From a virus: a stretch of 61,309 nucleotides of DNA. Location: the IMG/VR virus record IMGVR_UViG_3300025154_000095, positions 1-61,309 of that record; one strand, written 5' to 3'. This document shows positions 1-61,309 of the stretch, piece by piece (position 1 is the first letter of the stretch; each line of letters opens with the position of its first letter). The notes under the pieces are model-generated. The model was not told where the DNA came from and ran no database searches. It saw only the letters and a program-made list of their open reading frames with translations. The position numbers were made by a program, and so were the translations under genes.

Positions 1-70
1 CTGCCACTGTTGCTGCTGCATCGTAATACTTCGCCCATTTTGTTTTATCCTTTCTTGCATAAGCGACCAC
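1..70 (-). CDS. Carbohydrate-binding-like small protein, N-terminal fragment
   Basis: Only the first 23 codons are present; the gene runs off the left edge. The DNA at 1-60 is identical to 39701-39760, where the complete copy of this ORF (39561-39770) lies. A GTG start overlaps the 3' end of the receptor-binding protein gene in the +1 frame. Function is inferred from the complete copy. Confidence 0.45.
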   Translation of the reverse strand, partial: MVAYARKDKTKWAKYYDAAATVA

Positions 71-167
71 CGATAGACGCGTACGCGACCGCGGAGGAAT
101 TAAACAGATACCAATGCCAGAGACCAGCAGACCCACCGTAAAGCCAGGACCCGCCGACGAAGGCAAT
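45..167 (-). other. DGR variable region VR1
   Basis: Compared with VR2 (39745-39867) every shared codon from ATTGCC to the stop is identical down to third positions, while about a dozen codons differ, mostly at first and second bases. Substitution sites fall between 76 and 161. Immediately upstream the copies differ by ordinary silent changes (for example TAT/TAC in a run of Tyr codons). This frozen backbone with dispersed nonsynonymous change is what overwriting from one A-mutagenised template would leave. Confidence 0.72.
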
Positions 168-1409
168 TCTTTGCCCTGAAGCCTGGTAGTAATAATCTTT
201 ATACAAATTACTGCTCACATCCACAGGCATTTCTACCATCGGATTGGCTGGATCAAATCCCATGTATTTTACGTATCCGTTCGCGTCCTCATTCACGTAC
301 CCCATCTTCTCATACGGAGCTGCAAAAACATTGCTGGCATAATCATTTGCATCTTTGCAAAACCATCCCTGGTAGTCATTAATGTTGTACCCATCCACAA
401 ATTGCCAGACATTCCCATACAAATTTTCGATCCCTCGATAATGAAACGGATTTTTACCGTTCGTATTATTCGCCAGTGATCCAGACGTTGCGGAAATTCC
501 GGAACTAAATCCAGATTTCCAGCCTACGTTATAAAGATAATTTCCAATGGAAGCATTGAACGCTGCCCCATCAACGGTTATGGTCGTGCTACCAGCACCT
601 GGTGTGTCAACATCAATCTGCGTAATGTTACGGCCATAAAACACCTGATTACCACCCTGTGTCGATCCTAGTCCAACGGGTTGCCCAACGGCAAATTTAG
701 CACCCGACACATTAGCTACAACAATTGTGTTAGCTGCTGCTGTATCCGCTGTCAATACTTCTGTCGCTGCATAAGTTCCACTTGTCCACCCAGCCATAAT
801 CGCCTGGCTATTCAGCGTCGCAAACTCAACCGTGAACAAAACCTGGAGCATATCATACACGTGAATGTCTAATTGCTGATACCCAGTACCGTTGGCTTCT
901 GCGTAGGTTCTAAATTCGACGATGTTCTTGTTTATCAATGGATATTCGTTCGGCAAGCTGTTTAACTTCGTACCACCCGTCAGGGTCGTGCCTGCAGGAT
1001 ACTTTCCAACATAAACCTTATCTAACCTAGCACCGGTTGAAAAATTGTAGCACGCCCACGGCCAATATGAATTTGGCATTCTCGCCTTACATATCTGTCT
1101 TATAAGGTGTGTGCCTGTGTCAACTTTACGAATCCAAAATCCTGGAACTGAAATAAACTCGTTGCTGTCAGCGTCCGTGTAAGTGTCAAACTCTGAATAG
1201 ATAGAAGCGGTATCAAAATCGTTGGTTACACTAGAGGCGTCAACACCGGCCTCAGCTGTCATACCTACGCTCGCATTTATACGAGTTACAGAACCATCAC
1301 TTTTGTCGATCTTTACACCATAAACCGCTTCGCCTGCGTAGGTTGTCTGGATTTCATTGATTCGTTTGCCGCCGAACAATAACATTATCTTTTGTGATGC
1401 ACTATTCAT
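45..1409 (-). CDS. DGR-type variable receptor-binding protein, copy 1
   Basis: A 454-residue protein expected on the virion surface for host recognition. The C-terminal half has a formylglycine-generating-enzyme/C-type-lectin look, with a GNVWQFVDG motif near residue 339 and a Gly/Trp/Tyr-rich end closing in GGRLCKKG. That fold is the usual target of diversity-generating retroelements. A paralogue of identical length sits at 39745-41109; the two agree through most of the protein but differ at scattered codons over the last 40 residues. The gene follows a holin-like pair, with a GGGGAGAGGAG ribosome site. The family is recognised by eye; the exact receptor is unknown. Confidence 0.75.
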   Translation of the reverse strand: MNSASQKIMLLFGGKRINEIQTTYAGEAVYGVKIDKSDGSVTRINASVGMTAEAGVDASSVTNDFDTASIYSEFDTYTDADSNEFISVPGFWIRKVDTGTHLIRQICKARMPNSYWPWACYNFSTGARLDKVYVGKYPAGTTLTGGTKLNSLPNEYPLINKNIVEFRTYAEANGTGYQQLDIHVYDMLQVLFTVEFATLNSQAIMAGWTSGTYAATEVLTADTAAANTIVVANVSGAKFAVGQPVGLGSTQGGNQVFYGRNITQIDVDTPGAGSTTITVDGAAFNASIGNYLYNVGWKSGFSSGISATSGSLANNTNGKNPFHYRGIENLYGNVWQFVDGYNINDYQGWFCKDANDYASNVFAAPYEKMGYVNEDANGYVKYMGFDPANPMVEMPVDVSSNLYKDYYYQASGQRIAFVGGSWLYGGSAGLWHWYLFNSSAVAYASIGGRLCKKG

Positions 1410-1411
1410 CG

Positions 1412-1453
1412 CTACACTCCTCTCCCCTGCTTTATCGCTAATCGTGGTCGCAT
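1412..1453 (-). CDS. Possible 13-residue leader peptide
   Basis: A short ORF ending PRLAIKQGRGV stops two bases before the receptor-binding gene. The same peptide end lies before copy 2 (41111-41206). It may only reflect a duplicated upstream region with its ribosome site; no independent start signal is evident here. Confidence 0.2.
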   Translation of the reverse strand: MRPRLAIKQGRGV

Positions 1454-1460
1454 TGGATTA

Positions 1461-1793
1461 TCACCCATTATCCACCACCTTCGGCTTAGCGCTCCGTTTT
1501 CGTGCCGCTGCCTGGACGTCCTTCAGGCGTTGCTCGACATGGTTCTCGTGTTCGGTCAACTTGTCGTCATGCGCCTGCAGACTTTCGCCCAACTTTGCAA
1601 CAGACATGCTCATGCTATCAATGGCTTTTGTAAGTTTACCCATGTCTTCCACGTTGCTCTTGTTCAAGACGGTAAAAAAATCGCGCCACTCTGCATCCCT
1701 TTTGCCGATGTAATTCAGGAAGATGATAACGACAATAATGACAGCCCCTGCGCTGCCAAAATTAATAAGACTTGCGATCGTTGCTGGCTCCAT
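1461..1793 (-). CDS. Membrane-anchored coiled-coil protein, lysis cassette
   Basis: 110 residues. An N-terminal hydrophobic segment (about residues 12-29, rich in Ile/Val) is followed by a charged, heptad-like region and a basic tail. It lies 9 bases after the holin candidate and before the receptor-binding gene. Such one-TM plus coiled-coil proteins are common beside holins (XhlA-like or class III holin). The role in lysis is inferred from context. Confidence 0.55.
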   Translation of the reverse strand: MEPATIASLINFGSAGAVIIVVIIFLNYIGKRDAEWRDFFTVLNKSNVEDMGKLTKAIDSMSMSVAKLGESLQAHDDKLTEHENHVEQRLKDVQAAARKRSAKPKVVDNG

Positions 1794-1802
1794 GACGCCC
1801 CC

Positions 1803-2051
1803 TTAGTTTTCTGGTTGTTCAAGTTTTACAAATTCAGCCTCTACAATTGATTGAGCGGTCACGTTTGCAGCGTCCTCTGTTGCAATACCAGCAATTACGG
1901 CATAAATTACAGGTTGCCATGCACCGATTAACCAGATTATGTTTTCCCCTAATTCAGGTGATACATAATGCGCTATAAAATAGGTTGCCGATGAAATAAT
2001 TACATCAACCAGCATAATACAAAACTTACGCGATTTGAAAAGATTTGACAT
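1803..2051 (-). CDS. Holin candidate
   Basis: 82 residues with two hydrophobic stretches (about 12-30 and 40-58) and a charged C-terminus, which is the size and layout of a class II holin. A strong GGAGG site precedes the ATG, and a promoter with a TTGACA box lies at 2113-2141. The next gene is also membrane-anchored. The matching endolysin is probably the GH25 protein at 18291-19220. Assignment rests on topology and neighbours. Confidence 0.6.
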   Translation of the reverse strand: MSNLFKSRKFCIMLVDVIISSATYFIAHYVSPELGENIIWLIGAWQPVIYAVIAGIATEDAANVTAQSIVEAEFVKLEQPEN

Positions 2052-2112
2052 GATTTTTACCCTCCGGAGGTAATTAGATTGATTTGATACGATATACCAA
2101 TAATCAACTTTT

Positions 2113-2141
2113 ACATTAGCACATTTATTCTATGTTGTCAA
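2113..2141 (-). promoter_or_regulatory. Promoter for the lysis/receptor cassette
   Basis: On the minus strand TTGACA (2136-2141) is followed after 17 bases by TAATGT (2113-2118). The same boxes, including the flanking TGTGCTAATGT, recur upstream of the scaffold gene at 33214-33242, which supports a shared late-promoter class. Confidence 0.6.
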
Positions 2142-2174
2142 GAACCAACTTGTGAATTGCTGAATTTGTTAAGG

Positions 2175-2393
2175 TTACCAATTCTTCCAATTACATTCGC
2201 GTTCAATCCCCACTAGTCCCCGTTCTACTTTCCCCAAATCATCCTCACCGTATCGGCATAACCGCTTACCAGCCCGTCTCCGTGCCTTGGATAGTTTACG
2301 CTTCCAGAATCGCCCCTCGTGTTCACTGCCCCACATCTCGGAGAATGATATATTAGCCCGTGCTAACCTGTCCTCAATGAAGCGGTTGCCCAT
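2175..2393 (-). CDS. Small basic hypothetical protein
   Basis: 72 residues, rich in Arg/Lys in its middle (FWKRKLSKARRRAGKRLCRY). The start was chosen at the ATG that overlaps the upstream stop as TGACATG. Reading further upstream in this frame would only shadow the preceding 55-residue gene. Not recognised; the charge suggests nucleic-acid contact. Confidence 0.5.
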   Translation of the reverse strand: MGNRFIEDRLARANISFSEMWGSEHEGRFWKRKLSKARRRAGKRLCRYGEDDLGKVERGLVGIERECNWKNW

Positions 2394-2394
2394 G

Positions 2395-2562
2395 TCACTT
2401 ATACCCACAATCAGAACATTCCATCCGGTGATTATAATAATTGTCCCACGCGTCCAGCATGTCATTGTCGGAATACACCTTGTCATCGTACACCTTGCAG
2501 TATTCGTCATAGAGGCGTTGGCCTTCTGCACATAGCACAAGTTCACCGATTGATTCTGGCAT
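2395..2562 (-). CDS. Small hypothetical protein with C-terminal CxxC
   Basis: 55 residues starting MPESIGELVL with a clean GGAGG ribosome site 4 bases upstream. It ends with MECSDCGYK, a CxxC pair. The coding region is acidic and Tyr-rich. It overlaps its downstream neighbour, indicating translational coupling. Function unknown. Confidence 0.55.
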   Translation of the reverse strand: MPESIGELVLCAEGQRLYDEYCKVYDDKVYSDNDMLDAWDNYYNHRMECSDCGYK

Positions 2563-2563
2563 G

Positions 2564-2782
2564 TTACCTCCAAGTCATAATTTTATAATCTTTTACTTTG
2601 ATGTTGCCATTTCCGGTATTTGCAACTGATGGAGTACATATATCAAATATAATGGTTGCTTCTTCTTGTGTTTCAAACCAACAAATAATAAAGCAATCAT
2701 CGTGATAATAAAATTCAACTCGCTTATCTTTTAATCCAACAAAAATCAAATTTTCATACAATATTGTTATTTTCATATTCAT
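2564..2782 (-). CDS. Hypothetical protein
   Basis: 72 residues, probably mostly beta-strand. It lies between genes in the same tight minus-strand array. No recognised family. Confidence 0.5.
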   Translation of the reverse strand: MNMKITILYENLIFVGLKDKRVEFYYHDDCFIICWFETQEEATIIFDICTPSVANTGNGNIKVKDYKIMTWR

Positions 2783-2785
2783 CCT

Positions 2786-3001
2786 TTATTTACGTTCTAA
2801 AACAATATCAGCTGATAATTTTCCGTTGTTTTTTCTTATGTTCATCAACACAACGTTTCTAACCTGCTTGTTATGGTGTTCATCAATTCCAATCCAAACG
2901 GTTCGCTCATGTCCAAATTCATCTTCGTCCAATAATTCGTTTAAGATTTGTTTTAATTCTCTAACTGTTATTCCATCTTCAAGTGTATATTGTAAAGCCA
3001 T
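2786..3001 (-). CDS. Hypothetical acidic protein
   Basis: 71 residues starting MALQYTLEDG, chosen because GGAGAGG lies about 6 bases upstream; an in-frame ATG further up lacks a site. Contains VRELKQILNELLDEDEFG, a helical acidic segment. Several phages carry small proteins of this type in early operons; no function can be assigned. Confidence 0.5.
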   Translation of the reverse strand: MALQYTLEDGITVRELKQILNELLDEDEFGHERTVWIGIDEHHNKQVRNVVLMNIRKNNGKLSADIVLERK

Positions 3002-3002
3002 C

Positions 3003-3143
3003 TTATCCACCTCTCCTGCAAACAACCTCTATCACCCGCAACCTGTACCAGATTTGATACAACATGGTTGCCAGCATTATGATAACCGTAATTATAATAA
3101 TCGTATCATGTGATTCGTCTGGTTTGCGGTTTGTCATCATCAT
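3003..3143 (-). CDS. Possible small membrane protein
   Basis: About 46 residues with one hydrophobic stretch (TIIIITVIIMLATML) and a basic end. The start is uncertain because three ATG codons stand in a row. The first part overlaps the end of the Cys-rich gene at 3106-3378 in another frame. Supported by topology and close packing only. Confidence 0.35.
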   Translation of the reverse strand: MMMTNRKPDESHDTIIIITVIIMLATMLYQIWYRLRVIEVVCRRGG

Positions 3144-3378
3144 CCTCGTCATCATAAAAATACTCATAAGAATTTGGATCACATTTCTTACAATGGCAAC
3201 TATTATCAACATATTCTTGCAATGGACACCAATCAGGCTTTTTTTCAAAAACATCTACTGTGTTTATTTTCTTTGCTAAATCACAAAAGTTATTGTTACC
3301 GAACATCATGCCAGTAAGATAATCACAGTTAGAACATGTTTTTGGTAATTCATCAACTAACACTTTGTAGATTTTCAT
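3106..3378 (-). CDS. Cys-rich zinc-binding small protein, family member 1
   Basis: 90 residues starting MKIYKVLVDELPKTCSNC and containing PDWCPL and later CHCKKC. It shares its opening and the WCPL block with the products at 10168-10497 and 51676-51999, so this window holds three members of one phage family. Paired cysteines suggest a zinc ribbon. The C-terminus is an Asp run. Role unknown; it overlaps the nuclease gene by 4 bases. Confidence 0.65.
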   Translation of the reverse strand: MKIYKVLVDELPKTCSNCDYLTGMMFGNNNFCDLAKKINTVDVFEKKPDWCPLQEYVDNSCHCKKCDPNSYEYFYDDEDDDDKPQTRRIT

Positions 3379-4013
3379 ATCGTCTCTTTTCGCATCACAT
3401 CCAGGGCTTGCTCAAGCGTCCTGACAACATGCCAACCGCAACCGCTAAACTTGGTATGCAGTTCTCTTTCAGCGTCCGTTAGTTTCGCATCAAGATATTT
3501 GATTTCAAGCATTACCGTCCTAAAATCGCCCCTTACCATCAAGTCAACGTGACCGCGCCCAATCCAGCTTGTGTCTTCAACCTCATAGCCTGCCTTGCGC
3601 AATCCTTCGCGTATTTCCTCATGATTTGTGTCTGTCCGCTTGTCATACTTCGTCATTGTTTCCTCATTTCCTGTCCATTTTGCAAAAGGCAAATCTATAC
3701 CAGGTCGCCAAGTTACATCATTATACAAATCAGGCATGTCGATTTTGTCATCCTCTCCAATCCATAAATCTCCGTTATCGTCTTGGGTAAATACCATATT
3801 TGCTTTTTTCCATGCCAGCTCGACACTCTGAAACCAATTCCACACCTCCAGATATTGCTCGCTGTTGATCGTGAACGTCTGGTTTTCGTCAAGCTGGGAC
3901 TGGATCCATTCGACCATCATTTGTTCGGCTGATTTCATCTCCTGCGTAGGATATTCACCGGATAACGCCCGCTTCACTTCGTCACTGTTGAAAAAATCTT
4001 TAATCCAGCTCAT
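3375..4013 (-). CDS. PD-(D/E)XK-type nuclease-like protein
   Basis: 212 residues. The C-terminal part has the pattern of a VRR-NUC/RecB-like nuclease: GHVDLMV (catalytic Asp) followed about 12 residues on by MLEIKY (E-x-K). The N-terminal half is acidic and Trp-rich with no recognised domain. In phages such nucleases act in DNA repair, recombination or resolution of branches. Stands in the replication operon upstream of the Cys-rich gene. Fold is inferred from the motif spacing. Confidence 0.55.
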   Translation of the reverse strand: MSWIKDFFNSDEVKRALSGEYPTQEMKSAEQMMVEWIQSQLDENQTFTINSEQYLEVWNWFQSVELAWKKANMVFTQDDNGDLWIGEDDKIDMPDLYNDVTWRPGIDLPFAKWTGNEETMTKYDKRTDTNHEEIREGLRKAGYEVEDTSWIGRGHVDLMVRGDFRTVMLEIKYLDAKLTDAERELHTKFSGCGWHVVRTLEQALDVMRKETI

Positions 4014-4070
4014 TTTTCACCTCTCACTCAATAATACAACTTTCCCGGCAACATTTCAATACCCAATATT

Positions 4071-4117
4071 ACGGCATTTAACGGCATTTAACGGCATTCG
4101 GACATTCGGACATTTCG
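4071..4117. repeat. Short tandem repeats between genes
   Basis: Three copies of a 10-base unit ACGGCATTTA (last one varied) are followed by shorter GGACATTC-type units. They fill the gap between two minus-strand genes and abut a stop codon at 4119. Could be slipped repeats or a protein-binding site. Confidence 0.6.
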
Positions 4118-4118
4118 G

Positions 4119-4301
4119 TCATACACCCTCAAGGTCGGGTGACCGATTATTCCACCACTCACTGCACAACTGGAAGAACACCTCAGGCGGCATAACTTCG
4201 CAGTCAAACCAGGTCCCAACCTCGATCCGTATTCTCGGACGCGGTGATTTGCTATCCATGACGAAGGTCACATTGACGGGTGTCTCGTGTAGTTTAGTCA
4301 T
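4119..4301 (-). CDS. Hypothetical protein
   Basis: 60 residues beginning MTKLHETPVNVTFVMD with RPRIRIEVGTWFDCEV; likely a small beta-rich fold. Overlaps the upstream gene by 8 bases. Not recognised. Confidence 0.5.
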   Translation of the reverse strand: MTKLHETPVNVTFVMDSKSPRPRIRIEVGTWFDCEVMPPEVFFQLCSEWWNNRSPDLEGV

Positions 4302-4707
4302 ATCGCTCTCCCGTGTTCAAATTCTTGTAAGGTCGCAGATTACTAAATTCGTCAACCCAAACAAGATGACCTGTTCTTTCCAACATCACAAAATAATCAT
4401 ACGTCTGAACATGTGACACAATGTCACGTTTTGCAACTTCGCGCCGTAAATCCTGCATACTGATACCCATGGTTTTATGGTCCACAATAATTTGAAATAC
4501 CTGATTTGCTTTATTGATAACCGATGGGTTGATACTATACTTTTCGCCGTTTTGCTTGCGTGCATAGTCAAGTTTTCTTTGCCTCAATATCTCTTTGCAA
4601 TCATCACAGGTAAACATTCCGAACTGTGGACGCCAATACCAATCGCCGCAAACTTCACATGAACACAAACATTGTATCTCGCGGTCTGTGTCGGTATAGG
4701 TTCTCAT
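4294..4707 (-). CDS. Zinc-ribbon plus winged-helix-like protein
   Basis: 137 residues. Cysteines CLCSCEVCGDW and CDDCKE make an N-terminal zinc ribbon; the C-terminal 80 residues look like a winged helix ending LVWVDEFSNLRPYKNLNTG. The product at 55076-55438 in block B has the same order and a matching end (YKNMHTGKVYE), so the two are distant homologues. A DNA-binding role is inferred. Confidence 0.6.
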   Translation of the reverse strand: MRTYTDTDREIQCLCSCEVCGDWYWRPQFGMFTCDDCKEILRQRKLDYARKQNGEKYSINPSVINKANQVFQIIVDHKTMGISMQDLRREVAKRDIVSHVQTYDYFVMLERTGHLVWVDEFSNLRPYKNLNTGERYD

Positions 4708-4766
4708 GGCGCGATCTCCCGCTTGAATTTGTAATCAGCATTGTATTTGTCGTTATAGCGTTTCAT
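4704..4766 (-). CDS. Possible 20-residue coupling ORF
   Basis: MKRYNDKYNADYKFKREIAP is flanked by ATGA overlaps on both sides: with the methyltransferase stop and with the start of the next gene. It may serve mainly to carry ribosomes across the gap. Too short for certainty. Confidence 0.3.
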   Translation of the reverse strand: MKRYNDKYNADYKFKREIAP

Positions 4767-5584
4767 TTTAGCTCCTCAAATAACGTAACTTGATTTGTCT
4801 GTTTTTTAATTAAGGTGGTCGAATAACCATTTGTTTTTATTTCGTTTCTAACAGTAGTACATTGATTAATCCATTTTTCAGCATCTCTGTAAAATTGTTT
4901 ATTGATTTCAAAACCATAAGCACGTCGCCCTAAGTTTTCAGCCGCAACCAAGGTACTTCCGCTGCCAGCAACTGGATCAATAACTACATCGCCTTCGTCT
5001 GTAAAAATGCTTATAAGTTTTTCAAGTAGTTTTACTGGCTTTTGTGTCGGGTGAATTTTTTCAAATAAATAATCCTTATCATCTTCCCAATCCATAACGT
5101 TGAAAATCATTTTTCCATTGTTTCTAAACTTTGGCAGTTTTTCGCGGTATAAAATCAACCCATATTCAGCGTTGCCAACTACTCGCATATTAGCCTTCAA
5201 TACTTGGGCTGAAAAGTTTTTCCTAAAAACAAGGTTTATATAATTATTGATACCGTATTTTTTAGCAAGTTCAATCAGATCCATTTGTTGATCAAACGCA
5301 CAAAATATAATCATGCATGGTGCTTCGTTGCGTTCCTTTGGTTCTTTTCTCATTAGCTTACTGCAAAAGTGCATAAATTCAGCAGGCTTGAAATAATCGT
5401 CTGAATTGAAAAATGATTTTCCTGCCAAATTACTTTCACCATTTTTATTGTCACCTCCAACATACCATGAAGGATTTGAACCATAGGCGTTTATTCCGAT
5501 GTTGTAAGGAATATCAGCAATAACCAATTGCGCCGGTGGAATATGATAGCCTTTAAAATTCTGAAAGTGGTCATTTATCAACAT
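4763..5584 (-). CDS. DNA methyltransferase (N4/N6-type)
   Basis: 273 residues, beta-class order. The catalytic motif IV comes first (ADIPYNIG near residue 25; the usual DPPY has Ile in place of the first Pro). The S-adenosylmethionine motif comes late (DPVAGSGSTLVAAE near 205), preceded by HPTQKPVKLLE. Target could be adenine-N6 or cytosine-N4. Such phage enzymes protect DNA from restriction. It sits in the replication operon, overlapped by the next upstream gene by 14 bases. Confidence 0.85.
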   Translation of the reverse strand: MLINDHFQNFKGYHIPPAQLVIADIPYNIGINAYGSNPSWYVGGDNKNGESNLAGKSFFNSDDYFKPAEFMHFCSKLMRKEPKERNEAPCMIIFCAFDQQMDLIELAKKYGINNYINLVFRKNFSAQVLKANMRVVGNAEYGLILYREKLPKFRNNGKMIFNVMDWEDDKDYLFEKIHPTQKPVKLLEKLISIFTDEGDVVIDPVAGSGSTLVAAENLGRRAYGFEINKQFYRDAEKWINQCTTVRNEIKTNGYSTTLIKKQTNQVTLFEELK

Positions 5585-5792
5585 TGTCGCTTCCCCTTTT
5601 CATCCGTTTCAGCATCTCGTCACGTTGCAACAGTAGCATCGTCCGCTCTTGTCGCAGTTGGTCAATTTCATCACACATCTTGATAATTAAACAATCGGAG
5701 TGTGCCTGCCAACAACCTTCCCAGTGTTGTCCAAGATGGCAAAAAAACTCATAATCGTGTCGTATCATTTTTGTGTTTATTAAGCCTGTCAT
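5571..5792 (-). CDS. Hypothetical coiled-coil protein
   Basis: 73 residues. The second half (EIDQLRQERTMLLLQRDEML) is a heptad-like helix. Overlaps the genes on both sides. Not recognised. Confidence 0.5.
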   Translation of the reverse strand: MTGLINTKMIRHDYEFFCHLGQHWEGCWQAHSDCLIIKMCDEIDQLRQERTMLLLQRDEMLKRMKRGSDNVDK

Positions 5793-5944
5793 CCCGTCCT
5801 CCGATACCGTCGTTTCAACCCGTCCAGCAACGCCAGCTTGATCTTCACCCGGTCGCGGTTGCGTTGGGTGTCAGCCTGCTTCCATTCGCGCACGGCCTTT
5901 TTGTATTCCAATTCGGCTTGTTGTCGTGCTTGCCAATAAGTCAT
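5789..5944 (-). CDS. Small basic helical protein
   Basis: 51 residues starting MTYWQARQQAELEYKKAV, rich in Lys/Arg/Gln, probably one long helix. A GAGAGGAG site stands 6 bases before the ATG, and the stop overlaps the next start as ATGA. Not recognised. Confidence 0.55.
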   Translation of the reverse strand: MTYWQARQQAELEYKKAVREWKQADTQRNRDRVKIKLALLDGLKRRYRRTG

Positions 5945-5945
5945 C

Positions 5946-6965
5946 TTATGCTCCTCTCTCTAAATCGCCAACCCGAAAATATTCAGGTTGCATAATCTGT
6001 TTGAATACACCAGTAGATCCCATTGTGTTTTTATCCACCAGAACATCGACAATATTTGAATATCCGTTCTCTATCCTGTCACGTCGTAACAATACCACCA
6101 GGTTTGACTTATCGCTTTTTTCACCGGCACCCCTGACACTGGTTCGATCAACATTTTCAAATGATGTCTGCTTGCCTTCTTTACTCATTTGTGCGACCAT
6201 CAATACTGGAATGCCCGTCATCTCCGCAAACGTCTTTATCTGCTCCACGTTGTCGGCTTCACGCTGATAAGTATTGGTACCGAACATCTGCAATTGCCGC
6301 TTTGAAGCAGACGCCTTTTCGAGGTAATCCAATACCACTACATCGCATTCATCCTCATTGACTAATCGCCGTAGTTCTGTAATAGTTCGCTCCATAGTCC
6401 AGCCCGGGGTGTGGAGGTAGGAAATATACCCTTCCCATTTCAGCAAGCGCGGCTTCACTTCGTCGATCTTTTGTTTCTGCAATATATTCAGCTTGCCGCT
6501 TTTTATATCCCTGGGTGTAATACCAGTATGACGCGATGTTCTCCGTAGCATCATTAGTTTGCGGTTTAACTCGTAGTGGACGAACACAACCCGGTTTTTA
6601 TGTGCCGCCCAATGTTCAGCGATTGATTCAGCATAGATGGTTTTTCCGGCACCGTCTGGAGCTGTAACCAGTCCTAGCATCCCGTCCTCAAGTGGATCTA
6701 TAATATTATTCCAGGATTGCCATGGCCATGATAAATCGCGTCGTAGACTCTCGGGCGTGTTGGCTATCTTTTCGTAGTCCTCAATAATCTTACTGGTAAA
6801 ATCGAACGAATCAACCCACTTCAAAATAGCGTCCTCTTCGCCAGCTCCCATGCGTGCTAACATTTCAGATAACCAGCGACGCAATTCTTCTGGTTCGTCC
6901 TCTGCCATGCACCGTCGTAATAATTCTTTAGCTAATACTTCGTATTGTACGATTTCAGGATTCAT
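5946..6965 (-). CDS. Replicative DNA helicase, DnaB-type (SF4)
   Basis: About 339 residues from MNPEI; this start overlaps the initiator stop as ATGA. Walker A reads APDGAGKTIYAE and Walker B VVVLDYLEK, followed by VLMVAQMSKEG and RGAGEKSDKSNLV, the RecA-fold motifs H2 to H4 of DnaB. The N-terminal 90 residues are not the full DnaB N-domain. It should unwind the fork at the phage origin with the initiator encoded just upstream. Confidence 0.85.
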   Translation of the reverse strand: MNPEIVQYEVLAKELLRRCMAEDEPEELRRWLSEMLARMGAGEEDAILKWVDSFDFTSKIIEDYEKIANTPESLRRDLSWPWQSWNNIIDPLEDGMLGLVTAPDGAGKTIYAESIAEHWAAHKNRVVFVHYELNRKLMMLRRTSRHTGITPRDIKSGKLNILQKQKIDEVKPRLLKWEGYISYLHTPGWTMERTITELRRLVNEDECDVVVLDYLEKASASKRQLQMFGTNTYQREADNVEQIKTFAEMTGIPVLMVAQMSKEGKQTSFENVDRTSVRGAGEKSDKSNLVVLLRRDRIENGYSNIVDVLVDKNTMGSTGVFKQIMQPEYFRVGDLERGA

Positions 6966-7774
6966 GTTTGTACATCCTCTATTCCACCGCCCCATACTCT
7001 AAAATCACCCTTTAGAATTTCGCGGTTCATTGGTTTTTGTTTTTCTCGTTCTGATTTATATTGATATATTTTATCCACTGTTTGCTGTAGTGTTGGAGGT
7101 TCATTCTTTTGACCACGAAAATCATTTTTATACCACCATGACTCAAACCCTTTCAAATCATCTATTGTATATTCAGCTTTTATAAGTATCTTTGCAGTTT
7201 TACCAATTTGTCCTGCTTTTAATTTCATATCCAGTTTGCACATTTCTGCCAGTGCTCCAAAATAAATTTGATGTTCGGGAACTTTGTCTTTAAGTATGTC
7301 TTTAACCTGTCTTTTGTTGTTACCTGTTTGTGTAACACCTCTGTTACCTGCTTTGGTTACAGTGCTGTTACCTGCTTTGGTTACAGTTACCTGCTTTGGT
7401 AACACTTCATTTTTATTGAATCTATTTCCTCTTTCAGCATCGGATTCTATCCCGATCCATTGTTCTATGTATTTATTAAATCCGTAAGTTGGTATTTGGC
7501 CTTTGTCTAATCTCTTATAAATTATCTTTTTTTCAATCAATGATTTCAATGGTTTTAATACATGTTGTCTTTTGCTATCGGTTCCCTCTGCCCACTGGCT
7601 TAAACTTATAATATCCTCCTTTTTATTCCAGCCGTATGTTTTTCTGAATAAAAATAAAACACAGCGAAACTCTGCACCAGATAGCCTTGCCTTCGATAAT
7701 GCATCGAATATTGCATTATGAACCCTGGTAAACTCGCCTTGTTCTATTTGAATGTCGTTTCCGTTGGTTGCCAT
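6962..7774 (-). CDS. Replication initiator, phage O-like
   Basis: 270 residues. The N-terminal 100 residues match the winged-helix Phage_rep_O pattern (FTRVHNAIFDAL, AEFRCVLFLFRKTYGW). A linker with repeated VTKAGN units follows and is encoded by DNA direct repeats at 7318-7404 that resemble iterons. As in lambda gene O, the origin may lie within the gene. The C-terminal part probably contacts the helicase encoded next. Confidence 0.8.
   Translation of the reverse strand: MATNGNDIQIEQGEFTRVHNAIFDALSKARLSGAEFRCVLFLFRKTYGWNKKEDIISLSQWAEGTDSKRQHVLKPLKSLIEKKIIYKRLDKGQIPTYGFNKYIEQWIGIESDAERGNRFNKNEVLPKQVTVTKAGNSTVTKAGNRGVTQTGNNKRQVKDILKDKVPEHQIYFGALAEMCKLDMKLKAGQIGKTAKILIKAEYTIDDLKGFESWWYKNDFRGQKNEPPTLQQTVDKIYQYKSEREKQKPMNREILKGDFRVWGGGIEDVQT
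7318..7404. repeat. Iteron-like repeats, candidate replication origin
   Basis: Four related units starting GTTACCTG and ending in GTAACA or GTTACAG lie at 7318-7336, 7342-7362, 7366-7386 and 7386-7404. Two are identical over 21 bases. They are imperfect palindromes and lie inside the O-like gene, the lambda ori arrangement. Confidence 0.6.
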
Positions 7775-7794
7775 TGTTTCTCCGTGTGTTTTAT

Positions 7795-7903
7795 AAAAAA
7801 ACCACTTTGGGGTTGTGTCCGTGTCCGCAAGTGCTATCCAAGTGTAGCATTACACAGACACACCCTAAAGTGGTCTACTTGGATCATATTACAGCTTGCG
7901 GAC
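7795..7903 (-). promoter_or_regulatory. Attenuator or pseudoknot RNA before the initiator gene
   Basis: Read on the minus strand the order is A (GTCCGCAAG, 7895-7903), B (ATCCAAGTAG, 7875-7884), C (starts ACCACTTTAGGG, 7852-7874), B' (CTACACTTGGAT, 7836-7847), A' (CTTGCGGAC, 7823-7831), C' (7801-7824) and seven T. A pairs A' and B pairs B' with C in their loop. C also pairs C' over about 23 bp to make a Rho-independent terminator. The two states are alternatives, or form a pseudoknot together. It lies in the leader of the initiator gene. Confidence 0.7.
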
Positions 7904-7936
7904 TGTGTTTGTTATATCTCATATTATACAACCTTT

Positions 7937-8821
7937 TTATTGAATGTCAAGAGATTCATGTGATTTGACCCAGCCAAATCTTTTGGCAATGCTGAACAAT
8001 GTCGCAATCGTTACCGCTCCGCCTTCACTACCTTTGTCATGGAATGATTTCCATTTTCGCTCCACTTCGCCCTGCTTACCATCCGCCCAACTTTCAGCCA
8101 GATTATAACCAGCGTCTCCAAATTCAGAATGAATACCCATTAGCACTTGAACCCATTCGTCATAAGCAATGCCCCATGGTGGGATCAACCGCAAGGCGTC
8201 CTGTACCTCTTTTTGTGAAGCAGGTGCCAGATAGTTTTTTCTAACCGTCAACCGTCGCTCATTGTCCCCACTGTCTTTATAGTTCTGGATGATTTTCTTT
8301 ATAACATCAAGCGGTAACACCTGATTGATCTTGTAAAACTCGCACCCCTGGGAACCGTAGAAAAATCGGACGGCATCTTTACATTGTCGATCAGCGGTGC
8401 CAAACAGCCACAACAAAGCACTGGCAGCCATTGTGTAATTCTTGGCCTGCATGATGGGTTGATCCAGGAGAAAGATCACTCGTGACCTGGGTTCTTCCGG
8501 CTTATGGCTTATGGTGGTGTACAAAAATGACGCATATTTGGCTATAAACTTATCGCGTGATAATTGCTCAAGTGAGCTGCTTTTATCACCGGTATCGAAG
8601 TCCAGTCCAATGTGTTGACCACAAATATAATTCTCGGATGTTCTCCAATTATTCTTGTGTTGGGTTGTAATGGATCTACCCAGGTAGATGGCAGCCATGA
8701 TATTTTTTTGCTCAAGCTCAAAGTTGACGAATGACGCGTTAAACTTTGACCACAAATCCGAACCCTGGGGAATTTTCTTATCCAGCTTAAAACTCGATAC
8801 CGCTATTTTGTAGATCATCAT
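7937..8821 (-). CDS. Primase-like protein with PriCT-2 domain
   Basis: 294 residues. The N-terminal part has a GLDFDTG acid pair and FLYTTISHKPEEPRSRVIFLL, the style of archaeo-eukaryotic primase-related phage proteins. The last 85 residues (SQKEVQDALRLIPP to IAKRFGW) fit the PriCT_2 domain. It overlaps the HNH gene upstream by 35 bases and precedes the attenuator-like element. Primer synthesis at the phage fork is inferred. Confidence 0.65.
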   Translation of the reverse strand: MMIYKIAVSSFKLDKKIPQGSDLWSKFNASFVNFELEQKNIMAAIYLGRSITTQHKNNWRTSENYICGQHIGLDFDTGDKSSSLEQLSRDKFIAKYASFLYTTISHKPEEPRSRVIFLLDQPIMQAKNYTMAASALLWLFGTADRQCKDAVRFFYGSQGCEFYKINQVLPLDVIKKIIQNYKDSGDNERRLTVRKNYLAPASQKEVQDALRLIPPWGIAYDEWVQVLMGIHSEFGDAGYNLAESWADGKQGEVERKWKSFHDKGSEGGAVTIATLFSIAKRFGWVKSHESLDIQ

Positions 8822-9158
8822 TATCCTCGTGTATTTCTACGTCGTGAAATTTTGCATGACACTTCCGACATAATACAATCAAATCAAGATCATCCTCAAG
8901 TAAAAATCTAATGTAAGTATTATGGTGTGTATGCAGGGTTGTATCATTTCCTTTTCGATTGCACAACTGGCACCGATAACCAACTCTATTTTTTGCCTGC
9001 TTTGATTTTTCTTTCCATTCATCTGACCTGTAATATTCTTCTTTTGTTGGTAGCAAGTCTTTTGATTCTTGATATTCTTGTAATTCAACCCTTTTTATTC
9101 TTTGTGGTATGCAATATTCTATTATTGCCGTTATCAAACTATCAGCATAATCAGACAT
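8787..9158 (-). CDS. HNH endonuclease
   Basis: 123 residues. Contains CQLCNRKG, LHTHHNTY and VLCRKCHAKFHD: the two CxxC zinc knuckles and the His pair of a compact HNH domain at residues 60-115. The N-terminal half is charged. In phage early operons such proteins are homing or packaging-associated nucleases; here it lies between a regulator and a primase. Confidence 0.8.
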   Translation of the reverse strand: MSDYADSLITAIIEYCIPQRIKRVELQEYQESKDLLPTKEEYYRSDEWKEKSKQAKNRVGYRCQLCNRKGNDTTLHTHHNTYIRFLLEDDLDLIVLCRKCHAKFHDVEIHEDNDDLQNSGIEF

Positions 9159-9369
9159 TATCTACCATCAACTTTCCGATCTTGTCTGATAAATCCCCTT
9201 CATATTTACCCTGGTGAACCTTTGCCAGGTTGATAAGCTGGTGAACGCGCTGCTTACTGATACCCAGGGTTTCACCTATTTTCTGGTATGTCATGCCACT
9301 TTTACGCAGCTTCAATACCATTACCCACTGCAATTCATTACGTAACTTTTTACCGCGATCTTTTATCAT
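9151..9369 (-). CDS. Sigma-70 region-4-like HTH regulator
   Basis: 72 residues with MTYQKIGETLGISKQRVHQL, a near-canonical region-4 helix-turn-helix. First gene of the leftward operon, directly behind its own promoter in a divergent control region. Likely a small transcription regulator of the early switch. Confidence 0.7.
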   Translation of the reverse strand: MIKDRGKKLRNELQWVMVLKLRKSGMTYQKIGETLGISKQRVHQLINLAKVHQGKYEGDLSDKIGKLMVDNV

Positions 9370-9387
9370 AATGCCTCCGTTTATATA

Positions 9388-9415
9388 ATAATACCACTTT
9401 ATAACAAAAAGTCAA
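9388..9415 (-). promoter_or_regulatory. Leftward early promoter
   Basis: On the minus strand TTGACT (9410-9415), 16-base spacer, TATTAT (9388-9393), just ahead of the HTH gene. It is back-to-back with the rightward promoter; the two -35 boxes are 17 bases apart and form the inverted repeat GTCAAG/CTTGAC, a natural operator position. Confidence 0.75.
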
Positions 9416-9432
9416 GCAATTGTTAAAAACCC

Positions 9433-9460
9433 TTGACTTTTATAAAATAGGTTGTATAAT
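9433..9460 (+). promoter_or_regulatory. Rightward early promoter
   Basis: TTGACT (9433-9438), 16-base spacer, TATAAT (9455-9460). The first gene begins at 9494 with a GGAGG site. Drives the plus-strand operon that ends at the terminator at 15491-15525. Confidence 0.85.
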
Positions 9461-9493
9461 CTATATAAGTTAGAAATTATTTGGAGGTATAAC

Positions 9494-9796
9494 ATGAAAC
9501 AGATCACAGCGAAATACCACAACAGTATAGTCCAGGTGGACAGTATCAGCCACATGCCCGGGCGCGTAAACATCCACACCATCGACGGCACGAGGCCTTT
9601 CAGCCGCTACTTCTGGGGAGCAGGTGCGGCACCCGATGACAGTGGAACCGTGTTCGTGGACAGCCTGACAGACATCAAGGTCGAATGGTTGCCGGAAGAT
9701 GACCCGTTCGAACCGACTGACCCGCCTATTGAATGGCAGTATGACGAAGGACACGAATACCTGATGGAATGTGAATCATTGCGGAGAGGTGGATAA
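9494..9796 (+). CDS. Hypothetical protein, first rightward early gene
   Basis: 100 residues from MKQITAKYHN, preceded by TTGGAGG; the longer in-frame reading would begin inside the promoter. The C-terminal 30 residues are acidic (EDDPFEPTDPP). Higher GC than its neighbours. As the first-transcribed gene it may be a host-takeover protein, but nothing identifies it. Confidence 0.6.
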   Translation: MKQITAKYHNSIVQVDSISHMPGRVNIHTIDGTRPFSRYFWGAGAAPDDSGTVFVDSLTDIKVEWLPEDDPFEPTDPPIEWQYDEGHEYLMECESLRRGG

Positions 9797-9797
9797 C

Positions 9798-9890
9798 ATG
9801 ACCCTGCTTCAGATCCTATTCGGTGGCGTGGCGATCATAACGGTGCTGACAGTGCTCAGCGTAATTGGATATTTACGGAGGATGAAATGA
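9798..9890 (+). CDS. Single-span small membrane protein
   Basis: 30 residues, MTLLQILFGG to YLRRMK, one hydrophobic helix with a basic end. It overlaps the next start as ATGA, and its ribosome site follows the previous stop. Function unknown. Confidence 0.45.
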   Translation: MTLLQILFGGVAIITVLTVLSVIGYLRRMK

Positions 9891-10171
9891 ACGAGGAACA
9901 AAAACAAAAAGAAGAATTGATGGCATATAGTGATAAGGAATTGAGAGCAGAATTACAGCGTAGGGAGGAAGAAATAAGGAAAAAAACAAAACCAAAAACA
10001 CTAACTGGAATAGACTGGGAAGAATTAATAGACATTTGCGAAAAGTATATTGACGACCTTGACAAACAGGGTTGGGTTGATGATGACATGTATCATTATA
10101 TTTTCGAGACAGCAATAGAAACAGTGTATGGTAAACCCATTTGGGCGTGGATACGGGAGAAAAAGAAATGA
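9887..10171 (+). CDS. Hypothetical charged helical protein
   Basis: 94 residues. The N-terminal half is a Lys/Glu helix (KELRAELQRREEEIRKK); the rest is acidic with several aromatic residues. ATGA-coupled to the upstream membrane peptide. Not recognised. Confidence 0.55.
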   Translation: MNEEQKQKEELMAYSDKELRAELQRREEEIRKKTKPKTLTGIDWEELIDICEKYIDDLDKQGWVDDDMYHYIFETAIETVYGKPIWAWIREKKK

Positions 10172-10497
10172 ACGTGTTGAAGATCGTGGTGGATAAATTA
10201 CCGGAGAAATGTGTATATTGTGATATTCCTTTTTTACTTTGTAAAGCAATGACAGATAATGAATCAGTTTCTAATCAAATATTGTTAGACATGGCAACCC
10301 GCCCCACCTGGTGCCCCCTGGTTGTCGAGGTTCAAGAAGTGTGCGAGTGGAAGCACAATAAACACGAAGGTGACAATGATTTTCAGATTCCACAATATGA
10401 CAATAAACACGGTGTTAGCTGGTGGGATTCAGTAAAGCACCAATTTGTTTTCTGCCCACATTGCGGCAAGCCTATCAAGTACATCGAATCCGAATAA
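10168..10497 (+). CDS. Cys-rich zinc-binding small protein, family member 2
   Basis: 109 residues from MNVLKIVVDKLPEKC, with TWCPLV in the middle and a terminal zinc ribbon half CPHCGKPIKYIE. The same three blocks occur in the product at 51676-51999, and the first two at 3106-3378. Probably a zinc-ribbon protein of phage early operons; partner unknown. Confidence 0.65.
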   Translation: MNVLKIVVDKLPEKCVYCDIPFLLCKAMTDNESVSNQILLDMATRPTWCPLVVEVQEVCEWKHNKHEGDNDFQIPQYDNKHGVSWWDSVKHQFVFCPHCGKPIKYIESE

Positions 10498-10575
10498 ATA
10501 GAACACTTGTATCTATTATTGTGATATGGAATCTGCTATTATGGATACAAGAACGAACAACAAACAGGAGTAATC

Positions 10576-10770
10576 ATGAGTAATATGAATGAAAAAAAAT
10601 ATCACATTGACAACATACCGGCAAGCGCGATTGATATTATTGAAAAAGCTCGATCGTATTCAGAAGAATTTAGTAGCGGTGATTTTTTCTTTACCAGCGT
10701 AGCAGCAAATATTTTAAGAGAACATGGTCATACGGTTGGTGAATTAAAAGAGGAGCACCAATGCCAGTAG
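10576..10770 (+). CDS. Hypothetical protein
   Basis: 64 residues with a CAGGAG ribosome site. The central part (SAIDIIEKARSYSEEF) is helical. It follows a 78-base gap that holds a possible TATTAT box but no convincing -35. Not recognised. Confidence 0.5.
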   Translation: MSNMNEKKYHIDNIPASAIDIIEKARSYSEEFSSGDFFFTSVAANILREHGHTVGELKEEHQCQ

Positions 10771-10850
10771 AAATCATAATCATGTTTATAGCAGTGTTCG
10801 GAACCACCGCCATAATGGCGAAATTATCAGATATGTTAGCGAAGGAGTAG
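10761..10850 (+). CDS. Single-span small membrane protein
   Basis: 29 residues, MPVEIIIMFIAVFGTTAIM then a short polar tail. Overlaps the preceding gene by 10 bases with AGGAG upstream. Function unknown. Confidence 0.4.
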   Translation: MPVEIIIMFIAVFGTTAIMAKLSDMLAKE

Positions 10851-10852
10851 AG

Positions 10853-11923
10853 ATGGAAAAATCAGAATTAGCAGTATCAGAACAAAAGAGCTCGCTAATA
10901 ATGCGTGCTCAAGAACAAATGGAAATAGCCAAACGGCTTATTGTAAACGGTAAAAAATTGCAAGATGACGAAGTGCGAGCACTGGCAGTATATACCGCCC
11001 AAACAGGATTAAATATATCCATGAATGAATGTTATTACATGCCCGGAACCGGCCCGATACCGGGCATTGCAGGCATACGCAGACTTGCAAAAGAAGCAGC
11101 CATGGCAGAGGCAAATGACGCAAAATATCGACTGGTTGGCAAGGGTTACAGACTGGAATTTGTATCAGGCGAAAATAACAAACTTGAAGCGGTTTATGAT
11201 ACCAAGAAAAACGACATTGCTTATGAATGTATTTTGACCAGCGATATGGACGAAGCGTTCTGGCTCAATAAATTGTTTTCGGTAATGGACAAGTTTTCAG
11301 CTTACAAATTAGACTTTTCAGACGCGAAACAAAAAGCCATTGAATTGATAGGCGATTGCCCGAAAATATCCTATGTAGGCGTAGTTTATGGATCTGAAGT
11401 TTTTAGCTACAATGGCAAGCCAGAAAAAATGGATCGACACGAACGGGCAAAGAAACGAGCTGAAAAAGGCGCGCTCAAGAAAAGATTTGCCCTCCAAATC
11501 AATGTTGAATTTGAAGAACCGGAAGAATTTATTGAAATGGAAATTCTAAACGGAAATGGCAACACTCCATTATTAGACAATTCAAACAAAACAACGAACG
11601 AGCTTATTTCAGAACTTGGGTTTGAAGTAGATCCAGAAAATCAGGCACCCAAACCCCTGGAATGGTTCGACGAACCAGAATCCATGGTAGAAGCCGCTGT
11701 TGAGTTGGGCGGGCAGGTGAAATCCAGCATGAGCCTTGAAACAGCGGAGGCCGTGACCAATAAAGACGGTGTGCGTTACGGTGACATTGACACAAAGACA
11801 TTATCCCACATGGGGAACGCAATCACCAAAGCCATGGAAAAGAACGGCATGAGCCACGAGAAACACGAAGAACACCAATTGAAGCTGGACGCAATCAAGG
11901 TGATATTAGAATCACGACAATAA
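10853..11923 (+). CDS. RecT-like single-strand annealing protein (probable)
   Basis: 356 residues. The first 200 residues follow the RecT/Bet style: a helical opening, a TAQTGLNISMNECYYMPG segment and the signature RAKKRAEKGALKKRF near residue 205, where RecT proteins have KRAEAHALRKAF-type motifs. The C-terminal 120 residues are acidic and variable. It would anneal ssDNA in phage recombination. No exonuclease partner is adjacent; the nuclease-like protein at 3375-4013 is a candidate. Confidence 0.5.
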   Translation: MEKSELAVSEQKSSLIMRAQEQMEIAKRLIVNGKKLQDDEVRALAVYTAQTGLNISMNECYYMPGTGPIPGIAGIRRLAKEAAMAEANDAKYRLVGKGYRLEFVSGENNKLEAVYDTKKNDIAYECILTSDMDEAFWLNKLFSVMDKFSAYKLDFSDAKQKAIELIGDCPKISYVGVVYGSEVFSYNGKPEKMDRHERAKKRAEKGALKKRFALQINVEFEEPEEFIEMEILNGNGNTPLLDNSNKTTNELISELGFEVDPENQAPKPLEWFDEPESMVEAAVELGGQVKSSMSLETAEAVTNKDGVRYGDIDTKTLSHMGNAITKAMEKNGMSHEKHEEHQLKLDAIKVILESRQ

Positions 11924-11970
11924 TTATAATGGGGGCTGCGCATCCAACACGCAGAGAGAGGATTGATGAA

Positions 11971-12333
11971 ATGATGAGATTTACAAAATTAGTCCAAAAT
12001 GAAAAAGGGTATTGGGTTCAAGTAGAGTGCGATGGCAAAGGTAATATAAATCCTTATTATGGCTATCGTTGGACATGCCTCCCGCACCACCAACCCAAAA
12101 CCAAAGTCAAGTCATTGGAATTTTACGAGGACGTCATACGGCGCGCGATTGTATGCGAGCTGGTGCTATCTGACAGAAAGCCTGTGATAGGCATTGCCCG
12201 GTGTCACCCCAAAGACAAATACGACGAAGAAATAGGATACAAAATGGCGCTGACTAAAGCCATGGCTGACATGAGCCGCGAGACCCGGGCGATTGTGTGG
12301 AAATATTATTTTCGGAAGATTGCGAAGGAGTAG
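11971..12333 (+). CDS. Hypothetical protein with CHPKD motif
   Basis: 120 residues. The start at MMRFTKLV is preferred because AGAGAGG precedes it; an ATG 14 codons upstream lacks a site. The end (ARCHPKDKYDEEIGYKMALTKAM to ETRAIVWKYYF) matches the block B product at 51047-51313 (CHPKDQFCKAIGRKVAL to ETRKTIWDEYH). The two are homologues. Function unknown. Confidence 0.6.
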   Translation: MMRFTKLVQNEKGYWVQVECDGKGNINPYYGYRWTCLPHHQPKTKVKSLEFYEDVIRRAIVCELVLSDRKPVIGIARCHPKDKYDEEIGYKMALTKAMADMSRETRAIVWKYYFRKIAKE

Positions 12334-12335
12334 AG

Positions 12336-12566
12336 ATGTTACAAGAAATGAAACACGGATTAGAAATTAGACACAAGGAAAATCTTAATGGAGAGGTTAC
12401 TGTTTGGCTGTGTAATTACGACAACGGTCAAGAGGTGTTAGTAAAAGATTTCAGCATAATTATGATACTAACTGATTCTTATAAGTTCTCTGAAAAATTA
12501 GCCAATGCACTGGAGTGCAAAATTGTTAGATATGTTGAAAAAACAACATGGAAAATAAAGGAATAA
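12336..12566 (+). CDS. Hypothetical protein
   Basis: 76 residues from MLQEMKHGLEIRHKEN, preceded by AAGGAG. A mixed alpha/beta pattern with no recognised motif. Confidence 0.5.
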   Translation: MLQEMKHGLEIRHKENLNGEVTVWLCNYDNGQEVLVKDFSIIMILTDSYKFSEKLANALECKIVRYVEKTTWKIKE

Positions 12567-12568
12567 CC

Positions 12569-12805
12569 ATGCCCAACAGAGTGACCATATCAGCGTGTAA
12601 ACACAAACGGATCGACTTCCAACCCTATCGATCTTATTGCGCAATTCTGGGCGAGCCCAACTGCTCGATGATATGCCCACATGTCGAAATTGAGATTGCG
12701 GAGATTACAGATAGCATGATGATGGAAGCGGAGAAATATGCCACCAAGGCGTATGACTACACTTCGGGCGGGACCGTAAAACCAAGGATGGTGACAACAT
12801 GGTAA
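12569..12805 (+). CDS. Hypothetical Cys-containing protein
   Basis: 78 residues from MPNRVTISACKHKRID, preceded by AAGGAA. Cysteines at CAILGEPNCSMICPH could bind zinc. Overlaps the next gene by 7 bases. Confidence 0.5.
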   Translation: MPNRVTISACKHKRIDFQPYRSYCAILGEPNCSMICPHVEIEIAEITDSMMMEAEKYATKAYDYTSGGTVKPRMVTTW

Positions 12806-13293
12806 GAATAATATTAAACTACATATTGAGAGCTGCTGAATATGATCTCGTAAAAACACAACGAGACGTTTTACAAAAATCATATTTTGAAAATCGGGAA
12901 AGGATAGCAGCCCTCGAGCATGAGCGCGATTACCTGGACGAAAAGTGTGCGGAGCTTGAACATTACAAAAAGCTAAGTGACGAATGGGTAAAAGAGAAAG
13001 TCGATGGTCTGAATACGTTTGAAGAAATTGAAAAGATGGCACAAATAGTAGGCAGAATAAACGAAGAAAGTGTACTAATAGCATGTGGCTGGTGTGGTGC
13101 AAAATACGAAACCCGCGACCAGATAAAACAACACGCCCTATCGTGTAAAGATAACCCAGTAGCGCGACGGCTGGCAGACTTCGAACACCTGGCAGAGGAG
13201 TTTGCACAATTCAAGGCGCCTGACCACTTTTGCCGGCTGCGATTTATTCAACTGCTGAATTGTGGCAAGCCTATCAAGTATGTGGAGGAGTGA
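12799..13293 (+). CDS. Coiled-coil protein with C2H2-like zinc finger
   Basis: 164 residues. Residues 15-60 are heptad-like, then CGWCGAKYETRDQIKQHALSC is a C2HC-type finger. The end NCGKPIKYVEE matches the last residues of the Cys-rich family products. Looks like an assembly of modules shared among early genes. Confidence 0.55.
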   Translation: MVRIILNYILRAAEYDLVKTQRDVLQKSYFENRERIAALEHERDYLDEKCAELEHYKKLSDEWVKEKVDGLNTFEEIEKMAQIVGRINEESVLIACGWCGAKYETRDQIKQHALSCKDNPVARRLADFEHLAEEFAQFKAPDHFCRLRFIQLLNCGKPIKYVEE

Positions 13294-13391
13294 TGGAAGA
13301 AATAGACTGGCTTCTAATTTTTGTTATGGTATTTATGTTCATAATTGGTTTTTATTTTGGGTATGATGTTAGAAAAGAAAGTGAGGAGTGA
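13293..13391 (+). CDS. Single-span small membrane protein
   Basis: 32 residues. The segment LLIFVMVFMFIIGFYFGY spans the membrane. Starts on the stop of the previous gene (TGATG) and its own stop meets the next start the same way, so translation is coupled. Confidence 0.45.
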   Translation: MEEIDWLLIFVMVFMFIIGFYFGYDVRKESEE

Positions 13392-13639
13392 TGGAAGAAT
13401 TTTCATTTACGCAACAAGAGCTATTAGACATAATAGATGACAAAGTAAAATACATCAAAAAATTACGGAAAGAAAAGGATGACGAAATCAACACCCTCAC
13501 CGCAACAATAGCACAGAAGGATGCGGAGATTGAGAGGTTGAGGTACGCGTTGATGGATATTGATTCTTATGTAGATGATGAATCAAAAAATGGAAGAATA
13601 ATCAGAAAAGCCCTAGAAGAGGTGAATGATGAAAAATAA
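13391..13639 (+). CDS. Coiled-coil protein, shared with block B
   Basis: 82 residues. The second half (LTATIAQKDAEIERLRYAL and onward to the end) is almost identical, in DNA as well, to the product at 51999-52277, while the first halves are unrelated. The module boundary falls at the start of the coiled coil. Function unknown. Confidence 0.6.
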   Translation: MEEFSFTQQELLDIIDDKVKYIKKLRKEKDDEINTLTATIAQKDAEIERLRYALMDIDSYVDDESKNGRIIRKALEEVNDEK

Positions 13640-13871
13640 AATATCAATTTCAATACATGGAGAAATTACGACTCACATTGCCGCTGATAATTGTAGTAAC
13701 TACGCAACCCTGTGTGGTTTAGATGGTGATGATATACATCCTACCGTAAACCAAAAGATTGTTGACAGCCGAAATAAAATAGATTGCTCTGCTTGTTATG
13801 AGATATGGAAACAATGTTTGTCATACACGCCAAAAGATTTCTCAATAGAGATACGGAGGAATGATGAATGA
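13626..13871 (+). CDS. Hypothetical Cys-containing protein
   Basis: 81 residues with CSACYEIWKQC near the end. Overlaps both neighbours. Not recognised. Confidence 0.5.
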   Translation: MMKNKISISIHGEITTHIAADNCSNYATLCGLDGDDIHPTVNQKIVDSRNKIDCSACYEIWKQCLSYTPKDFSIEIRRNDE

Positions 13872-14196
13872 ATTTACACCTGAATGGATTGAGAAACAAA
13901 GAGAGCGACTAATAAAAAGAGAGAACTTTTTCGCGTGGGATAACTATATATCATTACAAGCCCTTGACGAAATAGATCGTTTGCAAGCAATCATCGAATT
14001 AGCTGATTTAGATTACGAATCAGAACACGAGGCAAAAGAAAATTTACAAATGGCAACCGATACCGTTATTGCCTGTCTCCAATCACGTGTGCAGGAACTG
14101 GAATGCCAACTGAAATCTAAACAGATCGTCATCGAAAGTAAAGAACAAACGATTAGAGAGTTTGCAGAAAAGATGCTGGATTTGAGGAAAAGATGA
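13861..14196 (+). CDS. Hypothetical coiled-coil protein, FTPEW family
   Basis: 111 residues. The opening NEFTPEWIEKQRERL and the later LQSRVQELE block recur in the block B product at 52633-53064. The C-terminal 60 residues are a coiled coil. Function unknown. Confidence 0.55.
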   Translation: MMNEFTPEWIEKQRERLIKRENFFAWDNYISLQALDEIDRLQAIIELADLDYESEHEAKENLQMATDTVIACLQSRVQELECQLKSKQIVIESKEQTIREFAEKMLDLRKR

Positions 14197-14384
14197 GACA
14201 AGTACTTTACAAGATTTACAGCGTCAATATTCGCGGAGAAGAGCACTCTCCAGAAACAAAGCAAGGTGGTTTTGTTGCTTATACGCCTGATTATAAAAAT
14301 GCTGTTATTGAAACAAATTATGGAGAAGTGATTCATGTTCCAATTGAAAGAATTAGATTTCTCCATCCACAGGAGGAAGAATGA
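14193..14384 (+). CDS. Hypothetical beta-rich protein
   Basis: 63 residues, MRQVLYKIYSVNIRGEE with alternating hydrophobic strands. ATGA-coupled on both sides. Not recognised. Confidence 0.5.
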   Translation: MRQVLYKIYSVNIRGEEHSPETKQGGFVAYTPDYKNAVIETNYGEVIHVPIERIRFLHPQEEE

Positions 14385-14848
14385 GCACATTTACCAAAGA
14401 ACAAGCTGCGATCAAAATAAATGAAATATTTGCGTCCATACTAAGTGATCATGATTCAAAATATTATCTTGATTGCAAATATTTGAGATGGGGATTAATC
14501 GAAAAAGAGATTATAGATATTATCAATCAAATAAAAGTGGAGGCCGAAATGAATAAGCAAAAATTTACATGTCAACAGTGTGGCTTAAAGATCGAATTAG
14601 AAACAGTATTCAAATTTGAGGTATGTCCAAAGTGTAATGGTAATCTGTTTCCCGATGATTATGTTAATCCACCAGATTATAAGACAATAGCTACAGATTT
14701 AGAGTTGGAGAATAAACAATTAAAAGCGGGCATACAGCTGCTACTTGACAACATAGACTATACCTCTGGTGCTTGTTCTCTCACCGAAATGGTTGGAGCT
14801 GTATTGCCACAGTCAATCATTTCAATTGTAAAGGGATACTTGAAATGA
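14381..14848 (+). CDS. Zinc-ribbon hypothetical protein
   Basis: 155 residues. A central ribbon (CQQCGLKIELE, then CPKCNGNLFP) at residues 62-85 lies between a helical N-terminus and a coiled-coil end. Not recognised beyond the ribbon. Confidence 0.55.
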   Translation: MSTFTKEQAAIKINEIFASILSDHDSKYYLDCKYLRWGLIEKEIIDIINQIKVEAEMNKQKFTCQQCGLKIELETVFKFEVCPKCNGNLFPDDYVNPPDYKTIATDLELENKQLKAGIQLLLDNIDYTSGACSLTEMVGAVLPQSIISIVKGYLK

Positions 14849-15321
14849 AAATAATTAATATTTTTACGTTGATTGAAGAATTTCGAAACGGTCGTGATAT
14901 TTGGACGCGTAACCATGTCGAATTAGCAGTACGAGAAATAAGACGATTAGATAAAGAAAATCAAAAACTACAGTTGAGATTAGCGGCAAGTGAAAATGAT
15001 ATTCTACTGCGCGAAGTTAACGAGATGTTGAAAAAAACACAATCACGCCTCCAACAAGTCGAAGATAACCGAGAACATATTAAGAGATTGCTTTGTGACG
15101 CCGAGAAACGTATCGCAGAATTGGAAGCCGAGCAAAGGTGGATACCTGTGAGTGAGGGGTTGCCGGAAGACTCAAGGATATATGATGTTGCAATTGCTGG
15201 CTATCAGTATTCATGGACTGGCTCATGTGTTTTCGGAAAATGGATTGGTGAAAGTGGTAAAGCAATTTTAGGAGTAACACATTGGAAATATCGACCCCAA
15301 CTACCAAAGGACGGGAAATGA
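14845..15321 (+). CDS. DUF551 protein with coiled-coil N-terminus
   Basis: 158 residues. Residues 30-95 are coiled coil. The rest (RWIPVSEGLPEDSRIYDV to THWKYRPQLPKDG) is the DUF551 pattern common in phage early regions. ATGA-coupled to the preceding gene. Molecular role of DUF551 is not known. Confidence 0.7.
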   Translation: MKIINIFTLIEEFRNGRDIWTRNHVELAVREIRRLDKENQKLQLRLAASENDILLREVNEMLKKTQSRLQQVEDNREHIKRLLCDAEKRIAELEAEQRWIPVSEGLPEDSRIYDVAIAGYQYSWTGSCVFGKWIGESGKAILGVTHWKYRPQLPKDGK

Positions 15322-15464
15322 TGTTTTGGTTAGCCATATACCTAATACTGACAACGGTCTTCCTGTTATTCTGGAAATCAGCGCACTATCGAACACCTGA
15401 CGAAGAAGCCCGCGATATTGAGGAGGAGGCAGCATATTGGAGAGAACAAGCGAAAACGAGATAA
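15318..15464 (+). CDS. Small membrane protein
   Basis: 48 residues. MMFWLAIYLILTTVFLLFW is a membrane span, followed by a charged tail. Last gene of the rightward operon, 26 bases before the terminator. Confidence 0.5.
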   Translation: MMFWLAIYLILTTVFLLFWKSAHYRTPDEEARDIEEEAAYWREQAKTR

Positions 15465-15490
15465 TATCAGCACAATGTCAATTTATATCT

Positions 15491-15525
15491 AGGACGTAGG
15501 ATAGTAGCCCTACGTCCTTCTTTTT
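15491..15525 (+). terminator. Rho-independent terminator of the rightward early operon
   Basis: A perfect 10-bp stem AGGACGTAGG/CCTACGTCCT with an 8-base loop is followed by TCTTTTT. On the minus strand no T run follows, so it acts rightward. Confidence 0.85.
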
Positions 15526-15529
15526 ATGG

Positions 15530-16363
15530 TCTAACAGCCTTGTAGCATCATTTCACTTCCCAAAATTCGAACCACAAACGGGAATCCATTCCCAAAATTC
15601 ACCGTAATTTATGGAGTGTGATTCCACAAATTATAATTGTAATGTGCAATACCTGGCATGATACTATCGAATTATCGTTATTATCGGTAATAGATTGCAG
15701 ATTATAATTTTCGTAATTTGACAGCATTTCCTTTCTGGAGTGAAAAAACGAAAGAATGTTTCCTTGATAGAAGGAAATTACAACCGTACTAATCTTATAT
15801 CGCAAATGAGTATAAATCTTTACATGACAACCGGCTCATGCAAAGAAAAACGTGAAAATGCAACATGATAACCCGTGACATTTCGTCACGCTTTGAAATC
15901 GCGGATCATAGACCCCAGGGTGAATATGCAATCTGGACGGGTTTCATTGTACAATTTGGCAATCCGATTGTGTTAAGTAAATAAAAATTATGACATATCG
16001 AAACGTTCTACCGATAGGACGAAAAGCATCTATCTTCGTTCTGAAGATAGGACGGGTTGTATTCCATTTTAATGCGTAGGTGTTATTTAATGACTATTAA
16101 AAACACCAAAACCTATTCAGATAATAACAAAATCAGCCCCGAACCACTACTGGAATGAACCCAGGTCATAACGCGGTATCAGGACTGATTGGGTGAGTCC
16201 TACATCGGGATTAGCCCGGTTCAGACCCTTGGACTTTCCTCCAGCAGATTGTCCAGTTCCGCTAGAGTTGCTAGACGTTACCGTCCGGCATAATCCTCAC
16301 TAAAGAGGAGGCTCAACCGAACTAACGATTGAGGGGGTGGCCGACAACCGAAGCAGTCGGTAG
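15530..16363 (-). ncRNA. Large structured RNA candidate (GOLLD/ROOL-like)
   Basis: About 830 bases without a credible gene, immediately 3' of a tRNA on the minus strand. Hairpins are dense. Near the tRNA: CCGAC/GTCGG; an 8-bp CTCAATCG/CGGTTGAG; GACG-GTAA-CGTC with a GNRA loop; CGGG/CCCG; AGGACT/AGTCCT. Further on: CTATCTTC/GAAGATAG, CGTGAC/GTCACG and a GGGAA/TTCCC pair. Large ornate phage RNAs of the GOLLD and ROOL classes have this size and often sit beside tRNA genes. Class membership is inferred; the exact ends are not defined. Confidence 0.5.
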
Positions 16364-16435
16364 AGCCAACAAGTAGACTTGAACTACTAACCAGTCGCTT
16401 ACAGGGCGACCGCTCTACCATTGAGCTATGCTGGC
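16364..16435 (-). tRNA. tRNA-Thr (TGT)
   Basis: Full cloverleaf on the minus strand: acceptor GCCAGCA/TGTTGGC (one G-U pair), D stem GCTC/GAGC, anticodon stem GTCGC/GCGAC with loop CCTGTAA, 5-base variable loop, T arm AGTAG-TTCAAGT-CTACT. Position 33 is C rather than the near-universal T. No CCA is encoded. It heads the large structured RNA region. Confidence 0.85.
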
Positions 16436-16473
16436 GTCCACCTCCTGCTACGTCTCATTCGAGGTGTCACAGG

Positions 16474-16501
16474 ATTAATAATATTATACACCATTTGTCA
16501 A
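16474..16501 (-). promoter_or_regulatory. Possible promoter of the tRNA/structured RNA
   Basis: TTGACA on the minus strand (16496-16501) with a weak ATTAAT 16 bases further. A TATAAT lies nearby but too close to that -35. It follows the terminator at 16508-16533, which is where an RNA promoter is expected. Confidence 0.35.
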
Positions 16502-16507
16502 TACCAA

Positions 16508-16533
16508 AACACCACCCTATTTTGAGTGGTGTT
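16508..16533 (-). terminator. Terminator after the small Zn-gene cluster
   Basis: AACACCAC/GTGGTGTT, 8-bp stem with a 10-base loop, followed on the minus strand by a short T run. Separates the protein-coding cluster from the tRNA/RNA unit. Confidence 0.6.
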
Positions 16534-16579
16534 CGGCTGTCCTCTAATTGGAAAAGAAGCTCTTGCGAAGTTAGTAGTA

Positions 16580-16732
16580 TTATACCATATCTGCAAAATG
16601 TTTTTCGTTCGTTTTTATCCATAAACCAAATACAACAGGTTTATAAACAATTCCTTTTAATTGCATTCGAGAGGGGCGCAAGCCTCCCCACCATTCAAAT
16701 CCAAACACCCAAAAAGTTTTCATGTTTCCCAT
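16580..16732 (-). CDS. Hypothetical 50-residue protein
   Basis: MGNMKTFWVFGFEWWGGLRP and onward; aromatic and Gly-rich, ending in HFADMV. GGAG stands 5 bases before the ATG. The stop codon overlaps a TGGTATAAT box. Not recognised. Confidence 0.5.
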   Translation of the reverse strand: MGNMKTFWVFGFEWWGGLRPSRMQLKGIVYKPVVFGLWIKTNEKHFADMV

Positions 16733-16749
16733 TTTTCTCCTTTCTTATA

Positions 16750-16959
16750 TTATACAAACGCATATAGTCTTTCCATAAAATATTCTAGTTCTTCTGTAGA
16801 GATAAAAGAATTTAACACAATTTCATTTTCGCCAACCATTAAAGGCAGAAACCGAATGTCTATACGTTCTCTTTCACCCCCACACGCTGAACAATTGCCA
16901 CGACTATCATCTTCAGAGTACGAGCCACAATAGGAACATTTTTGTTTTACACTAATCAT
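16750..16959 (-). CDS. Zinc-ribbon protein
   Basis: 69 residues from MISVKQKCSYCGSYSE, with a second pair GNCSACGGERE: a complete four-Cys ribbon in the first 30 residues. The C-terminus is helical. It overlaps the 49-residue gene upstream by 8 bases; a longer reading in this frame would shadow that gene. Confidence 0.6.
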   Translation of the reverse strand: MISVKQKCSYCGSYSEDDSRGNCSACGGERERIDIRFLPLMVGENEIVLNSFISTEELEYFMERLYAFV

Positions 16960-17101
16960 ACTCTTTTTTCTCCCATTTTTCGCACGCGTCAAAGTTGTTG
17001 TTTTCAACAGTAAACGGTACTAAATCATCATCATCTAATTCGCAATAGTGAATATTTTTGTATGCGTCATGGTGTATACAATTGAAACATGTTTTTTTCA
17101 T
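16952..17101 (-). CDS. Small Cys-rich protein
   Basis: 49 residues, MKKTCFNCIHHDAYKNIHYC then DACEKW. The CxxC opening and CE-aromatic ending resemble the small zinc proteins at 33609-33824. No clear ribosome site, but a good promoter lies immediately upstream, so the message may be nearly leaderless. Confidence 0.5.
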   Translation of the reverse strand: MKKTCFNCIHHDAYKNIHYCELDDDDLVPFTVENNNFDACEKWEKKEYD

Positions 17102-17107
17102 AAAATA

Positions 17108-17136
17108 ATAATACAACTTTCGATGGTCAATGTCAA
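17108..17136 (-). promoter_or_regulatory. Promoter for the Zn-gene cluster
   Basis: Minus strand TTGACA (17131-17136), 17-base spacer, TATTAT (17108-17113), just ahead of the gene starting at 17101. Confidence 0.7.
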
Positions 17137-17204
17137 TATGTTAATTGCAACCGCCCCCGGTGTTCTGGGAGCGGAAGCAAGAGGAGAGAATGAGAGGATG
17201 AAAG

Positions 17205-17426
17205 CTAATCCGGTTTGTAAAATGCTAAAATGCGACTGCCCTTTTCGCCCCTAGCCCAACGGCTGACAAGCAGACCTTCGCGTTCTTTTTGCTGCAATAT
17301 ATCTAACGCCCTGCGGACACTAACCCCTATTTGTTTCGATAAGCCCTGAGATGTAACCTCGTTTAATCGTACAGGTTCAATCAGTAATTCTTTTGCAAGT
17401 TCCTGAAGTAATTCATTTTCTGTCAT
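17205..17426 (-). CDS. Winged-helix DNA-binding protein
   Basis: 73 residues: LNEVTSQGLSKQIGVSVRRALDILQQKEREGLLVSRWARG fits a small winged helix with recognition helix VSVRRALDIL. Coupled to the phosphoesterase gene by a 4-base overlap. Confidence 0.6.
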   Translation of the reverse strand: MTENELLQELAKELLIEPVRLNEVTSQGLSKQIGVSVRRALDILQQKEREGLLVSRWARGEKGSRILAFYKPD

Positions 17427-18238
17427 GGTTTTAAAATTCTCCGTTGATCCGGTTGCCCTTTATATCGCGCCCGTGAATTGTCAATCAGTCCACCATCAAC
17501 AATGTAACCACCAATGTCTGAACGCGTCCGGTTTGGAACTACCCTGTGACCGAATTCCGTTTTCAATTGCCACGACGGAATGCAGATTACACGAGTACCA
17601 TCCAGCCTATCACCGCTGTCATCAATATTGTGCTTGTGACCGCGCCAGATATAATCAGGGTATGGTAAACCCTGTTGACCACAATCCAGCATGACTTCAA
17701 CACCAATTGATACCGCGCTGCTAGTCCAGGGTCTACCACCCGTTCGCCCGTGATGTGCGAAGTCGTGTAGCTTACCATCAATGTCTAACATGACGTTTTG
17801 CCCGTAATCGTTAGCACCCAAATTCTTGTAGATTGCCGCTTCTTCATTGCTACCGTGAACGCCTGTCCCAAGCACGCCATAAAACGCATCGCACATATCG
17901 ATGATAGGCTGTAAAACGTCAAGCGCGACAATGACCTGATCTGATACGTCCTGAATAATCTGTAAAGTCCCGTGATGGTTGCCGTCGATAATATCGCCTA
18001 AGTGTACGGCAATTATTCGATGCTTGCGTTTGCGTTTCGTCCAGCCTGCTAATAGTTTGACATGTTCCCAATAATCTACCCAATTATTCCATAGCCATGA
18101 TTGCAGTCTATTGTGGTGGACTATTTGTTCTTCATCCGTGTTCTGGTTATGTATCGTAAATTGTGGAGGCGCTAAAGCCGTGCTACTGCCTATATGTGTG
18201 TCTCCGAATATTGCTAGTATTGTTTTAGCTTTTATCAA
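17423..18238 (-). CDS. Calcineurin-like metallophosphoesterase
   Basis: 271 residues with the metal-site series GDTHIG (residue 12), GDIIDG (about 82), GTGVHG in place of GNHE (about 124) and GHKHN (about 201). Substrate unknown; phage members act on nucleotides or nucleic-acid ends. Downstream of the lysin in the late operon, followed by a winged-helix gene. Confidence 0.75.
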   Translation of the reverse strand: MIKAKTILAIFGDTHIGSSTALAPPQFTIHNQNTDEEQIVHHNRLQSWLWNNWVDYWEHVKLLAGWTKRKRKHRIIAVHLGDIIDGNHHGTLQIIQDVSDQVIVALDVLQPIIDMCDAFYGVLGTGVHGSNEEAAIYKNLGANDYGQNVMLDIDGKLHDFAHHGRTGGRPWTSSAVSIGVEVMLDCGQQGLPYPDYIWRGHKHNIDDSGDRLDGTRVICIPSWQLKTEFGHRVVPNRTRSDIGGYIVDGGLIDNSRARYKGQPDQRRILKP

Positions 18239-18290
18239 GGTTGCCCCTTTTCTATACTCCGATAGTTAGGTTTAGACTAATTATCAGTTG

Positions 18291-19220
18291 TTACTCCATG
18301 TACCTATAGCCATAATGCACAACAGCAGACCAGCCCTCGTTGTCGCGCACCCAAACGGATTGACCGTTCTTTACATAGATTTCCTTGACGTTCACTATTT
18401 CTCCGACCTTACGCATTCTCAAAAAATTATCAAGACTTGCTGTTGATGTTGATGTTCTTATTCTGACATCGTCTATTACCTTTAGTTTAGGCAATATTAC
18501 CTCTTGAATAGGTGGTATAACGGGTGGTGGTTCGGGAATGATTTCACCACCAATGAAATCAATTAGATTGTTATAACTACCATCAAACCAATTCAAATCA
18601 ATGTCAATTGCCCCGGTGCCAAATTCAGCCCCGCGTTTGTTTCCATCTGCGGAGAATTGCCACATTGCTTGTTTACTCCACGGCTTAGGCATTCTGGTAG
18701 GATAACCAAGTGTGTTAGATGTCCAGGTATAATCAGCAACCCATAACGGGTATTCAATCATCCATGATACCTGCTCAAGTTTGAAATAATCCATAAACCA
18801 TTTTGCCGTGTAGATGATTGGTTTTCGCCCCGTCTTTTGTGCCACATGATCTAACCATACCTGAGCGCGCCAGGCGTAATCAGAAAACCTACCAGTATCA
18901 ATGGCTTGATGTTCTTCAAAATCCAACACCGGTGGGAAGTCAAAATAAAACCGCTTATATCTCTCAAGATAAAAATCAGCGGCTACTTTTGGATCTACGC
19001 TTAATTGTAACCAGTGGTAACAACCCGTCAAAATCTTGTCATGCTCAAACGCTGCCCGGCTAAATTCCATGAATTTGTAATCTTCAAATTGATATCCGGT
19101 TAACTTGTTCGCATCCGTTGCCTTTGTGATCCAGAACTTAGCCCCGGCATTATACATGGTGTCAAAATTTATGCTACCAGTCCAATGACTTGTATCTGTA
19201 CCTAATACGCGCTCTGTCAT
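18291..19220 (-). CDS. GH25 endolysin with SH3-like domain
   Basis: 309 residues. The first 210 are a GH25 muramidase (LGTDTSHW, PPVLDFEE, GAIDIDLNWFDG). A Pro-rich linker (EPPPVIPPIQE) leads to an SH3-like wall-binding end (VRIRTSTSTA to VVHYGYRY). It cuts the glycan strand at lysis and lacks a signal peptide, so export needs the holin. The start overlaps the gene upstream by 4 bases. Confidence 0.85.
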   Translation of the reverse strand: MTERVLGTDTSHWTGSINFDTMYNAGAKFWITKATDANKLTGYQFEDYKFMEFSRAAFEHDKILTGCYHWLQLSVDPKVAADFYLERYKRFYFDFPPVLDFEEHQAIDTGRFSDYAWRAQVWLDHVAQKTGRKPIIYTAKWFMDYFKLEQVSWMIEYPLWVADYTWTSNTLGYPTRMPKPWSKQAMWQFSADGNKRGAEFGTGAIDIDLNWFDGSYNNLIDFIGGEIIPEPPPVIPPIQEVILPKLKVIDDVRIRTSTSTASLDNFLRMRKVGEIVNVKEIYVKNGQSVWVRDNEGWSAVVHYGYRYME

Positions 19221-19564
19221 TTCATCAACTCCAACAGTTTGCTAAACTGATAAACGATTTCCTGCCATAGGTTGCGCTCGTTGCGGTATTGCGGCTGGAT
19301 TGTCTCCAACTGGTAAGGATTGCTTACAGGTTCGGGATCAATGATTGGTTCGATTTCAGGCTCTGGGTACATTGCTGGGTATGCAAACACCTGTGGACTA
19401 CAAATATCAGCGTATTCCAGATTGCTCGGGTCACATGGGTTGAATACCGGATAGCCTGGAATTGGTGCTGGATAACCAATGTCCTCGCCATGTGCAATCT
19501 CCAACCCTGCCAAAAGCAGTATCACCAAAACACCGATAACCACCATCAATAATTTTAGTTTCAT
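19217..19564 (-). CDS. Membrane-anchored Pro-rich protein next to the lysin
   Basis: 115 residues. Residues 1-27 form a signal or anchor (MKLKLLMVVIGVLVILLLAG). The body is Pro-rich (PAPIPGYPVFNP, EPEIEPIIDPEP), then a short helix. Position before the endolysin suggests a lysis accessory such as a spanin-like or wall-spanning protein, but no lipobox is present. Unrecognised. Confidence 0.5.
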   Translation of the reverse strand: MKLKLLMVVIGVLVILLLAGLEIAHGEDIGYPAPIPGYPVFNPCDPSNLEYADICSPQVFAYPAMYPEPEIEPIIDPEPVSNPYQLETIQPQYRNERNLWQEIVYQFSKLLELMK

Positions 19565-19638
19565 TTCTCCTCCATACTAGCTTCGACTTTGTAAGCATCC
19601 GTGACCAAGTGTAATTGATAAACGTTGAATCTTCATAC

Positions 19639-20073
19639 TTATATTTCATACGTAACAGTTACCCGAACATATCCAGTAGTTGACATCGCACCATGATAAA
19701 CGTTGACTGAATTACCACCAGACCCAATAACGGCATGTGACACTATTCCAGCCGCCGTAATATTGGATTGTGATGATCCAGTTGGCGCATTACCTGAATA
19801 ATTAATTGGCAATGTAAAGTTAGTTATTGTTCTATCTCCACTTCCAATTGTTGTTATTTGATAGGTTATCTGAACAATGCATACTTCTCCAATGACACTA
19901 TATTTCCCGGCTACTGTTGCGGTTGTCGGGTCTGTTGTGCCACCCGAATAAGTAACTGTTGGTGTGTAAGCATTCCAGATGCCGCCTGTTTGTATCGTTG
20001 CCAGTGCGCTGATTTTATTCTCAAGCTCATTGATAGTTTTCATCAATTCTATGGGGTCAAATTGTCCGTTCAT
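19639..20073 (-). CDS. Tail fibre/baseplate accessory protein
   Basis: 144 residues: a short N-terminal helix (IELMKTINELENKISAL) that could trimerise, then a Thr/Gly-rich beta domain (WNAYTPTVTYSGG) typical of phage fibre tips. Follows the hub protein with a 4-base overlap. Confidence 0.6.
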   Translation of the reverse strand: MNGQFDPIELMKTINELENKISALATIQTGGIWNAYTPTVTYSGGTTDPTTATVAGKYSVIGEVCIVQITYQITTIGSGDRTITNFTLPINYSGNAPTGSSQSNITAAGIVSHAVIGSGGNSVNVYHGAMSTTGYVRVTVTYEI

Positions 20074-21176
20074 ACCTGCTCATCTCCCACTATAAACGCC
20101 GTCACTATGTCTACCGTGTTGTCGCCTGATTTCGAATAATTAATATCATAGCCGTTAATCCTGCAGTCGAAAGTATAGCCCAAATAAGTGGCTAACACCC
20201 TGTCACCATAATTCCAATCGCGCCCGTATTTCAGTCCCTTTGTTTGTGCTATCTGTCCGGTAAGCGTGATCTTGCCCTTATTTTTGTTCAGTAATTCCCG
20301 CGCTTCGTTATTCAATCCGGCCTCTGTTGTCACCTGAAAATTCTGTGAGACAACTTCGCGCCGGGACCATACACTGTCATTGATACTTGTACTGGTAGCC
20401 GTCCCCACTAATCGCGCCGTCCCCTCGCCTTTGCCCCCTACATAAGCAGCGGTTTTCTCATTGATATAATTAAACGACAACACGGGGTTATTCAGCGTGT
20501 TTGCTTCGACTGAAAGGGTAATTGACTCCCTCAGGTCATTGCCGCGCTGGTTGGTAAACGTCTTGAATGTGAAAGGTAACGAACCATCATAGACCGTATC
20601 AAATGTGATCCATGTCCCCTCATTGCGCGATTGATCCACAAGTGCTTGCACGGTAGATAATACCTGTTGTCTCGAAAACGCCTTTGTGACTGTACCCCCC
20701 GCCCCGTCGTCACCGTCAATTGTAAAATATGTCGCTGCCAGATTACGGGAAGTATCAACAGCGTCGCTCACAAAGTTTTCATCGATGATTTCCTTGATAA
20801 CATCACAAGCAACGCCGGATTTCGTCGCCTCACTTGACTCCGCGTCATACTCTACCTCACGACCGTCAATGATGTAATTCCCGTCCAGCCCGAACAGATA
20901 TATCATGTCTTTGCCGTCACTGTCCCTGAAGAAGTCCCAGCGTCTCAGGAAGTAAGCCGTCTCCCCGTCCAGGGTGATCGTACCATCGCCATTGTCGCGC
21001 CATATCTCAATCAGCATATCCTTGCTAAAATCGTTAGGCGTCAATATTTGCGGTATTGTAATCTCACAAGGCATCATTGCCCTGTCAGTTCTGCCAGCCC
21101 GCAAGCTGTTTACCTGGGTAAGGCGTTTGACCTCAAGTCCCTTGTCAGTTTTGATAACAATCTGATAACTATTCAT
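20070..21176 (-). CDS. Tail hub protein, ReqiPepy6 Gp37-like
   Basis: 368 residues matching the siphovirus ReqiPepy6 Gp37-like family: an N-terminal barrel (LRAGRTDRAMMPCEITIP, FLRRWDFF), a central QALVDQSRNEGTWITFD region and a C-terminal YGDRVLATYLGYTFDCRI. These proteins act as baseplate hub in tails with Dit-type connectors. Position after the distal tail gene agrees. Confidence 0.75.
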   Translation of the reverse strand: MNSYQIVIKTDKGLEVKRLTQVNSLRAGRTDRAMMPCEITIPQILTPNDFSKDMLIEIWRDNGDGTITLDGETAYFLRRWDFFRDSDGKDMIYLFGLDGNYIIDGREVEYDAESSEATKSGVACDVIKEIIDENFVSDAVDTSRNLAATYFTIDGDDGAGGTVTKAFSRQQVLSTVQALVDQSRNEGTWITFDTVYDGSLPFTFKTFTNQRGNDLRESITLSVEANTLNNPVLSFNYINEKTAAYVGGKGEGTARLVGTATSTSINDSVWSRREVVSQNFQVTTEAGLNNEARELLNKNKGKITLTGQIAQTKGLKYGRDWNYGDRVLATYLGYTFDCRINGYDINYSKSGDNTVDIVTAFIVGDEQV

Positions 21177-23601
21177 ATTGAGCCGCGTCCAATCCGTGCA
21201 AGCGTGTTTTGTATTTTATCGTTCCAGTTGCGCTTGCATCTGTACCCGTCATCAATACCGCTATTCTGTTGTCGCCTGGTATCAGTGGGAAGTCCAGATT
21301 GCTACCCTTGACCAAGTAGCCTTTGACATTGCCCCTGAAATTAGATGTCATGGTAAGTTTGTCGGGTCGTAAGTCCATTGTAATTACTTCGCCTGAAAGT
21401 AGAGTGAGACTGTTGAAAAAGAACGCCTTCCCCGTATTGTAATTGCGCACCTGTTGCAATGCCCCTACGCCTGTAAATTCAAGCACCGGGTAGGATGTCG
21501 CTGATGGATTATTGACGGTTGTTTCACCTGATACTTCCGCGTCGCCTGATGTATCATAACCAAAATATATGTTTTGTTGTTCGTCAAAAAACAGACTGCG
21601 AACTGTTGCAATTCCAGGTAAATTTATATCTAATGGTGCATAAATACCATTGCCGTAATATTTAGCAACTCTGTCTGCTATTGTAACACCACCAGCAGAT
21701 GTGAAAGCACCAGATAAATAAAATAACCCATTCTTTCCAAAAATATAATAAATTGAACCATTAACACCACTACCAAGTGATTCCCATTTTTGACCATTCC
21801 ACCGCCCCCAATATGTAACAGATACACCACCCAATGATGTTACATCACCACCCACATACACATTATTTTTATCATCAACAAAAACAGCTTCTAATAACGC
21901 ATTTGATCCAGTTCCTAAACTTTCCCATGCTGATCCTGTCCACTTTACAACATAATCACCATTAGCATCACCAGCATTAAGAAAAACACCGACAATATAT
22001 AAATTATCGTCACTATCAAATGCTATTTCTGATACAATACCACCAAGTCCAGTTGAAAGCGGAGTCCAAACAGAACCATCCCACTTTGCTATTCTTACAG
22101 TATTAGCAACACCGCCAGCAAGTGTGAAATTTCCCCCTGCATACAGATTACCGTTAGAGTCAATTTTTATAGTATGACAATTTCCGTTAAGTCCAGTTCC
22201 TAAACTAGATAAAGCAGAGCCATCCCATTTAACAATATAATCGCCGTTAGCATCACCCCAATCAGTAAACAAACCGCATATATAAAGATTACCAGCAGCA
22301 TCAAATTTCAAATCATAAATTGCACCATTACAACCGGCAACAACACTAACCCAAGCAGAACCATTCCATTTTGCCAGATAATCAGCATTAGCATCACCGC
22401 CGATGTTTACACCTAAACCACCGATATATATTTCTTTTGTAATTGGATGCTGTACTATTGCCCTGATTGAACCAGTCACCCCTGCCATGCTATGCCATAT
22501 ACCGTCCCTATCTTGATAAACAATGTAATCAGCATCTGCGAGTTCAGCGTTCAATTCCAACTCTGCCCCTGTGTCACCATCAACCTCAAGAGCGGTATCG
22601 GATAACCGGAATGTAATATCCGCGAAGTGGGCAAATCGCATTTGTGGAGAGGTATCAAGTCCGCTGATATACTGACACTTTATATCCACCGGCTCGCTTG
22701 CCAGCTTGCCTGCGTCTGTATAGCCCTGATAGCGTAAAACTAACGGTTGCGGGTAGCCTGTCACATCCGGCTTGATAAGGTCTAGCAATGCCTTGCGTTT
22801 TGCCTGAATATCACCAATGTGTGAGCCTTCAAATACTACCTTCAAAGTAAAGTATCTTGATGTGTAATTGGAATATAGGTAGGTTTCGCCGCCTCCTGTC
22901 AGTGGCACTGCCACATGGTCAATGGGTGCTACGCCTAAGCCCTCCAATAAGATATTTTTACAATACGAAGATATATCGATCAAGTCCCCGCCCGCGCGTG
23001 TGTTAGCAGTACGATAGCTTATACTTGCATGAGCCTGTCCGCCCCAGTAGTATTCAAGCACATTCCCGGTATTGATATTGCCTTCCAGATCCCCGTCGAT
23101 GTAGGTCGTGGCAGCGGTTCCTGTTTCAATCTGTACGCCGTCCACGTAAATAAATACGCCAGCCGTCCCATTTGTACCCGTTTCGGATAATGTCAATGTG
23201 CCTGCTAAGTCACCGCCAACAGGTGTGATGTAAGCGCTTATCCGTTGCCAGTGGTCTCTAATTGTCATGTCAGGCTTGCCAGCGGTCACGGTCGCGCCAA
23301 CATAATCAGTCCAGGTAAGTGTCAATTCTGTACCATCATAAGCGGTCGGAATGTAAATATCCATCGTGCCAACATAAGCAACGGCTGTTAGTGTGGCTGC
23401 GTAGGATAGCATCAAATCGTTATTGCCATAGGTGCACACTCACGAGTACACGCCGCGCCTTGTCTGTGTCGCTGATAATGCGATGGTGTTGGTACCGCCT
23501 GTAGTATAACCGGTCGTGTCAACCTCAAAGCTCGGGTTCGTACAAAGGTTTGTTGTCGCCTTCGGTCTGATTGCAAAAAGTTTATAATTGGTTAGTGTCA
23601 T
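21169..23601 (-). CDS. Distal tail protein fused to a beta-propeller, interrupted by TGA
   Basis: Start at 23601 overlaps the tape-measure stop as ATGA. After 53 codons an in-frame TGA (23440-23442) interrupts; the same frame continues for 756 codons. The first 200 residues form a carbohydrate-binding-like sandwich (TNPSFEVDTTGY to GVFIYVDGVQIETG) that spans the stop. Next comes a Dit-like part (DISSYCKNILLEGLG, KRKALLDLIKPD), then about seven propeller blades of the form AKWDGSxWxxLGTG. Either read through, broken, or misread by one base. Structural tail tip role inferred. Confidence 0.65.
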
Positions 23602-25409
23602 AGTGTTGCCATCCCTTTAGCTCGCTGTATGCTGAATGGTATCGCGTCCGCTCCATGGGCTATGTAGTTATTGATTTGTTCAATGACCAATGATTTGTTA
23701 GGCCCACCAGAATCATCACCACTTATAGCCATATTAGCCGGTACAAATCCAGTAGTATCAAATTCTAATTGCGCCTTGAATTTTGGAAGATCACCCATAC
23801 TTAGTCGTTTCATTGCATCGGATATACCGCGTAATCCCATTTCAAACGGGGTTGGTGATCCAGGAGTAAGCCAATCAGGGAGCTTGATATTTTTTATCTT
23901 ATCGGTTAAGTCGCCTATCCATCCAGTCACAGATTCAATAGCTTTGCTAATCCCCTCGAATGCCTTTTTTAGTTTGTCATCCAAGAATGTAGCAACGTCT
24001 TTTATAGCAGGCATAACCTTATCATTAAACCATTCAACCAGTTTTTTAATAATCGGGTTTAGTTTATCTTTTAAAAATTTCCACACAACACTTAAAGCCG
24101 GTTGCAAAACATAAACTAAACGCCCGGCAAGTACGGTTATTGCAAGTCCAAATACAGCTCCGAAAAATTCTACAATGGACTCAAAAAACGGGAATAGAAC
24201 CGTACTCATCCAAGTCCATACATTTTGAATAGCGGGAAGTAACACGGTTTCCCATGCGTTTTTTAGCCACGCCAGAGCAATCGGAATTTTTTCATCAAGC
24301 CAGGCTTTCACGGTTGTAAATACACCGACAATCCAATCAGTTACTACCTGTGTTTTTTCCCGAATACCACCCCAATTATTATTCCAGGCAAGTGCAAGCA
24401 GAGCAATGACCGCGATTACAGCAGCGATAATCAGCAATAGCGGCCCGACTGCAATACCGATTGCCAATGATACGGTTGAAAACACAGTGGATAGAGTACC
24501 AACCACGCTAATTACACCACCAATAATTGTAATCAGTGGTCCCAAAGCTGCGACAATACCAAGCACTACCAGGATCGTTTTTTGTTGTTCAGGGGTCAGA
24601 TTCGAGAACCTATCCATTAAACTGCTTATTGCCGTAACAAGTTTTAAGGCTATCGGTAGCAATTGTGTACCAATAGCAGCCGCCTGATTCTGGAAATCAG
24701 CCTTGAGTATCTTCGTACTATTAGCCAACCCGTCCGAGGTATTCTTGAAATCCCCTGCAAATTGTTCTGTCTGTTCGTAAATCAAGGCAAGCGCGGCCTG
24801 TGCTTTGGCATTATCATCAACCTTGCCTTCAGCATCACCAAGTCCCATGGCAAGCGCTTTAGCTTCAATTCCTGCGGCATTCATCTTTACACCAAATTGT
24901 TCTAACGGATTGAATTCACCCTTCAAGCCGGATTGAATAGCACTCATTGCGGTTGATACGTCTGTGTTAAAAATACTCGCCATGTCTGAGGCACGCTCCC
25001 CAAGATTGATAGTCTCGTTAGCAGCCCCTTCCATGTCAAAGCCTACGTTCTTTAGGAATGCTCCTGTCACAGCAGATAATTGATTAAAATCAGCAGAACT
25101 CATACCAACCATTTGGGCGGATTGATCGGAGTAATCCTGTATGATTCCAGCGGCATCACCAAAGACAACATTGACGGCATTAGCAGACTCTTCTAAGTCT
25201 GAAGCCCACTTAACGGCGGCAGTCCCTGCTCCAATAATGGGGACGGTTACACCGGCGGTCATTGTAGCACCGACTTTCATCATGTCTTTGCCGATCTTGC
25301 CCATTTTGGTCTGGAATTCTGAAGCCTTTTTATCGGCATTGGCTAGGTTGCTGTCATAGTCCTTGCTGTCAAGCGTTAATTTTGCCGCTATCGTTGCTGC
25401 TGTGGTCAT
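23598..25409 (-). CDS. Tape measure protein
   Basis: 603 residues: helical N-terminus with KMGKIGKDMMKVGATMTAG, then a long Ala-rich region (FLKNVGFDMEGA, MASIFNTDVSTAMSAIQSGL), hydrophobic stretches at 270-350 (ILVVLGIVAALGPLITIIG) and an amphipathic C-terminus. Sets tail length; at about 1.5 angstrom per residue it predicts a tail near 90 nm. It follows the G/GT chaperones as usual. Confidence 0.88.
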   Translation of the reverse strand: MTTAATIAAKLTLDSKDYDSNLANADKKASEFQTKMGKIGKDMMKVGATMTAGVTVPIIGAGTAAVKWASDLEESANAVNVVFGDAAGIIQDYSDQSAQMVGMSSADFNQLSAVTGAFLKNVGFDMEGAANETINLGERASDMASIFNTDVSTAMSAIQSGLKGEFNPLEQFGVKMNAAGIEAKALAMGLGDAEGKVDDNAKAQAALALIYEQTEQFAGDFKNTSDGLANSTKILKADFQNQAAAIGTQLLPIALKLVTAISSLMDRFSNLTPEQQKTILVVLGIVAALGPLITIIGGVISVVGTLSTVFSTVSLAIGIAVGPLLLIIAAVIAVIALLALAWNNNWGGIREKTQVVTDWIVGVFTTVKAWLDEKIPIALAWLKNAWETVLLPAIQNVWTWMSTVLFPFFESIVEFFGAVFGLAITVLAGRLVYVLQPALSVVWKFLKDKLNPIIKKLVEWFNDKVMPAIKDVATFLDDKLKKAFEGISKAIESVTGWIGDLTDKIKNIKLPDWLTPGSPTPFEMGLRGISDAMKRLSMGDLPKFKAQLEFDTTGFVPANMAISGDDSGGPNKSLVIEQINNYIAHGADAIPFSIQRAKGMATL

Positions 25410-25416
25410 ACGTCAC

Positions 25417-25803
25417 CTACTTCTTACGTTTATCAATTATGTTCCCACCGAAAACAGACTGCATTTGTCGCAAGTAGAATTCACGCTGTTGTTCAGGGGT
25501 CATTGTTTCCAACTCTGCCTCTAACCGCGCTTTTTCCTCTGCATTCTTCTTTTGTGCAATCAGTTCTTTGCTAACAAGTTTTGTCATGTTTCGCATGTAG
25601 ACGTCCGGCTTTTTCTGCTTATTCTTGGGGGCGTTGATGTTATGTAGCATTGTTAGTATCATTGCAGTTCGATATTCCCGATCCTCAAAGCCCCAAGGTT
25701 CGACAAGGTTGAATAATTGCCACGATCTATACTCAGGCGCTGGTAATGCTCTGATCTCTCCGACGGTCTTACCGAGTGCCAACCCTAATCGGTGATCAAA
25801 CAT
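25417..25803 (-). CDS. Tail assembly chaperone T-part (frameshift extension)
   Basis: 128 residues if started at ATG 25803, but most likely made as the tail of a G-T fusion after -1 slippage at 25824-25830. The -1 frame is open from the slip site into this ORF. The opening LGKTVGEIRALPAPEY and WGFEDREYR match gpT-like proteins. It binds the tape measure during tail assembly. Confidence 0.75.
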   Translation of the reverse strand: MFDHRLGLALGKTVGEIRALPAPEYRSWQLFNLVEPWGFEDREYRTAMILTMLHNINAPKNKQKKPDVYMRNMTKLVSKELIAQKKNAEEKARLEAELETMTPEQQREFYLRQMQSVFGGNIIDKRKK

Positions 25804-25820
25804 CCGATTAGGGTCGGTTG

Positions 25821-26225
25821 TTAGTTTTTTAGCTCTTCCAATACTTCCAAATCTTCTGTCATGTCGCTAAACTTCACAATCTCGGCAGCGATGAACCCGA
25901 TAGCGGTTCCCAGTTTTTCTTCAAGTTTTCCAATGTCGTTCCTGGTAAACAATTTCTTCCCAGCCTCGTCACAGATTCCACACGCACACAGAAAGGCATC
26001 ATGGCCGTAAATGTTCACGGCTGATATTTCCTGATTCTGCGCGCGCTTGTCCTGCTTCATTTTTGTAGATCCGTACATCCGTCTGAGATATTCGTCTTGT
26101 TCTCCACGTGTTAATTGTTTGATGTACAAACTTGGGTCTTTCACCTTGTTTTTCCATGCTGGAACTTCAATCAGTTTTACTTGAATGTCATCAATATTAA
26201 GTATTTCATCCCTCGATAGTGGCAT
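25821..26225 (-). CDS. Tail assembly chaperone G-part
   Basis: 134 residues from MPLSRDEILNIDD, with GAGGAG before the ATG; the longer reading shadows the tube gene. Ends EELKN just after the slippery heptamer A AAA AAC. Contains LTRGEQDEYLRRMYG, usual for this family. Lies between tube and tape measure genes. Confidence 0.75.
   Translation of the reverse strand: MPLSRDEILNIDDIQVKLIEVPAWKNKVKDPSLYIKQLTRGEQDEYLRRMYGSTKMKQDKRAQNQEISAVNIYGHDAFLCACGICDEAGKKLFTRNDIGKLEEKLGTAIGFIAAEIVKFSDMTEDLEVLEELKN
25824..25830 (-). promoter_or_regulatory. Programmed -1 frameshift site
   Basis: In the G-part frame the codons CTA AAA AAC TAA contain the heptamer A AAA AAC right before the stop. Slipping back one base opens AAA AAA CTA ACA ACC and runs into the T-part ORF without a stop. 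This matches the G/GT arrangement of long-tailed phages. Confidence 0.75.
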
Positions 26226-26238
26226 ATTATCTCCTCTT

Positions 26239-26673
26239 TTACAGTCCGCTGATTGCGCCTGATACCTTGATTGTGATTGAAATTGCTCCGGCGTCTTCAA
26301 GTGGTAAATCAGGCTCAAAATTGGTTACATGTCCGGTAAACGCGATAGTCAACCCGATAGCTGTCGGTAATACGATCTGCCAGTTGTGATTGTCGTCATC
26401 TTCAAACACAGATAATACCCCGGTCGCGCCATCATGGGTTGCATTAGTGGGTAGCCAGTTACCTTCAAAGCTAACCTCTCCGGCGTCTTTCCAACCCGGA
26501 ATGAATTCACGCCAACCATTAGAGCTATCCTGAGATGTAACCTCGATTGAGTCCTTGCTCATTTGTGGGGGGGTGATGTCTTTTACTTCTGCGATTGCTG
26601 TAAACGATTCGCTAGTAGCACCGTCCCCAAGTTTTAATTGAGTACCAAAAGGCCAAAATGCTGAGCTTGTCAT
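26239..26673 (-). CDS. Major tail tube protein
   Basis: 144 residues with GTQLKLGDGATSESFTAIA and SIEVTSQDSSNGWREFIPGW, the pattern of the lambda V-type tube family, followed by VSFEGNWLP and an Ile/Thr-rich strand end. Forms the tail tube around the tape measure. Position just before the chaperones is canonical. Confidence 0.85.
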   Translation of the reverse strand: MTSSAFWPFGTQLKLGDGATSESFTAIAEVKDITPPQMSKDSIEVTSQDSSNGWREFIPGWKDAGEVSFEGNWLPTNATHDGATGVLSVFEDDDNHNWQIVLPTAIGLTIAFTGHVTNFEPDLPLEDAGAISITIKVSGAISGL

Positions 26674-26688
26674 AGTTCGTCTCCTTTC

Positions 26689-27054
26689 TTAGGGTAAGCG
26701 TAATACTGCTAATTTAATTGCACTGTTATTGACATTGACGTGAATAACACCGCCTGTCTGTTTCCAGCCTTTTTCATTGGTCATACCAACGGTAAAAGCC
26801 GCACGATCACCCGCTGCCATGGAATAGGATGTAATATCACCCTCGCGGTTCTTTTCGTCTGCCACACTGTCAATGGTGACGGTGTAAGCCGCTGTACCAT
26901 CGTTATGTGCAATCAATAATTCTTTGCCGGTTGCGACAAATGAATTACCGTCCCCAGTCCCATCTCCGGCTGCTAAAGTAAAATCAGCGCCTCCGGCGGT
27001 TATTACCTGGAACGGGGTTTTTAGTGTTTGTACTGTTAATGCTGTTCTTGCCAT
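26689..27054 (-). CDS. Structural protein, beta-sandwich (decoration-like)
   Basis: 121 residues beginning MARTALTVQTLKTPFQVI with an AAGGAG site. Contains FTLAAGDGTGDGNSFVATGKELLIAHN. Small virion proteins of this type decorate tubes or capsids. It overlaps the preceding gene's end by 71 bases. Role inferred from position between connector and tube genes. Confidence 0.55.
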   Translation of the reverse strand: MARTALTVQTLKTPFQVITAGGADFTLAAGDGTGDGNSFVATGKELLIAHNDGTAAYTVTIDSVADEKNREGDITSYSMAAGDRAAFTVGMTNEKGWKQTGGVIHVNVNNSAIKLAVLRLP

Positions 27055-27286
27055 TGTTTGCTCCTTCTTTTATTTCCTTTATTTTGATTGGTTTAGTTTC
27101 AACCTGTTTTTTTTCTAACATTTTTGTTAAGATTTGTTCCTGTTTATTATCCGGCTCGTGTTTCAATACGTGTAATATCATTTCGTCTTCTATATCTTCA
27201 TTTCTACCGCACACCTCGCACACATAAACCGGTATTACATTTTTCCACATTATCATCTTGTATCTGTCTTTAGCTACTTGTGCCAA
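26984..27286 (-). CDS. Small zinc-finger-like protein in the tail cluster
   Basis: 100 residues. VYVCEVCGRNEDIEDEMILHVLKH is a C2H2-type finger; the C-terminus is basic and Asn-rich and overlaps the next gene in another frame. Unusual in a morphogenesis cluster. Not recognised. Confidence 0.45.
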   Translation of the reverse strand: MAQVAKDRYKMIMWKNVIPVYVCEVCGRNEDIEDEMILHVLKHEPDNKQEQILTKMLEKKQVETKPIKIKEIKEGANNGKNSINSTNTKNPVPGNNRRRR

Positions 27287-27659
27287 TACGCACCTCCAAA
27301 ATCTCGCGCGGTTTGTCTGTGTCTGTATTCCATTGCGGTCTTACGTCGTTCACAAACACAAAACCTGCGTTGATGTCTCCAATTGCCCCGCTGTACCCGC
27401 TCAGAGCATCTTTTATCGCGTCCCTTGCTGTAATGCAATCAACCACACTGTCATCGAAAATGTCAATCTGCAATAACGCCCGTCGTGTTGGTTTGTTGTC
27501 CATAGTGTAGGCGTGCGGCTCTACAATGCTTGTGATCCTCGCATGTGGCAAGGCTGCCCCTGGTGGAATGTGGTCAACATAGATCCGCGTGCTGAAAATA
27601 GCGGTCACGGCGGTTTGTGCTACCAGAAAGGTTCTCAGATTCGTTTTTATTTCGGCCAT
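27270..27659 (-). CDS. Tail completion/terminator protein (DUF3168-like)
   Basis: 129 residues: LRTFLVAQTAVTAIFSTRIYVDHIPPG and the later RRALLQIDIFDD fit the DUF3168/tail terminator pattern. It caps the tail tube before joining. Placed after the gp10-like gene, as in HK97-type clusters. Confidence 0.65.
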   Translation of the reverse strand: MAEIKTNLRTFLVAQTAVTAIFSTRIYVDHIPPGAALPHARITSIVEPHAYTMDNKPTRRALLQIDIFDDSVVDCITARDAIKDALSGYSGAIGDINAGFVFVNDVRPQWNTDTDKPREILEVRIGTSS

Positions 27660-28030
27660 CGTGTCTCCACTAATACCTTAAATGCTGCGTTGATAGGTCG
27701 TGTGATGTTTGCCTCGTTGCCTTCAATCGACGGTCTGATAAACGGCTGTATTGGATAGTTCGGCATGTCTTTTCTTCCATACTCAATGTTAGGTGCATAG
27801 TTTGTTTCCGGCCCGACTTCATCCTCAACCCTTGTTTTCGATGATTCAATAATGTGAGACTTGATCGAATCCTTAGTAGCTGCCGTGTCTACTGGTACAA
27901 GTTGCCTTTGCCTGTTGACAATCACATAACTACCAGCCCCGACAAGATTAATCATATCGCTTTCGGATAACTCGATCTTTTTCAGGGCATTTTGTAGTCC
28001 GCTAATATCAACCTTCATAGATATGCTCAT
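27647..28030 (-). CDS. HK97 gp10-like protein
   Basis: 127 residues with GAGSYVIVNRQRQLVPVDT and NYAPNIEYGR plus PFIRPSIE near the end, the standard gp10 blocks. It works at the head-tail interface. Overlaps both neighbours slightly. Confidence 0.8.
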   Translation of the reverse strand: MSISMKVDISGLQNALKKIELSESDMINLVGAGSYVIVNRQRQLVPVDTAATKDSIKSHIIESSKTRVEDEVGPETNYAPNIEYGRKDMPNYPIQPFIRPSIEGNEANITRPINAAFKVLVETRWPK

Positions 28031-28410
28031 ACGTCCGCCTTTTTCAATGCCACTACAAAGCCCATTGGCGTTCTGTCTCGAATACCGACAACCTCGAATG
28101 TAACATCTGTGTAACCAGTGCCTTCGAAACGACCCGTAACCTTGAACCGGTCTCCATAAGCCGGAGTAGCGTCTATGAACCGAGCCTCTGCGTTTATAAT
28201 CGCAATATCGGCATAGTCTTTCCAGGCTTCAAGGTTAGGTTTGTCGGTAAAACTACAATCAACGGTCGTAGAAGTATCTGTGGTAATTGGTTGCCCTGCG
28301 GCATCTACAGTACTACTAGTCGGATGTAGTAAGACCCCTGTGTCAGTGTACATGTATTGTTCTGTCAGGCGTTGTAATTGAGCGGTAAGGCGTGCGTTAG
28401 GTAATCTCAT
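28027..28410 (-). CDS. Head closure (stopper) protein
   Basis: 127 residues: LQRLTEQYMYTDTGVLLHPT and YGDRFKVTGRFEG look like a small beta-barrel head-tail joining protein. ATGA-type overlaps on both sides. Assignment from order and size. Confidence 0.65.
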   Translation of the reverse strand: MRLPNARLTAQLQRLTEQYMYTDTGVLLHPTSSTVDAAGQPITTDTSTTVDCSFTDKPNLEAWKDYADIAIINAEARFIDATPAYGDRFKVTGRFEGTGYTDVTFEVVGIRDRTPMGFVVALKKADV

Positions 28411-28787
28411 GCTGGTGATCCATCGTAAACACTATCATCTGAGTCCTGATAACTATCTGCCCTGTAAGGAAGGGAAATCGTTGATGTAGGTGTAATCTTG
28501 GTGAGTCGGATTCCAAATTCCTGCGCTTTTTGCTTCAATAGTTTTTCGTAACCCGCGCGCGCTTCTTTGTTGCTGACTTGCATCCAGTCAAGACGAAAAT
28601 CAGGCTGTGAAAGTTGCGTTATGATGTATTGGATTGACCTGACAACCGCTTCCCCTACCGAGTAAGTAGTTACCAGATAGTTGATCGTTTCGTCTGCCAG
28701 AAATGCACCGTCCTCGTTTGTGTCACCGACGTGAAACCTTACCAGGCTAATATCAGTGCTGAGTGCGGCGTTGTATGAAAATGTCAT
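28407..28787 (-). CDS. Head-tail adaptor
   Basis: 126 residues. LVRFHVGDTNEDGAFLADET and ETINYLVTTY are characteristic of small helical adaptors that bind beneath the portal. Followed by the stopper gene. Confidence 0.7.
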   Translation of the reverse strand: MTFSYNAALSTDISLVRFHVGDTNEDGAFLADETINYLVTTYSVGEAVVRSIQYIITQLSQPDFRLDWMQVSNKEARAGYEKLLKQKAQEFGIRLTKITPTSTISLPYRADSYQDSDDSVYDGSPA

Positions 28788-29540
28788 TTATCCTCCTATG
28801 TCATAACGCAAACTAAAACCAGCCTCAATCATCTGATTGGTTGCTGATACCGCTGCCGCTGCACATTCTACGATTGAACCTGATTTCAAATACTGTGGTA
28901 TCTGATAGGTAAAATCAATCGGGCTAAATTCGCCCAAACTTGCCCTGAATTTGACCGAGATAGGGTTCAAAGCCCCTGCCCCTGTCATCCAGATCATGTT
29001 AGCGGTTGCGTCAACGGCTGGACTTGTAATGTAGGCGTAAAGCTCCAATAACCAAGCCCCGTGAATATAAATCCCGTCCCTCGTAAAGTGCGGAATTGTC
29101 ATCACTGCCATTTCGGTATTGTTCGTTCCGGCAAGGATATGAGCGATTACAGTAGCCCCATGTTTTACAATCAGGTTACCGGCATTCACGCCACCGGTAC
29201 CAGCGGTTACAACATACATCCTGTATATAAAGCTGTACTCATTGGAAAGTGTCACGGGGGTTGTACCATTTAAGGTTACGGTCTCGGTTGTTACTTTCCC
29301 ACCCGTAATGCCTCGAATAGTAGTTTGTACCAATCCCTCGACGTAAACAGTTCTGGCACCTGTACCGGCAGCGGCATCATTAGCACTTGAACTTTCTATA
29401 GTCGTAGCTGCATTAGCCGCAACCGAAGCCCAAGGGAAAGCACCACCAGCTGTCCAGATTGTTTCAGCACCGTCAACATCGGGATTGTACCCGTATTTGA
29501 CCATCCCATAATCAGTGGACTTTATAAACAGTTCCTGCAT
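28788..29540 (-). CDS. Structural virion protein, unknown
   Basis: 250 residues, Ala/Thr/Gly-rich beta protein (SSSANDAAAGTGARTVYVEG, IRGITGGKVTTETVTLNGT). Placed between capsid and connector genes, so probably a head accessory protein. Not recognised. Confidence 0.5.
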   Translation of the reverse strand: MQELFIKSTDYGMVKYGYNPDVDGAETIWTAGGAFPWASVAANAATTIESSSANDAAAGTGARTVYVEGLVQTTIRGITGGKVTTETVTLNGTTPVTLSNEYSFIYRMYVVTAGTGGVNAGNLIVKHGATVIAHILAGTNNTEMAVMTIPHFTRDGIYIHGAWLLELYAYITSPAVDATANMIWMTGAGALNPISVKFRASLGEFSPIDFTYQIPQYLKSGSIVECAAAAVSATNQMIEAGFSLRYDIGG

Positions 29541-29542
29541 CG

Positions 29543-29926
29543 TTAATCGATTGACCTTACAAACACAGTTAACACAGTGTCGGTCGTTGTCTGATTGGTC
29601 GCGCTTGCGGCTGTACCAGCTCTTACTTTGATGTATTCCAAGCCGTAGAAATAAGCCAGATTGGTAACCTTTATAATCCGACTGGCTGAAGCCGGGAAGT
29701 TAATCTCCGTCCCTGCCTCATCATACAGATTGTAGAAAGTCGTACCATCTAAGCTGCCTTGAAAAGTGATCGCTGTACCGTCAAATTCAGCAGGCACAAC
29801 GATTGTAACCGGCACAAGATAACTGATTGCAACGGCACCCGAAAGACTGGCACCGCTCGCAATTGTCGCGGATAAGCCCTCTGTCAATATCTCTCTAGCC
29901 GGCTTTGGTCTTACTGTTTGTGCCAT
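29543..29926 (-). CDS. Structural virion protein, decoration-like
   Basis: 127 residues with VAISYLVPVTIVVPAEFDGT and FQGSLDGTTFYNLYDEAGTE, a small beta-sandwich often found as capsid decoration. Position supports a head role. Confidence 0.5.
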   Translation of the reverse strand: MAQTVRPKPAREILTEGLSATIASGASLSGAVAISYLVPVTIVVPAEFDGTAITFQGSLDGTTFYNLYDEAGTEINFPASASRIIKVTNLAYFYGLEYIKVRAGTAASATNQTTTDTVLTVFVRSID

Positions 29927-29951
29927 AATTCACCTATTACTTTCTGAATAG

Positions 29952-30632
29952 CTATTCTTCCAACAGCTTACTCAATAATTGAAGCGCTCCGTCCGCTGCG
30001 TTAGCGGTTCGGGTTGCCTCGTCTTTTTGTTTAGATAGTACATCGCGTATCTCGAATAGTTTAGCGGTAGGTGTCTTGTCTTCAATGCCATAGAGTTTAT
30101 GGTTAAATAATTGATCTGAACAATTGACATTCAACTCAATATCACAACCAGCGGCAAAGCCTACCCAGAAGGCAAAATCTGCACGCTGCTTGTTATATGG
30201 ACTGTCAGGCCAAAGCTCCACCCCATAAATATCTATTACCTCGTAACCAGCATATATCCCTAACGCAATTGCGTAAACGGTTGTACAATTCAAATTCTTG
30301 AACGCCTTCCCGTTCGTCTTTGCCTTGCTCAACATTCCCAAAACCCCGTCAAGCGGGAATTCTATGGATGTTGGTACTTTTGGATCTGCGAAAGGGTACA
30401 TATACACCGGGATTGTCGTCTTTTGTAATGCGTCCCAATAGCCTGGGGAGCGTGGATGATTGCGGTATATTTCCATACCGTGAATTTCGATGATCGCATC
30501 ACAACGTTTCAACCAGTCCGCTAACAACCAATCCGAAAATGACCAGATGTCATATTCAGGATCGTTATAAGGTGCGTTCCCTCTGGTGTGAGGTTCTGCT
30601 CCAACTATTGCGAGTTTACGTTTTTGTGTCAT
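29952..30632 (-). CDS. Rossmann-like enzyme-type protein in the head cluster
   Basis: 226 residues. Opens KRKLAIVGAEPHTRGNAPYN and has NCTTVYAIALGIYAGYEVIDIYGVE, recalling DUF115/sialyltransferase-like Rossmann proteins that recur in phage genomes. The last 35 residues are helical. Could act on glycans or nucleotides; substrate unknown. Odd company for capsid genes. Confidence 0.45.
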   Translation of the reverse strand: MTQKRKLAIVGAEPHTRGNAPYNDPEYDIWSFSDWLLADWLKRCDAIIEIHGMEIYRNHPRSPGYWDALQKTTIPVYMYPFADPKVPTSIEFPLDGVLGMLSKAKTNGKAFKNLNCTTVYAIALGIYAGYEVIDIYGVELWPDSPYNKQRADFAFWVGFAAGCDIELNVNCSDQLFNHKLYGIEDKTPTAKLFEIRDVLSKQKDEATRTANAADGALQLLSKLLEE

Positions 30633-30652
30633 ACCTATCCCGTGGATATATC

Positions 30653-31075
30653 TTAACCCAAAGTAGATGAACTAACGACAACATGCCATGAAGAACCATC
30701 GCTAATTAAAATAGCGTATTCTGCCTTGGCGTTAAACGTAAGTGTAGAATAACCTATCAGATTAGCAGGTGTGACAACTGCGTCTATTGTGGCTGTACCA
30801 TCATTGTATTTGATGACTTTCATTTGTCCGGCTGCACCGTTCGCCAAAGTATAGGCGGTCGCAGCCGTTCCATCACCACCAATAACGCTAAACAGCGTGG
30901 CTACTGAGAGAGCGGCATCTGCATTCAGTTCTTCAATGCCTCCGAACGCTAATCCGGTTAAATTGCCTGTCACATTACCAGTTACGTTTCCCGTAACATT
31001 GCCAGTTACCGCGCCTGTCACTGCCCCTGTAAATCCGGCGGTTGATACCACTGGTCCTGAAAAAGTAGTACTCAT
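30653..31075 (-). CDS. Capsid fibre/decoration protein with TGNV repeats
   Basis: 140 residues. Residues 15-42 repeat the unit TGNV or TGAV about seven times, a beta-helix or collagen-like rod, followed by a globular end. Such proteins form head fibres. Directly after the major capsid protein. Confidence 0.55.
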   Translation of the reverse strand: MSTTFSGPVVSTAGFTGAVTGAVTGNVTGNVTGNVTGNLTGLAFGGIEELNADAALSVATLFSVIGGDGTAATAYTLANGAAGQMKVIKYNDGTATIDAVVTPANLIGYSTLTFNAKAEYAILISDGSSWHVVVSSSTLG

Positions 31076-31181
31076 TTTGAATGTCCTTTCTAAGCACCCT
31101 CACGGGGTTTAGGCTCTCGCCATTAGCTCGCACACTTTGTTAGGCGTGTGTTACCGTACCCTGGGGGTTGATAAAGTTTAG

Positions 31182-31203
31182 GGGGCGGTTGTTACACCGC
31201 CCC
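31182..31203 (-). terminator. Hairpin after the major capsid gene
   Basis: GGGGCGGT/ACCGCCCC, an 8-bp GC-rich stem with a 6-base loop, 16 bases past the capsid stop. No strong T run follows, so it may only attenuate or stabilise the capsid message. Confidence 0.5.
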
Positions 31204-31218
31204 ATCATTGGTTGTTAT

Positions 31219-32604
31219 TTATACGTCATGACCGTAGATCCAACGCCAATCGTCAAATCCGAAGCTGAATCGCATGTAACCGCGATATTTTGCAACGAGG
31301 TTGAAATTGGAAGCAGGATCAAGGCTCAATTCAGGATTGACACGCCAGAACCAGAGCAGGTGTGAACGAGCTTTGGCACTGTCAACCATGAACCAGTCAA
31401 CGGATGAAGAGAGGTAAGGATCAACCAGAACACGCATTGGGCGTGATCCGATGAAATTACCGTCATTGTCAGCGGTGCCAGGTTTGTTCATGGAATTGAC
31501 AATAGTCCAGGCGGTCGCCTGTAATGCCACTGGAACGTAAAGCACATCATACAGAGATGGCATGGGTAAACCCTTGTCATCTTCTAATGCGGCTCCAGCG
31601 TTCAATGTTGCCACAACAGCATCATAAGATAACGCTGAAGTGCCTTTATTGTCGAAGGTTGTCGCGGTGTCGGTTGCGCGGTTGTAATGTGCATCACTAA
31701 CCAGAGCGGCGGCGTCTCCACCAGGGTATGAGGTGCTCAAAGCGTTATTGAATACACTTGACTGGTGGTAGGCGATGGTATCACCGAAGGTCGTGCCAAA
31801 GTCCTGAGCGCGTCGGCGAATCAGTCCTTTTTGGTCGTCATCAAACAACTTGCGTTCGATTGCGAGACCAAGGGCATATTCCTTATGGGTGAAGGTTTTC
31901 TCATACAGTGGATTGAAGGACGCGTATTGGATAGCGCCTGGTAATCCTTCCGCGTCTGCGGAGTTGTATTCAGGAACCAGTCCTAATCCGCCTAAACCCT
32001 GTGAATATTCTACGCTTGAATCACTGGTAGAAATTCCAAACAGGCTGGAGGCTGGGGAAGGAACGGCTGCGATTTTCTGAAACCACTCTCGGCGGATAAT
32101 CGGTAGCACGTGTCGTGCGTATTGTTCAGAACTCATTGGGGTTGCCATAATGAGTTCTGAACAAGCTTCGATCAATGCACCGGTTGTTACAACACAATCG
32201 ACCTCTGTACCAGCGGCGTTGTTGACGCGGAATACAGACAAACAACCATTGGTTGTATCTGCTACGTCTAACGAACCATCGGCGTTAGTATCAATTGTTT
32301 TGTTGGTGAAACCCTGTAAGGCTGAAGCGTCCGCGTCTGCGGTGCCTCGAATAACCATTCCAGGAGCGATAACTGCGACCTTGATAGGATCTGCGGCGGT
32401 TGCGGCTGCGGAGGTTGCCTCCATAGCGATTCCGATTATTTCAGCGGAGCTTGCGCCTGCCTCGTCCACTTGACCGGAACTCATAACTAACAAAGTTCCG
32501 ACTTTTGTCTCAAGGTCAGTTGTAGCCTCTAAGGTGATGATTTTGGGTACTCGATCACCGAAAAGGTCATATACAAATTCCCAGGTATATGCTGGAGCTG
32601 CCAT
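31219..32604 (-). CDS. Major capsid protein with N-terminal decoration-like domain (block A)
   Basis: 461 residues. The last 300 (ARHVLPIIRREWFQKIAAVP to FSFGFDDWRWIYGHDV) are a HK97/Mu-type major head subunit. The first 140 (RVPKIITLEATTDLETKVGT, VIAPGMVIRGTADADASA) look like a separate small decoration domain of the DUF2190 kind. The fusion gives one decoration unit per subunit. Preceded by the scaffold gene. Confidence 0.8.
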   Translation of the reverse strand: MAAPAYTWEFVYDLFGDRVPKIITLEATTDLETKVGTLLVMSSGQVDEAGASSAEIIGIAMEATSAAATAADPIKVAVIAPGMVIRGTADADASALQGFTNKTIDTNADGSLDVADTTNGCLSVFRVNNAAGTEVDCVVTTGALIEACSELIMATPMSSEQYARHVLPIIRREWFQKIAAVPSPASSLFGISTSDSSVEYSQGLGGLGLVPEYNSADAEGLPGAIQYASFNPLYEKTFTHKEYALGLAIERKLFDDDQKGLIRRRAQDFGTTFGDTIAYHQSSVFNNALSTSYPGGDAAALVSDAHYNRATDTATTFDNKGTSALSYDAVVATLNAGAALEDDKGLPMPSLYDVLYVPVALQATAWTIVNSMNKPGTADNDGNFIGSRPMRVLVDPYLSSSVDWFMVDSAKARSHLLWFWRVNPELSLDPASNFNLVAKYRGYMRFSFGFDDWRWIYGHDV

Positions 32605-32617
32605 TTGTTACTCCTTA

Positions 32618-33157
32618 TTATTTGTACTTAGCATATTCTTCAGGCTTCATCCCGAATTTCTGAGCAACTTCCATTTCTTCAGGTGTGAGCTTCACGTCAT
32701 CGCTACCACCGCCCCCACGTACACCGGCGCCTAAGTTGGGGCTGTTTGGCTTGAGTAAACGCGCTTTGTTTTTCGATAACCAGTTTAGCTTCTGCTGTGT
32801 GGTCAATTCATCCGGTACAAGGTCGCGCATATCCTCTGGTAGTTCTGATAATGAGGCTTTATATACATCTGTTAATGTTTGTTCGTAGGCATCAACCTTT
32901 TGGGCTTTTGCCTGAGCGTCTGCTAATTTTTTTGAATTTTCTTCGTAAAGTTCTTTGTATTTCTGTTGATCGATTAGCCTTTGTTCGATTTCCCTTTGAC
33001 GTTCCTCCTCAAATTTACGGAGCTTGTCTTCCAGGTCTTTTGCCTTTTTGTTGACTTCATCAAATCTACCCTTGGGGATCATGTGCTCATTGCCCGTGTT
33101 TTTCGACTCGTCAGTCGCTTCTTGAGCGCCATCACCTTGCTTGTTTTCGTCTGCCAT
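32618..33157 (-). CDS. Scaffolding protein (block A)
   Basis: 179 residues, almost wholly charged coiled coil (NKKAKDLEDKLRKFEEERQR), with EELYEENSKKLADAQAKAQK-like heptads and a C-terminal capsid-binding end (EEMEVAQKFGMKPEEYAKYK). Fits the GP20-like scaffold family. No prohead protease is visible in block A. Confidence 0.75.
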   Translation of the reverse strand: MADENKQGDGAQEATDESKNTGNEHMIPKGRFDEVNKKAKDLEDKLRKFEEERQREIEQRLIDQQKYKELYEENSKKLADAQAKAQKVDAYEQTLTDVYKASLSELPEDMRDLVPDELTTQQKLNWLSKNKARLLKPNSPNLGAGVRGGGGSDDVKLTPEEMEVAQKFGMKPEEYAKYK

Positions 33158-33213
33158 TGCTGTTTTCCCTTCGTTTTTTACGCCCTACGCGGCGATAGTT
33201 ACATATCAATAAT

Positions 33214-33242
33214 ACATTAGCACAATAGTTCTACTTTGTCAA
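33214..33242 (-). promoter_or_regulatory. Late promoter for capsid genes
   Basis: Minus strand TTGACA (33237-33242), 17-base spacer, TAATGT (33214-33219), with TGTGC just upstream of the -10, exactly as at 2113-2141. Confidence 0.6.
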
Positions 33243-33270
33243 GTTTTTAATCCAAATTACCTCCTTGTTG

Positions 33271-33612
33271 CTACTTTTGCTCCGTTCGCTGCCTAATCAA
33301 TCTTGAAATTGTGGTGACAGTGTATTCTTCCTGTCCCTCGTGCATAGGCGATATTAACAAATGTGTCAACTCGTGGATTATGATTTCTTCCAGGTAGTCA
33401 TCATCCTCGTTTTTCACCTTTTCGAGATTAAAATATATCTTAGCAGTCATGTACCTGAATTGCGGGTATGTTATCGCTATTGCCCCGTCGCTTGCATCTC
33501 GTGGCATGTCCTGAGTGGTATCGCAATAACAGACGTCGAATTTCCAGCCGTAGGACGTGACAATCCATGACCATTTATTGATAAACTTGCGAACCCGTTT
33601 GATAGGCTTCAT
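33271..33612 (-). CDS. HExxH metalloprotease-like protein
   Basis: 113 residues from MKPIKRVRKF; the ATG overlaps the preceding stop as ATGA. IIIHELTHLLISPMHEGQEE carries the zinc-protease signature. The size suits SprT/ImmA-like minimal domains, though several phage members are not proteolytic. Lies between MuF and scaffold genes, so a head-maturation role is possible but unproven. Confidence 0.6.
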   Translation of the reverse strand: MKPIKRVRKFINKWSWIVTSYGWKFDVCYCDTTQDMPRDASDGAIAITYPQFRYMTAKIYFNLEKVKNEDDDYLEEIIIHELTHLLISPMHEGQEEYTVTTISRLIRQRTEQK

Positions 33613-33824
33613 TTTTGGCTCATTATCTTTATTAGCATCCGTTTGAATATGGGCGCCTTTTTCCCTCGTTGACTGAATGCCTCGCATGTGTCATCTTCCA
33701 TAACGACATTAGCAAACACCGCTAAAGGACTACCACCCTTATATCGAAACTTGGGCGACTTGCTATTTGAGCACCAATGCGACTCCCTGAAGTATTGGCA
33801 ATTCTTACAGATTTTTTTCATCAT
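33609..33824 (-). CDS. Small zinc-binding protein
   Basis: 71 residues: CKNCQYF, WCSNSKSPKFRYK and DTCEAFS form a four-Cys site. Similar layout to the 49-residue product at 16952-17101. Basic C-terminus. Role unknown. Confidence 0.5.
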   Translation of the reverse strand: MMKKICKNCQYFRESHWCSNSKSPKFRYKGGSPLAVFANVVMEDDTCEAFSQRGKKAPIFKRMLIKIMSQK

Positions 33825-34080
33825 TCCACCACTTACTAGCTGTTTGTCTGGTTACGCCTGCATCCTTAGCCGCTTGAGTAATGCTAGTCCCTGCCTTCAC
33901 GGCATCAACAACGGCTTGCCTGCGTTCGTCTGGTTCGTCATGCTGGATCTGGTTATACCAGCCACAAAACATCGCTATCATTATCTCTGGATCGCGTTTC
34001 ACGTCATACATGATACAACGCCTATCACGGCATCGGTCATCTATGAATGATACGCAATCGGTACACTTTACAGGTCTCAT
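33805..34080 (-). CDS. Cys-rich HTH protein
   Basis: 91 residues. N-terminal cysteines (CTDCVSF, CRDRRC) are followed by TSITQAAKDAGVTRQTASKW, a resolvase/transposase-type HTH. Sits in the head cluster; may regulate late genes. Confidence 0.55.
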   Translation of the reverse strand: MRPVKCTDCVSFIDDRCRDRRCIMYDVKRDPEIMIAMFCGWYNQIQHDEPDERRQAVVDAVKAGTSITQAAKDAGVTRQTASKWWNDEKNL

Positions 34081-35231
34081 TCTGTCTCCTTTTTGATATA
34101 AAACTCGTTTGCTCTATCCTCTCCAATTGCCTTTAGCAGGCTTAGTTCTACGTTCTGATGCCCAAATACCGGGTCGATGTGATCTCCCACAAAGTCACTG
34201 AGTGGCACTCCTGAATTGAACGCCTTGAATTTTGCAGGGTTCTTCAGGAAACTTGCCTGTGCCGCTTGTCTCTCAGGTGATAAGGAATTGAACCATTGTT
34301 CTCCCGTCTGAAATGGTACAAAATTACGCTGCCCTGGTTTACTGTCTGCTTGCATGGTATCGGGATAATCGGGACCGCCTAAGACTTGATAAAATTCACT
34401 GCATCGACCTCTATAATGATCGTCTACCCGTTCGCCTACTTCTAGCGGTGTTCCGTGTAATTCAATACAACTCAAACATGTCTTTTGGTCAAGTGTCGCT
34501 ATCCTGATTTTGCCCCTCAAATATTGACCGTTGACTAATTCCATAGCAGCTGAAGCCTCGCGGTAGCTGGTAAGCTGCAAGGTTCTCATGAGATTATCAG
34601 CGGCATGAACCGGGATATTCTCCGCGTGTTTTCGCATTTCCTGAGCGGTCTTGTAAGGTGACCACCCATTACTAATTCCGTTTATGATAACATCCCTTGT
34701 AAGGTTAGAATATCCAACGCCCCAGCCTTCCATTTTAGCAATCCACGCGGCGCTGTCTACAAAGCTGGTAGCAAAATCAACGCTGTTGGGTGCAAGCCAT
34801 TTGACATTTCGCCCTGATAGGATGGATACATATTGACTGAGTGCCTTCTCACTGACTGGATCAATGCCCCGTTCGATCATCACACCGGCAAGCGATGTGA
34901 ATACCTTTGCCGTGACCGCTGCTACTGCAAGCCTAACCGCTGAATTCTGGATCATGTCATCATTGGATTGTATCAATGTCGCGGTCGTAATCAGTGAATT
35001 CTGGTGCTGTAATAACGCGTCCTTCAAAGCAGGGTTATTCATGTCAAGCCGCTTGTCTAATTCAACCAACCGTTTAGCCTCTTCGTCTAATGCCAACAAA
35101 GCCCGTTGTAATGGGGAATTGCGAGCGGTCGACAATGTGTTGATTTGTTTCAACACCTGAGAGGCGGTCATAATGTATAAGCCGTCTAATGCCTTGTTTA
35201 TGTACTCAGTCAACGTGTAGATAGTTGCCAT
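34077..35231 (-). CDS. MuF-type head morphogenesis protein (block A)
   Basis: 384 residues. The core CLSCIELHGTPLEVGERVDD then RCSEF is the SPP1 gp7/MuF minor head signature. N-terminal half is helical (VLKQINTLSTARNSPLQ). Binds portal inside the capsid; the extended C-terminus may be an ejected domain. Follows the portal gene. Confidence 0.75.
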   Translation of the reverse strand: MATIYTLTEYINKALDGLYIMTASQVLKQINTLSTARNSPLQRALLALDEEAKRLVELDKRLDMNNPALKDALLQHQNSLITTATLIQSNDDMIQNSAVRLAVAAVTAKVFTSLAGVMIERGIDPVSEKALSQYVSILSGRNVKWLAPNSVDFATSFVDSAAWIAKMEGWGVGYSNLTRDVIINGISNGWSPYKTAQEMRKHAENIPVHAADNLMRTLQLTSYREASAAMELVNGQYLRGKIRIATLDQKTCLSCIELHGTPLEVGERVDDHYRGRCSEFYQVLGGPDYPDTMQADSKPGQRNFVPFQTGEQWFNSLSPERQAAQASFLKNPAKFKAFNSGVPLSDFVGDHIDPVFGHQNVELSLLKAIGEDRANEFYIKKETE

Positions 35232-35238
35232 AATATCC

Positions 35239-36756
35239 TTAGATTACAGGTACACCACCACCAGCCCCGACAAGTGACTCAATAAAATTAGATTGCTGCG
35301 ATTGTGCAAGTTGTCCCTCTGCTACGATCTGACCAGCTTTCATTCCCAGCAAGCCGCCTATTTGCTCCCTATACCAGCTATCAGGCCAAAGTCCGGATGT
35401 TTTCTCTCGCATGGTAATTAACACCTCTAATCGTGCGTTCACGTCCAGTATTTCAGGTGATTTCCAGATGATATTCACGTCATCAATTACAGGCGCTTTT
35501 GGTAGCCCGTTATTATAGACGTTCTGCAATTCAGCCGACATGATAAACATGCGTTTGATTGCACCGTTATTCTCATTTTGAAAGCGGTAGATTTTACCGA
35601 TAAGCCCGGTCTCGAGTTGCTTCAATGCCTCGCCTGATAGGTTGCCATCCGCGGTCACTCCGTATATAGGCGTTTGGGTTGCCTGTGAGATTTCCCTCAC
35701 AACCTTGTCAATTTCAGCGATATATTGGGTCAGGTCTGTACCGCCCAACTCACCGATCTTGATTGCCTTCAAGAATTCGACCTGTTCGGCTGTCAGGTCA
35801 TAGATTATATTGCCGTCGTCATCCTTCATTACGAGATTGATTACACCACCTGGAACGATCCCGTCCCTGTTTATCTCTAAGCCAATAGCGTAGTACAGCT
35901 TGAATGCTGACAACTCACTAGCCATAGTCATGGAGTACAACGTTCGGTTTAGAATGTTCTGCAATGGTACAGCCGGTCGGATTTCACTCTCCCCGTAATC
36001 GGTATAGTTGTCTCTCTGATTGGCATAGTGTATCAATGGGATTTTGCCGTATTGCCAGGGTTCTTGACTTTTGCCTACCGTCTCACTAATTGGAGAAACT
36101 TCACGACCGCCAACATTCCCGGTCCACCTGGTTATTCTGGAAGGTTCATAGACAATAACCCTCATGGTCGTTTGTGCGCTGTCACTATCCTCAAGTAGCT
36201 GGTTCTGGTCGTCTGCCTCACTCCACAACTTGCAAGCCCATAACGGAGCCTTAGTGGTCGGGTCAAATATTGCCACAACACCAGAATGCCCGTCATAAGG
36301 CGGTTCTGCACTCCATGACATTGTAGCCGGGTCAATCAGGACGTAGGCGTCACCATCACGAATAGCACCCCTGTATAATTCACCCTGAAGCGCGTCAAAG
36401 TCATTGCGGTTGGTAATATCATCGATCCAGTCAGCCGCTTGCTGGTTGTTCTCCGCAACTCCACCAGGCATGACATTCTCAATGTGCAATCTGCCAGCCA
36501 TTTTATCGATGATGATACGCATGTAATTATCATTCAAATCTTCCAGATCCGCGTCATCGGTTTTCAGGCGTAGCATCGCTTTCATCTGTGTCGTGATGTC
36601 TGCGTCGTGGTCTCCGCGCTCGTACCTGCGATATTTGCGTACCCTTGCACCTTTTTTAAGGATAGTCGCGCTCCAACTGTTTTGTGCGTCAATAGATAAC
36701 GCTAATGACGGGTTGGTCTTTTCCAATGCTGATATTATTAATCCTGAGTTGTCCAT
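35239..36756 (-). CDS. Portal protein (block A, SPP1-type)
   Basis: 505 residues. YMRIIIDKMAGRLHIENV, the wing region, VPLQNILNRTLYSMTMA and TPIYGVTADGNLSGEALK with a C-terminal helical crown are the SPP1 gp6-like pattern. Overlaps TerL by 19 bases. Forms the dodecameric DNA gate. Confidence 0.85.
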   Translation of the reverse strand: MDNSGLIISALEKTNPSLALSIDAQNSWSATILKKGARVRKYRRYERGDHDADITTQMKAMLRLKTDDADLEDLNDNYMRIIIDKMAGRLHIENVMPGGVAENNQQAADWIDDITNRNDFDALQGELYRGAIRDGDAYVLIDPATMSWSAEPPYDGHSGVVAIFDPTTKAPLWACKLWSEADDQNQLLEDSDSAQTTMRVIVYEPSRITRWTGNVGGREVSPISETVGKSQEPWQYGKIPLIHYANQRDNYTDYGESEIRPAVPLQNILNRTLYSMTMASELSAFKLYYAIGLEINRDGIVPGGVINLVMKDDDGNIIYDLTAEQVEFLKAIKIGELGGTDLTQYIAEIDKVVREISQATQTPIYGVTADGNLSGEALKQLETGLIGKIYRFQNENNGAIKRMFIMSAELQNVYNNGLPKAPVIDDVNIIWKSPEILDVNARLEVLITMREKTSGLWPDSWYREQIGGLLGMKAGQIVAEGQLAQSQQSNFIESLVGAGGGVPVI

Positions 36757-38192
36757 GGTCGTTTCTCCGTTTTATTGCCGGTTATATAATTGCCTGTGGT
36801 TACGTTTATTCTGCCTTTGGGTTTGATTGATCCAGCCTCTAGTGCTAATGCCGCTGAAATGACAGTGTCATCATGCCCGTTCCCTTCGGCTGCAAGTCTC
36901 CAGAGTCCGGTTGTGGTCTGTGTGGCTACGAATAACTTAAATTCCTGCCTGGTAATCGGATCATCTAACATACGCCATCCACCCTCGTTTATTGCCTCGT
37001 GAAGGTTGCTCATAATCTCTGCCTTGCTTGCGTTCGTGGTCTCGAATGGCATAACGGTTAACCCGTCACTCTGCAATGCTTCGATATTCACCGATCCAAT
37101 GCTGTTTTTTTCAGCAAGCAATAATTGCAGATTGTATTGTTTGTACAATGATACTATACGCTTTCTAATTTCTGCCCATGATAGATTATTGACGCGTAAT
37201 TGATTAACCTCTCGTTTAGTCGTGAAGTCAAAAACCTTCATTGCTGTGAAGTCGTTATTTTGACCGAAGTCTAAACCGGCATAATATTTATGGTCATTGT
37301 AGTAAGGCTGTATTTGTTCGGTGAATACATGGGTTACATCCCCGAAGTATGAATTGCCACTTGTAATAAAACAGTTAATCGGATCTTCGGGGTATTCCTG
37401 AATAAACAGGTTTTTCAATTCACGCTGTTTTGACCTACGCCATTTTATTTGTTCCGGCGTCAATCCGTGTTTTCGCGATAAGTCCTCTTCATCACCCGTA
37501 AATATAACCGTTTCGCCCTCTGCAAGTGGAATACTATAATTTTCATCCCACCACCAGGGGTAAAAATGCAACGCCCAGGGGCTGTTACCACCTAATGCTT
37601 CCATGCACAAATCGTAGAAATACCCTTGCGCTCCGTTCGGTGTGGACTCAAGAATAATATCAGGTGATCCTCCCTGCATTGCCCCTGCCATAATCTTTTC
37701 AGCGTCATTCCAGAATGCAACCTCTGATCCATGGAAATCTGTATAAGTGTCACCACGCCCAGCCTCTTTACTACCAGCGGTTGCAATAACCGAAGTGCTG
37801 TCAAATTCAGGATAAGTGGCAAGTGAGGCATTGCTATATTTTCGCTCCGGTTGTGTGTCTCCAAACTTGCAATTTTCCCAGAACCTGTCTGCCATGCGCC
37901 TTAGTTTTTGGGTGGTCTCGCTATCATGTGCCATTGTCATGGTCGTGCGTGTGCTTGTTACCGTGCGATGATACATCTCCGCTTGAACGTAGGTGCTTGC
38001 CCCTAATTGCCGCGCTTTCAATAAAAGGTCTTTGCCGGTTCTGTGTTCGTGAAAGTGTTTTTGCATCTTATTCCACACAAGCGGCACAAGTTTTTTATTT
38101 TTATCCAATACTTTGAGAAAATGCTTACTAAACAATTCGGGATCACTAACAACCATGGTTTTAGTCGGGAGCATCGTCGCCCCCTTCGTCAA
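36738..38192 (-). CDS. Terminase large subunit (block A)
   Basis: 484 residues. ATPase: KARQLGASTYVQAE replaces a classic Walker A; EVAFWNDAEK lies at the Walker B position with ILESTPNG as coupling motif. Nuclease: GLDFGQNNDF, LLAEKNSIGS and HDDTVISAALA. The start overlaps TerS by about 30 bases; an in-frame ATG at 38157 is an alternative. Confidence 0.85.
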   Translation of the reverse strand: MTKGATMLPTKTMVVSDPELFSKHFLKVLDKNKKLVPLVWNKMQKHFHEHRTGKDLLLKARQLGASTYVQAEMYHRTVTSTRTTMTMAHDSETTQKLRRMADRFWENCKFGDTQPERKYSNASLATYPEFDSTSVIATAGSKEAGRGDTYTDFHGSEVAFWNDAEKIMAGAMQGGSPDIILESTPNGAQGYFYDLCMEALGGNSPWALHFYPWWWDENYSIPLAEGETVIFTGDEEDLSRKHGLTPEQIKWRRSKQRELKNLFIQEYPEDPINCFITSGNSYFGDVTHVFTEQIQPYYNDHKYYAGLDFGQNNDFTAMKVFDFTTKREVNQLRVNNLSWAEIRKRIVSLYKQYNLQLLLAEKNSIGSVNIEALQSDGLTVMPFETTNASKAEIMSNLHEAINEGGWRMLDDPITRQEFKLFVATQTTTGLWRLAAEGNGHDDTVISAALALEAGSIKPKGRINVTTGNYITGNKTEKRPWTTQD

Positions 38193-38463
38193 ATTGTTCG
38201 ATAAAATCTCTCCATGTCATTTCAATGTTTTTGTTCTCTGTCTTTTGTACAGGCGCACCCATAAGATAATCAGCAAGCCATTTTCTAGCTACCGCGTCCC
38301 CGCGTTCTGCTTGATAGGCTGCTTTTTTAACTATACGCTCCCATTGTGCGAATGGTACAGATTCCAAGGCAATATCATAATAGCGCATTTCCCGCTCTTT
38401 CGGTTTGCGCCCTTTTGGATTACCGCTAATCCCTTTTACAAATTGCCCTTTTTCGTTTCTCAT
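38161..38463 (-). CDS. Terminase small subunit (DUF5681-type, block A)
   Basis: 100 residues from MRNEKGQFVKGISGNPKGR, the typical DUF5681 opening with the GNPKGR motif, then a helical core and acidic end. Directly before TerL. A longer reading upstream lacks support. Confidence 0.65.
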   Translation of the reverse strand: MRNEKGQFVKGISGNPKGRKPKEREMRYYDIALESVPFAQWERIVKKAAYQAERGDAVARKWLADYLMGAPVQKTENKNIEMTWRDFIEQFDEGGDDAPD

Positions 38464-38470
38464 TCCTGTT

Positions 38471-38668
38471 TTAATTCCTGCTATCTGGTTTATCTGTGAA
38501 CACCAACACAATGTTTACCAATTCGTTCAAATGTCCCATCATTTCTTTAGCTTGTTCTAAACAGTTCTCAGGTAAGTTTATTGTTATGTTGAAACTTCTA
38601 TCGACAAGTGATTTTATTTGTCTAAGCTCTGCCTGAAATTCAACTGCTACCAGTTTTGATTTCGACAT
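38471..38668 (-). CDS. Hypothetical helical protein
   Basis: 65 residues from MSKSKLVAVEFQAEL. Helical; ends KPDSRN. Starts on the stop of the 19-residue ORF as TGATG. Not recognised. Confidence 0.45.
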   Translation of the reverse strand: MSKSKLVAVEFQAELRQIKSLVDRSFNITINLPENCLEQAKEMMGHLNELVNIVLVFTDKPDSRN

Positions 38669-38727
38669 CACGCCTCAATCGTGGCTTCCACCACTGCGTC
38701 TAATCTTGCGAAATCGTTGTATGCCAT
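38668..38727 (-). CDS. Possible 19-residue ORF
   Basis: MAYNDFARLDAVVEATIEA with a strong AAAGGAG site 6 bases upstream; its stop overlaps the next ATG. May exist to load ribosomes onto the downstream gene. Confidence 0.4.
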   Translation of the reverse strand: MAYNDFARLDAVVEATIEA

Positions 38728-38739
38728 TTGTTGTCTCCT

Positions 38740-39564
38740 TTATGGAAATGTCCTGTAAATCTCACCTACGGGTGATAATACACCACCCTCGAATAATCCG
38801 AAATCAAACCAACCATCTGGAATGTATTCGGCTTCGGGGTCGTATCTGTTGGTAAAATATGCGTATCTGGTAACCCATGCTTTGCTATCAATTACCGCTA
38901 ATAAACTAGATAATGATTCTGTGTCACCCGTTGTGTCTGCAAACTCTGTGATCCATACTTCTGGATGAACGCCTGAATAGTGATAGATAAACCATTCCGT
39001 GCTTGTCCACCATTGATCTAATTGTTCGGCTGTAATCCATGATTCTACATACCCATGAAATCCGTAGTATTGCGGCTTTGGTGTGTTCGGGTAATTAGCG
39101 TTCAACTCTATCAAAAATTCGATGTACCACATGGATGACCAAGCGGAGGCATTACCTACAATCAGTTTAGCTTGTGGTCTAGCCTGTACAAAATCGGCAT
39201 ATCGTTTAGCAGCCTCAATGGGTTGTATGCCTGCCCCATACGGTGCTGGATTGTTGGGCTCATTCAGAAATAGCACAAACCCGTCATAATCTACGGGTAA
39301 GTTATCATCGAATAAGCCATAGTAACTCATAGGAATATGTCTACTGTCCGCTGTTGGCTTTGGGTAATGTGTCCACGTGTAATACCAACCTGCCCCAACT
39401 TCGTCCAAGTCCTCAAGAAATGGAGTCACCAGCGCAATACCCTTGTTGCTGTCGTATGATGTTGGAATTGGTTCGTCTGGTATTGGTGCTTCGTAGTTAT
39501 TCGTAACTAATGGCAAATAGACAACCATCATTAACGCAACTAATCTACCAGCAAACTTTTTCAT
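38740..39564 (-). CDS. Secreted GH128-like glycoside hydrolase
   Basis: 274 residues. N-terminal signal (residues 1-20, VALMMVVYLPLV). The body matches the Asl1/Glyco_hydro_cc (GH128) type: GAGWYYTWTHYPK, FVLFLNEPNNP with one catalytic Glu and EVWITEFADT with the other, and YYGFHGYVES. GH128 enzymes cleave beta-1,3-glucans. It follows the carbohydrate-binding ORF with a 4-base overlap. A signal peptide on a phage enzyme suggests action outside the infected cell, or on the envelope. Confidence 0.65.
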   Translation of the reverse strand: MKKFAGRLVALMMVVYLPLVTNNYEAPIPDEPIPTSYDSNKGIALVTPFLEDLDEVGAGWYYTWTHYPKPTADSRHIPMSYYGLFDDNLPVDYDGFVLFLNEPNNPAPYGAGIQPIEAAKRYADFVQARPQAKLIVGNASAWSSMWYIEFLIELNANYPNTPKPQYYGFHGYVESWITAEQLDQWWTSTEWFIYHYSGVHPEVWITEFADTTGDTESLSSLLAVIDSKAWVTRYAYFTNRYDPEAEYIPDGWFDFGLFEGGVLSPVGEIYRTFP

Positions 39565-39770
39565 TTCACCTCAACCCAATATGTCTTGGCTTTTTCGGGA
39601 TCAAGTGCCAATGTCGAAACATGTGCAATCAAACATCTGTACACTTTAGATTTGTACACTGCCATATCATCAACAGAGTATGCAACATCTACCGCCCACT
39701 CTGCCACTGTTGCTGCTGCATCGTAATACTTCGCCCATTTTGTTTTATCCTTTCTTGCATAAGCGACCAC
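39561..39770 (-). CDS. Small carbohydrate-binding-like protein overlapping the variable region
   Basis: 69 residues from GTG 39768-39770. AYSVDDMAVYKSKVYRCLIA and YWVEV are close to the CBM5/12 chitin-binding pattern (x-Y-x-C then W-x-x-V). It begins inside the variable-region end of the receptor gene in the +1 frame. The frame stays open through the variable region, but that part is probably a shadow. May be a separate subunit or, if ribosomes shift, a C-terminal extension. Confidence 0.5.
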   Translation of the reverse strand: MVAYARKDKTKWAKYYDAAATVAEWAVDVAYSVDDMAVYKSKVYRCLIAHVSTLALDPEKAKTYWVEVK

Positions 39771-39867
39771 CGATAAACACGTACGTGTTCGCGGAGGAAT
39801 AAAGCAGATACCAATACCAGAGACCAGCAAGCCCACCGAGGCCCCAGCGCCCGCCGACGACGGCAAT
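39745..39867 (-). other. DGR variable region VR2
   Basis: Partner of VR1. Variable positions lie at 39776-39861; for example codons read GTC/TTC, CGC/TCC, GGC/CTT, CTC/TAC, CTT/TCT, AAC/GTC between the two copies. All other bases, and the 60 bases past the stop, are identical, as expected next to a homing initiation site. Confidence 0.72.
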
Positions 39868-41109
39868 ATATTGAGCAGTGCTTTGATAATAGTAATCTTT
39901 GTAGAAATTTGCACTAACATCCACAGGTAGCTCAATCATTGGATTAGCAGCATCAAAACCCATATACTTCACGTATCCACTTGCGTCTTTATTAACATAT
40001 CCAATTTGTTCGTAGGGGCTCGCAAAAACATTACTGGCATAATCATCTGCGTCTTTGCAAAACCAGGCTTGCCGTGCGTTAATATTAAGGCCATCCACAA
40101 ACTGCCAGACATTCCCATACAGATTTTCAATCCCGCGGTAATGGAATGGATTTTTACCGTTCGTATTATTCGCCAGCGATCCACTGCTCGCAGAAATCCC
40201 ACTTGAAAATCCAGATTTCCAGCCTACGTTATAAAGATAGTTTCCGGTTGCCGCATTAAACGCAGCCCCATCAACTGTGATGGTCGTGCTGCCAGCTCCA
40301 GGTGTATCAACGTCAATCTGCGTAATGTTACGGCCATAAAACACCTGATTACCACCCTGTGTCGATCCTAGTCCAACGGGTTGCCCAACAGCGAATTTAG
40401 CACCAATAGTATTTGCTACAACAATTGTGTTAGCCGCTGATGTGTCCGCTGTCAATACTTCAGTCGCTGCATAATTTCCAGCAGTCCACCCGGTCATAAT
40501 CGCCTGGCTATTCAGCGTCGCAAATTCCACCGTGAACAAAACCTGCAACATATCATACACGTGAATGTCTAATTGCTGATAACCAGCACCATTGGCTTCT
40601 GCGTAGGTTCTAAATTCGACAATATTCTTACTCACAAGCGGATATTCGTTCGGCAAGCTGTTTAACTTCGTACCACCCGTCAGGGTTGTGCCCGCAGGAT
40701 ACTTTCCAACATACACAAAATCTAATTCAGCACCTGTTGAAAAGTTATAAAAGCACCACGGCAAGTATGAGTTAGGCATTCTCGCTTTACATATCTGCCA
40801 TGTTTTTTTAGTGGCTGTATCAGTCTTACGTATGTAGAATTTCGGAATCTTTACAAAAACATTACTATCAGCGTCAGTGTATTCGTCAAACTCTGAATAA
40901 ATGGAAGCGGTATCAAAATCATTGGTTACGGTTGTCGCATCTACACCAGCTTCCGCTGTAAACCCAACGCTCCCATTTATTCTGGTCAGCGGTGTATCGG
41001 TTTTATCCCATGATACGCCATAAACCGCTTCGCCTGCATAGGTTGTTTGGACTTCGTTTATTCGTTTGCCGCCGAACAATAGCAGCATTTTTTGCGCTGT
41101 ACTTGGCAT
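39745..41109 (-). CDS. DGR-type variable receptor-binding protein, copy 2
   Basis: 454 residues, same length and architecture as copy 1 at 45-1409. Conserved core NPFHYRGIENLYGNVWQFVDG (FGE-sulfatase-like) and C-terminal AGLWYWYLLYSSANTYVFIGG. N-terminal parts share YAGEAVYGV and EAGVDA, but many silent and some replacement changes show that the duplication is old. Its own leader and terminator-bounded start (41111-41305) make it the first late gene of block A. Confidence 0.75.
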   Translation of the reverse strand: MPSTAQKMLLLFGGKRINEVQTTYAGEAVYGVSWDKTDTPLTRINGSVGFTAEAGVDATTVTNDFDTASIYSEFDEYTDADSNVFVKIPKFYIRKTDTATKKTWQICKARMPNSYLPWCFYNFSTGAELDFVYVGKYPAGTTLTGGTKLNSLPNEYPLVSKNIVEFRTYAEANGAGYQQLDIHVYDMLQVLFTVEFATLNSQAIMTGWTAGNYAATEVLTADTSAANTIVVANTIGAKFAVGQPVGLGSTQGGNQVFYGRNITQIDVDTPGAGSTTITVDGAAFNAATGNYLYNVGWKSGFSSGISASSGSLANNTNGKNPFHYRGIENLYGNVWQFVDGLNINARQAWFCKDADDYASNVFASPYEQIGYVNKDASGYVKYMGFDAANPMIELPVDVSANFYKDYYYQSTAQYIAVVGGRWGLGGLAGLWYWYLLYSSANTYVFIGGRLCKKG

Positions 41110-41110
41110 G

Positions 41111-41206
41111 TTACACTCCTCTCCCCTGCTTTATCGCTAATCGTGGTTGTAATCGCCATATCATACCGCCCTCACATAGCTTGGTAATATCTCTAAAATA
41201 TATCAT
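41111..41206 (-). CDS. Possible 31-residue leader peptide
   Basis: MIYFRDITKLCEGGMIWRLQ then PRLAIKQGRGV, with AGGAG 5 bases upstream of the ATG. Stops one base before the receptor gene ATG. Its last 11 residues equal those of the short ORF before copy 1. Confidence 0.35.
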   Translation of the reverse strand: MIYFRDITKLCEGGMIWRLQPRLAIKQGRGV

Positions 41207-41234
41207 TTAAACTCCTAAAATATTTATATTCTAT

Positions 41235-41240
41235 ATTATA
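41235..41240 (-). promoter_or_regulatory. Possible promoter for receptor-binding copy 2
   Basis: A TATAAT on the minus strand, followed by AT-rich DNA and the leader ORF; no good -35. It lies between the bidirectional terminator and the first late gene, where a promoter is required. Confidence 0.35.
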
Positions 41241-41273
41241 ACGGATAAAATTGTAATTTACACCCCTAAAACC

Positions 41274-41305
41274 AAAAAGACCGAGCAAAGCTCGGTCTTT
41301 GTTTT
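41274..41305. terminator. Bidirectional terminator between blocks A and B
   Basis: An 11-bp perfect stem AAAGACCGAGC/GCTCGGTCTTT with a 3-base loop has T runs on both sides. It ends the block B capsid operon from the right and marks the composition boundary. Confidence 0.85.
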
Positions 41306-41319
41306 GTTAATGCTTACTC

Positions 41320-42477
41320 TTACCCGATTACGTTACAGGTAGTTACAATGTTTCCAGTGAATTTAGAAGTAAATGCACTGTGAGCACAAGCATGTTTGAT
41401 AACCAAAGCTGTCTTAGCCCATACCTCGAAAGCTACAGAGGTACAACCGGGGGCTAAATCTCGATAGGTCAATGGGAACTGATCTACACGATACACCAAA
41501 GGATCACCATTGTGTGTCATACGCAAACCGTAAAGGGTAGAAGTAAATGTTCCACCACCAGCATCTGCACGATCAAAGTTGTAATCGGAAACTACAACTA
41601 AACGACCAATACCAGTGTTCACAAACCCAGCAAAGTTAAATCCGGGGGTAACACGATTCCCATCAGAGAAGTTCACAACCTGAGAACCAGCAAAGCCTAA
41701 TTGGAAATATCCTGATAACATTTCCTGAATAGCTGAGGGGTGTCCATAGATGTGAGTTGGTTTTGCACAACCTTCTGATAAGAAACGATCAAAGTTAGCT
41801 GCGGAGAATGTAGCACCAGATGTTGAATTACTCAGGTTATTATGGAACGTAACAGACATATCTCCCTGCCAGTTCTGAATACCAGAGAATTCTAATGCGT
41901 TGTCGCCTGAATCTCCATCAACCAATAATCGATCCCAACCGTTCATAACTAAGGTGGCTGCTAAACGAACTTCTTTTTCCTTTAAGCCCATAACTTGCTC
42001 GGACATAAATGAACCAAAGTCTGCTCCACCGGGCATACCTGCTGAACTAGCTTGCCCACCAAGTAACCGATTGATTCCGTTCCATCCAGCTGCTGAAACA
42101 GCCATTGAATGTCGAATATCACTTTCGGTTAATGATTTCTTAGCACCGATGTTCTTTAAAGTAACCGTAAGGTTACTACCACTGTGGTTGTATTCCTCTG
42201 GGCACTCGCCATCTGCAAAAGCAATATAGCTAGAACCAGAAGCAAACTGCAACGCACTCATTTCACGCCAATATTCCTGTTTAAGCATAGTGCTTTTTGA
42301 GGGGATAGTCTGCAAAGCAGTTACTTCCTCGCACATAGCTAACAGTTCTGTAGTATCTAATGGTTGGGGGAACTGACCAGTGAAATCACCGGGAGTAGCA
42401 ACATTAGTAACTACGGGATCAGTGGCTTTGCTTTGAAAAGCTCCACCCTCTGCTAAATCTAAAATTTGTTCGCTCAT
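41320..42477 (-). CDS. Major capsid protein (block B)
   Basis: 385 residues, last gene of the block B head operon, behind the protease/scaffold gene. LKQEYWREMSALQFASGSSY, KKSLTESDIRHSM and GLKEKEVRLAATLVMNGWDR suit a HK97-fold subunit with an N-arm. No similarity to the block A capsid protein is visible. Assigned from order, size and fold-like pattern. Confidence 0.65.
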   Translation of the reverse strand: MSEQILDLAEGGAFQSKATDPVVTNVATPGDFTGQFPQPLDTTELLAMCEEVTALQTIPSKSTMLKQEYWREMSALQFASGSSYIAFADGECPEEYNHSGSNLTVTLKNIGAKKSLTESDIRHSMAVSAAGWNGINRLLGGQASSAGMPGGADFGSFMSEQVMGLKEKEVRLAATLVMNGWDRLLVDGDSGDNALEFSGIQNWQGDMSVTFHNNLSNSTSGATFSAANFDRFLSEGCAKPTHIYGHPSAIQEMLSGYFQLGFAGSQVVNFSDGNRVTPGFNFAGFVNTGIGRLVVVSDYNFDRADAGGGTFTSTLYGLRMTHNGDPLVYRVDQFPLTYRDLAPGCTSVAFEVWAKTALVIKHACAHSAFTSKFTGNIVTTCNVIG

Positions 42478-42498
42478 AATAATTACTCCTGTAAAATA

Positions 42499-43926
42499 TT
42501 AAAGTCTTGTTCGTGGAGTTTGACTTTTAGTTGTTCCTCTAATCATAGCTGCCAACTTTGGGGTTGGGCTATTATTACTTACTTCTGACTTAATAGCAAG
42601 ATCATTAGAACTCATTCCACGAGGTTTCGGGATATAAACTCCCTTGTTTACTGTATTTTGTGATTCAACTACAGTATTCCATTGTTCAGTAATCTTTGCC
42701 AACTTCTCTGCTAATGGGGCTATGGCTTTCTCTATAATGCGTTCAATGCTTTCATTCGAGCTAGAGGTTTGTGCTTCGGATTTTGCTTCACTCTTGGGTT
42801 TAACATTTTCCAAAATCGCTTCTCCCACCGCATCTATTCCACTCTGTATAGCCTGTAAGCGTTCATCAACTGTTTCATAGTTCTCAATAGCTGAGTCATA
42901 TAGACTTTTAAGGTTCATAAGGGATTCATCCAAAGGATGAGATTCCACTTTTTGTACCAATTCAACCCTATTATCCAACTTATTAATAACTAATTCAAGT
43001 TTTTCCTCTAATTTCTCTTGGAACTTAAGGGTCTTTTCCTGATATTCTGCAAAAGATGTGGCTTCTGCTTCAGACTTTTTAACTTTCTTGTCCTTTTCTT
43101 CTTCCTCATCCTCATCAGACTCTTCCTCAGAATCCTCCGTTGGTTTTTCTTCCTCTGTAGGTTTTTCCTCAGAATCCTCTTTCTCTAGTTCTTCTTTCTT
43201 TTTCTTAATAACCAGAGATTCTTCTGCCTTACCAATTAAACTGTGTTCAGTTTCCATTTCCTCAGCCAGTTCCTCACCTACGATTGTGGCTGCATCTTGT
43301 TTTCTAGTAGTCATGCTTTTTTCCTCCAAATCTAGTCCAAATTCAGTCCTTTGATTGCACGGTATTCTTGTTACTGCTAAGTGCACCAACTGACCGTCTA
43401 CATAGACTTTGTTTTCCATCCCCTTAGCACAGTAGGGACAGGAGTCTAATAAATTTTTTCTCTCAAACAATATATCACCGTGTTTATGAGCATAATCTAT
43501 AAAGCCTATGGAAATTCTTATCTTTTGCTCATATCCATCACCAGTTTCACTATACAGACTTTTGCACACAGAATCAAATACTTTTATTCCAATGGGGTTA
43601 TTAGAAAACTTACCTTTGGCTTTTAGCTTCTCCCCGTCTATGTATAAGTCCTCTACTATACCAGCAGCCCACTTACCATCTAAATCTAAATAGTGGGATA
43701 CACTTATATAGGGCATACCACCATCCCAGAATTTAGAAGCAAATGGAGCAGGTACTTTAACATCTGCTTTAGCTTTTTCTATAAAGGATTTAAATACTTC
43801 AAGGGACATTTTCTCTTTAGATAAATCTAAATCTGTATCACTAGCAACTGCTGACCATCTGCGTTCCTGTGTTGTTTTATCGAAAGAAGCCTTTGATATA
43901 TAAAATGTAAATTCAGACAATTGCAT
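42499..43926 (-). CDS. Prohead protease fused to acidic scaffold (block B)
   Basis: About 475 residues from MQLSEFTFYI. Residues 1-200 resemble the XkdF/HK97 prohead protease group (PYISVSHYLDLDG, KAKGKFSNNPIGIKVFDSV, RISIGFIDYAH). Then a Lys/Glu/Asp-rich stretch (EESDEDEEEEKDKKVKK), a long coiled coil and a C-terminus that may bind the shell. Protease plus scaffold in one chain is a known economy. Confidence 0.65.
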   Translation of the reverse strand: MQLSEFTFYISKASFDKTTQERRWSAVASDTDLDLSKEKMSLEVFKSFIEKAKADVKVPAPFASKFWDGGMPYISVSHYLDLDGKWAAGIVEDLYIDGEKLKAKGKFSNNPIGIKVFDSVCKSLYSETGDGYEQKIRISIGFIDYAHKHGDILFERKNLLDSCPYCAKGMENKVYVDGQLVHLAVTRIPCNQRTEFGLDLEEKSMTTRKQDAATIVGEELAEEMETEHSLIGKAEESLVIKKKKEELEKEDSEEKPTEEEKPTEDSEEESDEDEEEEKDKKVKKSEAEATSFAEYQEKTLKFQEKLEEKLELVINKLDNRVELVQKVESHPLDESLMNLKSLYDSAIENYETVDERLQAIQSGIDAVGEAILENVKPKSEAKSEAQTSSSNESIERIIEKAIAPLAEKLAKITEQWNTVVESQNTVNKGVYIPKPRGMSSNDLAIKSEVSNNSPTPKLAAMIRGTTKSQTPRTRL

Positions 43927-43930
43927 AAAG

Positions 43931-44263
43931 TTAACTCCCAATAACTATGTTCATAAAAGAGGATTCCCATCCTCTAAATATTAGATAGCCAATAAACGAC
44001 ATTACACATCCCGTAACCACAAATTCCAGAATGGGAATCCCTATAGATATTATAGTAAATTTAAACAGCCAAGACAACACCGAAAAACTCCATACCCCCA
44101 AGCAAAGATAACAGTCTAATAAGTCCACAAAAGAATGAATTTGAAGTTTCTTATCCAGCCATCTGGCTATACCATACGAAAGTGGCTGTTTTTTAAACAG
44201 CCACATAAGTAAATACCCTAAACCTAACAGTAAAAAGAAATTTACTACCGGACTAGAAGCCAA
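43931..44263 (-). CDS. Membrane protein in the block B head operon
   Basis: 110 residues with three hydrophobic spans (FFLLLGLGYLLMWLF, LGVWSFSVLSWLF, IPILEFVVTGCVMSFIGYLI) and a CYLC pair before LGVW, resembling DUF1360. Role in a head operon is unclear. Confidence 0.5.
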   Translation of the reverse strand: MASSPVVNFFLLLGLGYLLMWLFKKQPLSYGIARWLDKKLQIHSFVDLLDCYLCLGVWSFSVLSWLFKFTIISIGIPILEFVVTGCVMSFIGYLIFRGWESSFMNIVIGS

Positions 44264-44517
44264 GATACTCTCCTACCTTCGGGTAGGGATTCTAAAACAT
44301 CAAATTTGAAAATCTTCCACCCTTCTTTTAGGAATGAGTTAATATAGTTTTCTGCCTGATCTACCGTAATAAGACCTGCCCCAGATGGAACAGCTCCGAT
44401 AGTTCGTAAAATAAATTTTATCTCTTTGTAATCCATATCAATATTCTCCAATATATTCAATTTTTCAAATCCTTCACTAGGAAATGTTTCCTGCTGTACT
44501 TCCTTTTTTACTGGCAT
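44245..44517 (-). CDS. Hypothetical protein (block B)
   Basis: 90 residues from MPVKKEVQQETF, with GGAGG before the ATG. The part AGLITVDQAENYINSFLKEG followed by WKIFKFDVLESL recalls small phage proteins that pair with structural genes. Unrecognised. Confidence 0.5.
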   Translation of the reverse strand: MPVKKEVQQETFPSEGFEKLNILENIDMDYKEIKFILRTIGAVPSGAGLITVDQAENYINSFLKEGWKIFKFDVLESLPEGRRVSWLLVR

Positions 44518-44842
44518 TTTTCCTCCGTTTTCTATCTTCTGGTTTATATTCAAATACTGCTTCATATTCTACTTCTTTATACAGAATGAGTTCTTTTTGC
44601 TCATCATCCTCATATTCATCTTCCCTATCGAATTCATACAAGGTAAGAAATTCCTCATTCTTTAAAATACTTCTACTACCATCTTCATGGATTAAAATCC
44701 AATCCCTTGGGTCTAAGACATATAATCCTTTATTTATTGTTATATATCCTTTTCCATCTCGAATTGTTACTCCACGTATAGGAGTCCCATTCCACTGTTT
44801 AGCCTTTACTACTTCTGAAATTCTTTTGTAATACTTACTCAT
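44477..44842 (-). CDS. PGDYI-like phage protein
   Basis: 121 residues. YYKRISEVVKAKQWNG and DPRDWILIHEDGSRS follow the PGDYI family (with DPRDW for PGDW/Y), then EFLTLYEF. The C-terminus is Lys/Arg-rich. Common in phage, function not known. Overlaps both neighbours. Confidence 0.55.
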   Translation of the reverse strand: MSKYYKRISEVVKAKQWNGTPIRGVTIRDGKGYITINKGLYVLDPRDWILIHEDGSRSILKNEEFLTLYEFDREDEYEDDEQKELILYKEVEYEAVFEYKPEDRKRRKNASKKGSTAGNIS

Positions 44843-45375
44843 AATTTCTCCACTGGTATCAACGCACCAAGTCCGTTATTTTCCTCTGATAAATCCTCAT
44901 ATCTCCACCTAGGATTTCTTTCAACAAACTTCTTTATGGCATCAGTCATTGGGTTATATTTTCCACTCATCCAAGTATCATGGAACATCCAGATAGTCTT
45001 ATCATGGGAAATATTTTTCCAAACTTCTAATTCCTTTTCCATAATGTTATAGTTATGCTCTGTGTCTATAAAGATAACATCTGCTAATTTATTTTTAGCT
45101 ATATCTTGAACTTTCTGTAGAGTTTCTAACTTTCTACTATCACCCAGTACCAAATGCCACCAAGAACCTACTGGTCTATACTCTGGGATAATAACATCTT
45201 CAAGATCAACACTAATGTAAAGTTTATTCTTTCTACGGTTTTCTTCCATCAATTTCTTAAAGACAGTAGTAGAGCCATCACCAAAGGCACATCCTATCTC
45301 TAGGATAAAATCAGCCCCTTTTGTCCTGTCTGCAAGAATAGGTAGTAATAATTTTATATCATCCCTAATTAACAT
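44839..45375 (-). CDS. Class I methyltransferase / cephalosporin-hydroxylase-like protein
   Basis: 178 residues: FILEIGCAFGDGSTTVFKK is the S-adenosylmethionine loop, then YISVDLED, HLVLGDSRKL, VIFIDTEHNY and MFHDTW. Such enzymes modify sugars or small molecules. Between portal and capsid genes it may alter a virion glycan, but this is inference. Confidence 0.65.
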   Translation of the reverse strand: MLIRDDIKLLLPILADRTKGADFILEIGCAFGDGSTTVFKKLMEENRRKNKLYISVDLEDVIIPEYRPVGSWWHLVLGDSRKLETLQKVQDIAKNKLADVIFIDTEHNYNIMEKELEVWKNISHDKTIWMFHDTWMSGKYNPMTDAIKKFVERNPRWRYEDLSEENNGLGALIPVEKL

Positions 45376-47616
45376 TTAATCTCCGTACCAAAACTCAAAG
45401 TTATTTGACCTAGCTAAATTCTCTAACTCAGCTTTCTGGTATATTATATCACACATACAATGTGGATGGGCAAGGGGGTGTAATACTTTACCAAATGCCC
45501 CATCGTATTGGTAATCCATACTTACCCAACCTAAGTCCTGATTTGGTATACAGTGTTCTTGGCAGGGCTCTTGGCTCGTTGTAATCCAATGTTTTTCTGT
45601 CAAACCAACCATAGCTATAGAATCAAATTTAGCCATTCTATCCATAGTTTCAGTTTCATAGGTTGTTGTAGTTTCTACCCTAGAATTCATTTTATTAAAT
45701 AGCCATGTAGCAAACAAAGCAATTGCCATATCAACTATTTTTGAGTCATTGAAAATTTCCTCTGTGCTCTTACCAGCACTGTATAAAGTATCTACCTCTG
45801 CTGAAAAAGCCAGATCATAAAACACAGAAGCTATGGTTTCAGCCAAATAGAATTGTGTTCCCTGATTTAGAGCTACTTCCAGTTCATTGGCTAGTAGCCT
45901 GATAGCAGCTAATACACTTGTGTTCTTCAAATCAAAAGAGGAAAAGTCATCTGGAATGTCATACCCAAGACCAACCAAATAAGCATAGAATTCTTTTTGT
46001 TGCTCAATAGCTGCTTCTGTATATATGTCTAAATACAATTGATAAAGAGAATCTCTTTCACTTGCTGTTAGAGATAATCTCCACCAAGGGTAAGAATTTA
46101 GGTGTTCCTCTAACCTTTTCAAATTAATGTTAGCTCGCTTTACATTACTGGACATAAGTGTTTCAAGGTCATTCATCAAGAAAGCATATATCTGTTTGTA
46201 GCTTTCTTTAAACCCATCTACTATCTTATTTCCCAAAGTATTGAACTTATTTTGTAAAAAATCCCGTACCTCATTCTCAGCAATCTTGGTTATCATTTTG
46301 TTTGTAACTTCCCCATGACCGCCTAAAGACGGATTTACGGGATCACCAAGAGTTCCCGGTCTTTTAGCTGTAGTTGCTTCCGTGTCAAGATTATCGGACA
46401 GCTTTGATTCTGGTATTTCATCTGGAATAGGAATAGTCACTAGCCCATCAGCTATTGCCTGTAAACGTGCTTCCTCTGGAGTAAGAATTTTATTCTTAAC
46501 CAATAATTCAAAAGCTGTAGCGTTTGAAAGTCTGGCTCTACCCAAAGATACATTCAATTCTTCTTCATAATCAACCCAATTGAATTCCAAATGTGCAGGA
46601 ATAATAGAATTAAAGAATGAGCGTAGCTTTAGCTTTAGTACCGCCAAACCAGTTCTACGAGTTTTACGTTCTGATCGTATAGTACCCGATAAGGTTTCAC
46701 CACCATTACCAGAAGCTGTAAACCCAATATCACTCAAAGTCAAACCATAGCCAGCAGCTACAATAGAAGCATACTTTGTGGTTATTCCATCAAACATAAT
46801 TTCTGTTGGGGGCTTAGTAAATGGTATCCACTTTACTGCTGAGTTGTGTTCATACAAAACAGGAATCTTGAAAGCATTTACACCACTCATCAATTCCCTA
46901 AAACCATCAACCCATTCTTTGGCTGTGGTCTTTTCCATATCACCCAAATCAAGAATACCTGCCTGTGGGGTATCTAACAAAAGATTTGCATAATATTGAT
47001 CTCCACGCCATAGTAATTCAAGAGCCAGATAAATCTTTTCAGGTGGGGCCATTCCCCAGCCTTCTCTTTCAATTTCTGGTCTGGGGGTCAGATATGTTCT
47101 TGCTATAGCATGATCTGGAAAGCTAATCATTTTTGAAGCATTGTAGGGGCTTTTCTGGATAACAGGGTAATCTAAGTCCAATGTAGGGTATAGAGTTGCC
47201 CCATCTAGGTTTTTAAGCCATTCTACACGACCTTCTGGCTTATCCCCATTTCTACCAACTTCGATTGCTCCCCCGAAAGGTAAATCCAGTAAGTCCTGTG
47301 CCACCAATTCTACAAGCCCAGAATAATCTATCCAACCACTATTTTCTAGTAACTTCGTATAGTAGTTAACTTCCTTTCCATACTCTTTCTTTGTAGCAGT
47401 ATCTCTAGGAGTAATAGCCCAATCTAAATATAAAATATTAGAAATCAATGTGTCCCTGCAAATCATAGCTATGGGTTGATTTCTAACTATATTTCTCCAC
47501 CGTGTACTATCGTACCAAGTAGGACTATTCCATTCTGGAAGAATCCTATATAAATACATTGGTAAACCTTCCGACCTTTGGTTTTCCTTCTTAGTTTGAA
47601 TTATTGTTCTAGCCAT
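45376..47616 (-). CDS. Portal-MuF fusion protein (block B)
   Basis: 746 residues, longer than a portal alone. Residues 1-400 are portal-like (PIAMICRDTLISNILYLDW, SLGRARLSNATAFELLVKN). The last 120 end in SQEPCQEHCIPNQDLGW then HPLAHPHCMCDI, the Cys/His signature of MuF minor head proteins. One chain thus joins two normally separate proteins. It follows TerL. Confidence 0.7.
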   Translation of the reverse strand: MARTIIQTKKENQRSEGLPMYLYRILPEWNSPTWYDSTRWRNIVRNQPIAMICRDTLISNILYLDWAITPRDTATKKEYGKEVNYYTKLLENSGWIDYSGLVELVAQDLLDLPFGGAIEVGRNGDKPEGRVEWLKNLDGATLYPTLDLDYPVIQKSPYNASKMISFPDHAIARTYLTPRPEIEREGWGMAPPEKIYLALELLWRGDQYYANLLLDTPQAGILDLGDMEKTTAKEWVDGFRELMSGVNAFKIPVLYEHNSAVKWIPFTKPPTEIMFDGITTKYASIVAAGYGLTLSDIGFTASGNGGETLSGTIRSERKTRRTGLAVLKLKLRSFFNSIIPAHLEFNWVDYEEELNVSLGRARLSNATAFELLVKNKILTPEEARLQAIADGLVTIPIPDEIPESKLSDNLDTEATTAKRPGTLGDPVNPSLGGHGEVTNKMITKIAENEVRDFLQNKFNTLGNKIVDGFKESYKQIYAFLMNDLETLMSSNVKRANINLKRLEEHLNSYPWWRLSLTASERDSLYQLYLDIYTEAAIEQQKEFYAYLVGLGYDIPDDFSSFDLKNTSVLAAIRLLANELEVALNQGTQFYLAETIASVFYDLAFSAEVDTLYSAGKSTEEIFNDSKIVDMAIALFATWLFNKMNSRVETTTTYETETMDRMAKFDSIAMVGLTEKHWITTSQEPCQEHCIPNQDLGWVSMDYQYDGAFGKVLHPLAHPHCMCDIIYQKAELENLARSNNFEFWYGD

Positions 47617-47672
47617 TTATATAAGTCCTCCAAATAAATATAATAACACATAATAATATAATTATAATAGTC

Positions 47673-49172
47673 TTAAAGAGCGATAAATTCAATCTTACCC
47701 CACGAACTAGGTGGGGCTAAAATAGCAAAACACCCACTTACACAATCAACAAGATCATCATGCCTTACATCTGGGAAGTTTGCAAATTGATTTAGAAAAG
47801 CAGAGTTCCAAGAACCACGTACTAAGTAGACTAAACCAGCCTCGGCTTTGGCAAACCAAGGTTGTGATCTCATCACCTTATCTCCCATTGATCTTGGGTC
47901 ATGGGCTTTCACAGTAAATCCAGTAAGCTCAGGTATCATAGCTATTGCTGCTACCTGATTCTTTCCACCAGAAGCTGGCTCTTTCTCTATATAAATTGGA
48001 ACATCCTTTCCATCCATATAAGCTGTTTTTACTATAGCATCAACAATTCCTGACCAAGACTCTCTCACAACAACCTGATCTGCAATAATAAATTTTGAAT
48101 AGTCACGCATTAGCTTTGTTCCAACAGTATAGTCGGGTGAACCGCCCTTTTTTCCTACCACCATTTTCTTTTCTGTGGCTGCCATATCCCAATATCTAAC
48201 CTGTGTAACAGAACTCCTTGAAGCTCTGGCTATAAAGGGTTCTGAATCAAGTATCTTACCAGTAAACCAATCTCTATTGCCAAGTGAACCACCAGAACTA
48301 ACAAATTTACCAAACAGTTCCTGCTCTCGTAACCAACCATCTGCATAGGTAGCTAACTGCTGGGCATAAAAGCCGGGGTCTAGGTTAGCTTTGTTATCTT
48401 CAATACTTCCAAAGAAGAACTCTACAAATTTATTGTTAGGATACACAGAGGAAAACTCATCTAAAGCCTGTGGGTCTATTTCTTGTTTGATAAACAAATC
48501 ATACATCCAGTGATCTGTACCTTTAGGGGTAGCGGTAGCCCAAAGCTGAGGATATTCACCTACACGAACACAGGAAGAAGCTATCTGCCAACCAAGACCT
48601 GTTTGATCTCTACCAGCTTCATCATACCAAAGCCAATTTACATTAGCACCACGAGCAGACTCTGGGTCTTTCAAACCTTTACAAGTAACAGTAGCCCCAT
48701 TCAAGAAGTTTAGAGTAAAAGGCTGTGATGGACTCCAATCTGGGAATCCCCTATATCTATGCCTTTCTACTACCATCTCCCAAGGAATCCATTGTCTGAA
48801 CTCAACCCAAGTTGAATACTTAAAGTTTTCAAAGTCTGGGTTTAGAACCATTCCTGATTGCCCCTGACGAATTTTATTTATAGCTTTCTGGCTTCCCGAA
48901 CAAGTTTTTCCACTTCCTCTACCACCACTATATAAAGAGAGCTTTGCTGTACTGTGTATAAACTTTTCCTGTACTTCCGTTGCTCTAAACCTAGCCCCAT
49001 CAAATCTTTTGTAATATCCATTCTCATCCATGTTCCATAATTTGGATTTAGTTGAATAATCAACAGCTTGCTTTTGGTTAGGGACTTCTATTCCTCTGGA
49101 CTTCATTTCTGTCAAGAGGGCTACAAGCTGCTGTCGTTCTTCTTTGGTCATTTTACGTTGAACTTTAGTCAT
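47673..49172 (-). CDS. Terminase large subunit (block B)
   Basis: 499 residues. Walker A SGGRGSGKTCSGSQKA, Walker B NWLWYDEAG, coupling ATATPKGTDHW. Nuclease acids in RYWDMAATEK, IYIEKEPASGGK and HDDLVDCVSG. Unlike the block A protein it keeps a classical P-loop, so the two are separate lineages. Confidence 0.88.
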   Translation of the reverse strand: MTKVQRKMTKEERQQLVALLTEMKSRGIEVPNQKQAVDYSTKSKLWNMDENGYYKRFDGARFRATEVQEKFIHSTAKLSLYSGGRGSGKTCSGSQKAINKIRQGQSGMVLNPDFENFKYSTWVEFRQWIPWEMVVERHRYRGFPDWSPSQPFTLNFLNGATVTCKGLKDPESARGANVNWLWYDEAGRDQTGLGWQIASSCVRVGEYPQLWATATPKGTDHWMYDLFIKQEIDPQALDEFSSVYPNNKFVEFFFGSIEDNKANLDPGFYAQQLATYADGWLREQELFGKFVSSGGSLGNRDWFTGKILDSEPFIARASRSSVTQVRYWDMAATEKKMVVGKKGGSPDYTVGTKLMRDYSKFIIADQVVVRESWSGIVDAIVKTAYMDGKDVPIYIEKEPASGGKNQVAAIAMIPELTGFTVKAHDPRSMGDKVMRSQPWFAKAEAGLVYLVRGSWNSAFLNQFANFPDVRHDDLVDCVSGCFAILAPPSSWGKIEFIAL

Positions 49173-49707
49173 CTATTTCCTCATAGTCGGAATCAACAAC
49201 ATCTACCATATCAACCAAGACTTGAATTTCATCTTCTTCATACTGAGAAAGTAATTTATTGGCTGTTTCTGAAAGAGTAATGTTATCCATCTGGGCTATC
49301 TTTGCTAAGGCTTGTGGCAACCCACGTGTATTACGTTCAATCTCTACCCCTATTTTTATCATCTGCAAGGCTGTAGCTTCTTTATTGACTCCATGTTCTG
49401 CAAAGAATTCAAACCCCTGTTCCTGCAACTTCTTACCATATTCAGCCTGTCGTTTCAGCATTTCCACCTTTTCATGGATAGCAGCATCTTCAATTCTCTT
49501 TTTTACTTCCCTATCAAGTACCTCAGCCCTGTATTTCCAATTCTCTTTCCTTGACCAACTCTGAACAGTTAGTTTAGACGGGGTATTACCATACTCATCC
49601 TCTATAATAATCTTACCTACATCTCTTGGACACCCAGCCCTATACCATGCCAAGAATAGTGTGCTTTTATATTCATCTGAAAAGGTACGTGTTATGTCTT
49701 TTTCCAT
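49165..49707 (-). CDS. Terminase small subunit (block B)
   Basis: 180 residues. N-terminal HTH-like part (YKSTLFLAWYRAGCPRDVGK), central coiled coil (HEKVEMLKRQAEYGKKLQEQ) and acidic tail overlapping TerL by 8 bases. Position and layout support the call. Confidence 0.65.
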   Translation of the reverse strand: MEKDITRTFSDEYKSTLFLAWYRAGCPRDVGKIIIEDEYGNTPSKLTVQSWSRKENWKYRAEVLDREVKKRIEDAAIHEKVEMLKRQAEYGKKLQEQGFEFFAEHGVNKEATALQMIKIGVEIERNTRGLPQALAKIAQMDNITLSETANKLLSQYEEDEIQVLVDMVDVVDSDYEEIDD

Positions 49708-49934
49708 AAGCCTAATTTTCTCTCTCTCAATTCTCTAAGAACTTCACCGCTCTTTATACTTCCAAGATTATGTGCCCAATCGTGGCACTCATTACATAGT
49801 GGTACTCTGTTATCTAACTCCATAGATTTCTTGCCAAGTATTCTTGGGCTTATCTCATGCACAACTCTGGTCTTTCTTCCACAACGTATACATCTTCCGT
49901 TGAATAAGAATAATACATAATCATGCTCGTTCAA
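49692..49934 (-). CDS. HNH endonuclease beside the terminase (block B)
   Basis: 80 residues: CIRCGRKTRVVHEISPR and NRVPLCNECHDWAH give the zinc knuckles and HNH core. HNH proteins next to terminase genes assist DNA packaging cleavage in many long-tailed phages. Confidence 0.8.
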   Translation of the reverse strand: MNEHDYVLFLFNGRCIRCGRKTRVVHEISPRILGKKSMELDNRVPLCNECHDWAHNLGSIKSGEVLRELRERKLGLWKKT

Positions 49935-50295
49935 GTATTTCCTTACACCTTCTCTGAACTGAGGCTGCCTCTTTAGCTATGTTATCAAGATAATATTTAG
50001 AAGCAAACTCAAATTCACTTGCTGTTGGTGGGGCATCTGGGTCTAAAGTTCCTCCTAAGTCTGGATTTCTCTTGGCATCGTAGATTTTAAAAAATCTTGA
50101 TTTACTCATAGCCATACCTAAAGCAGTACGAGTAAACTCCATTCCAGTTTCTGGGTTGAACACCCCATCAAAATATAACCTGTCCCTGACTAAACGCATA
50201 TTCCTGAACATGACCCAAGTACAAAACACCAAGTCTGGACTTATAACCCTAGTTTTCCTACTCTTTTCCTCTCTCTTTTCTTTTGTCCATTTCAT
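49921..50295 (-). CDS. Hypothetical basic protein, first gene of the block B head operon
   Basis: 124 residues from MKWTKEKREEKSRKTR. No ribosome site is seen, and a TATAAT box ends 6 bases before the ATG, so the message may be leaderless. A longer reading would cross the promoter. Contains FASKYYLDNIAKEAASVQRR. Unrecognised. Confidence 0.5.
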   Translation of the reverse strand: MKWTKEKREEKSRKTRVISPDLVFCTWVMFRNMRLVRDRLYFDGVFNPETGMEFTRTALGMAMSKSRFFKIYDAKRNPDLGGTLDPDAPPTASEFEFASKYYLDNIAKEAASVQRRCKEILERA

Positions 50296-50301
50296 TACAT
50301 A

Positions 50302-50311
50302 ATTATACCAT
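50302..50311 (-). promoter_or_regulatory. Extended -10 promoter of the block B head operon
   Basis: ATGGTATAAT on the minus strand, the TGnTATAAT form, a few bases before the first ATG. No -35 is needed with this class. Confidence 0.55.
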
Positions 50312-50520
50312 ACACATACAAGCCACAGGCTGCGTGTAGTCGCTGCTCCAAATGGCTGCTGCGTCAACTTGTTAACATAAAATTCTATACCCGTTATAAC
50401 AATAGTTAATTAATATATATGTATTTTCCTTGGCAGGGTGGCTATATTGTAATTATATTTTTGAAATCGTGCAAGGATAAAACCGCTACAGTTAGTGACC
50501 AATTTTTTGCTATAAATACC

Positions 50521-50550
50521 TTGACAGAAAATGATATATGGTATTAGAAT
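50521..50550 (+). promoter_or_regulatory. Block B rightward promoter
   Basis: TTGACA (50521-50526), 18-base spacer, TAGAAT (50545-50550), 33 bases before the first rightward gene. Confidence 0.6.
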
Positions 50551-50582
50551 ATATTATAAGCTAAAGATTAAAGAAAAGGAGA

Positions 50583-50831
50583 ATGGTGAGAATAAAAATA
50601 GTAACAATAATTAATAAGTTTATATGTAAAAAGTTTGGGCATAAATATAATCGTTGGGTTTTTCCTAGTGGAGTTAGTCTGATGAGAGATCACAATGATT
50701 TTATTTGTGTACGGTGTGATAAAAAGTATTTTGATGAAGAATATTATCAAAAAGTGTGGGGGTGTTCTTCAAAAGAATGGTGGACAGAGGAACAAAAACA
50801 ATTTTATTATGATAATTATTGCCAAGGATAA
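50583..50831 (+). CDS. Small zinc-binding protein (block B)
   Basis: 82 residues. GHKYNRWVFPSG and DFICVRCDKKYFDEE recall short phage ribbon proteins. AAAAGGAG precedes the ATG. First gene of the rightward operon. Confidence 0.55.
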   Translation: MVRIKIVTIINKFICKKFGHKYNRWVFPSGVSLMRDHNDFICVRCDKKYFDEEYYQKVWGCSSKEWWTEEQKQFYYDNYCQG

Positions 50832-50840
50832 GGAGAAAAT

Positions 50841-51050
50841 ATGCAGTCAATTTTTACTAATTATGTACCACCTAAAAAGGGAATAACCCCGGCTGATTTG
50901 GTAGCTTTTTATTTTACAGAAGCTACAGTTTGTGAAGATTTACTTAAGTTGGGATATACACATTCTAATGGAGTAAATCTAGTTGAGCAAGTAAATTACC
51001 TACAGGGTAAGATTAGATTATTAGAAGGACAGAAAGGAAACCGAATATGA
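50841..51050 (+). CDS. Hypothetical protein
   Basis: 69 residues, MQSIFTNYVPPKKGITPADL and a short coiled coil near the end. Preceded by AAGGAG. Unrecognised. Confidence 0.5.
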   Translation: MQSIFTNYVPPKKGITPADLVAFYFTEATVCEDLLKLGYTHSNGVNLVEQVNYLQGKIRLLEGQKGNRI

Positions 51051-51313
51051 AAATTAAATTTAAGCATACTTATATTGTAATTCCACCTAGTATTGAATTT
51101 GAAAATGAGAATAGGAGATTTACAATATGTACTGTAGAGGATGGTAACTGGACTTTGGTTGGTCAATCTATTTGTCATCCAAAAGATCAGTTCTGTAAGG
51201 CTATTGGTAGAAAAGTGGCTTTAGCAGATGCTATTAGGGGGCTTCCAAAAGAAACTCGTAAGACTATTTGGGATGAATACCACAGTAAGTTTAAAGTACC
51301 AAATGCAAAATAA
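51047..51313 (+). CDS. Hypothetical protein with CHPKD motif (block B homologue)
   Basis: 88 residues. ICHPKDQFCKAIGRKVALAD and LPKETRKTIWDEYHSK match the block A product at 11971-12333. ATGA-coupled. Function unknown. Confidence 0.55.
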   Translation: MKIKFKHTYIVIPPSIEFENENRRFTICTVEDGNWTLVGQSICHPKDQFCKAIGRKVALADAIRGLPKETRKTIWDEYHSKFKVPNAK

Positions 51314-51467
51314 AGAAATTTATATTTGTAGAGAGGGTTGGGTACTTTACGATAAGTGGGTAAACAGTCGAGATAAAAAAGAGAAAGAAAAGCATAGACT
51401 ACAGTTTTTACTTCATAGAAATTCTTGTAGCTTATGTACCAAAGCAGAGGAGGATGCGTGTTCATAA
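51303..51467 (+). CDS. Hypothetical small protein
   Basis: 54 residues from MQNKEIYICREGWVLYDKW; CSLCTKAEEDAC near the end. Overlaps its upstream neighbour by 11 bases; ribosome site weak. Confidence 0.4.
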   Translation: MQNKEIYICREGWVLYDKWVNSRDKKEKEKHRLQFLLHRNSCSLCTKAEEDACS

Positions 51468-51469
51468 AA

Positions 51470-51679
51470 ATGGAAGCTAAAGAATGGCTAGAGTGGGCTG
51501 ATGAAAGAACTAATCTTAAAGCAGAAAATAAGAAGTTGAAAGAGGCCTTGAACAGTATACTTATTATTACAACAACAGGAAATACTATGTTTGCTGCTGA
51601 ACTTTTATGTGAGATTGGTGCTATCACTAAACAGGGCTTAAATAATGAAGTAATACTAGAAGGGGGAGGCATAACATGA
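51470..51679 (+). CDS. Hypothetical coiled-coil protein
   Basis: 69 residues from MEAKEWLEWADERTNLKAEN. Heptads in the first half. The start is uncertain: an in-frame ATG 12 codons upstream overlaps the preceding gene. Confidence 0.45.
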   Translation: MEAKEWLEWADERTNLKAENKKLKEALNSILIITTTGNTMFAAELLCEIGAITKQGLNNEVILEGGGIT

Positions 51680-51999
51680 ACGTAATCAAGATTGTTGTGG
51701 ATGAGACAAAACGTTGTTGTAGTGAGTGTGAATTATCTTTTTATAGTAAAGAAAAACAGTTGTTTATTTGTTTTGCTACAAAAAATCAGATACATGATTC
51801 ACAAGATGTACCCTCATGGTGTCCGCTTGTTGTTGAGGATGTGTGCGAGTGGCATGAAACAGAAGTTAATGAACATGGCTGGAGATTTTGGATGACGGGT
51901 TGTAAAATAAAATATGACAGTTCGGTACAAATTACAAAGGGCGAGTTCAACTTTTGCCCATCATGTGGCAAGCGTATCAAGTATGTGGAGGTTGAGTGA
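51676..51999 (+). CDS. Cys-rich zinc-binding small protein, family member 3
   Basis: 107 residues: MNVIKIVVDETKRCCSEC, SWCPLVVEDVCEWHE, and CPSCGKRIKYVEVE. Closest relative is the block A product at 10168-10497. GC and CpG here are higher than in surrounding block B, suggesting recent transfer. Confidence 0.65.
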   Translation: MNVIKIVVDETKRCCSECELSFYSKEKQLFICFATKNQIHDSQDVPSWCPLVVEDVCEWHETEVNEHGWRFWMTGCKIKYDSSVQITKGEFNFCPSCGKRIKYVEVE

Positions 52000-52277
52000 T
52001 GAGCACAAATAGCGACCCGATGGTCAAATGTCCTATATGTGGTTTTCTTTATTATCACTATACAAATATAGTATGTCCTCGTTGTAACTTCGATAACAAA
52101 AATATTTCACAAAACGAATCATTAGATGCCCTCACCGCAACCATAGCACAGAAGGATGCGGAGATTGTGAGGTTGAGGTACGCGTTGATGGATATTGATT
52201 CTTATGTAGATGATGAATCAAAAATTGGAAGAATAATCAGAAAAGCCCTAGAAGAGGTGAATGATGACAACATTTGA
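51999..52277 (+). CDS. Zinc-ribbon plus coiled-coil protein, shared with block A
   Basis: 92 residues. N-terminal ribbon (VKCPICGFLY, VCPRCNF) joined to a coiled coil that is nearly identical in DNA to 13495-13632. The other block has a different N-terminus on the same module. Confidence 0.6.
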   Translation: MSTNSDPMVKCPICGFLYYHYTNIVCPRCNFDNKNISQNESLDALTATIAQKDAEIVRLRYALMDIDSYVDDESKIGRIIRKALEEVNDDNI

Positions 52278-52626
52278 ATGGATATTAATAGTTGTTGCGG
52301 TAATCTCCTTATATTTTGTTCTCAAAAACAAAGTAGAAAAAGATTTTCATACCAAAGAGTGTGGGCAAGATAGACACGAGGTTGAAAACTATGTTTCTAA
52401 ATGGATGGCAAAACCTTGGAAAGCAAATGAATTATTGGGGGAGAAGGATGATGTGTGGAGCTATAGATACGAAGGTTATAAGTTAAGAAAGACTGTAGAA
52501 GCCTGTAAACACTGTGGAAAAATTTTTAGTACATCTTGGAAAAAGATTGATGAATACACTGGAATTTCGGCAGATAATTATACAATGGATGAATTTGCCG
52601 AAAATGGAATAGTGGAGTGGAGCTAG
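52261..52626 (+). CDS. Membrane-anchored zinc-ribbon protein
   Basis: 121 residues. MTTFEWILIVVAVISLYFVL is an N-terminal span; later ACKHCGKIFSTSW is a half ribbon. Overlaps the preceding gene by 17 bases. Unrecognised. Confidence 0.5.
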   Translation: MMTTFEWILIVVAVISLYFVLKNKVEKDFHTKECGQDRHEVENYVSKWMAKPWKANELLGEKDDVWSYRYEGYKLRKTVEACKHCGKIFSTSWKKIDEYTGISADNYTMDEFAENGIVEWS

Positions 52627-52632
52627 AGGTGA

Positions 52633-53064
52633 ATGATGACTGAATTTACACCTGAATGGATTGAGGAACAAAAGAAATTGCTAAACCGTATTTCTCCACT
52701 TCCGTGGAAAGCCTGTGATTGTGACAAATGTGGTCAAATATCAAACAAAATTGATTGTATTGCTAAAGCAACCATTGGTGATTGGGGCGATGATTACCCT
52801 TCCATAAGACGTATAGGAGGTTCAATCGAGGGAAGATTTGAAACGTATATGGAACAAATAACTTATGGTTCTGTTTCAAAGGATGAAGGAATAGCGAACG
52901 CAAAATATATTGCCGAAGCCTGTAATAACTATCCAAATGCCCTTGACGAAATCACCCGTCTCCAATCACGTGTGCAGGAACTGGAAGATGAATTGATGTT
53001 CTATCAAATGGAATGCCCTGACCTTGTTGGAAGATACCAACCACCAAAGGACGGGAACGAATGA
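52633..53064 (+). CDS. Hypothetical protein, FTPEW family
   Basis: 143 residues. Opens TEFTPEWIEEQKKLL and contains RLQSRVQELEDE, both shared with 13861-14196. Between them is a Cys-containing insert (CDCDKCGQIS) and a stretch like ead-type phage proteins (EACNNYPNALDEI). Function unknown. Confidence 0.55.
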   Translation: MMTEFTPEWIEEQKKLLNRISPLPWKACDCDKCGQISNKIDCIAKATIGDWGDDYPSIRRIGGSIEGRFETYMEQITYGSVSKDEGIANAKYIAEACNNYPNALDEITRLQSRVQELEDELMFYQMECPDLVGRYQPPKDGNE

Positions 53065-53309
53065 AAATAAAATATAAAATATCTTTAACTAAGCACGAAA
53101 TTGAAAGATTAAAGAATATTCTGAAAGGAAACTTCTCTAAAAGGATAAAATTACGAGCCGAGATTCTTATTAGAATAAACAGTGGACAATCTTACAGGGA
53201 TATAAGTGAAATATTGAATATAAGTCAGAACACAATTTCTAATACCTTGGAACGGTTTACCTCTGGTGGAATTGATTTTGTAATGGTAGCAAGGAATAAT
53301 GTGTTTTAG
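53061..53309 (+). CDS. IS630-type HTH domain protein
   Basis: 82 residues: LTKHEIERLKNILKGNFSKR and SYRDISEILNISQNTISNTL match the N-terminal HTH of IS630 transposases, including the FTSGGIDFV ending, but no catalytic domain follows. Either a stand-alone regulator or a transposase remnant. ATGA-coupled to the preceding gene. Confidence 0.6.
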   Translation: MKIKYKISLTKHEIERLKNILKGNFSKRIKLRAEILIRINSGQSYRDISEILNISQNTISNTLERFTSGGIDFVMVARNNVF

Positions 53310-53310
53310 C

Positions 53311-53338
53311 TTGACCTGTACAGGAGATGTGGTAAAAT
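53311..53338 (+). promoter_or_regulatory. Promoter ahead of a hairpin region
   Basis: TTGACC (53311-53316), 16-base spacer, TAAAAT (53333-53338). An inverted repeat GGAGATG/CATCTCC (53323-53363) overlaps the -10 and could be an operator. Confidence 0.5.
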
Positions 53339-53374
53339 AAATATACATTTCATTTTCATCTCCTTTCTTTGGAA

Positions 53375-53402
53375 GCCCCCAGATTCCGACAAGTCTGGGG
53401 GC
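53375..53402. other. Hairpin, possible small RNA or weak terminator
   Basis: GCCCCCAGA/TCTGGGGGC, a 9-bp stem with a 10-base loop, followed by AAATGTTTT. Lies between two promoters, so it may end a short RNA from the first one. Confidence 0.4.
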
Positions 53403-53416
53403 AAATGTTTTAAGCC

Positions 53417-53446
53417 TTGACAGTTTTCTTATTACTAAAGTAAAAT
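53417..53446 (+). promoter_or_regulatory. Promoter of the glycosyltransferase gene
   Basis: TTGACA (53417-53422), 18-base spacer, TAAAAT (53441-53446), 21 bases before the ATG with AAAGGAA between. Confidence 0.65.
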
Positions 53447-53466
53447 TATTAAAAGGAATTTTTAAC

Positions 53467-54168
53467 ATGAAAATTATAGCTGGGGTTAGAGTAAGAAATG
53501 AAGAAAAAAATATTGCAAGATTTATAAAGACTTATTTAGACGCTGGTTGTGACGAGATTATTGTTTCAGATGGGGGGTCTGAGGATGCCACAGTAGAGAT
53601 TGCTAAATCCTACCCAAAAACAAAGGTGATTCACTATAATGTTAAAGTACAAATGGAAAAGGGGCTTTGGAGAAACCCTAATGGTGGACATTGGAACTTT
53701 CTGATAGATCATGCAATAGCTGCTGGGGCAGAATGGATAGTGCATGATGATGCTGATTGTGTTCCAAATAAAGATTTACAGTTGTCTTTACGAGATAGAT
53801 TAGAAGAAGCCACTAAAAATAATATAAAGGTAGCTTTAGCTTACAGAATGTATATGTGGGGTACTGATAAATATTTTCCAGACCTAAATAAACACGGTCA
53901 GGGCTTGTTTGCTTTTACAGCAGATTCTGGAATTAGATTTGTAGAGGGACACCCGTATAACACAGAGCTTGTAGATACTAGACCATTAAAAAATGCTTAC
54001 AAGTTTGAAACACCAGAAGTTTTACTACACTATTTTTGCCCAGATCAGGAAACTACTGAGAAGAAAATGAAATTTTATAGAGATAGTGGAGAGATACCGG
54101 GATACTTACATCCTCTAAAAAGCTGTGGAAGTTTAGTAAAAATTGAACCTTGGATGGTATTCCAGTAG
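53467..54168 (+). CDS. Glycosyltransferase family 2
   Basis: 233 residues. IIAGVRVRNEEKNIARFI, EIIVSDGGSEDATVEIAKSY and the metal motif WIVHDDADCVP are GT-A fold landmarks; HPYNTELVDTR and FYRDSGEIPGYLHP lie towards the end. Transfers a sugar from a nucleotide donor, perhaps to phage DNA or envelope glycans. Monocistronic between its own promoter and a tRNA. Confidence 0.75.
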   Translation: MKIIAGVRVRNEEKNIARFIKTYLDAGCDEIIVSDGGSEDATVEIAKSYPKTKVIHYNVKVQMEKGLWRNPNGGHWNFLIDHAIAAGAEWIVHDDADCVPNKDLQLSLRDRLEEATKNNIKVALAYRMYMWGTDKYFPDLNKHGQGLFAFTADSGIRFVEGHPYNTELVDTRPLKNAYKFETPEVLLHYFCPDQETTEKKMKFYRDSGEIPGYLHPLKSCGSLVKIEPWMVFQ

Positions 54169-54180
54169 ATTATAGTTTTA

Positions 54181-54189
54181 TGTTATAAT
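54181..54189 (+). promoter_or_regulatory. Extended -10 promoter of tRNA-Met
   Basis: TGTTATAAT, the TGnTATAAT form, 9 bases before the tRNA. Confidence 0.5.
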
Positions 54190-54197
54190 AGTTTTAT

Positions 54198-54270
54198 TGC
54201 GGAGGGGAGGTAAGGAATCTCCTCTGGCTCATAACCAGAATCCAATTGGGTTCGATTCCCAACTCCGCTA
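54198..54270 (+). tRNA. tRNA-Met (CAT)
   Basis: Acceptor GCGGAG/CTCCGC, D stem GGAG/CTCC, anticodon stem TCTGG/CCAGA with loop CTCATAA, T arm TTGGG-TTCGATT-CCCAA. The anticodon stem lacks the three G-C pairs of an initiator, so it is elongator Met or, if modified, Ile. No CCA encoded. A terminator follows at 54330. Confidence 0.85.
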
Positions 54271-54329
54271 CTATAAAAAGGAGAAGCCTATAAGAGATTG
54301 AATTTGTGTCGTCAGGTTTATATCTACAA

Positions 54330-54366
54330 GGAATGAGTCTAATCCTACTCATTCCTAATTTTTTCT
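54330..54366 (+). terminator. Terminator after tRNA-Met
   Basis: Perfect 9-bp stem GGAATGAGT/ACTCATTCC with an 8-base loop, then TAATTTTTT. Confidence 0.8.
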
Positions 54367-54378
54367 CTAGGAGCATTT

Positions 54379-54513
54379 ATGAAGTTATTTTTAGTGTCAG
54401 TAGATTACAAAGATGGGCAGATGATTATAGTGTTAGACTTTTGGGGGACAAAAGGAACACTAACATTCATACTTCCAGAAAGCATAAAGACAAGGATAAA
54501 AGAGAACGGGTAG
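54379..54513 (+). CDS. Hypothetical 44-residue protein
   Basis: MKLFLVSVDYKDGQMIIVLD with TLTFILPESIKTRI; a compact beta protein by pattern. TAGGAG lies 5 bases before the ATG, immediately past the terminator. Its stop lies inside a hairpin (GAGAACGGGT/ACCCGTTTCTC). Confidence 0.45.
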   Translation: MKLFLVSVDYKDGQMIIVLDFWGTKGTLTFILPESIKTRIKENG

Positions 54514-54704
54514 CTCTTGTGAACTCACCCGTTTCTCGCTCTTTCAGGTCACTAGCTCCGATGTTGCCGATTGCTTTTTGCGGCGCAATAACCATCATTA
54601 CATTTGGATGTTACCAAAGCTAAGCCACATCTTACGCCTTATGTTAACGAGAGCCTCCTCAATGAGAGCAACTAACTTGTTAGCAATTTAAATATATCCT
54701 ACCC
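54514..54704. other. Gene-free stretch with short hairpins
   Basis: About 190 bases without a credible ORF. Begins with the hairpin closing the preceding gene and contains short repeats of GAGAGC. No tRNA or recognised RNA could be folded by eye. Confidence 0.4.
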
Positions 54705-54733
54705 TAGACAGATTTACAAGTATGAATTAAAAT
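54705..54733 (+). promoter_or_regulatory. Block B promoter, TAGACA class
   Basis: TAGACA (54705-54710), 17-base spacer, TAAAAT (54728-54733), then AAGGAGG and the ATG at 54751. The same -35 occurs at 58567. Confidence 0.7.
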
Positions 54734-54750
54734 AAGAGCAAGGAGGTAAA

Positions 54751-55074
54751 ATGAAAAAAGTCTATTATGTCACCTATAATTTAACACACAAAAAGTCTAA
54801 AACAATGTTGGATAGGTCAAGCTCTGAAATAAAAGAATTTGACAACTTGGAATCAGCTAAAGCCCTATTTCAGGATTTGGTAACTCTGCATAAAGGGTAT
54901 GTTGGTAAAGAGGACTATAAATTATCTATAAAAGTATTTGAACCCCTTAGACTGAGAAGTAGTGGAAAACTAACTACTATAGTTGGGAAAAAAATTGATG
55001 AATTTTCCTTTACTGGGAACTTCTTTAAAAAAGATAAAGACACTGATGATATTATTGCAGAGATAGAGGGATAG
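54751..55074 (+). CDS. Hypothetical protein
   Basis: 107 residues, MKKVYYVTYNLTHKKSKTML, with EFDNLESAKALFQDLVTLHK; reminiscent of small alpha/beta phage proteins. Strong AGGAGG site. Unrecognised. Confidence 0.55.
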   Translation: MKKVYYVTYNLTHKKSKTMLDRSSSEIKEFDNLESAKALFQDLVTLHKGYVGKEDYKLSIKVFEPLRLRSSGKLTTIVGKKIDEFSFTGNFFKKDKDTDDIIAEIEG

Positions 55075-55075
55075 G

Positions 55076-55438
55076 ATGAAGGTACAGATTACCTGTAGCA
55101 ATTGTGGGGTATGGTTTTATGCAAGTAATGAAGATGAGGAATGTTGTCAGGACTGTAGAAAAAGAGGTAAGAAGCCAGTGTTGTTTTCTTACCCAAAAGA
55201 CGGGGGAACTGAGTTAGCACAGAAAATGTTTGAAGTAGTGGTTGAAAATAAAGATAAGGGTGGGGTATCCACCAACACAATAAATAAAGAGTTGGCACGA
55301 AAGCACGGATTAAATAGAAAGGGTTTTAACGAAGTGGTGTCGGTTTTAGATAGGTCTGGTTATCTGGTTTATATGGAGGGGAATAGAATTTTCCCCTATA
55401 AAAATATGCACACAGGAAAGGTGTATGAAGATGTTTAA
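55076..55438 (+). CDS. Zinc-ribbon plus winged-helix-like protein (block B)
   Basis: 120 residues. Cysteines ITCSNCGVWF and CCQDCRKRG, then a winged-helix part (EVVSVLDRSGYLVYMEGNRI) and end YKNMHTGKVYEDV. Homologue of 4294-4707. Confidence 0.6.
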   Translation: MKVQITCSNCGVWFYASNEDEECCQDCRKRGKKPVLFSYPKDGGTELAQKMFEVVVENKDKGGVSTNTINKELARKHGLNRKGFNEVVSVLDRSGYLVYMEGNRIFPYKNMHTGKVYEDV

Positions 55439-55601
55439 TTATATTTGGTTGGTAGTGTATATATTGGCTGGGCTATACTTGTTAAGAGTAAAAGACGAAT
55501 TTTGGGGGGATTTTGTTCCAAAACTTGGCTACATGGGGTTGTGGTTATTATGGGTCTTTGGAATTGTTTGCATAATTATTGGATTAAGTAGGCAATTCTA
55601 A
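55425..55601 (+). CDS. Two-span small membrane protein
   Basis: 58 residues with IWLVVYILAGLYLLRV and LWLLWVFGIVCIIIGL as spans. Overlaps both neighbours. Holin-like in size but placed among early genes. Confidence 0.5.
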   Translation: MKMFNYIWLVVYILAGLYLLRVKDEFWGDFVPKLGYMGLWLLWVFGIVCIIIGLSRQF

Positions 55602-55966
55602 TGAATAAAACTATTAGAATGATTATTAGAAGCATTAGAAACCTTATTTTCTGGTTTCCAACGATAGTTAAAGATCAGGACTATGATTTTGCTTTTATGT
55701 TTGTTATCTGGGCTAGGAAGTTGGAATCTATGGAAATGGATACAGCTAATTGGATTACTGCTAGTACAGAAAAAGATAAGGTTAGAATCAAAACAGCTAG
55801 AATTCTATGCCAACGCTTAGCAAACGAAAACCCATACAATGCTAGAAACATAATCTTTCCCAACAAAAATGGGGTCAAACGTTTCTACTATGATTGTATG
55901 CGACAGCAGGACATAGAACTTCTTACAGACTATATTAGAAGATATTCATTGGGATGGTGGGACTAA
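55601..55966 (+). CDS. Hypothetical protein
   Basis: 121 residues beginning MNKTIRMIIRSIRNLIFWFP. Contains TARILCQRLANENPYNARNI and FYYDCMRQQDIELLTDYIRR; a helical phage protein of unknown role. Coupled on both sides. Confidence 0.5.
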   Translation: MNKTIRMIIRSIRNLIFWFPTIVKDQDYDFAFMFVIWARKLESMEMDTANWITASTEKDKVRIKTARILCQRLANENPYNARNIIFPNKNGVKRFYYDCMRQQDIELLTDYIRRYSLGWWD

Positions 55967-57176
55967 TGGCAGTTAAATTAATACAGGGTGATAGCCTAGA
56001 AGTTCTGAAAAGGATGAAAGATAATAGAATAGATTCAATTGTATGTGATCCACCCTATGGGATTAAATTTCTTAATAAAAAATGGGATTATGAAATACCA
56101 TCAGTTGAATTATGGCAAGAGTGCTTGCGAGTTCTAAAGCCCGGTGGGTATGCTTTAGTAGCCTGTGGCACTAGAACACAGCATAGAATGGCAGTAAATC
56201 TAGAAGATGCTGGATTTATTATAATAGATATTATTGGATGGCTCTATGGTCAGGGGTTTCCGCACTCACATAATGTAGCCAAAGCCATAGAGGGAAAACT
56301 AACCACAGGAAGTTCTAATACAAAAGATTTTAGTAAACTAAACGGTGAGAGATTAGAACGGGGTGGTTGGGGTATTTCTAAACTAAATAAAACACAAGGG
56401 TATAGAGATAAGAATTATACAGATGAAACTGAACAGGTAGATCGTCTTGGGGAACTACAGCCAACAACAGAGGAAGCCAAGAAATGGGTTGGCTGGGGGA
56501 CTCGTCTTAAACCTGCTTTAGAGCTGTGGACACTTTGTCAGAAAGAAATATCTGAGCCAAATATAGCAGAAAATCTTATGAAACATGGTGTTGGGGCTAT
56601 AAACATAGATGCTTGTAGAGTTCCAAGTGAGCCTGTTCCTATAAACAAATTAGAACAGTGGTCTGGATTTGGGCAGTTAGAAAGACCAGACTATGAGCAG
56701 GAAATGAATACACAAGGAAGATGGCCAGCAAATATCATTCATGATGGGAGTGATGAAGTAGTTGAGATGTTTCCAGAGAATGGGGGTTCAGCTGCACTAT
56801 TTTTCTATGTAGCCAAACCATCGAAGCGTGAAAAAATGAGGGACTTGATGATTTACCAGATAGAATTGGTGGGGGGTTAATGGGCACTGTAAATCAATCC
56901 TTACTTACTGGTTCAGGAAATGTTAGAAACAATCTTATGAAAAATAACCATGCTACAGTTAAGCCTATTGCCTTAATGGAACATCTTGTAACACTAATTA
57001 CCCCACCCAATGGGAAAGTCCTAGACCCGTTCATGGGAAGTGGAACAACAGGAATAGCCTGTGTAAAACTTGGGTTTAACTTTATAGGAATTGACTTGGA
57101 AGAAGAATATGTTGAGATAGCAAAAAAGAGAATAGAACATCACACAAAGGAAAATGAAGATGAAACTAACGTATGA
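55966..57176 (+). CDS. DNA methyltransferase, frame-broken at an A6 run
   Basis: The first 304 codons (MAVKLIQGDSLEVLKRMKDN; catalytic DPPYGIKF; YVAKPSKREK) end at 56880. The C-terminal part, including NNHATVKPIALMEHL and DPFMGSGTTGIACVKLG, continues in another frame. Joining the frames at the A run 56831-56836 (seven A instead of six) restores the family sequence KNEGLDDLPDRIGGG. Motif IV and motif I therefore sit in separate ORFs as read. A beta-class N6-adenine or N4-cytosine enzyme; sequencing indel, mutation or slippage could explain the break. Confidence 0.75.
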
Positions 57177-58203
57177 TGAAATACAAACTACACATTATGA
57201 AGTATTGAAAAATCTACCTAAGAAAGATATAGATGAAATTGCTTGGACTGTTGTAGAGCATTACAGAAAAGAGGGGTTTCCTTACTTTGACTTGGACTAT
57301 GATAAAGTGAACATGGAGTTCTTAGCCCTTAGGAAAAGTAACCACAGAAACCTGTTATTAGAGAATAATGAAATACAGCAATCAATGGTTGGGTTAGCCT
57401 CTTGCAATATGTTTCACCCAGAAATGTACAGTGTGAAATGTGGAAATGCTTTATCCCCAATGGAGATATTTAGAGATGATAACCTGTTCCACACAGCTAT
57501 TGTAAAGAGAATAAAATACAACGATAGACCACTGAACAAGTCCTGTGTGCGTAGAGCTTTAACAGCCTTTGGGGGGCAGAGTGTATCTAACTTTAGACCA
57601 TCTGTAGCCAAGTGGGTTTATAAGACCTTTGCAAACTCTAATTCCTGTGTCTTAGACCCGTGTTCTGGGTATGGTGGTAGGGCTTTCGGTGCTTTGGCTG
57701 CTGGGGTGAAAGAGTATGTTGGTGTAGACCCTAATATTCATTCTGTTAGTGGAACTAAGCTACTTACAACCTATATTGATACAAACTTTACAAACATTCC
57801 TTGGTTATTTCATGTATGCAGACCGTTTGAAGAAACTCAATTTCTTCCTAAATTCGATCTGGTGTTTACTTCTCCACCTTACTATGACAAAGAAAAGTAT
57901 GCTGAAAATGATTGGCAGTCCTATGTAAGGTATAACACTTATGAGAAATGGGTAGCTGGGTTTTTAGAGCCCCTGATAAAGAAATCTTATGACTATCTTA
58001 AAGAGGGTGGGTATTTGGTTTTGAATGTTGGAGAACCAATAACCAATGACACCCTACGGTTAGGTAGTAAGATATTTGGGTATTTACCTGAAACATACCA
58101 CATGCGACTTAGTAAATTCCTTGGACAGAAAAATAAACATATAGTAAAATTCAAAACAGAGCCAATATTTGTCTGGAAAAAGGTACAAAATGAAAAAGGG
58201 TAA
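57160..58203 (+). CDS. Second DNA methyltransferase-like protein (SPPY)
   Basis: About 347 residues. VLDPCSGYGGRAFGALAAG binds S-adenosylmethionine; VGVDPN follows; the catalytic motif is FTSPPYYDKE near residue 235, then YLKEGGYLVLNVGEP. Start chosen at the second ATG because AAAGG is 9 bases upstream. Overlaps the first methyltransferase. Likely a DNA-modifying enzyme; target base unknown. Confidence 0.7.
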   Translation: MKLTYDEIQTTHYEVLKNLPKKDIDEIAWTVVEHYRKEGFPYFDLDYDKVNMEFLALRKSNHRNLLLENNEIQQSMVGLASCNMFHPEMYSVKCGNALSPMEIFRDDNLFHTAIVKRIKYNDRPLNKSCVRRALTAFGGQSVSNFRPSVAKWVYKTFANSNSCVLDPCSGYGGRAFGALAAGVKEYVGVDPNIHSVSGTKLLTTYIDTNFTNIPWLFHVCRPFEETQFLPKFDLVFTSPPYYDKEKYAENDWQSYVRYNTYEKWVAGFLEPLIKKSYDYLKEGGYLVLNVGEPITNDTLRLGSKIFGYLPETYHMRLSKFLGQKNKHIVKFKTEPIFVWKKVQNEKG

Positions 58204-58579
58204 ACTAAAAAAGCTAAGTAGATATAAATTCTATAAAGGGTATTATGGTAATGGGGTAGCTTTTGAAGTTGGAGATGGCTGGCTGGATATGCTATTGGAA
58301 CTAAGCCAGAAAATACAGGAACTAATTGATGATGGAATAGAAACCCCAGAATTTAATGTTGTTCAGGTGAAAAGTAAGTTTGGGGAACTAAGATTTTATC
58401 ATAACGGGTGTATGCCAGAAACTGAACTTTTGATAGATGAATATGAGAAGAAATCAGCAGAAACCTGTGAGTTATGTGGGAAACCAGCAAAGTCTGTTGT
58501 ATTTGGGCATTGGTATTATACTCTTTGTAAGAATTGCATACAGGAAATAATCAATATGGATAAGACTAGACAGAATTAG
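58190..58579 (+). CDS. Zinc-binding hypothetical protein
   Basis: 129 residues. GWLDMLLELSQKIQELID, VKSKFGELRFYHNG and the ribbon CELCGKPAKSVV with CKNC near the end form a phage family seen by pattern but without known role. Confidence 0.55.
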   Translation: MKKGKLKKLSRYKFYKGYYGNGVAFEVGDGWLDMLLELSQKIQELIDDGIETPEFNVVQVKSKFGELRFYHNGCMPETELLIDEYEKKSAETCELCGKPAKSVVFGHWYYTLCKNCIQEIINMDKTRQN

Positions 58580-58595
58580 GAAGTTGTTTTATAAT
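58567..58595 (+). promoter_or_regulatory. Block B promoter, TAGACA class
   Basis: TAGACA (58567-58572), 17-base spacer, TATAAT (58590-58595), followed by ATAGCAGAGAGGAGT, a leader that is nearly repeated at 60218-60233. Confidence 0.7.
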
Positions 58596-58614
58596 TATAG
58601 CAGAGAGGAGTAGT

Positions 58615-58791
58615 ATGAAAACAGAGTCAGAATACAGAGTTTTACTTATAACAGTTTTATTAGCCCTGATCTTTAGGGTGATTGGTGAAACATTACAAAT
58701 ATCTCTAATAGATGAATATTTTGTATTGGTAGTAGCTGTAATAGGGGTTGTGTTTTTGTTGCTTGAAATGTTCACAAGGAAAGGAAAATAA
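58615..58791 (+). CDS. Two-span small membrane protein, holin-like
   Basis: 58 residues: LLITVLLALIFRVIG and FVLVVAVIGVVFLLLEMF, short turn, basic end RKGK. GAGGAG upstream. Topology suits a class II holin, but no lysin is near. Confidence 0.5.
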   Translation: MKTESEYRVLLITVLLALIFRVIGETLQISLIDEYFVLVVAVIGVVFLLLEMFTRKGK

Positions 58792-58946
58792 TGGACGAGA
58801 ATCTGAGGGCTTTCTTTACCAACCTTAGCCATCAGAATTTGGTTGAATTACTTATTGCCAAGTATGGGGAAGTAGCAAAGCTAAAAGATGAAGTGGTTGA
58901 GTTGCGGAATATACTTAAATACTATAAAGAAAGGGTTAGTGAGTAA
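58791..58946 (+). CDS. Hypothetical coiled-coil protein
   Basis: 51 residues, MDENLRAFFTNLSHQNLVEL with a coiled-coil second half. Starts on the preceding stop (TAATG). Confidence 0.5.
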   Translation: MDENLRAFFTNLSHQNLVELLIAKYGEVAKLKDEVVELRNILKYYKERVSE

Positions 58947-59049
58947 AATATGTCATATAAACTGAATAAATTGCTTACAATTTGTAACATATTACTGATT
59001 AAATTTTGGGAATCAATTCCCATATTTAGACCTAATTTTGGGAGTTACA

Positions 59050-59256
59050 ATGCCAAATCGTGATTGGTTTTTCTTCTATATGTGGGTAACAGTACAACTA
59101 CCCCTTATAATATGGCATGTATTATGCCCACAGGAATTACGTTGGTATATTGCTTTTATACCATCTTTCTTAGTGGGATTGAGATTTATTTATGTTATAT
59201 TTAGAATATGGCTAACAAGTAATATAAGAATTGATAAATCGGACTTCGATAATTAG
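59050..59256 (+). CDS. Two-span small membrane protein
   Basis: 68 residues from MPNRDWFFFYMWVTVQ. Hydrophobic spans at 8-25 and 34-55. GGGAG precedes the ATG. Unknown role. Confidence 0.45.
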   Translation: MPNRDWFFFYMWVTVQLPLIIWHVLCPQELRWYIAFIPSFLVGLRFIYVIFRIWLTSNIRIDKSDFDN

Positions 59257-59291
59257 GTTGAATCTTATTATGGTAGTAAGGTTTAACCTAA
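59253..59291. repeat. Nested inverted repeat
   Basis: TTAGGTT/AACCTAA encloses CTTATTA/TAGTAAG with a 3-base loop. No T run, so an operator or RNA hairpin rather than a terminator. Confidence 0.45.
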
Positions 59292-59315
59292 CAAATAGAT
59301 GAAAGGAGAGAATTG

Positions 59316-59447
59316 GTGTCTACTTGGATTTATATAGGAATAGGTGTTTACATTATTGTTGTGCTCTTTGGTATATCCCCATTTATCCTATCCAGCAGGA
59401 TTAGTAGATGGGAAGAAAAAACTGGTAGGAGAAAAATTGATGAATGA
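59316..59447 (+). CDS. Single-span membrane protein (GTG start)
   Basis: 43 residues: STWIYIGIGVYIIVVLFGI is the span, then SSRISRWEEKTGRRK. AAAGGAGAG stands 6 bases before the GTG. Overlaps the next gene. Confidence 0.45.
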   Translation: MSTWIYIGIGVYIIVVLFGISPFILSSRISRWEEKTGRRKIDE

Positions 59448-59658
59448 TGCTTGGCTATTATTTACAAAAGAAACATTACCACCACCCAATAAGAAATTCC
59501 ATTTGCTGTATAAGGGATTTATTTGGGAAAGTACTATGAGTTTTGGCTCTATATCTGGTAGATCGCCCTGTGGAGAAATTATATTGGATACCAGTGTTGG
59601 AAGAATATTAGAACATGATTTAGAGAATAAAGACCAAACAAAATGGAGAGTCAGTTAA
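59440..59658 (+). CDS. Hypothetical protein
   Basis: 72 residues from MNDAWLLFTKETLPPP; includes FIWESTMSFGSISGRSPCGE. Unrecognised. The start follows AGGAG with an ATG inside the preceding gene. Confidence 0.45.
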   Translation: MNDAWLLFTKETLPPPNKKFHLLYKGFIWESTMSFGSISGRSPCGEIILDTSVGRILEHDLENKDQTKWRVS

Positions 59659-59703
59659 CATTTTGGCTCTATTTTACTATGCACTTTGGCTTAAGGAGTT
59701 AGC

Positions 59704-59856
59704 ATGAAAAAGATATTTGCACTATTATTGGCGTTAGGTATGCTGGTCAGTATTTTTACTGACGTATCAGCAGGTGGAGATAAGGTTCGTGGGGATAAGG
59801 GTATTGGGGATGTTAATCAGCATCAGACAATGAATCCACCCCCATTCCAACCGTAA
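59704..59856 (+). CDS. Small secreted peptide
   Basis: 50 residues. MKKIFALLLALGMLVSIF is a clear signal peptide with likely cleavage after TDVSA. The mature part is about 27 residues, Gly/Asp-rich, ending PPPFQP. TAAGGAG lies 5 bases before the ATG. It could be a superinfection-exclusion, signalling or envelope peptide. Confidence 0.55.
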   Translation: MKKIFALLLALGMLVSIFTDVSAGGDKVRGDKGIGDVNQHQTMNPPPFQP

Positions 59857-59887
59857 GTTGTCACTAATAAGGGTAAAGTGACGAGAA

Positions 59888-59947
59888 ACTTCTTTCCATC
59901 CTCCCAAACTATACAAAATTGTATACTATGCTTATATGGAAAGAAGT
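59888..59947. repeat. Large inverted repeat
   Basis: ACTTCTTTCC (59888-59897) pairs GGAAAGAAGT (59938-59947), enclosing a second palindrome ATACAA/TTGTAT at 59911-59924. No T run follows. Confidence 0.5.
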
Positions 59948-60000
59948 ACTAATTCAGGAGAATTAAAATAAGGATACAAAAAACACCAAAAGGAAACGAA

Positions 60001-60192
60001 ATGAGAAATAGAATACAATGTCTTTTATGTAATGAGGTTATAGAATCAAAACACAGGCATGATTACCAAACATGCTCTTGTGGAAATGTATCTGTGGATG
60101 GTGGGCAGGATTACTGTAGGGTAAACTATAAAAGCAATAAGTGGAAACCCTATACTGATGAGGATGAATTGAAGAATGGTTTAAAACCTTGA
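60001..60192 (+). CDS. Phage zinc-ribbon protein (KHRHDYQTCSCG family)
   Basis: 63 residues: IQCLLCNEVIESKHRHDYQT then CSCGNVSVDGGQDYCRV, a widespread small phage protein (DUF7695-like). Binds zinc through its four Cys by inference; role unknown. Confidence 0.75.
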   Translation: MRNRIQCLLCNEVIESKHRHDYQTCSCGNVSVDGGQDYCRVNYKSNKWKPYTDEDELKNGLKP

Positions 60193-60217
60193 CAGATAAT
60201 AACAATTGTATGATAAT
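60189..60217 (+). promoter_or_regulatory. Promoter of the RNA ligase gene
   Basis: TTGACA (60189-60194), 17-base spacer, GATAAT (60212-60217), then TATAGCAGAAAGGAGT as at 58596-58611. Confidence 0.7.
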
Positions 60218-60238
60218 TATAGCAGAAAGGAGTTAGAA

Positions 60239-60778
60239 ATGGAATTTATTGAATTTAGAAAAATATCTAGGCTATCTAGGGACATAGTAATTACTGAGAA
60301 GATAGATGGCACAAATGGTTTAATTGCTATTAGTGAGGATGGGAAATTTCAAGTTGGTAGCAGGTCAAGGTGGATTACTCCCGGAAAGAGCACAGATAAT
60401 TCTGGATTTGCCTCTTGGGCGTATGAACATAAGGATGAACTATTAGAGCTTGGGGCTGGATACCACTATGGTGAATGGTGGGGACAGGGGATACAAAGAG
60501 GATATGGTTTATCTGAGAAAAGATTCAGTTTGTTCAATATACATAGGTGGGGGGATGAATCTGCAAGACCAAAATGTTGCCACGTAGTACCAACTCTTTA
60601 TATGGGTATGTTTGATACAAATACTATAAATAGTGTGTTATTACAGCTATCAGAACAGGGTAGTGTTGCAGCATCTGGTTTTCCTAGACCAGAGGGAATT
60701 GTTATCTTTCATACTGCTAGTGGGCATCTATACAAGAAAACAATTGAAAATGATGAAAAACCCAAAGGAATAAATTAG
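60239..60778 (+). CDS. RNA ligase, Rnl2-like (nucleotidyltransferase)
   Basis: 179 residues from MEFIEFRKISRLSRD. Motif I TEKIDGTNGL with the nucleotide-binding Lys, motif III YGEWWGQGIQRG, motif IV PEGIVIFH, motif V YKKTI. Short for Rnl2, lacking a C-terminal domain. Such enzymes repair tRNA or RNA cut by host defence nucleases. Confidence 0.75.
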   Translation: MEFIEFRKISRLSRDIVITEKIDGTNGLIAISEDGKFQVGSRSRWITPGKSTDNSGFASWAYEHKDELLELGAGYHYGEWWGQGIQRGYGLSEKRFSLFNIHRWGDESARPKCCHVVPTLYMGMFDTNTINSVLLQLSEQGSVAASGFPRPEGIVIFHTASGHLYKKTIENDEKPKGIN

Positions 60779-60785
60779 CTTGAAG

Positions 60786-60794
60786 TGGTATAAT
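60786..60794 (+). promoter_or_regulatory. Extended -10 promoter of the structured RNA
   Basis: TGGTATAAT followed by ACTTTTAAC. The related TGGTATAATACTACTAAC stands at 16567-16587 on the minus strand before the block A RNA region. Confidence 0.55.
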
Positions 60795-60801
60795 ACTTTT
60801 A

Positions 60802-61033
60802 ACAGTATCCAGCACGCCTCTGCTTGCAAGCGTACCGAGCTTACCAAACCAGATATACACTGGTGGTACAGGAAGAAATTTCTGGGGTCAATATAACACA
60901 TTGGTGTGCAGTACGGTAGGAACGTACATGAGGGCGACACAAATATCGGGAAAAGTTACTCCGACCCGCTGGCTCCTTAAATCGTTACCTAGGAACGACT
61001 AGAGTAATCAGGTGCAAACCCTGACACACCAAT
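60802..61033 (+). ncRNA. Structured RNA with tRNA-like ends
   Basis: About 230 bases without an ORF. TTGGTGTG (60901-60908) pairs CACACCAA (61025-61032) as an acceptor. A T-like arm TCAGG-TGCAAAC-CCTGA abuts it with no gap, as in tRNA. An anticodon-like arm TCGTT-ACCTAGG-AACGA and a D-like arm GTACG-GTAGGAA-CGTAC are present, separated by a 54-base insert. Upstream are CAGGAA-GAAA-TTTCTG with a GNRA loop and CCAG/CTGG. Longer than any tRNA, shorter than tmRNA. Class unknown. Confidence 0.55.
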
Positions 61034-61053
61034 TTATATAAAAGGAGATTTAG

Positions 61054-61309
61054 ATGAAAAATGTATTGCAAAACTGTTTACAAATTTTGTTGGAAGAAAA
61101 TGAAAGAAGTAGAAGTGTGTGGGATAATGAAAAATTGTCTGTATCCCCAGCGTTGTATGCACAAAACATTTGTACAATAAAGCTAAGCCTTGGCAGAGGG
61201 GCTGGACATACAACAGCTATAAAGAATTTGGCAAGACCAACCCTTGATCTTGTTATTACACAACACCCTAAAGACTTTCATAATTTGGGATTAGATGTAT
61301 ATGAACCAT
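61054..61309 (+). CDS. P-loop protein, N-terminal fragment
   Basis: 85 codons before the right edge. KLSLGRGAGHTTAIKNLA is a Walker A-type loop. Phage proteins of this kind are small ATPases acting early in infection. AAAGGAG lies 7 bases before the ATG, right after the structured RNA. Confidence 0.6.
   Translation, partial: MKNVLQNCLQILLEENERSRSVWDNEKLSVSPALYAQNICTIKLSLGRGAGHTTAIKNLARPTLDLVITQHPKDFHNLGLDVYEP

Follow-up and report, generated by a model that had tools for sequence, protein, structure and literature searches.

A probable cis-acting attenuator in front of phage replication genes

In a 61,309-nt stretch of viral DNA (IMG/VR virus record IMGVR_UViG_3300025154_000095, here called the window), the minus-strand leader of the rep_O and helicase genes is probably a cis-acting transcription attenuator built from two crossing helices, in which an early A/B helix would act as the antiterminator. 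Judged from sequence and predicted folding, it looks like one instance of an on/off device that recurs before the replication genes of about 20 unrelated uncultured phages and has not been described.

The leader is preceded by a sigma70-type promoter (7923-7950, minus strand) with TTGACA at 7950-7945, a 16-nt spacer, and TATAAT at 7928-7923; it matches the consensus at 12/12 positions, is the top-scoring site in a promoter scan of 5500-11500, and would place the transcription start at about 7917-7915 (~7916). A primase-like gene (7937-8821, minus strand) overlaps this promoter with its 3′ end. Downstream, and also on the minus strand, are a Shine-Dalgarno-like GGAG read from the sequence (7780-7783) and, with its ATG at 7774, a gene for a 270-amino-acid replication initiation protein of the Phage_rep_O family (6962-7774; PF04492, E 3e-21; phrog_2365, E 1.6e-26), the end of which is overlapped by a DnaB-type replicative helicase gene (5946-6995, minus strand; PF03796, E 4.6e-25). 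A first-pass annotation of this DNA had proposed that the structure controls these genes, and it does lie between a strong promoter and the initiator and helicase genes.

The leader segments follow the promoter in the order A-B-C-B′-A′-C′-T7 (7903-7795, all minus strand), and are themselves followed by the Shine-Dalgarno sequence and the Phage_rep_O gene. Segment A (GTCCGCAAG, 7895-7903, about +13 to +21) has nine perfect pairs with A′ (CTTGCGGAC, 7823-7831), and segment B (ATCCAAGT, 7877-7884) has eight with B′ (ACTTGGAT, 7836-7843). Segment C (GACCACTTTAGGGTGTGTCTGTGT, 7852-7875) is the 5′ arm of a putative intrinsic terminator whose 3′ arm, C′ (ACACGGACACAACCCCAAAGTGGT, 7800-7824), reaches the T7 run (7795-7801); the C/C′ helix is long and interrupted. 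A′ directly precedes C′, and its last 2 nt are shared with C′. The three complementary pairs of the first-pass annotation are all present, in this geometry and at the coordinates it gave, and C lies in the loop of the A/B helix while also pairing with C′, as it had claimed; we refine the description only in that B belongs to the crossing helix too, such that the loop holding C is closed by a two-part A+B helix.

Two side observations concern the surrounding region. Within the rep gene, window 7319-7409 has four iteron-like repeats at 7319, 7343, 7367, and 7386 (GTTACCTGCTTTGGTTAC and variants), resembling the lambda origin inside gene O. Strong promoter-like sites stand back to back at 9388-9460 (minus strand 9415-9388, plus strand 9433-9460), a possible early control region separating divergent gene blocks.

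Chance tests, folding, and a proposed mechanism

The summed score of the helices was reached by 2 of 3,000 dinucleotide shuffles in which the T run was held fixed, and the whole leader folds better than its shuffles (z −3.9), as do its halves folded alone (z −4.1 and z −6.6). When the whole window was scanned, no other match combined nine perfect A/A′ pairs with a T7 tract and a promoter upstream. A simple terminator scanner missed the terminator because its loop is longer than 8 nt. We also folded truncated transcripts in a nested, equilibrium model that gives exclusivity and order, not rates or pseudoknots: up to +110, the probability of A/A′ is 0.98-0.99 and that of B/B′ is 0.85, and once C′ emerges both fall to about 0 and C/C′ rises to 0.66 and then to 0.97. 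The alternative folds, predicted in the first-pass annotation to be either mutually exclusive or pseudoknotted, thus appear in these ensembles as exclusive early and late folds.

Two hallmarks of an attenuator are found in the leader. Between promoter and gene there is a predicted stable hairpin with a U run behind it (the segment from C to C′-T7, folded alone, reaches −36.9 kcal/mol, z −6.6), and the truncated-transcript ensembles contain a mutually exclusive alternative fold. The complementary segments also have the crossing order A-C-A′-C′ of an H-type pseudoknot. Because the folding programs used score neither pseudoknots nor kinetics, we infer the sign of the switch.

A and B are transcribed first, and sequence and folding indicate that A′ and B′ can pair with them on emergence, catching C in the loop; C′ comes directly after A′, and C/C′ with T7 is predicted to be the more stable final fold, in the form of an intrinsic terminator. 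We propose that the early A/B helix is an antiterminator that would confine C to a closed loop for as long as the polymerase still holds C′; the long C/C′ helix would then be unable to wind fast, and some polymerases would read through into rep. Where A is unavailable, or the polymerase waits long enough for refolding, C/C′ would form and transcription would stop. After release, the free 5′ end could pair with A′ and yield a pseudoknotted, end-sealed RNA.

Conservation among close relatives

The close family comprises three distinct leaders: that of the window, that shared by L003 and L004, and that of L005. All three agree at every one of the 94 nt running from start site to A′, where about 9-11 changes are expected (P(0) ~1e-4); between the same loci the upstream gene differs by ~8% and rep by ~6%. 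This perfect identity could stem in part from recent exchange. The C′ of the relatives differs at two points, an A to G change giving a U.G pair and the loss of one bulged C, and pairing is kept. A pattern search with the leader C′ returned a single match, a near-identical contig. The first-pass annotation had staked its proposal on complementarity being conserved in relatives, and here it held: A, B, and C are unchanged in the close ones, and distant phages show the same topology built from other sequences, with compensatory changes.

The crossed topology recurs in other rep_O leaders

Relatives of the rep_O N-terminus were gathered from viral contigs and genomes, giving 176 distinct leaders. 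These were searched for a C/C′ stem with a T run, plus a helix joining a segment upstream of C to a segment of the C/C′ loop; the loop-side arm had to lie within 15 nt of C′, and a crossing helix with an energy of −18 or lower was counted as strong. A strong A/A′ helix crossing a terminator occurs in 22 of the 176 leaders, to which the strict class is limited; at the same energy, shuffles yield 0.4 such leaders and downstream windows of the same loci 0.26 (scaled). The complementary strand of these leaders gave four matches, as expected of inverted repeats read backwards. Strong crossing helices (≤−18) form in 47% of cases with a leader's own loop versus 1.5% with the loop swapped between loci. 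The arm sequences are unrelated between loci and the order of the segments is preserved, with a median A′-C′ distance of 6 nt. Throughout the class, C/C′ has only a modest advantage over A/A′ (median 3.7 kcal/mol), with values scattering widely and some helices imperfectly specified.

One pair of loci, L051 and L259, have leaders that are 74% identical over 125 nt and Rep proteins that are only 41% identical in their N-terminal part, which suggests exchange of, or constraint on, the leader as a module. Double compensatory changes are found at two pairs of A/A′ and three of C/C′ and, together with two single changes that keep pairing, leave none of the 24 pairs broken. A DNA motif search built from this pair found the two loci themselves and one chance match, and nothing further.

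The geometry of the class bears on an alternative in which A/A′ (with B/B′) and C/C′ coexist as a pseudoknot, with better termination and a sealed 5′ end; the product would be a stable RNA of ~120 nt, and rep would be expressed by leak-through. Because A′ directly adjoins C′, the helices could stack; L1, with a median of 28 nt, is long enough in most loci, and A usually begins near +1, which puts it close to the free 5′ end in many loci, with C′ coming right after A′. Coexistence would, however, require two long helices to be threaded, A is ~13 nt from the 5′ end in the window, and the 2-nt overlap of C′ and A′ there implies partial competition, and we consider this reading doubtful. U runs in L1 were noticed by eye, not in every locus.

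No convincing member of the class was found among prophage loci in genomes. Nor is there such a leader in the annotated isolated phages examined (Caldibacillus CBP1, Brevibacillus Jimmer1, Geobacillus GBK2, Psychrobacillus Spoks, Bacillus SDFMU_Pfc, and Acinetobacter Ab105-3phi), in which annotated genes ~20 nt or less from rep leave no room for one; Paraburkholderia IPK has no annotation. Absence from these isolates may be the reason why the device lacks a description.

Promoters and leader reading frames in the relatives

A sense promoter is present in the 60 nt upstream of A in 16 of 26 strong members, compared with 2.8 expected. In 11 of the 26, an ATG is located 5-8 nt past the −10 hexamer, that is, at +1, and within or at the edge of A (p ~2e-6, binomial, the chance rate being assumed to be 0.08). 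Read in the frame of the ATG near A, 17 of 25 leaders stay open as far as C′, compared with three and two in the other two frames (5/50; p ~5e-7). These leader open reading frames (ORFs) run for 32-44 codons through the terminator, and most stop between −13 and +11 nt from the rep start. In many relatives, then, a leaderless ORF would cross the device, and a ribosome could occupy A and C.

Such ORFs recall pyrBI-type attenuation, with which the leaders share a promoter, a leader, an intrinsic terminator, and a regulated gene and, in many relatives, an ORF that crosses the terminator and ends at the start of the next gene. A ribosome starting at the +1 AUG would trail the polymerase through A, C, A′, and C′, prevent the terminator from forming, and hand over to the rep start; in an untranslated transcript the structure would close over the AUG and transcription would stop. 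There is precedent in the pyr leader, where coupled translation of a leader ORF suppresses the terminator (PMC5021804, PMC4824070), and a ribosome close to a terminator represses it, although it is rare for a ribosome to reach a polymerase that has not paused in the first ~100 bp (PMC4824070). The leaders described here differ in having a crossing A/A′ helix with A near +1, and a leaderless AUG rather than a Shine-Dalgarno start. The window has no ORF spanning the terminator at all: none of its three frames stays open across C′, and its single internal AUG reading frame, MIQVDHFRVCLCNATLG, has no Shine-Dalgarno sequence and ends in B′. Strong members L125, L262, L333, L251, and L016 also lack a leader ORF. 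We regard a pyrBI-type device as improbable, and it is disfavored for the window.

The crossing helices are the shared feature of the class, and the putative leaderless ORF is the mark of a subclass. Returning to the attenuator with crossing helices, no signal acting on it was found for the window; since no leader ORF is present there, its setting may be constant or respond to some other factor. Tentatively, the leaders may belong to a widespread, undescribed class of phage cis-RNAs in which the transcript's own 5′ end serves as the outer arm, and only a free 5′ end can thread and close the structure; in the subclass, a leaderless +1 AUG within the arm would sense 70S initiation and tie replication to translation capacity, and the class would extend to genes other than rep. 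If real, it would mean that many uncultured phages control the start of replication by an RNA architecture hidden from sequence-based RNA searches, because the topology is kept while the letters change. Attenuators would also gain a design that enlists the 5′ end of the transcript they control, and one could test directly whether ribosome availability and replication are coupled in phages.

Comparison with known RNA systems

Rfam searches gave a tRNA as the only match at the gathering score in the whole window (16364-16435, minus strand), only sub-threshold microRNA hairpins besides it, and no match in 20 related loci, which agrees with the earlier remark that the structure fits no known riboswitch. 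We found no description of a crossed-helix rep leader in the literature, in which subscription journals were thinly covered. The leader would work like an attenuator, and its architecture, as far as could be tested, appears not to be that of a named family. Overall, the first-pass interpretation stood in its geometry, its exclusive folds, its position, and its lack of an Rfam family; it did not foresee membership of a class, the placement of A near +1, or the leader ORFs of the relatives. The H-type pseudoknot riboswitches (preQ1-I and fluoride) similarly couple crossing helices to an intrinsic terminator, but the class described here has no conserved ligand-pocket sequence or Rfam match, and its arms vary freely between loci.

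Plasmids pT181 and pIP501 carry antisense attenuators in which a pre-emptor pairs with a terminator arm and an antisense RNA decides the outcome; as here, the terminator is in the leader of a replication initiator gene and helices compete. In phage P4 immunity (CI RNA), and with C4-type phage RNAs, transcription stops early in the leader of a phage replication operon, as is predicted for our leader. By analogy, a counter-transcript or the terminated leader, which could itself act in trans, might bind nascent A or C and force termination; the target would again be a replication initiator gene, and the arms change rapidly between phages, as they do in antisense systems. However, A in our leader pairs inside the terminator loop, and antisense promoters from C to rep+30 occur at the chance level (2 versus 2.1 expected, in a consensus scan that misses non-consensus ones), with none listed on the plus strand in the window leader in the consensus scan. 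No trans-acting copy was found in the window, which elsewhere matches the leader over at most 12 exact nt, or 17 nt with mismatches, in a record that is possibly incomplete; there is also no Rfam match, to C4 or otherwise. Antisense or trans-RNA control thus seems very unlikely.

A DNA-level operator or cruciform is less likely, because the change in C′ gives a U.G pair that exists only in RNA, the T run is strand specific, and the promoter puts A near the transcript start. A plain terminator of the upstream gene was rejected, as the terminator is downstream of the 12/12 promoter, which itself overlaps the end of that gene, and so was a type III toxin-antitoxin pseudoknot RNA, given that there are no tandem repeats and the downstream gene is rep.

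Candidate crossed leaders before genes other than rep

A scan of the sequence flanking these leaders gave 30 matches away from rep, most of which look like chance or iteron arrays; five are convincing by eye (L085, L132, L139, L316, and L061), and the occurrence of crossed leaders before genes other than rep is a lead drawn from these candidates. L132 has a second crossed-helix leader (~700-830, minus strand) preceding a gene for an 85-amino-acid protein of unknown function, and its leader ORF, which has a Shine-Dalgarno start, crosses the terminator and continues in frame into that gene. In L316 a crossed-helix leader (~915-1044) lies right behind a TTGACA/TATGGT promoter, before an HNH-type gene rather than rep. 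The remaining three are strong candidates: in L085 (~494-603) the T run ends in ATG, L061 (~1101-1188) is on the minus strand, and L139 (~878-1007) has an excisionase-like gene some distance downstream.
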